A stretch of 6,203 bases of DNA, from positions 1-6,203 of the forward strand of contig JAGWZD010000125.1 in the NCBI GenBank assembly GCA_018968995.1. The letters run 5' to 3'. Positions 1 through 6,203 of this stretch are shown one piece after another. Position 1 is the stretch's first letter. Each line of letters starts with the position of its first letter. The notes beneath the pieces are model-generated. The model ran no database searches, had not been told where the DNA came from, and saw nothing but the letters and a program-made list of their open reading frames with translations. Origin of the DNA: Bdellovibrionales bacterium (lineage in GTDB: Bacteria > Bdellovibrionota > UBA1018). A program made the position numbers and the translations under genes.

Positions 1-1884
1 GAGGTAGTCCTCCTGGTTCACGGAAGCGAAGAAAACGGTTCTACGGGCGAACTCGGAGGTTTTACGGCTATAGGCAAGCCGCAGGACATCCGTATCCTTG
101 GTGAGGAAGGCTTTTAGGTGGGCTATGTCTGCCTTCCTGAAGGTGGCATCTACTTCTCCGAGCTCGACGAGCCAGTTGGTGACGCATTGGTAGACGCTAT
201 CTTTGTCTTTGGGGTCAAGCATCATGCCGTCCTTGGTGATTTCGAGTTCAGCAGGGACGAGCTCTTTGAACCACTTGGTTTTGCCCATGTATTGAGCGCC
301 TTGTAGAACTAAGATGCCTGAACCCGCCGAGCCGTTAGGGGAGAACGCCGAGGCTACAGCGGAGAGCATCCACTTCCGCATGAGCGTTTCTTTGAGTTGC
401 TTGCTCTCTTTAATAGAGTCTTTTGCTCCGGTGATGGTGTTGTAGAACGCTCCAAGCCGACTGACTCCGTCCCAGGGCTGGCTTGTAATCCACCGAACCG
501 CAGGGTTGAAGGGGTTTTCGGAGGCTATGTATTCGACAAATTCTTCGACACCGCCTCTTGGGAGTCGGTGGCTATTGGCAAGCGAGACTATGTGGATCAG
601 GGCGTTGGACTTTGCGTTGTCTTTTAGTAGTTCTAGCTCGGGGATGCGGATTTCGATGTCTTTTTTGATGAGGTTGTAGCCGACTTGGATGTTGTAGAAA
701 TCGAGCAGGGCTTTGATGTTTCCGATGGTGGCGAGTGGCCCTTTTTTTGCGGTATCTGGGAAAATTGGAGAACCCCCCGAGCCTTCCGTCATGGTTGACT
801 CAGGGGGCAGTGTGTGTGGTGCGGACGGTAAACTTGTAGGTGCGTCTGAGACTACGGCGCGCTTGCTTGGGTTGAGGCTAGTATACAGCTTACAGGTCCC
901 GGAGCAAAACTTTTGTTTGATCTTGGAGTAGCAGCCGAAGGTGTAGGCTGCTTTGCCGGAGTATGCGTCTTTGATAGCGCGAAGGTAGTCTGTTTCGTAG
1001 CGGTGGAGGATCTGATTGGTTTCGCAGAAACTTTTAAGAATCGCTTCGGTGGTCTCTTGCGGCTCGCCTCGGTGGAAGTACTCGGAGATGAGGGCGAGAG
1101 CTACTTCATGGCGCATTCCTTCTTTGTGCTTGCCTGTTTCCATTGCGGTGATGCAGGGCTTTCCCTTGAAGGTGGCGAAGGTGTTTGGTTCGGGGTTGAG
1201 GTCCATGCCGTAGGAGGCTAAGGATAGACCCACCGATCCGACTGTATTAACCGAGATGTTACCCCGAGCGTACTTAGTGCTCGGAGTAACATACTCGGAC
1301 AGACTCACCCCACATGGTGACTTGGCTAAATTTTTGATCTCGTCGATGGAGAGCGTCTCTAGTTGCTCTTTGGTCAGTTCTACTTTGTATAGGCCTGTTT
1401 TTGGGTGTTTTGAGTTGGGGAGGCGGAACTTGTGGTTAGCGGAATAGATCGAATCGTCCAGGGTGGAGATGTTGTTAGAGGCGGCGAATTGTACGATGAG
1501 GCGCTCGAAGTCTTTAGCGGTGGTCTCGCTTGGAGTGATGGGGAAGAACTCGGAGCGGATGTAAAGGTGGAAGCCTTTGGAGCCTGAGAAGTACACCTTA
1601 AAGGTGTCCTGTTCTAAGTTCAGGGCTGCGATAGCGGCGAGGCAGTCGGCACGGGCCAGGTTCAAATCCTCCGAGCTGTCGAAGTCGAGGACGTAATAGC
1701 CAAGGGCTGGGGTGTGGAAGCCCCGGTAGCCTTGGAAGGAGTCGCGGGGTTCGAGGTCAAAGAGGCAGTAGTAAGCCTCCGGGCCGCTGTAGTTTTGGAT
1801 CTTGGATAGCAGGTCTGATGCTTGGATATGGCCTTTGGATAAAGGCGAATTGAGTGAAGGTACGATGTAATTTTTCAGTGTCAT
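1..1884 (-). CDS. Phage primase fused to VapE/D5-like helicase ATPase (3' end beyond window)
   Basis: The minus frame is open for 628 codons and leaves the window at base 1. The N-terminus is an archaeo-eukaryotic-type primase domain: D67-F-D69 fits the metal-binding hhhDhD motif, S100-G-S-K-G-F-H106 fits the sGxKGxH nucleotide-binding motif, and D143-D144 followed by the F153-RLPNSKH-KTGLYK segment is typical of phage primases of this family. C318, C327 and C331 form a Cys cluster that may bind zinc. A Pro/Ser/Gly-rich linker (about 342-375) precedes a helicase-like region. This has Walker A G529-AQYMGKT536, a Walker B-like segment L-V-E574-L-G-E577-V-D, and a C-terminal stretch ending FFASVNQEDYL that matches the VapE sensor region. 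The expected role is priming and unwinding for phage replication. The start is ATG 1882-1884 with GAGAGG 11 bases upstream. It is divergent from all other genes here. The family assignment is by motif recognition, not search. Confidence 0.92.
   Translation of the reverse strand, partial: MTLKNYIVPSLNSPLSKGHIQASDLLSKIQNYSGPEAYYCLFDLEPRDSFQGYRGFHTPALGYYVLDFDSSEDLNLARADCLAAIAALNLEQDTFKVYFSGSKGFHLYIRSEFFPITPSETTAKDFERLIVQFAASNNISTLDDSIYSANHKFRLPNSKHPKTGLYKVELTKEQLETLSIDEIKNLAKSPCGVSLSEYVTPSTKYARGNISVNTVGSVGLSLASYGMDLNPEPNTFATFKGKPCITAMETGKHKEGMRHEVALALISEYFHRGEPQETTEAILKSFCETNQILHRYETDYLRAIKDAYSGKAAYTFGCYSKIKQKFCSGTCKLYTSLNPSKRAVVSDAPTSLPSAPHTLPPESTMTEGSGGSPIFPDTAKKGPLATIGNIKALLDFYNIQVGYNLIKKDIEIRIPELELLKDNAKSNALIHIVSLANSHRLPRGGVEEFVEYIASENPFNPAVRWITSQPWDGVSRLGAFYNTITGAKDSIKESKQLKETLMRKWMLSAVASAFSPNGSAGSGILVLQGAQYMGKTKWFKELVPAELEITKDGMMLDPKDKDSVYQCVTNWLVELGEVDATFRKADIAHLKAFLTKDTDVLRLAYSRKTSEFARRTVFFASVNQEDYL
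771..786. repeat. Copy 1 of a 16-nt dispersed repeat
   Basis: AACCCCCCGAGCCTTC occurs here and again at 4649-4664, exactly. A shorter exact match (AACCCCCCGAG) lies at 3882-3892, and close variants lie near 321-333 (AACCCGCCGAGCC) and 2460-2473. This copy falls in the linker-coding part of the primase gene, where it encodes Gly/Ser-rich residues. Confidence 0.6.
1251..1298. repeat. Long imperfect inverted repeat inside the primase gene
   Basis: The arms 1251-1269 and 1279-1298 pair over 18 of 19 positions, with one mismatch (C1263 against A1285, a U-G wobble in the minus-strand mRNA) and one bulged base (A1293). They enclose a 9-base loop (1270-1278). The innermost stem is CCCGAGC-type, G/C-rich and uninterrupted for six pairs. 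It encodes the segment between the primase domain and the Cys cluster. No U-run follows on either strand, so it is not a simple terminator. Possible roles are a protein-binding site, a replication element or an mRNA hairpin; the sequence does not choose between them. Confidence 0.75.
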
Positions 1885-1891
1885 GTGGTGA

Positions 1892-1900
1892 TAGTCCTCT
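1892..1900 (-). promoter_or_regulatory. Ribosome-binding site of the primase gene
   Basis: On the minus strand this reads AGAGGACTA, followed by eight bases and the ATG at 1884. It fixes the primase start, because no other start codon lies close in frame. The GGACTA extension beyond the Shine-Dalgarno core recurs at other genes in the window and is complementary to the loop of the candidate small RNA at 1974-2050. Confidence 0.7.
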
Positions 1901-1938
1901 CCGTCCCTTGTAATTCTTAATCAGCGTACAGAAAATAG

Positions 1939-1967
1939 TTGTGCAAAGGCAATTAAATTTTTACATT
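1939..1967 (+). promoter_or_regulatory. Possible sigma70-type promoter for the candidate small RNA
   Basis: TTGTGC (1939-1944) and TACATT (1962-1967) are separated by 17 bases within an A/T-rich stretch. They match the consensus at 3 of 6 and 4 of 6 positions, so this is a weak prediction. The predicted transcription start, about 7 bases downstream, is near 1974. That is exactly the first base of the first hairpin of the candidate RNA. Confidence 0.4.
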
Positions 1968-1973
1968 GGAGGT

Positions 1974-2050
1974 GCAGCGTTCGCTGCTTCAGATTAGTCC
2001 TCTGAATGTCAGGCGGAGGGGAAGAGGGATCTTCCTCTCCGTTTTTTCTT
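1974..2050 (+). ncRNA. Candidate phage small RNA with three hairpins and an anti-Shine-Dalgarno loop
   Basis: Three stem-loops follow each other in the divergent intergenic region. Hairpin 1 (1974-1987) has five pairs and a GUUC loop. Hairpin 2 (1988-2006) abuts it, with six pairs and a 7-base loop UUAGUCC. Hairpin 3 (2014-2041) has 12 pairs with one G-U and is followed by six U. No plus-strand gene lies upstream that would need this terminator, which argues for a short separate transcript or a regulated leader of the operon starting at 2084. The segment 1993-2002, ATTAGTCCTC, is the exact reverse complement of GAGGACTAAT at the starts of the genes at 4005 and 5510. Parts of it also match the ribosome-binding sites of three other genes. 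The structure is seen directly; expression and function are inferred. I recognise no known RNA family. Confidence 0.55.
2014..2050 (+). terminator. Rho-independent terminator
   Basis: A 12-pair stem (C2014-A2025 with T2030-G2041) has one G-T wobble at G2019-T2036 and a GGGA loop, and is followed by TTTTTT at 2042-2047. The minus strand has no matching U-run, so it works in the plus direction only. It would end the candidate small RNA, or attenuate readthrough into the gene at 2084. Confidence 0.85.
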
Positions 2051-2071
2051 TCTACTCCCCGTATTCTAGCG

Positions 2072-2077
2072 TACATT
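2072..2077 (+). promoter_or_regulatory. Possible -10 box for a leaderless start at 2084
   Basis: TACATT lies 6 bases before the ATG at 2084, the same hexamer as the proposed -10 box of the small RNA. A start about 7 bases downstream would put the 5' end of the mRNA at the A of the ATG. The -35 region (TTTCTA, 2049-2054) is poor. The gene has no recognisable Shine-Dalgarno site, which is the main reason for proposing this. Confidence 0.25.
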
Positions 2078-2083
2078 TTGATT

Positions 2084-2287
2084 ATGACTGAGTTCAAAGA
2101 ACTGATTGGTGGATCGTCTGTTACGGCATATATTACTGGGGCGACTCGCGAGGTGGTTGAGCAAGCCGCAGCGCGGTATCTTCGGGATTGGCCGGAGGAA
2201 GGGTACTGCACTTCGGTGAGTCCTGTGAGGGAAGATGTTGAGGGGGGATTTAGTGTGAGAATATGGAGGCTAGCGAGCTGTGATTGA
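2084..2287 (+). CDS. Small phage protein of unknown function (67 aa)
   Basis: I do not recognise this protein family. It is a soluble, mixed-charge protein with a helix-forming middle (REVVEQAAARYLRD, about residues 22-35), a W-P-E-E-G-Y segment, and a C-terminal part rich in alternating beta-type residues (FSVRIWRLA). That pattern suggests a small alpha/beta fold. The frame is open upstream to 2006, but that start lies inside the terminator hairpin, so ATG 2084 is preferred. There is no Shine-Dalgarno site before ATG 2084, which leaves the start less certain than for the neighbours and raises the possibility of a leaderless mRNA. It is the first gene of the plus-strand run. The last eight bases overlap the next gene, which starts at GTG 2280. 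Confidence 0.68.
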   Translation: MTEFKELIGGSSVTAYITGATREVVEQAAARYLRDWPEEGYCTSVSPVREDVEGGFSVRIWRLASCD

Positions 2288-2450
2288 AGAACGGATTAAG
2301 GCGTACATGGAGAAGTTGGAGCGAATTGATGCGGAGCAGGAGAACCTGAAGGCTGATTTCTATATGCAGTCTAGGATCGAAGCGCACCTGGAGATGCTGT
2401 GTCTGCTTGGCTTTATGGAAGTGTTGGAGCAGACTAAGAAGAAAAAGTAG
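2280..2450 (+). CDS. Small coiled-coil protein with GTG start (56 aa)
   Basis: The frame starts GTG ATT GAA GAA and ends with TAG at 2448-2450. A GGAGG site (2265-2269) lies 10 bases upstream, inside the end of the previous gene, and the overlap suggests translational coupling. The product is almost entirely helix-forming and highly charged. Residues 3-24 are rich in Glu, Lys and Arg and look like an amphipathic helix or coiled coil. Residues 36-51 carry a hydrophobic face (LEMLCLLGFMEVL). The C-terminus is a lysine run (KKKK). No enzyme motif is visible. It could be a small regulatory or scaffold protein, but I cannot name a function. Confidence 0.72.
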   Translation: MIEERIKAYMEKLERIDAEQENLKADFYMQSRIEAHLEMLCLLGFMEVLEQTKKKK

Positions 2451-2495
2451 TGGGCAAAAACCACCGAGCCTTTAGACTTATAGTAGGGGGAACCT

Positions 2496-2615
2496 ATGGA
2501 AGCACAGAAGGTGAAGATTGAGGTAGGCAAGGTAGAGTTGATTGTTTGCGGGATGATCTTTGGAGCTGCGATGAAGCTAGGGGAGATCCTGCTGATCAGA
2601 CTGCTCATTAGTTAG
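2496..2615 (+). CDS. Tiny amphipathic or membrane-associated protein (39 aa)
   Basis: ATG 2496 follows AGGGGGA (2485-2491) at good spacing, and the frame ends at TAG 2613-2615. The N-terminal 14 residues are charged (MEAQKVKIEVGKVE). The rest is hydrophobic, with only an interrupting Lys, Glu and Arg (LIVCGMIFGAAMKLGEILLIRLLIS). This could be one membrane helix broken by charges or an amphipathic helix. No family is recognised. Its stop codon lies eight bases before the start of the next gene, with a G-rich ribosome-binding site spanning the join. Confidence 0.65.
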   Translation: MEAQKVKIEVGKVELIVCGMIFGAAMKLGEILLIRLLIS

Positions 2616-2623
2616 GGGGAGTG

Positions 2624-2863
2624 ATGGCGGAGAAGAAGTTTAGTAAGACGATTACCGATCCAGATACGGGGCGGGAGCGTACGGTCAGGTACGGGGCGAA
2701 GGGGTATTCGATTGCTCCAGGAACAAGCCGTGGGGACTCTTATTGCGCTAGATCCTGGGGGCAGATGCTAAAGCACCCGAAGGCCGCGAAGGATCCGAAC
2801 AGCCCGCTTCGTCTAAGTCGCGCTAAGTGGAATTGTGTGGCGAAGAAGTCTGTGAAAAAATGA
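2624..2863 (+). CDS. DUF6321-like small basic phage protein (79 aa)
   Basis: The product has a conserved look. A charged N-terminus leads into T-D-P-D-T-G-R, then R-Y-G-A-K-G-Y, I-A-P-G-T-S-R-G-D-S-Y-C-A-R-S, then D-P-N-S-P and L-S-R-x-K-W-x-C, with a lysine-rich tail. I recall this series from the DUF6321 family of small phage proteins; the assignment is from memory. Function is unknown. Two cysteines (in YCARS and WNC) may pair or bind metal. An in-frame GTG at 2621 directly abuts the G-run, so ATG 2624, spaced about seven bases from AGG at 2614, is the better start. The TGA stop overlaps the next start as ATGA (2860-2863), so the two genes are translationally coupled. Confidence 0.85.
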   Translation: MAEKKFSKTITDPDTGRERTVRYGAKGYSIAPGTSRGDSYCARSWGQMLKHPKAAKDPNSPLRLSRAKWNCVAKKSVKK

Positions 2864-3153
2864 AGCTGCCCAAAATACCCCCGCGTATTAAAGTCAAGAA
2901 CAAGACGGTGTACGAGGTGGTATGGGTGGACGAATTTACCGCTCCAGACACACTTGGAGAATGTCGGTTCGATGTGAGGCAGATCGCCCTGAAAATAGGG
3001 CAGAGTGATAAGCAGGAATTTAAAAGCCTAATTCATGAGTTGCTTCATGCGATCTGCGAGGAGCGGGGGATTGAGATAAGCCACCGGGCCATATATCAGT
3101 TGGAAGAGGCGCTGTTTTACATTTTATTTCACAACGACTGGGGGAAGCGATGA
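2860..3153 (+). CDS. Small HExxH zinc-metallopeptidase-like protein (97 aa)
   Basis: Residues 59-63 are H-E-L-L-H, the zinc-binding and catalytic HExxH signature, inside a hydrophobic helix (SLIHELLHAICEE). E82 or E83 in the following helix (YQLEEALFYIL) is a candidate third ligand, as in gluzincin-like folds. The N-terminal half is predicted beta structure. The layout resembles minimal phage peptidase-like proteins related in fold to SprT or ImmA/IrrE peptidases, but it is very short and the substrate cannot be told. The frame is open upstream to 2827, but the ATGA overlap at 2860 with the preceding stop marks the real start. The next gene overlaps its stop in the same way (3150-3153). Confidence 0.82.
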   Translation: MKLPKIPPRIKVKNKTVYEVVWVDEFTAPDTLGECRFDVRQIALKIGQSDKQEFKSLIHELLHAICEERGIEISHRAIYQLEEALFYILFHNDWGKR

Positions 3154-3461
3154 TTCAGGAATGGCCGTATGATGATAAGGACACCACATATATTGTGAGT
3201 AGTCCGAGGTGCATTAAGCTTCTCTTAAAGAGTCGGAAGAAGTTCGTATCAGAGCTCAGGTCTTTTGGTGACATTCCGATCAAGCGGACGGTGGAGTTTG
3301 TCGAGGACGACGCTCTTACTGACGAGTTTGTCTATGTAGTGGACGACGAGGGCATTCAGCTTGTGGTCGATATGCAGTGGCCGGAGGAGAAAAAGAAGAA
3401 GAAAAAGAAAATCTCCGCAGAGTCAAAAAAAGATTTTGACTTTACCAAATACGACGCATAA
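3150..3461 (+). CDS. Unknown phage protein with lysine-rich segment (103 aa)
   Basis: No family is recognised. The first 77 residues look like a compact alpha/beta domain. A poly-lysine stretch (EEKKKKKKKIS, about residues 80-90) follows, and then a charged tail ending FDFTKYDA. The acidic middle (VEDDALTDEFVYVVDDEG) next to a basic tail gives strong charge separation, which could serve nucleic-acid or protein binding. ATG 3150 overlaps the previous stop as ATGA, so it is coupled to the peptidase-like gene. The lysine codons form an A-rich run (about 3390-3411) in which polymerase or ribosome slippage is conceivable, but nothing shows it happens. Confidence 0.85.
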   Translation: MIQEWPYDDKDTTYIVSSPRCIKLLLKSRKKFVSELRSFGDIPIKRTVEFVEDDALTDEFVYVVDDEGIQLVVDMQWPEEKKKKKKKISAESKKDFDFTKYDA

Positions 3462-3482
3462 CTTCTCCGTATAGGAGGATTT

Positions 3483-3551
3483 ATGACAGAGACAACACAT
3501 GACTTTGGCTGCCTCGTTTTTATCTGTACCTGTTCTGGGGGGAAGAAATGA
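3483..3551 (+). CDS. Candidate 22-residue Cys-rich micro-protein
   Basis: AGGAGG lies seven bases before ATG 3483, the strongest canonical ribosome-binding site in this part of the window, and the frame ends in an ATGA overlap with the next gene at 3548-3551. The peptide is polar at the start, then hydrophobic with three cysteines (CLVFICTC), and ends SGGKK. It could be a real micro-protein, or a leader whose translation opens the next start codon. No family is recognised. The main support is the site plus the overlap, since 22 codons prove little on their own. Confidence 0.5.
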   Translation: MTETTHDFGCLVFICTCSGGKK

Positions 3552-3808
3552 GCGACTATATGGAGTACTACGAGTTTTACAAAAAACACTTGGATGAGCT
3601 TTGGGAGCGTTCGCTGTCTGATAAGACATCGGATATGCAAAAAGAGCTAGATTTACTCCGAGCCGAAAACGCCCGTTATCGGGAGGCGTTGGAGTTTGGC
3701 CTGAATGAAATGATGCCAGAAATCAAAGCGCAAAAAGGATGCTGGCCCGGAGAAGTAGACGATTTTGAGGATCGAGCCCGCGAAGCATTGAAAGGCGATA
3801 GCACATGA
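3548..3808 (+). CDS. Small coiled-coil protein (86 aa)
   Basis: The start ATG 3548 overlaps the stop of the micro-ORF and is preceded by GGGGGGAAG. The first 20 residues are rich in Tyr and acidic residues (YMEYYEFYKKH). Residues 29-50 show heptad spacing (MQKELDLLRAENARYREAL), so a parallel coiled coil is likely. The C-terminus is acidic and ends GDST. A single W-P-G motif near residue 66 (CWPGEVDDFED) may form a turn. Function is unknown; dimerisation or a scaffold role is the most that the sequence supports. The stop overlaps the next start as ATGA at 3805-3808. Confidence 0.83.
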   Translation: MSDYMEYYEFYKKHLDELWERSLSDKTSDMQKELDLLRAENARYREALEFGLNEMMPEIKAQKGCWPGEVDDFEDRAREALKGDST

Positions 3809-4005
3809 CTCTGCCAATAGAGCGTTTCTGGGCTTTGGAAAACACAAAAGAATTTCTTCTATCGCTGCTTGATCCGAAGAAAACCCCCCGAGTCCCGTTG
3901 TCAACGAGGCAAGAGGCAAGAAGATGTCTTAAACATTTTCCAACCGAGTTAGACATTGAACGGATCTGTAAAAAGTGCCCAGAAGTAATGACAAAGGAGG
4001 ACTAA
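3805..4005 (+). CDS. BPSL0761-like small protein (66 aa)
   Basis: The product shows the pattern I know from the BPSL0761 family. An M-T-x-P-x-E-R start is followed by a helix, then T28-P-R-V-P32, then R35-x-E-A-R and L42-K-H-F-P-T47 (the usual LRHYP-type motif), and a short C-terminal helix. It ends with two cysteines in CKKCPE. The family occurs in phages and prophages, chiefly of proteobacteria, and has no established function. It is coupled upstream by ATGA, and its TAA stop shares bases with the next ATG (TAATG, 4003-4007). Confidence 0.85.
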   Translation: MTLPIERFWALENTKEFLLSLLDPKKTPRVPLSTRQEARRCLKHFPTELDIERICKKCPEVMTKED

Positions 4006-4163
4006 TGGCTTGCATGGAACACTTCTGCTACGACTGCGGGCACACTGCTTTTAACAACGGATATATGCTTGCTTGTCCCAAGTGCAAAAGCTCAAATGTG
4101 CAGAGCTTCTGGGATGAGCAGAATGACGGAGACTATGATGATGACGATGATTCAGGAGATTGA
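4005..4163 (+). CDS. Small zinc-ribbon protein with acidic tail (52 aa)
   Basis: C8-Y-D-C11 and C24-P-K-C27 form a two-knuckle zinc ribbon with a loop of 12 residues. The last 12 residues are almost all Asp, Gly or Ser (DYDDDDDSGD). Small zinc ribbons of this sort often bind nucleic acid or protein partners; the acidic tail argues for a protein or polymerase partner, which is inference. The frame is open to 3975, but AAAGGAGG at 3993-4000 and the TAATG overlap fix ATG 4005. The ribosome-binding site includes GAGGACTAAT (3997-4006), exactly complementary to the loop of the candidate small RNA. Confidence 0.85.
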   Translation: MACMEHFCYDCGHTAFNNGYMLACPKCKSSNVQSFWDEQNDGDYDDDDDSGD

Positions 4164-4335
4164 CAAACTCCGCGAGGAGAACAGCGAGCTTCGGTATCTG
4201 CTTAAAGAGCAGTTGAAAATCAGTGGAAAGTGCTGCTACGCTAAGGCCCCGGCGTATGCACAGATTAGGCAGAAACTGATCGAAATGGGATATGGGCCAG
4301 AACTAATTACTGAAGTACTAGGAGACGAACTATGA
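4138..4335 (+). CDS. Small coiled-coil protein (about 65 aa), start uncertain
   Basis: The frame overlaps the end of the zinc-ribbon gene by about 26 bases. In-frame ATG codons lie at 4069, 4123, 4135, 4138, 4141 and 4147. GGAG at 4128-4131 favours 4138 (six bases) or 4141 (nine bases). The N-terminal half is a leucine-type coiled coil (IDKLREENSELRYLLKEQL). The C-terminal half has two cysteines (KCCYA) and a helix ending IEMGYGPELITEVLGDEL. No family is recognised. The stop overlaps the next start as ATGA (4332-4335). Confidence 0.75.
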   Translation: MMTMIQEIDKLREENSELRYLLKEQLKISGKCCYAKAPAYAQIRQKLIEMGYGPELITEVLGDEL

Positions 4336-4526
4336 ACGTGAACAAGAGAAAACCAAGATATGTATTTGCCATCAAACGCGAGGGAAAGGTCTACCGCTAT
4401 ATTGCTCGCATCAACGTGAGCTATAAGCGCATTTACCTTGGCTGCTTTAAGACCCAGGGCGAGGCCGTGAGCGCGGTGGAGAAATACTTCGCGAACCCTA
4501 AGCGTTACGAAGGACGGCTGAGATGA
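4332..4526 (+). CDS. AP2-like small DNA-binding protein (64 aa)
   Basis: The product is basic and nearly all one domain. A three-strand pattern (VFAIKREGKVYRYIARINVSY, then KRIYLGCFKT) is followed by a helix beginning G-E-A-V-S-A-V-E-K-Y. The Y-L-G-x-F-x-T-x-x-E-A-x-x-A signature is that of AP2/ERF-like DNA-binding domains, which in phages often sit beside HNH homing endonucleases. No nuclease domain is attached and no HNH gene lies next to it, so it would act alone, perhaps as a DNA-binding regulator or as a remnant of a homing endonuclease. It is coupled to both neighbours by ATGA overlaps (4332-4335 and 4523-4526). Confidence 0.8.
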   Translation: MNVNKRKPRYVFAIKREGKVYRYIARINVSYKRIYLGCFKTQGEAVSAVEKYFANPKRYEGRLR

Positions 4527-4981
4527 AGTTTCTTACCAACGCAAAGCTGAACCCCAAACAGCTTCGAGCAGTCGAGCTTACTGAGCACATCCTAAATTCG
4601 TTTGAGTTCGAGGCATGGTTTATCTCCCGTCGTTTCGGCGACATGGTAAACCCCCCGAGCCTTCTGAATGTAGAGGTGGTGTCTCAGATGTTCAACCGCC
4701 AGCAGTATCGGTTTACCTGGACGGTCATAAAGCGCGGGTGGTTTAAGAAGTGGCTTGATAAGAAATCCACCGGAGCGGTGGTGGCGAATGTCATCAGTAC
4801 CTATGAGGACTACTTTGACACTGTGACCATGCCCGAACTGTGCGGCTATTTTGCACGGCAAATGATGCACATTGTCGGATTCGACGAAGTAGACGAAACA
4901 GTGCCTAACAAGTCAGTGCCGTACATGGTGGGGGAGTATGTCTATGCAAGTGCTTGTCGCTTGTGTAAGATGAACGAATAG
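4523..4981 (+). CDS. Metallopeptidase-like protein with degraded active site (152 aa)
   Basis: The C-terminal part matches the layout of phage peptidase-like proteins that read A-H-E-x-x-H-x-x-G-F-D-H followed by S-V-P-Y-x-x-G. Here residues 111-120 are A-R-Q-M-M-H-I-V-G-F, and S131-V-P-Y-M-V-G-E-Y follows. The first zinc ligand His has become R112 and the catalytic Glu has become Q113; only H116 remains. The protein is therefore probably not a peptidase and may have kept a structural or binding role. The family link is from memory of the motif pattern. The N-terminal 60 residues show no known motif. The gene starts by ATGA overlap and carries one copy of the 16-nt repeat at 4649-4664. Confidence 0.82.
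   Translation: MKFLTNAKLNPKQLRAVELTEHILNSFEFEAWFISRRFGDMVNPPSLLNVEVVSQMFNRQQYRFTWTVIKRGWFKKWLDKKSTGAVVANVISTYEDYFDTVTMPELCGYFARQMMHIVGFDEVDETVPNKSVPYMVGEYVYASACRLCKMNE
4649..4664. repeat. Copy 2 of a 16-nt dispersed repeat
   Basis: This is an exact copy of 771-786, here inside the peptidase-like gene at 4523-4981, where it encodes N-P-P-S-L. The two copies are read in unrelated frames and on opposite coding strands, so shared protein sequence does not explain the match. Confidence 0.6.
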
Positions 4982-4991
4982 GGAGGCGAGT

Positions 4992-5171
4992 ATGCCGTTT
5001 AAATCAGAAGCGCAGCGTAGGAAATTTGCAGCTATGGTGAAGAAGGGTGAGATCACCCAGAAGACATTCGACGAGTGGAATGCAGAAACTCCGAAGAATA
5101 TTCCAGAGCGCAAAAAGCCAAAAACACTTAAGCAAATGAAAGCGATTGCCAGGAAGAAGCTTGGCAAGTGA
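4992..5171 (+). CDS. Small basic phage protein of the MPFKSEAQRRKF type (59 aa)
   Basis: GGGAGGCGAG precedes ATG 4992, and the frame ends at TGA 5169-5171. The N-terminus P-F-K-S-E-A-Q-R-R-K-F is a pattern I have seen in many small phage proteins of unknown function, often near structural or terminase genes. It is followed by a helix with F-D-E-W and T-P-K, then P-E-R-K. The C-terminal half is strongly basic (KKPKTLKQMKAIARKKLGK) and would suit nucleic-acid binding. No catalytic motif is seen. It lies just ahead of the tRNA-like gene. Confidence 0.85.
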   Translation: MPFKSEAQRRKFAAMVKKGEITQKTFDEWNAETPKNIPERKKPKTLKQMKAIARKKLGK

Positions 5172-5181
5172 TACTAACCCA

Positions 5182-5258
5182 AGCTCCCTAACTCAGTGGC
5201 AGAGTGGCACGAACAGAGACCGTGCGAGAGCCAGGTTCGATTCCTGGGGGAGCTGCCA
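5182..5258 (+). tRNA. tRNA-like gene with abnormal 9-nt anticodon loop, encoded CCA
   Basis: The acceptor stem (5182-5188 with 5248-5254) has seven Watson-Crick pairs. U8-A9 is TA. The D stem (5191-5194 with 5202-5205) has four pairs around AGTGGCA. The anticodon stem (5207-5211 with 5221-5225) has five pairs. The variable loop is GAGAG. The T stem (5231-5235 with 5243-5247) has five pairs around TTCGATT. The discriminator is G and CCA is encoded (5256-5258). The anticodon loop (5212-5220) is AACAGAGAC: nine bases with no T, so U33 is missing and no anticodon can be assigned. If the closing A-C is allowed as a mismatch, a 7-base loop would put AGA in the middle, but a short variable loop does not fit a serine tRNA. 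It may be a decoy, a frameshift suppressor, a non-decoding RNA or a decayed tRNA. Confidence 0.75.
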
Positions 5259-5260
5259 TG

Positions 5261-5269
5261 AGAGGACTA
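5261..5269 (+). promoter_or_regulatory. Ribosome-binding site of the gene at 5271
   Basis: AGAGGACTA, one base before ATG 5271, repeats the extended site of the primase gene and is complementary over nine bases to 1995-2003 of the candidate small RNA. It begins two bases after the CCA end of the tRNA, so processing of the tRNA 3' end would leave this site at the very 5' end of the remaining mRNA. Confidence 0.6.
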
Positions 5270-5270
5270 T

Positions 5271-5393
5271 ATGACATTCTCAGATTTATTGTTTGAAATT
5301 GGTTTTATGATGGTACTGGGCGGTGCGCTCGTATTTGGCGGGCTGCTCGGGGCTGTGATATTTGACGCATTAAAATATGTAATGAAACGCTAA
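5271..5393 (+). CDS. Small single-pass membrane protein (40 aa)
   Basis: Residues 6-31 form one hydrophobic segment rich in Gly (IGFMMVLGGALVFGGLLGAV) with small-residue spacing that suits helix packing. The C-terminus is basic (KYVMKR), predicting a cytoplasmic C-terminus. The frame starts at ATG 5271, 12 bases after the tRNA CCA. No family is recognised. Small phage membrane proteins near lysis or exclusion functions look like this, but the role cannot be read from the sequence. Confidence 0.68.
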   Translation: MTFSDLLFEIGFMMVLGGALVFGGLLGAVIFDALKYVMKR

Positions 5394-5410
5394 ACCTGAC
5401 GGGGGGACTA

Positions 5411-5500
5411 ATGAAAAAGCTGATTGTTGTTGTCGAACTATTGTTAGTGTTGACGGGGATGTTTTTGCCGTTTTATCTACTTGTTGTACTTTTTGGATAA
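5411..5500 (+). CDS. Very small membrane peptide (29 aa)
   Basis: ATG 5411 follows GGGGGGACTA, and the frame ends at TAA 5498-5500. After M-K-K the product is almost wholly hydrophobic (LIVVVELLLVLTGMFLPFYLLVVLFG), with one Glu and one Pro inside the segment. It would span or coat the membrane once. No family is recognised. Together with the 40-residue gene before it, it forms a pair of small membrane proteins between the tRNA and the methyltransferase. Confidence 0.62.
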   Translation: MKKLIVVVELLLVLTGMFLPFYLLVVLFG

Positions 5501-5509
5501 GGAGGACTA
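5501..5509 (+). promoter_or_regulatory. Shared ribosome-binding site before two start codons
   Basis: GGAGGACTA is followed directly by ATGAATG, which holds two ATG codons four bases apart in different frames (5510 and 5514). Spacing from GGAGG is four bases to the first ATG and eight to the second, so the second is the more usual distance. GAGGACTAAT (5502-5511) is exactly complementary to 1993-2002 of the candidate small RNA. Confidence 0.7.
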
Positions 5510-6203
5510 ATGAATGGCTTGGATCTATTTTCGGGAATTGGTGGAATCGGAATTGCCCTTGAACCCTGGGTGCGAACTGTCGCCTACTGTGAGCGAGAAC
5601 CCTATGCACAGGGCGTATTACTGTCACGGATGCAATCAGGCGATATTGACAGAGCTCCAATCTGGGATGATGTCACAACACTGCGAGCCGAGATGCTCCC
5701 ACGAATCGACATCATCTTCGGAGGATTCCCTTGTCAGGACATCAGCGTTGCAGGACTTGGAAAAGGCTTGGCAGGAGAGCGAAGCGGTCTTTTCTTCGAG
5801 ATCGTCAGACTTGCCAAAGAATGTAACCCCAGATTTATTTTCTTGGAAAATGTCCCTGCCATCCGAACCCGTGGAGGGGAAAGAGTGGTCAAAGAATTGG
5901 CCAAGATCGGGTATGACTGTCGATGGACAACTCTTTCGGCCGCCTCAGTTGGAGCCTTGCACAAGCGAGAGAGGTGGTTCTTACTTGCCCACGCCAACGG
6001 CAAGCGAAGGGGGATACAACAAATCGCTTGGAGCAAACAGCAAACCACGGCCATCATTAACAACGATGGCGAGAAAGAATTTGTGGCCTACGCCAACGGC
6101 TCAGGACTTCAAGAAGAGAGGGCCGAACAGCAAACAACAAGGCCTGAGCAACAAAGTATTTATGTGGCCCACTCCGTGTGCAAGGGATTGGAAGGATTCG
6201 ATG
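5510..6203 (+). CDS. C5 cytosine DNA methyltransferase (3' end beyond window)
   Basis: The frame opens L-D-L-F-S-G-I-G-G (motif I, residues 4-12, S-adenosylmethionine binding). It continues with Y26-C-E-R-E (motif II) and G71-G-F-P-C75-Q (motif IV, with catalytic Cys75). Then come E113-N-V (motif VI, which stabilises the flipped cytosine) and G148-A-L-H-K-R-E-R-W-F (motif VIII). All are in order and intact, so the catalytic core is expected to be active. The window ends at residue 231, in the target-recognition region, before motifs IX and X. After motif VIII this frame reads L-A-H-A-N-G-K-R-R-G and then two similar segments (AYANGSG, AHSVCKG). No endonuclease gene is next to it, so it may be an orphan phage enzyme protecting DNA from host restriction. 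The target site cannot be told. A second frame overlaps it fully. Confidence 0.95.
   Translation, partial: MNGLDLFSGIGGIGIALEPWVRTVAYCEREPYAQGVLLSRMQSGDIDRAPIWDDVTTLRAEMLPRIDIIFGGFPCQDISVAGLGKGLAGERSGLFFEIVRLAKECNPRFIFLENVPAIRTRGGERVVKELAKIGYDCRWTTLSAASVGALHKRERWFLLAHANGKRRGIQQIAWSKQQTTAIINNDGEKEFVAYANGSGLQEERAEQQTTRPEQQSIYVAHSVCKGLEGFD
5514..6203 (+). CDS. Overlapping +1-frame ORF with repeated W/L-P-T-P motifs (3' end beyond window)
   Basis: In the frame one base ahead of the methyltransferase, a TGA at 5511-5513 is followed directly by ATG 5514, and 230 codons run to the window edge with no stop. It starts M-A-W-I-Y-F-R-E-L-V-E-S-E-L-P. Four cysteines follow in two close pairs (YYCHGCN near residues 35-41, HCEPRC near 56-61). 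W-P-R-S-G-M-T-V-D-G-Q-L-F comes next (about 145-157), and then L-P-T-P-T-A-S, L-W-P-T-P-T-A-Q-D and M-W-P-T-P-C-A-R-D-W-K-D. I recall protein records with this same series, including the PTPTA motifs, in phage and prophage gene sets near or within C5 methyltransferases; I could not check them. It may be a real second gene, the continuation of the methyltransferase after a frameshift, or a by-product of methyltransferase codon patterns. Confidence 0.5.
   Translation, partial: MAWIYFRELVESELPLNPGCELSPTVSENPMHRAYYCHGCNQAILTELQSGMMSQHCEPRCSHESTSSSEDSLVRTSALQDLEKAWQESEAVFSSRSSDLPKNVTPDLFSWKMSLPSEPVEGKEWSKNWPRSGMTVDGQLFRPPQLEPCTSERGGSYLPTPTASEGGYNKSLGANSKPRPSLTTMARKNLWPTPTAQDFKKRGPNSKQQGLSNKVFMWPTPCARDWKDSM

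Follow-up and report, generated by a model that had tools for sequence, protein, structure and literature searches.

An overlapping reading frame of phage-type C5 methyltransferase genes predicted to encode a second enzyme subunit

A C5 methyltransferase gene at the end of a Bdellovibrionales contig is accompanied, along its whole readable length, by a second open frame that begins four bases after it. Is this second frame coding and, if so, what does its product contribute? The window, that is, the whole stretch of DNA analysed, is the entire contig of 6203 bases (the assembly comprises 2.41 Mb in 453 contigs), and neither alpha, as we call the methyltransferase frame, nor beta, the fully overlapping +1 frame, can therefore be read beyond position 6203, where both leave the contig. 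The features of the locus are:

5501..5505, plus strand: GGAGG, Shine–Dalgarno-like, 4 bases upstream of the alpha ATG and 8 upstream of the beta ATG; putative ribosome-binding site
5510..6203, plus strand: alpha, C5 methyltransferase large domain with motifs I–VIII; the contig ends before motif X
5511..5513, plus strand: TGA of the +1 frame immediately 5' of the beta ATG, from the sequence
5514..6203, plus strand: beta, 230 codons; the contig ends before beta motif IX
5720..5737, plus strand: alpha motif IV, GGFPCQ (catalytic PCQ), from the translation; invariant in an alignment of 8 sequences (A2)
5846..5854, plus strand: alpha motif VI, ENV, from the translation; E113 and N114 invariant in A2
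5966..5989, plus strand: alpha motif VIII, RERWFLLA, from the translation; R153 and R155 invariant in A2
5985..6182, plus strand: beta LPTPTA, WPTPTA and WPTPCA modules (starts 5985, 6084 and 6165), from the translation; likely role in target recognition

An earlier note on this DNA had described the twin start ATGAATG at 5510–5516, with the alpha start at 5510, the beta ATG at 5514 and a +1 stop between them, 230 stop-free beta codons up to the window edge and repeated WPTPTA-type motifs in beta, and had proposed that one site codes for both the enzyme and a partner (a dual-coding gene). Each of these observations holds. The chance it gave for the open frame, 2 in 100,000, was too strong, however: in 20,000 synonymous-codon shuffles of alpha codons 3–231 the +1 frame acquired a mean of 4.5 stops and stayed open in 0.145% of cases (the +2 frame has 8 stops). 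A window-only probability of 0.0015 is not astronomically small, and leaves some room for a +1 frame that does not code but merely shadows a conserved enzyme, helped by its base composition. The window sequence by itself is suggestive of a frame that is kept open; it is the relatives that make the case.

Alpha matches PF00145 (1.7e-38, over 1–188), phrog_363 (2.8e-57) and TIGR00675 (8.7e-31), and has motifs I, IV (PCQ), VI (ENV) and VIII on one chain, as a C5 methyltransferase of PF00145 should; in the model of a relative, L008, the confidently folded N-terminal part extends little beyond motif VIII. Beta matches phrog_1008 (2.6e-19), a family labelled DNA methyltransferase that has a IX/X segment in its C-terminal part; the beta of L008, to which the window beta is 65% identical over the first 208 residues, matches it at 3.9e-21. 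There are 378 beta homologues at E≤0.001, and among the best 120 of these many cover most of the length of beta. No Pfam match above cut-off and no NCBIfam match was obtained for beta, and its profile retrieved no methyltransferase and no relevant match from PDB sequences. An AlphaFold2 model of L008 beta (47 sequences) was set aside as too weak (pLDDT 57, pTM 0.26). No second piece of beta was found in its own genome at E≤0.01, and the last 66 alpha-frame codons of the window proved too divergent from six relatives for reading.

Stop avoidance and selection in the two frames

Relatives were collected with an alpha alignment only, so beta played no part in their selection. From at least 80 viral and at least 80 bacterial-genome matches, 80 loci of each kind were taken, leaving 157 after removal of near-duplicates; according to their record titles, the bacterial genomes include Pseudomonas, Acinetobacter, Akkermansia, Nitrosomonas, Chromobacterium, Citrobacter and Bradyrhizobium, among others. 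Stops in the +1 frame were counted over alpha from its fourth aligned codon onward, leaving out the last 12 codons, and compared with shuffles that preserve the alpha protein and its codon usage. The +1 frame was free of stops across alpha in 128 of the 157 loci (2.1 expected), the other 29 having at least one, and the mean per locus was 0.46 against 4.72 expected; the +2 frame, an internal control, had 14.4 against 12.3. Stops thus do not appear freely in this frame, as the earlier note had envisaged for a mere shadow, but are strongly avoided. Avoidance extends from the N-terminus onward, with 21 stops against 80.9 expected over codons 4–35, 9 against 84.5 over codons 36–70, 1 against 50.8 over codons 71–95 and 1 against 243.8 over codons 96–160 (143 loci with an aligned start).

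As controls, ten C5 genes were taken from the phylum of the window; they had 17.6 +1 stops where 16.2 were expected. They were drawn from 19 loci, of which L259 (the window) and the repeats L265 and L266 were dropped, while the alpha profile, searched against forward ORFs, did not pick up L250, L252, L254, L255, L261 and L263. One control, L264, turned out to be a relative: its +1 frame contains a motif-IX-like block and has 5 stops against 9.5 expected.

We then compared selection in the two frames, using for both the fourfold-site and the frame-dominance tests only loci without +1 stops. Among 68 independent pairs, alpha was more identical than beta over codons 3–95 (0.815 versus 0.555) and codons 96–160 (0.814 versus 0.648), whereas from codon 161 onward the order was reversed (0.441 versus 0.510; beta higher in 50 of the 68 pairs). 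Conservation is therefore led by alpha over motifs I–VIII and by beta over the variable region. In pairs of 70–97% identity, the fraction of alpha fourfold sites that differ fell from 42.4% in the first 95 codons counted (n=1914) to 27.9% in the next 60 (n=1142) and 13.1% in the rest (n=360), compared with 34.8% in flanking ORFs (n=1901). Two more distant classes gave 51.0% and 54.7% for the first part, 29.3% and 38.0% for the last part, and 60.4% and 62.5% for flanking ORFs. Synonymous sites of alpha do not, then, vary as usual where the C-terminal part of beta lies. From the fourfold and identity results together it follows that the C-terminal part of beta is constrained as a protein and the N-terminal part mainly to stay open. 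The idea of equal dual coding over the full length accordingly goes too far, the first ~95 residues of beta being weakly constrained; they probably form an entry stretch, which has to remain open yet tolerates many residues.

That a frame shadow accounts for these data we consider very improbable. The N-terminal part of beta does track the alpha motifs, with alpha synonymous sites there varying nearly freely, and beta was never found without alpha in 80 viral loci selected with beta. However, a shadow explains neither the difference between the 4.7 stops per locus expected and the 0.46 seen nor a beta that is better conserved than alpha from codon 161 on, and in mycobacteriophages the beta family forms a separate gene with a short overlap.

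Relatives often share the twin start. Of their 202 distinct start sites, 136 have an ATG at alpha +4 right behind a +1 stop, and 155 have an SD-like tetramer within 20 bases upstream. These sites were drawn from 240 loci and the window, 20 loci being excluded for a late-beginning profile match and others as duplicates or for lying near a contig end. One ribosome-binding site would serve both ATGs, leading to co-production of alpha and beta. An open N-terminal part of beta fits initiation at the upstream twin start, since an internal start would need no preceding stretch.

Motif IX in beta and beta outside the overlap

Full-length relatives have an alpha with motifs I–VIII and motif X (for example DRLKAIGNGQVP) and, in the +1 frame, a block LNPxWVEWLMGxPxGWT. 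A profile of the motif-IX-like LNPxWVEWLMG segment found its best match in the +1 frame in 146 of 157 loci, in the alpha frame in one (L132, a possible single-chain form) and in neither in 10. The training set for this profile consisted of 46 segments from viral loci selected with beta, and some of the same contigs also supplied alpha-selected viral loci; among the genome loci, which are absent from the training set, the block lies in +1 in 70 of 77. The distance from the block to alpha motif X is identical in 108 of the 135 loci measured. Motifs IX and X, which a C5 enzyme has in the same chain, are thus apart in the relatives, X in alpha and the IX block mostly in +1.

We take the block to be motif IX because of three observations. 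In single-chain and split relatives the IX-like block is followed by motif X in the same frame; in a profile comparison, the IX/X segments of these relatives align with canonical IX/X (probability 81.6%, E 1.1e-5); and both phrog_363 and phrog_1008 are matched by one and the same chain in Gordonia phage CheeseTouch and in prophage prophi91-4. The canonical C5 profile itself scores the proposed IX/X segments weakly, at 1.6 to 7.8 bits for the positively scoring segments reported.

Among the 80 beta-selected viral loci, alpha is present one base behind beta in all 80, and the beta match begins within or close to the alpha frame in 76. The beta family nevertheless exists outside the overlap. In mycobacteriophages Perplexer (gp76, gp75) and Medusa (gp78, gp77), alpha stops behind motif VIII and a separate beta gene comes next, with a short overlap, so that a frame shadow is no explanation there. 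Of the 147 phage records matched by the window beta, 145 are Mycobacterium phages, three of which were examined. The earlier note had associated the repeat pattern of the +1 frame with phage proteins annotated apart from the enzyme. With a separately annotated mycobacteriophage gene, database matches are not all frame shadows; the partner is nonetheless not independent of the enzyme, given alpha in every beta-selected viral locus.

Could beta be a separate protein, such as a nuclease inhibitor or a regulator, that merely shares DNA with the methyltransferase? Its failure to match Pfam above cut-off, or a solved relative by sequence, would sit well with such a role. We nevertheless think it quite unlikely, as other phages have members of the beta family next to alpha or fused to it, beta has a motif-IX-like block that is absent from alpha in 156 of 157 loci, and alpha lies in the expected frame in each of the 80 beta-selected viral loci.

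A programmed frameshift that fuses the N-terminal part of alpha to the C-terminal part of beta would instead give one chain and no two subunits. Single-chain forms do exist, and one homologue (P0029) passes from alpha sequence into beta sequence within one chain. Such a fusion, though, needs neither an upstream beta start nor an open frame, yet the ATG after a +1 stop is found in two-thirds of start sites and +1 stops are avoided from the N-terminus; moreover, motif X lies back in the alpha frame, so a second shift would be required. We regard a frameshift as unlikely.

The reading we prefer, and hold with good confidence, is a predicted dual-coded two-subunit C5 methyltransferase in which alpha is the large domain and beta a second subunit, the two likely joining into one enzyme. 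The original proposal, dual coding of the enzyme and a partner at a single site, gains support from +1 stop avoidance, synonymous constraint and the occurrence of beta outside the overlap; the partner is not an independent one, and most likely carries a part that the enzyme lacks. Beta would fold onto alpha as the small domain, and the product would be a phage or prophage modification enzyme.

Each overlapping-form record examined annotates a single frame, which is alpha in L007, L267, L269, L270 and L271. Pseudomonas phage phPA-G (L268) is the reverse of these, with beta annotated as a hypothetical protein and the methyltransferase frame unannotated. HNH-like segments, recognised by eye from paired Cys and HH, occur in L029 (2973–4217), L085 (1539–3329), P0026 and P0062, either after motif IX in +1 or between the IX and X blocks; the alpha frame is open across the insert in L029 and L085.

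Target recognition and known split enzymes

C5 enzymes have a variable recognition region between motifs VIII and IX, according to PMC3404938. Where beta is intact and a IX block was recognised (126 relatives), one to five [WLFMI][PAWS]TP modules are present in 123, at a median spacing of 32 residues. The modules lie between VIII and IX, which suggests that beta probably sets target specificity. In the L008 model alpha 184–223 falls below pLDDT 50 and the stretch of alpha from VIII to X is predicted to be disordered; because of this apparent disorder, and because beta is better conserved there, recognition probably resides in beta. The predicted second subunit is thus likely to supply motif IX and would probably provide target recognition, motif IX and the WPTPTA modules together shaping the latter. 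In L005 (2547–4121, prophi91-4), a single polypeptide, the first repeats are in the alpha-type sense and later ones read LLPTPxASD, and the repeats look as if duplicated units were used in both frames.

In M.EcoHK31I the gene for the smaller subunit lies within the larger gene in a different frame, the two genes being intertwined. In this enzyme (YGGCCR), motifs I–VIII and X as well as the predicted TRD belong to the larger subunit, which leaves only motif IX to the smaller polypeptide (PMC3404938). The likeness to alpha and beta is one of motif layout, taken from that description and from a beta predicted from sequence: I–VIII and X on the large subunit and IX on a predicted second polypeptide, as seen in relatives and extended to the window by way of L008. 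In contrast to M.EcoHK31I, beta overlaps alpha from its first codon onward, the twin start codons lying 4 bases apart with that of alpha first, and the arrangement is widespread; recognition, assigned to the larger subunit there, is probably in beta here; and the setting is phage or prophage, with no nuclease partner gene recognised among the 10 window ORFs scanned, one of which, of 64 residues (4332–4526), resembles part of HNH endonucleases (phrog_99, 1.4e-5).

M.AquI (CYCGRG) is split such that its smaller subunit has IX and X (PMC3404938). It shares with our case a division over two polypeptides after motif VIII, but motif X is in the alpha frame in L008 and most relatives, and not beside IX on the second polypeptide. 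The AquI-type split is resembled instead by mycobacteriophage gp76/gp75 (L002), Streptomyces phage Samy (L003), L168 and L201. Single-chain phage C5 methyltransferases (phrog_363 plus phrog_1008), such as Gordonia phage CheeseTouch gp88, have alpha-like and beta-like parts and the IX block, and differ in using one frame and one polypeptide. M.HhaI and M.HaeIII, unlike the enzyme predicted here, keep the small domain in the same chain (PMC3404938).

No description of this overlap in phages was found in the literature searched, mostly without subscription papers; PMC8008677 and PMC10030836 concern other overlaps. Bacterial genomes from many groups, as well as viral contigs, carry the alpha/beta overlap. 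We somewhat favour the broader proposal that a very widespread phage and prophage C5 class is a hidden two-subunit enzyme written twice, in which twin starts would co-produce a catalytic and a recognition subunit, selection is stronger on alpha early in the gene and on beta later, and beta acts as a modular specificity subunit able to gain and lose WPTPTA units. If true, this would account for the absence of motif IX from these annotated methyltransferases; many 'complete' cytosine methyltransferase annotations would be half enzymes with the other half unannotated, and the annotated gene expressed alone could give an inactive enzyme. Split C5 methyltransferases have been used to build targeted methylation tools (PMC3404938 and PMC3439449), and this would be a naturally split enzyme of that kind. 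Long same-strand overlaps under selection in two frames are hard to prove, and the recurring alpha/beta overlap could serve as a model.

Elsewhere in the window, an ORF for a primase with a VapE-like helicase (1–1884, minus strand; PF05272, 2.6e-34) leaves the left end and points to a phage or satellite. A small ORF at 2860–3153 has a HELLH motif, noted by eye, and weak Peptidase_M78 similarity below cut-off, and a tRNA-Ser (anticodon AGA) lies at 5182–5258 on this phage-like contig.
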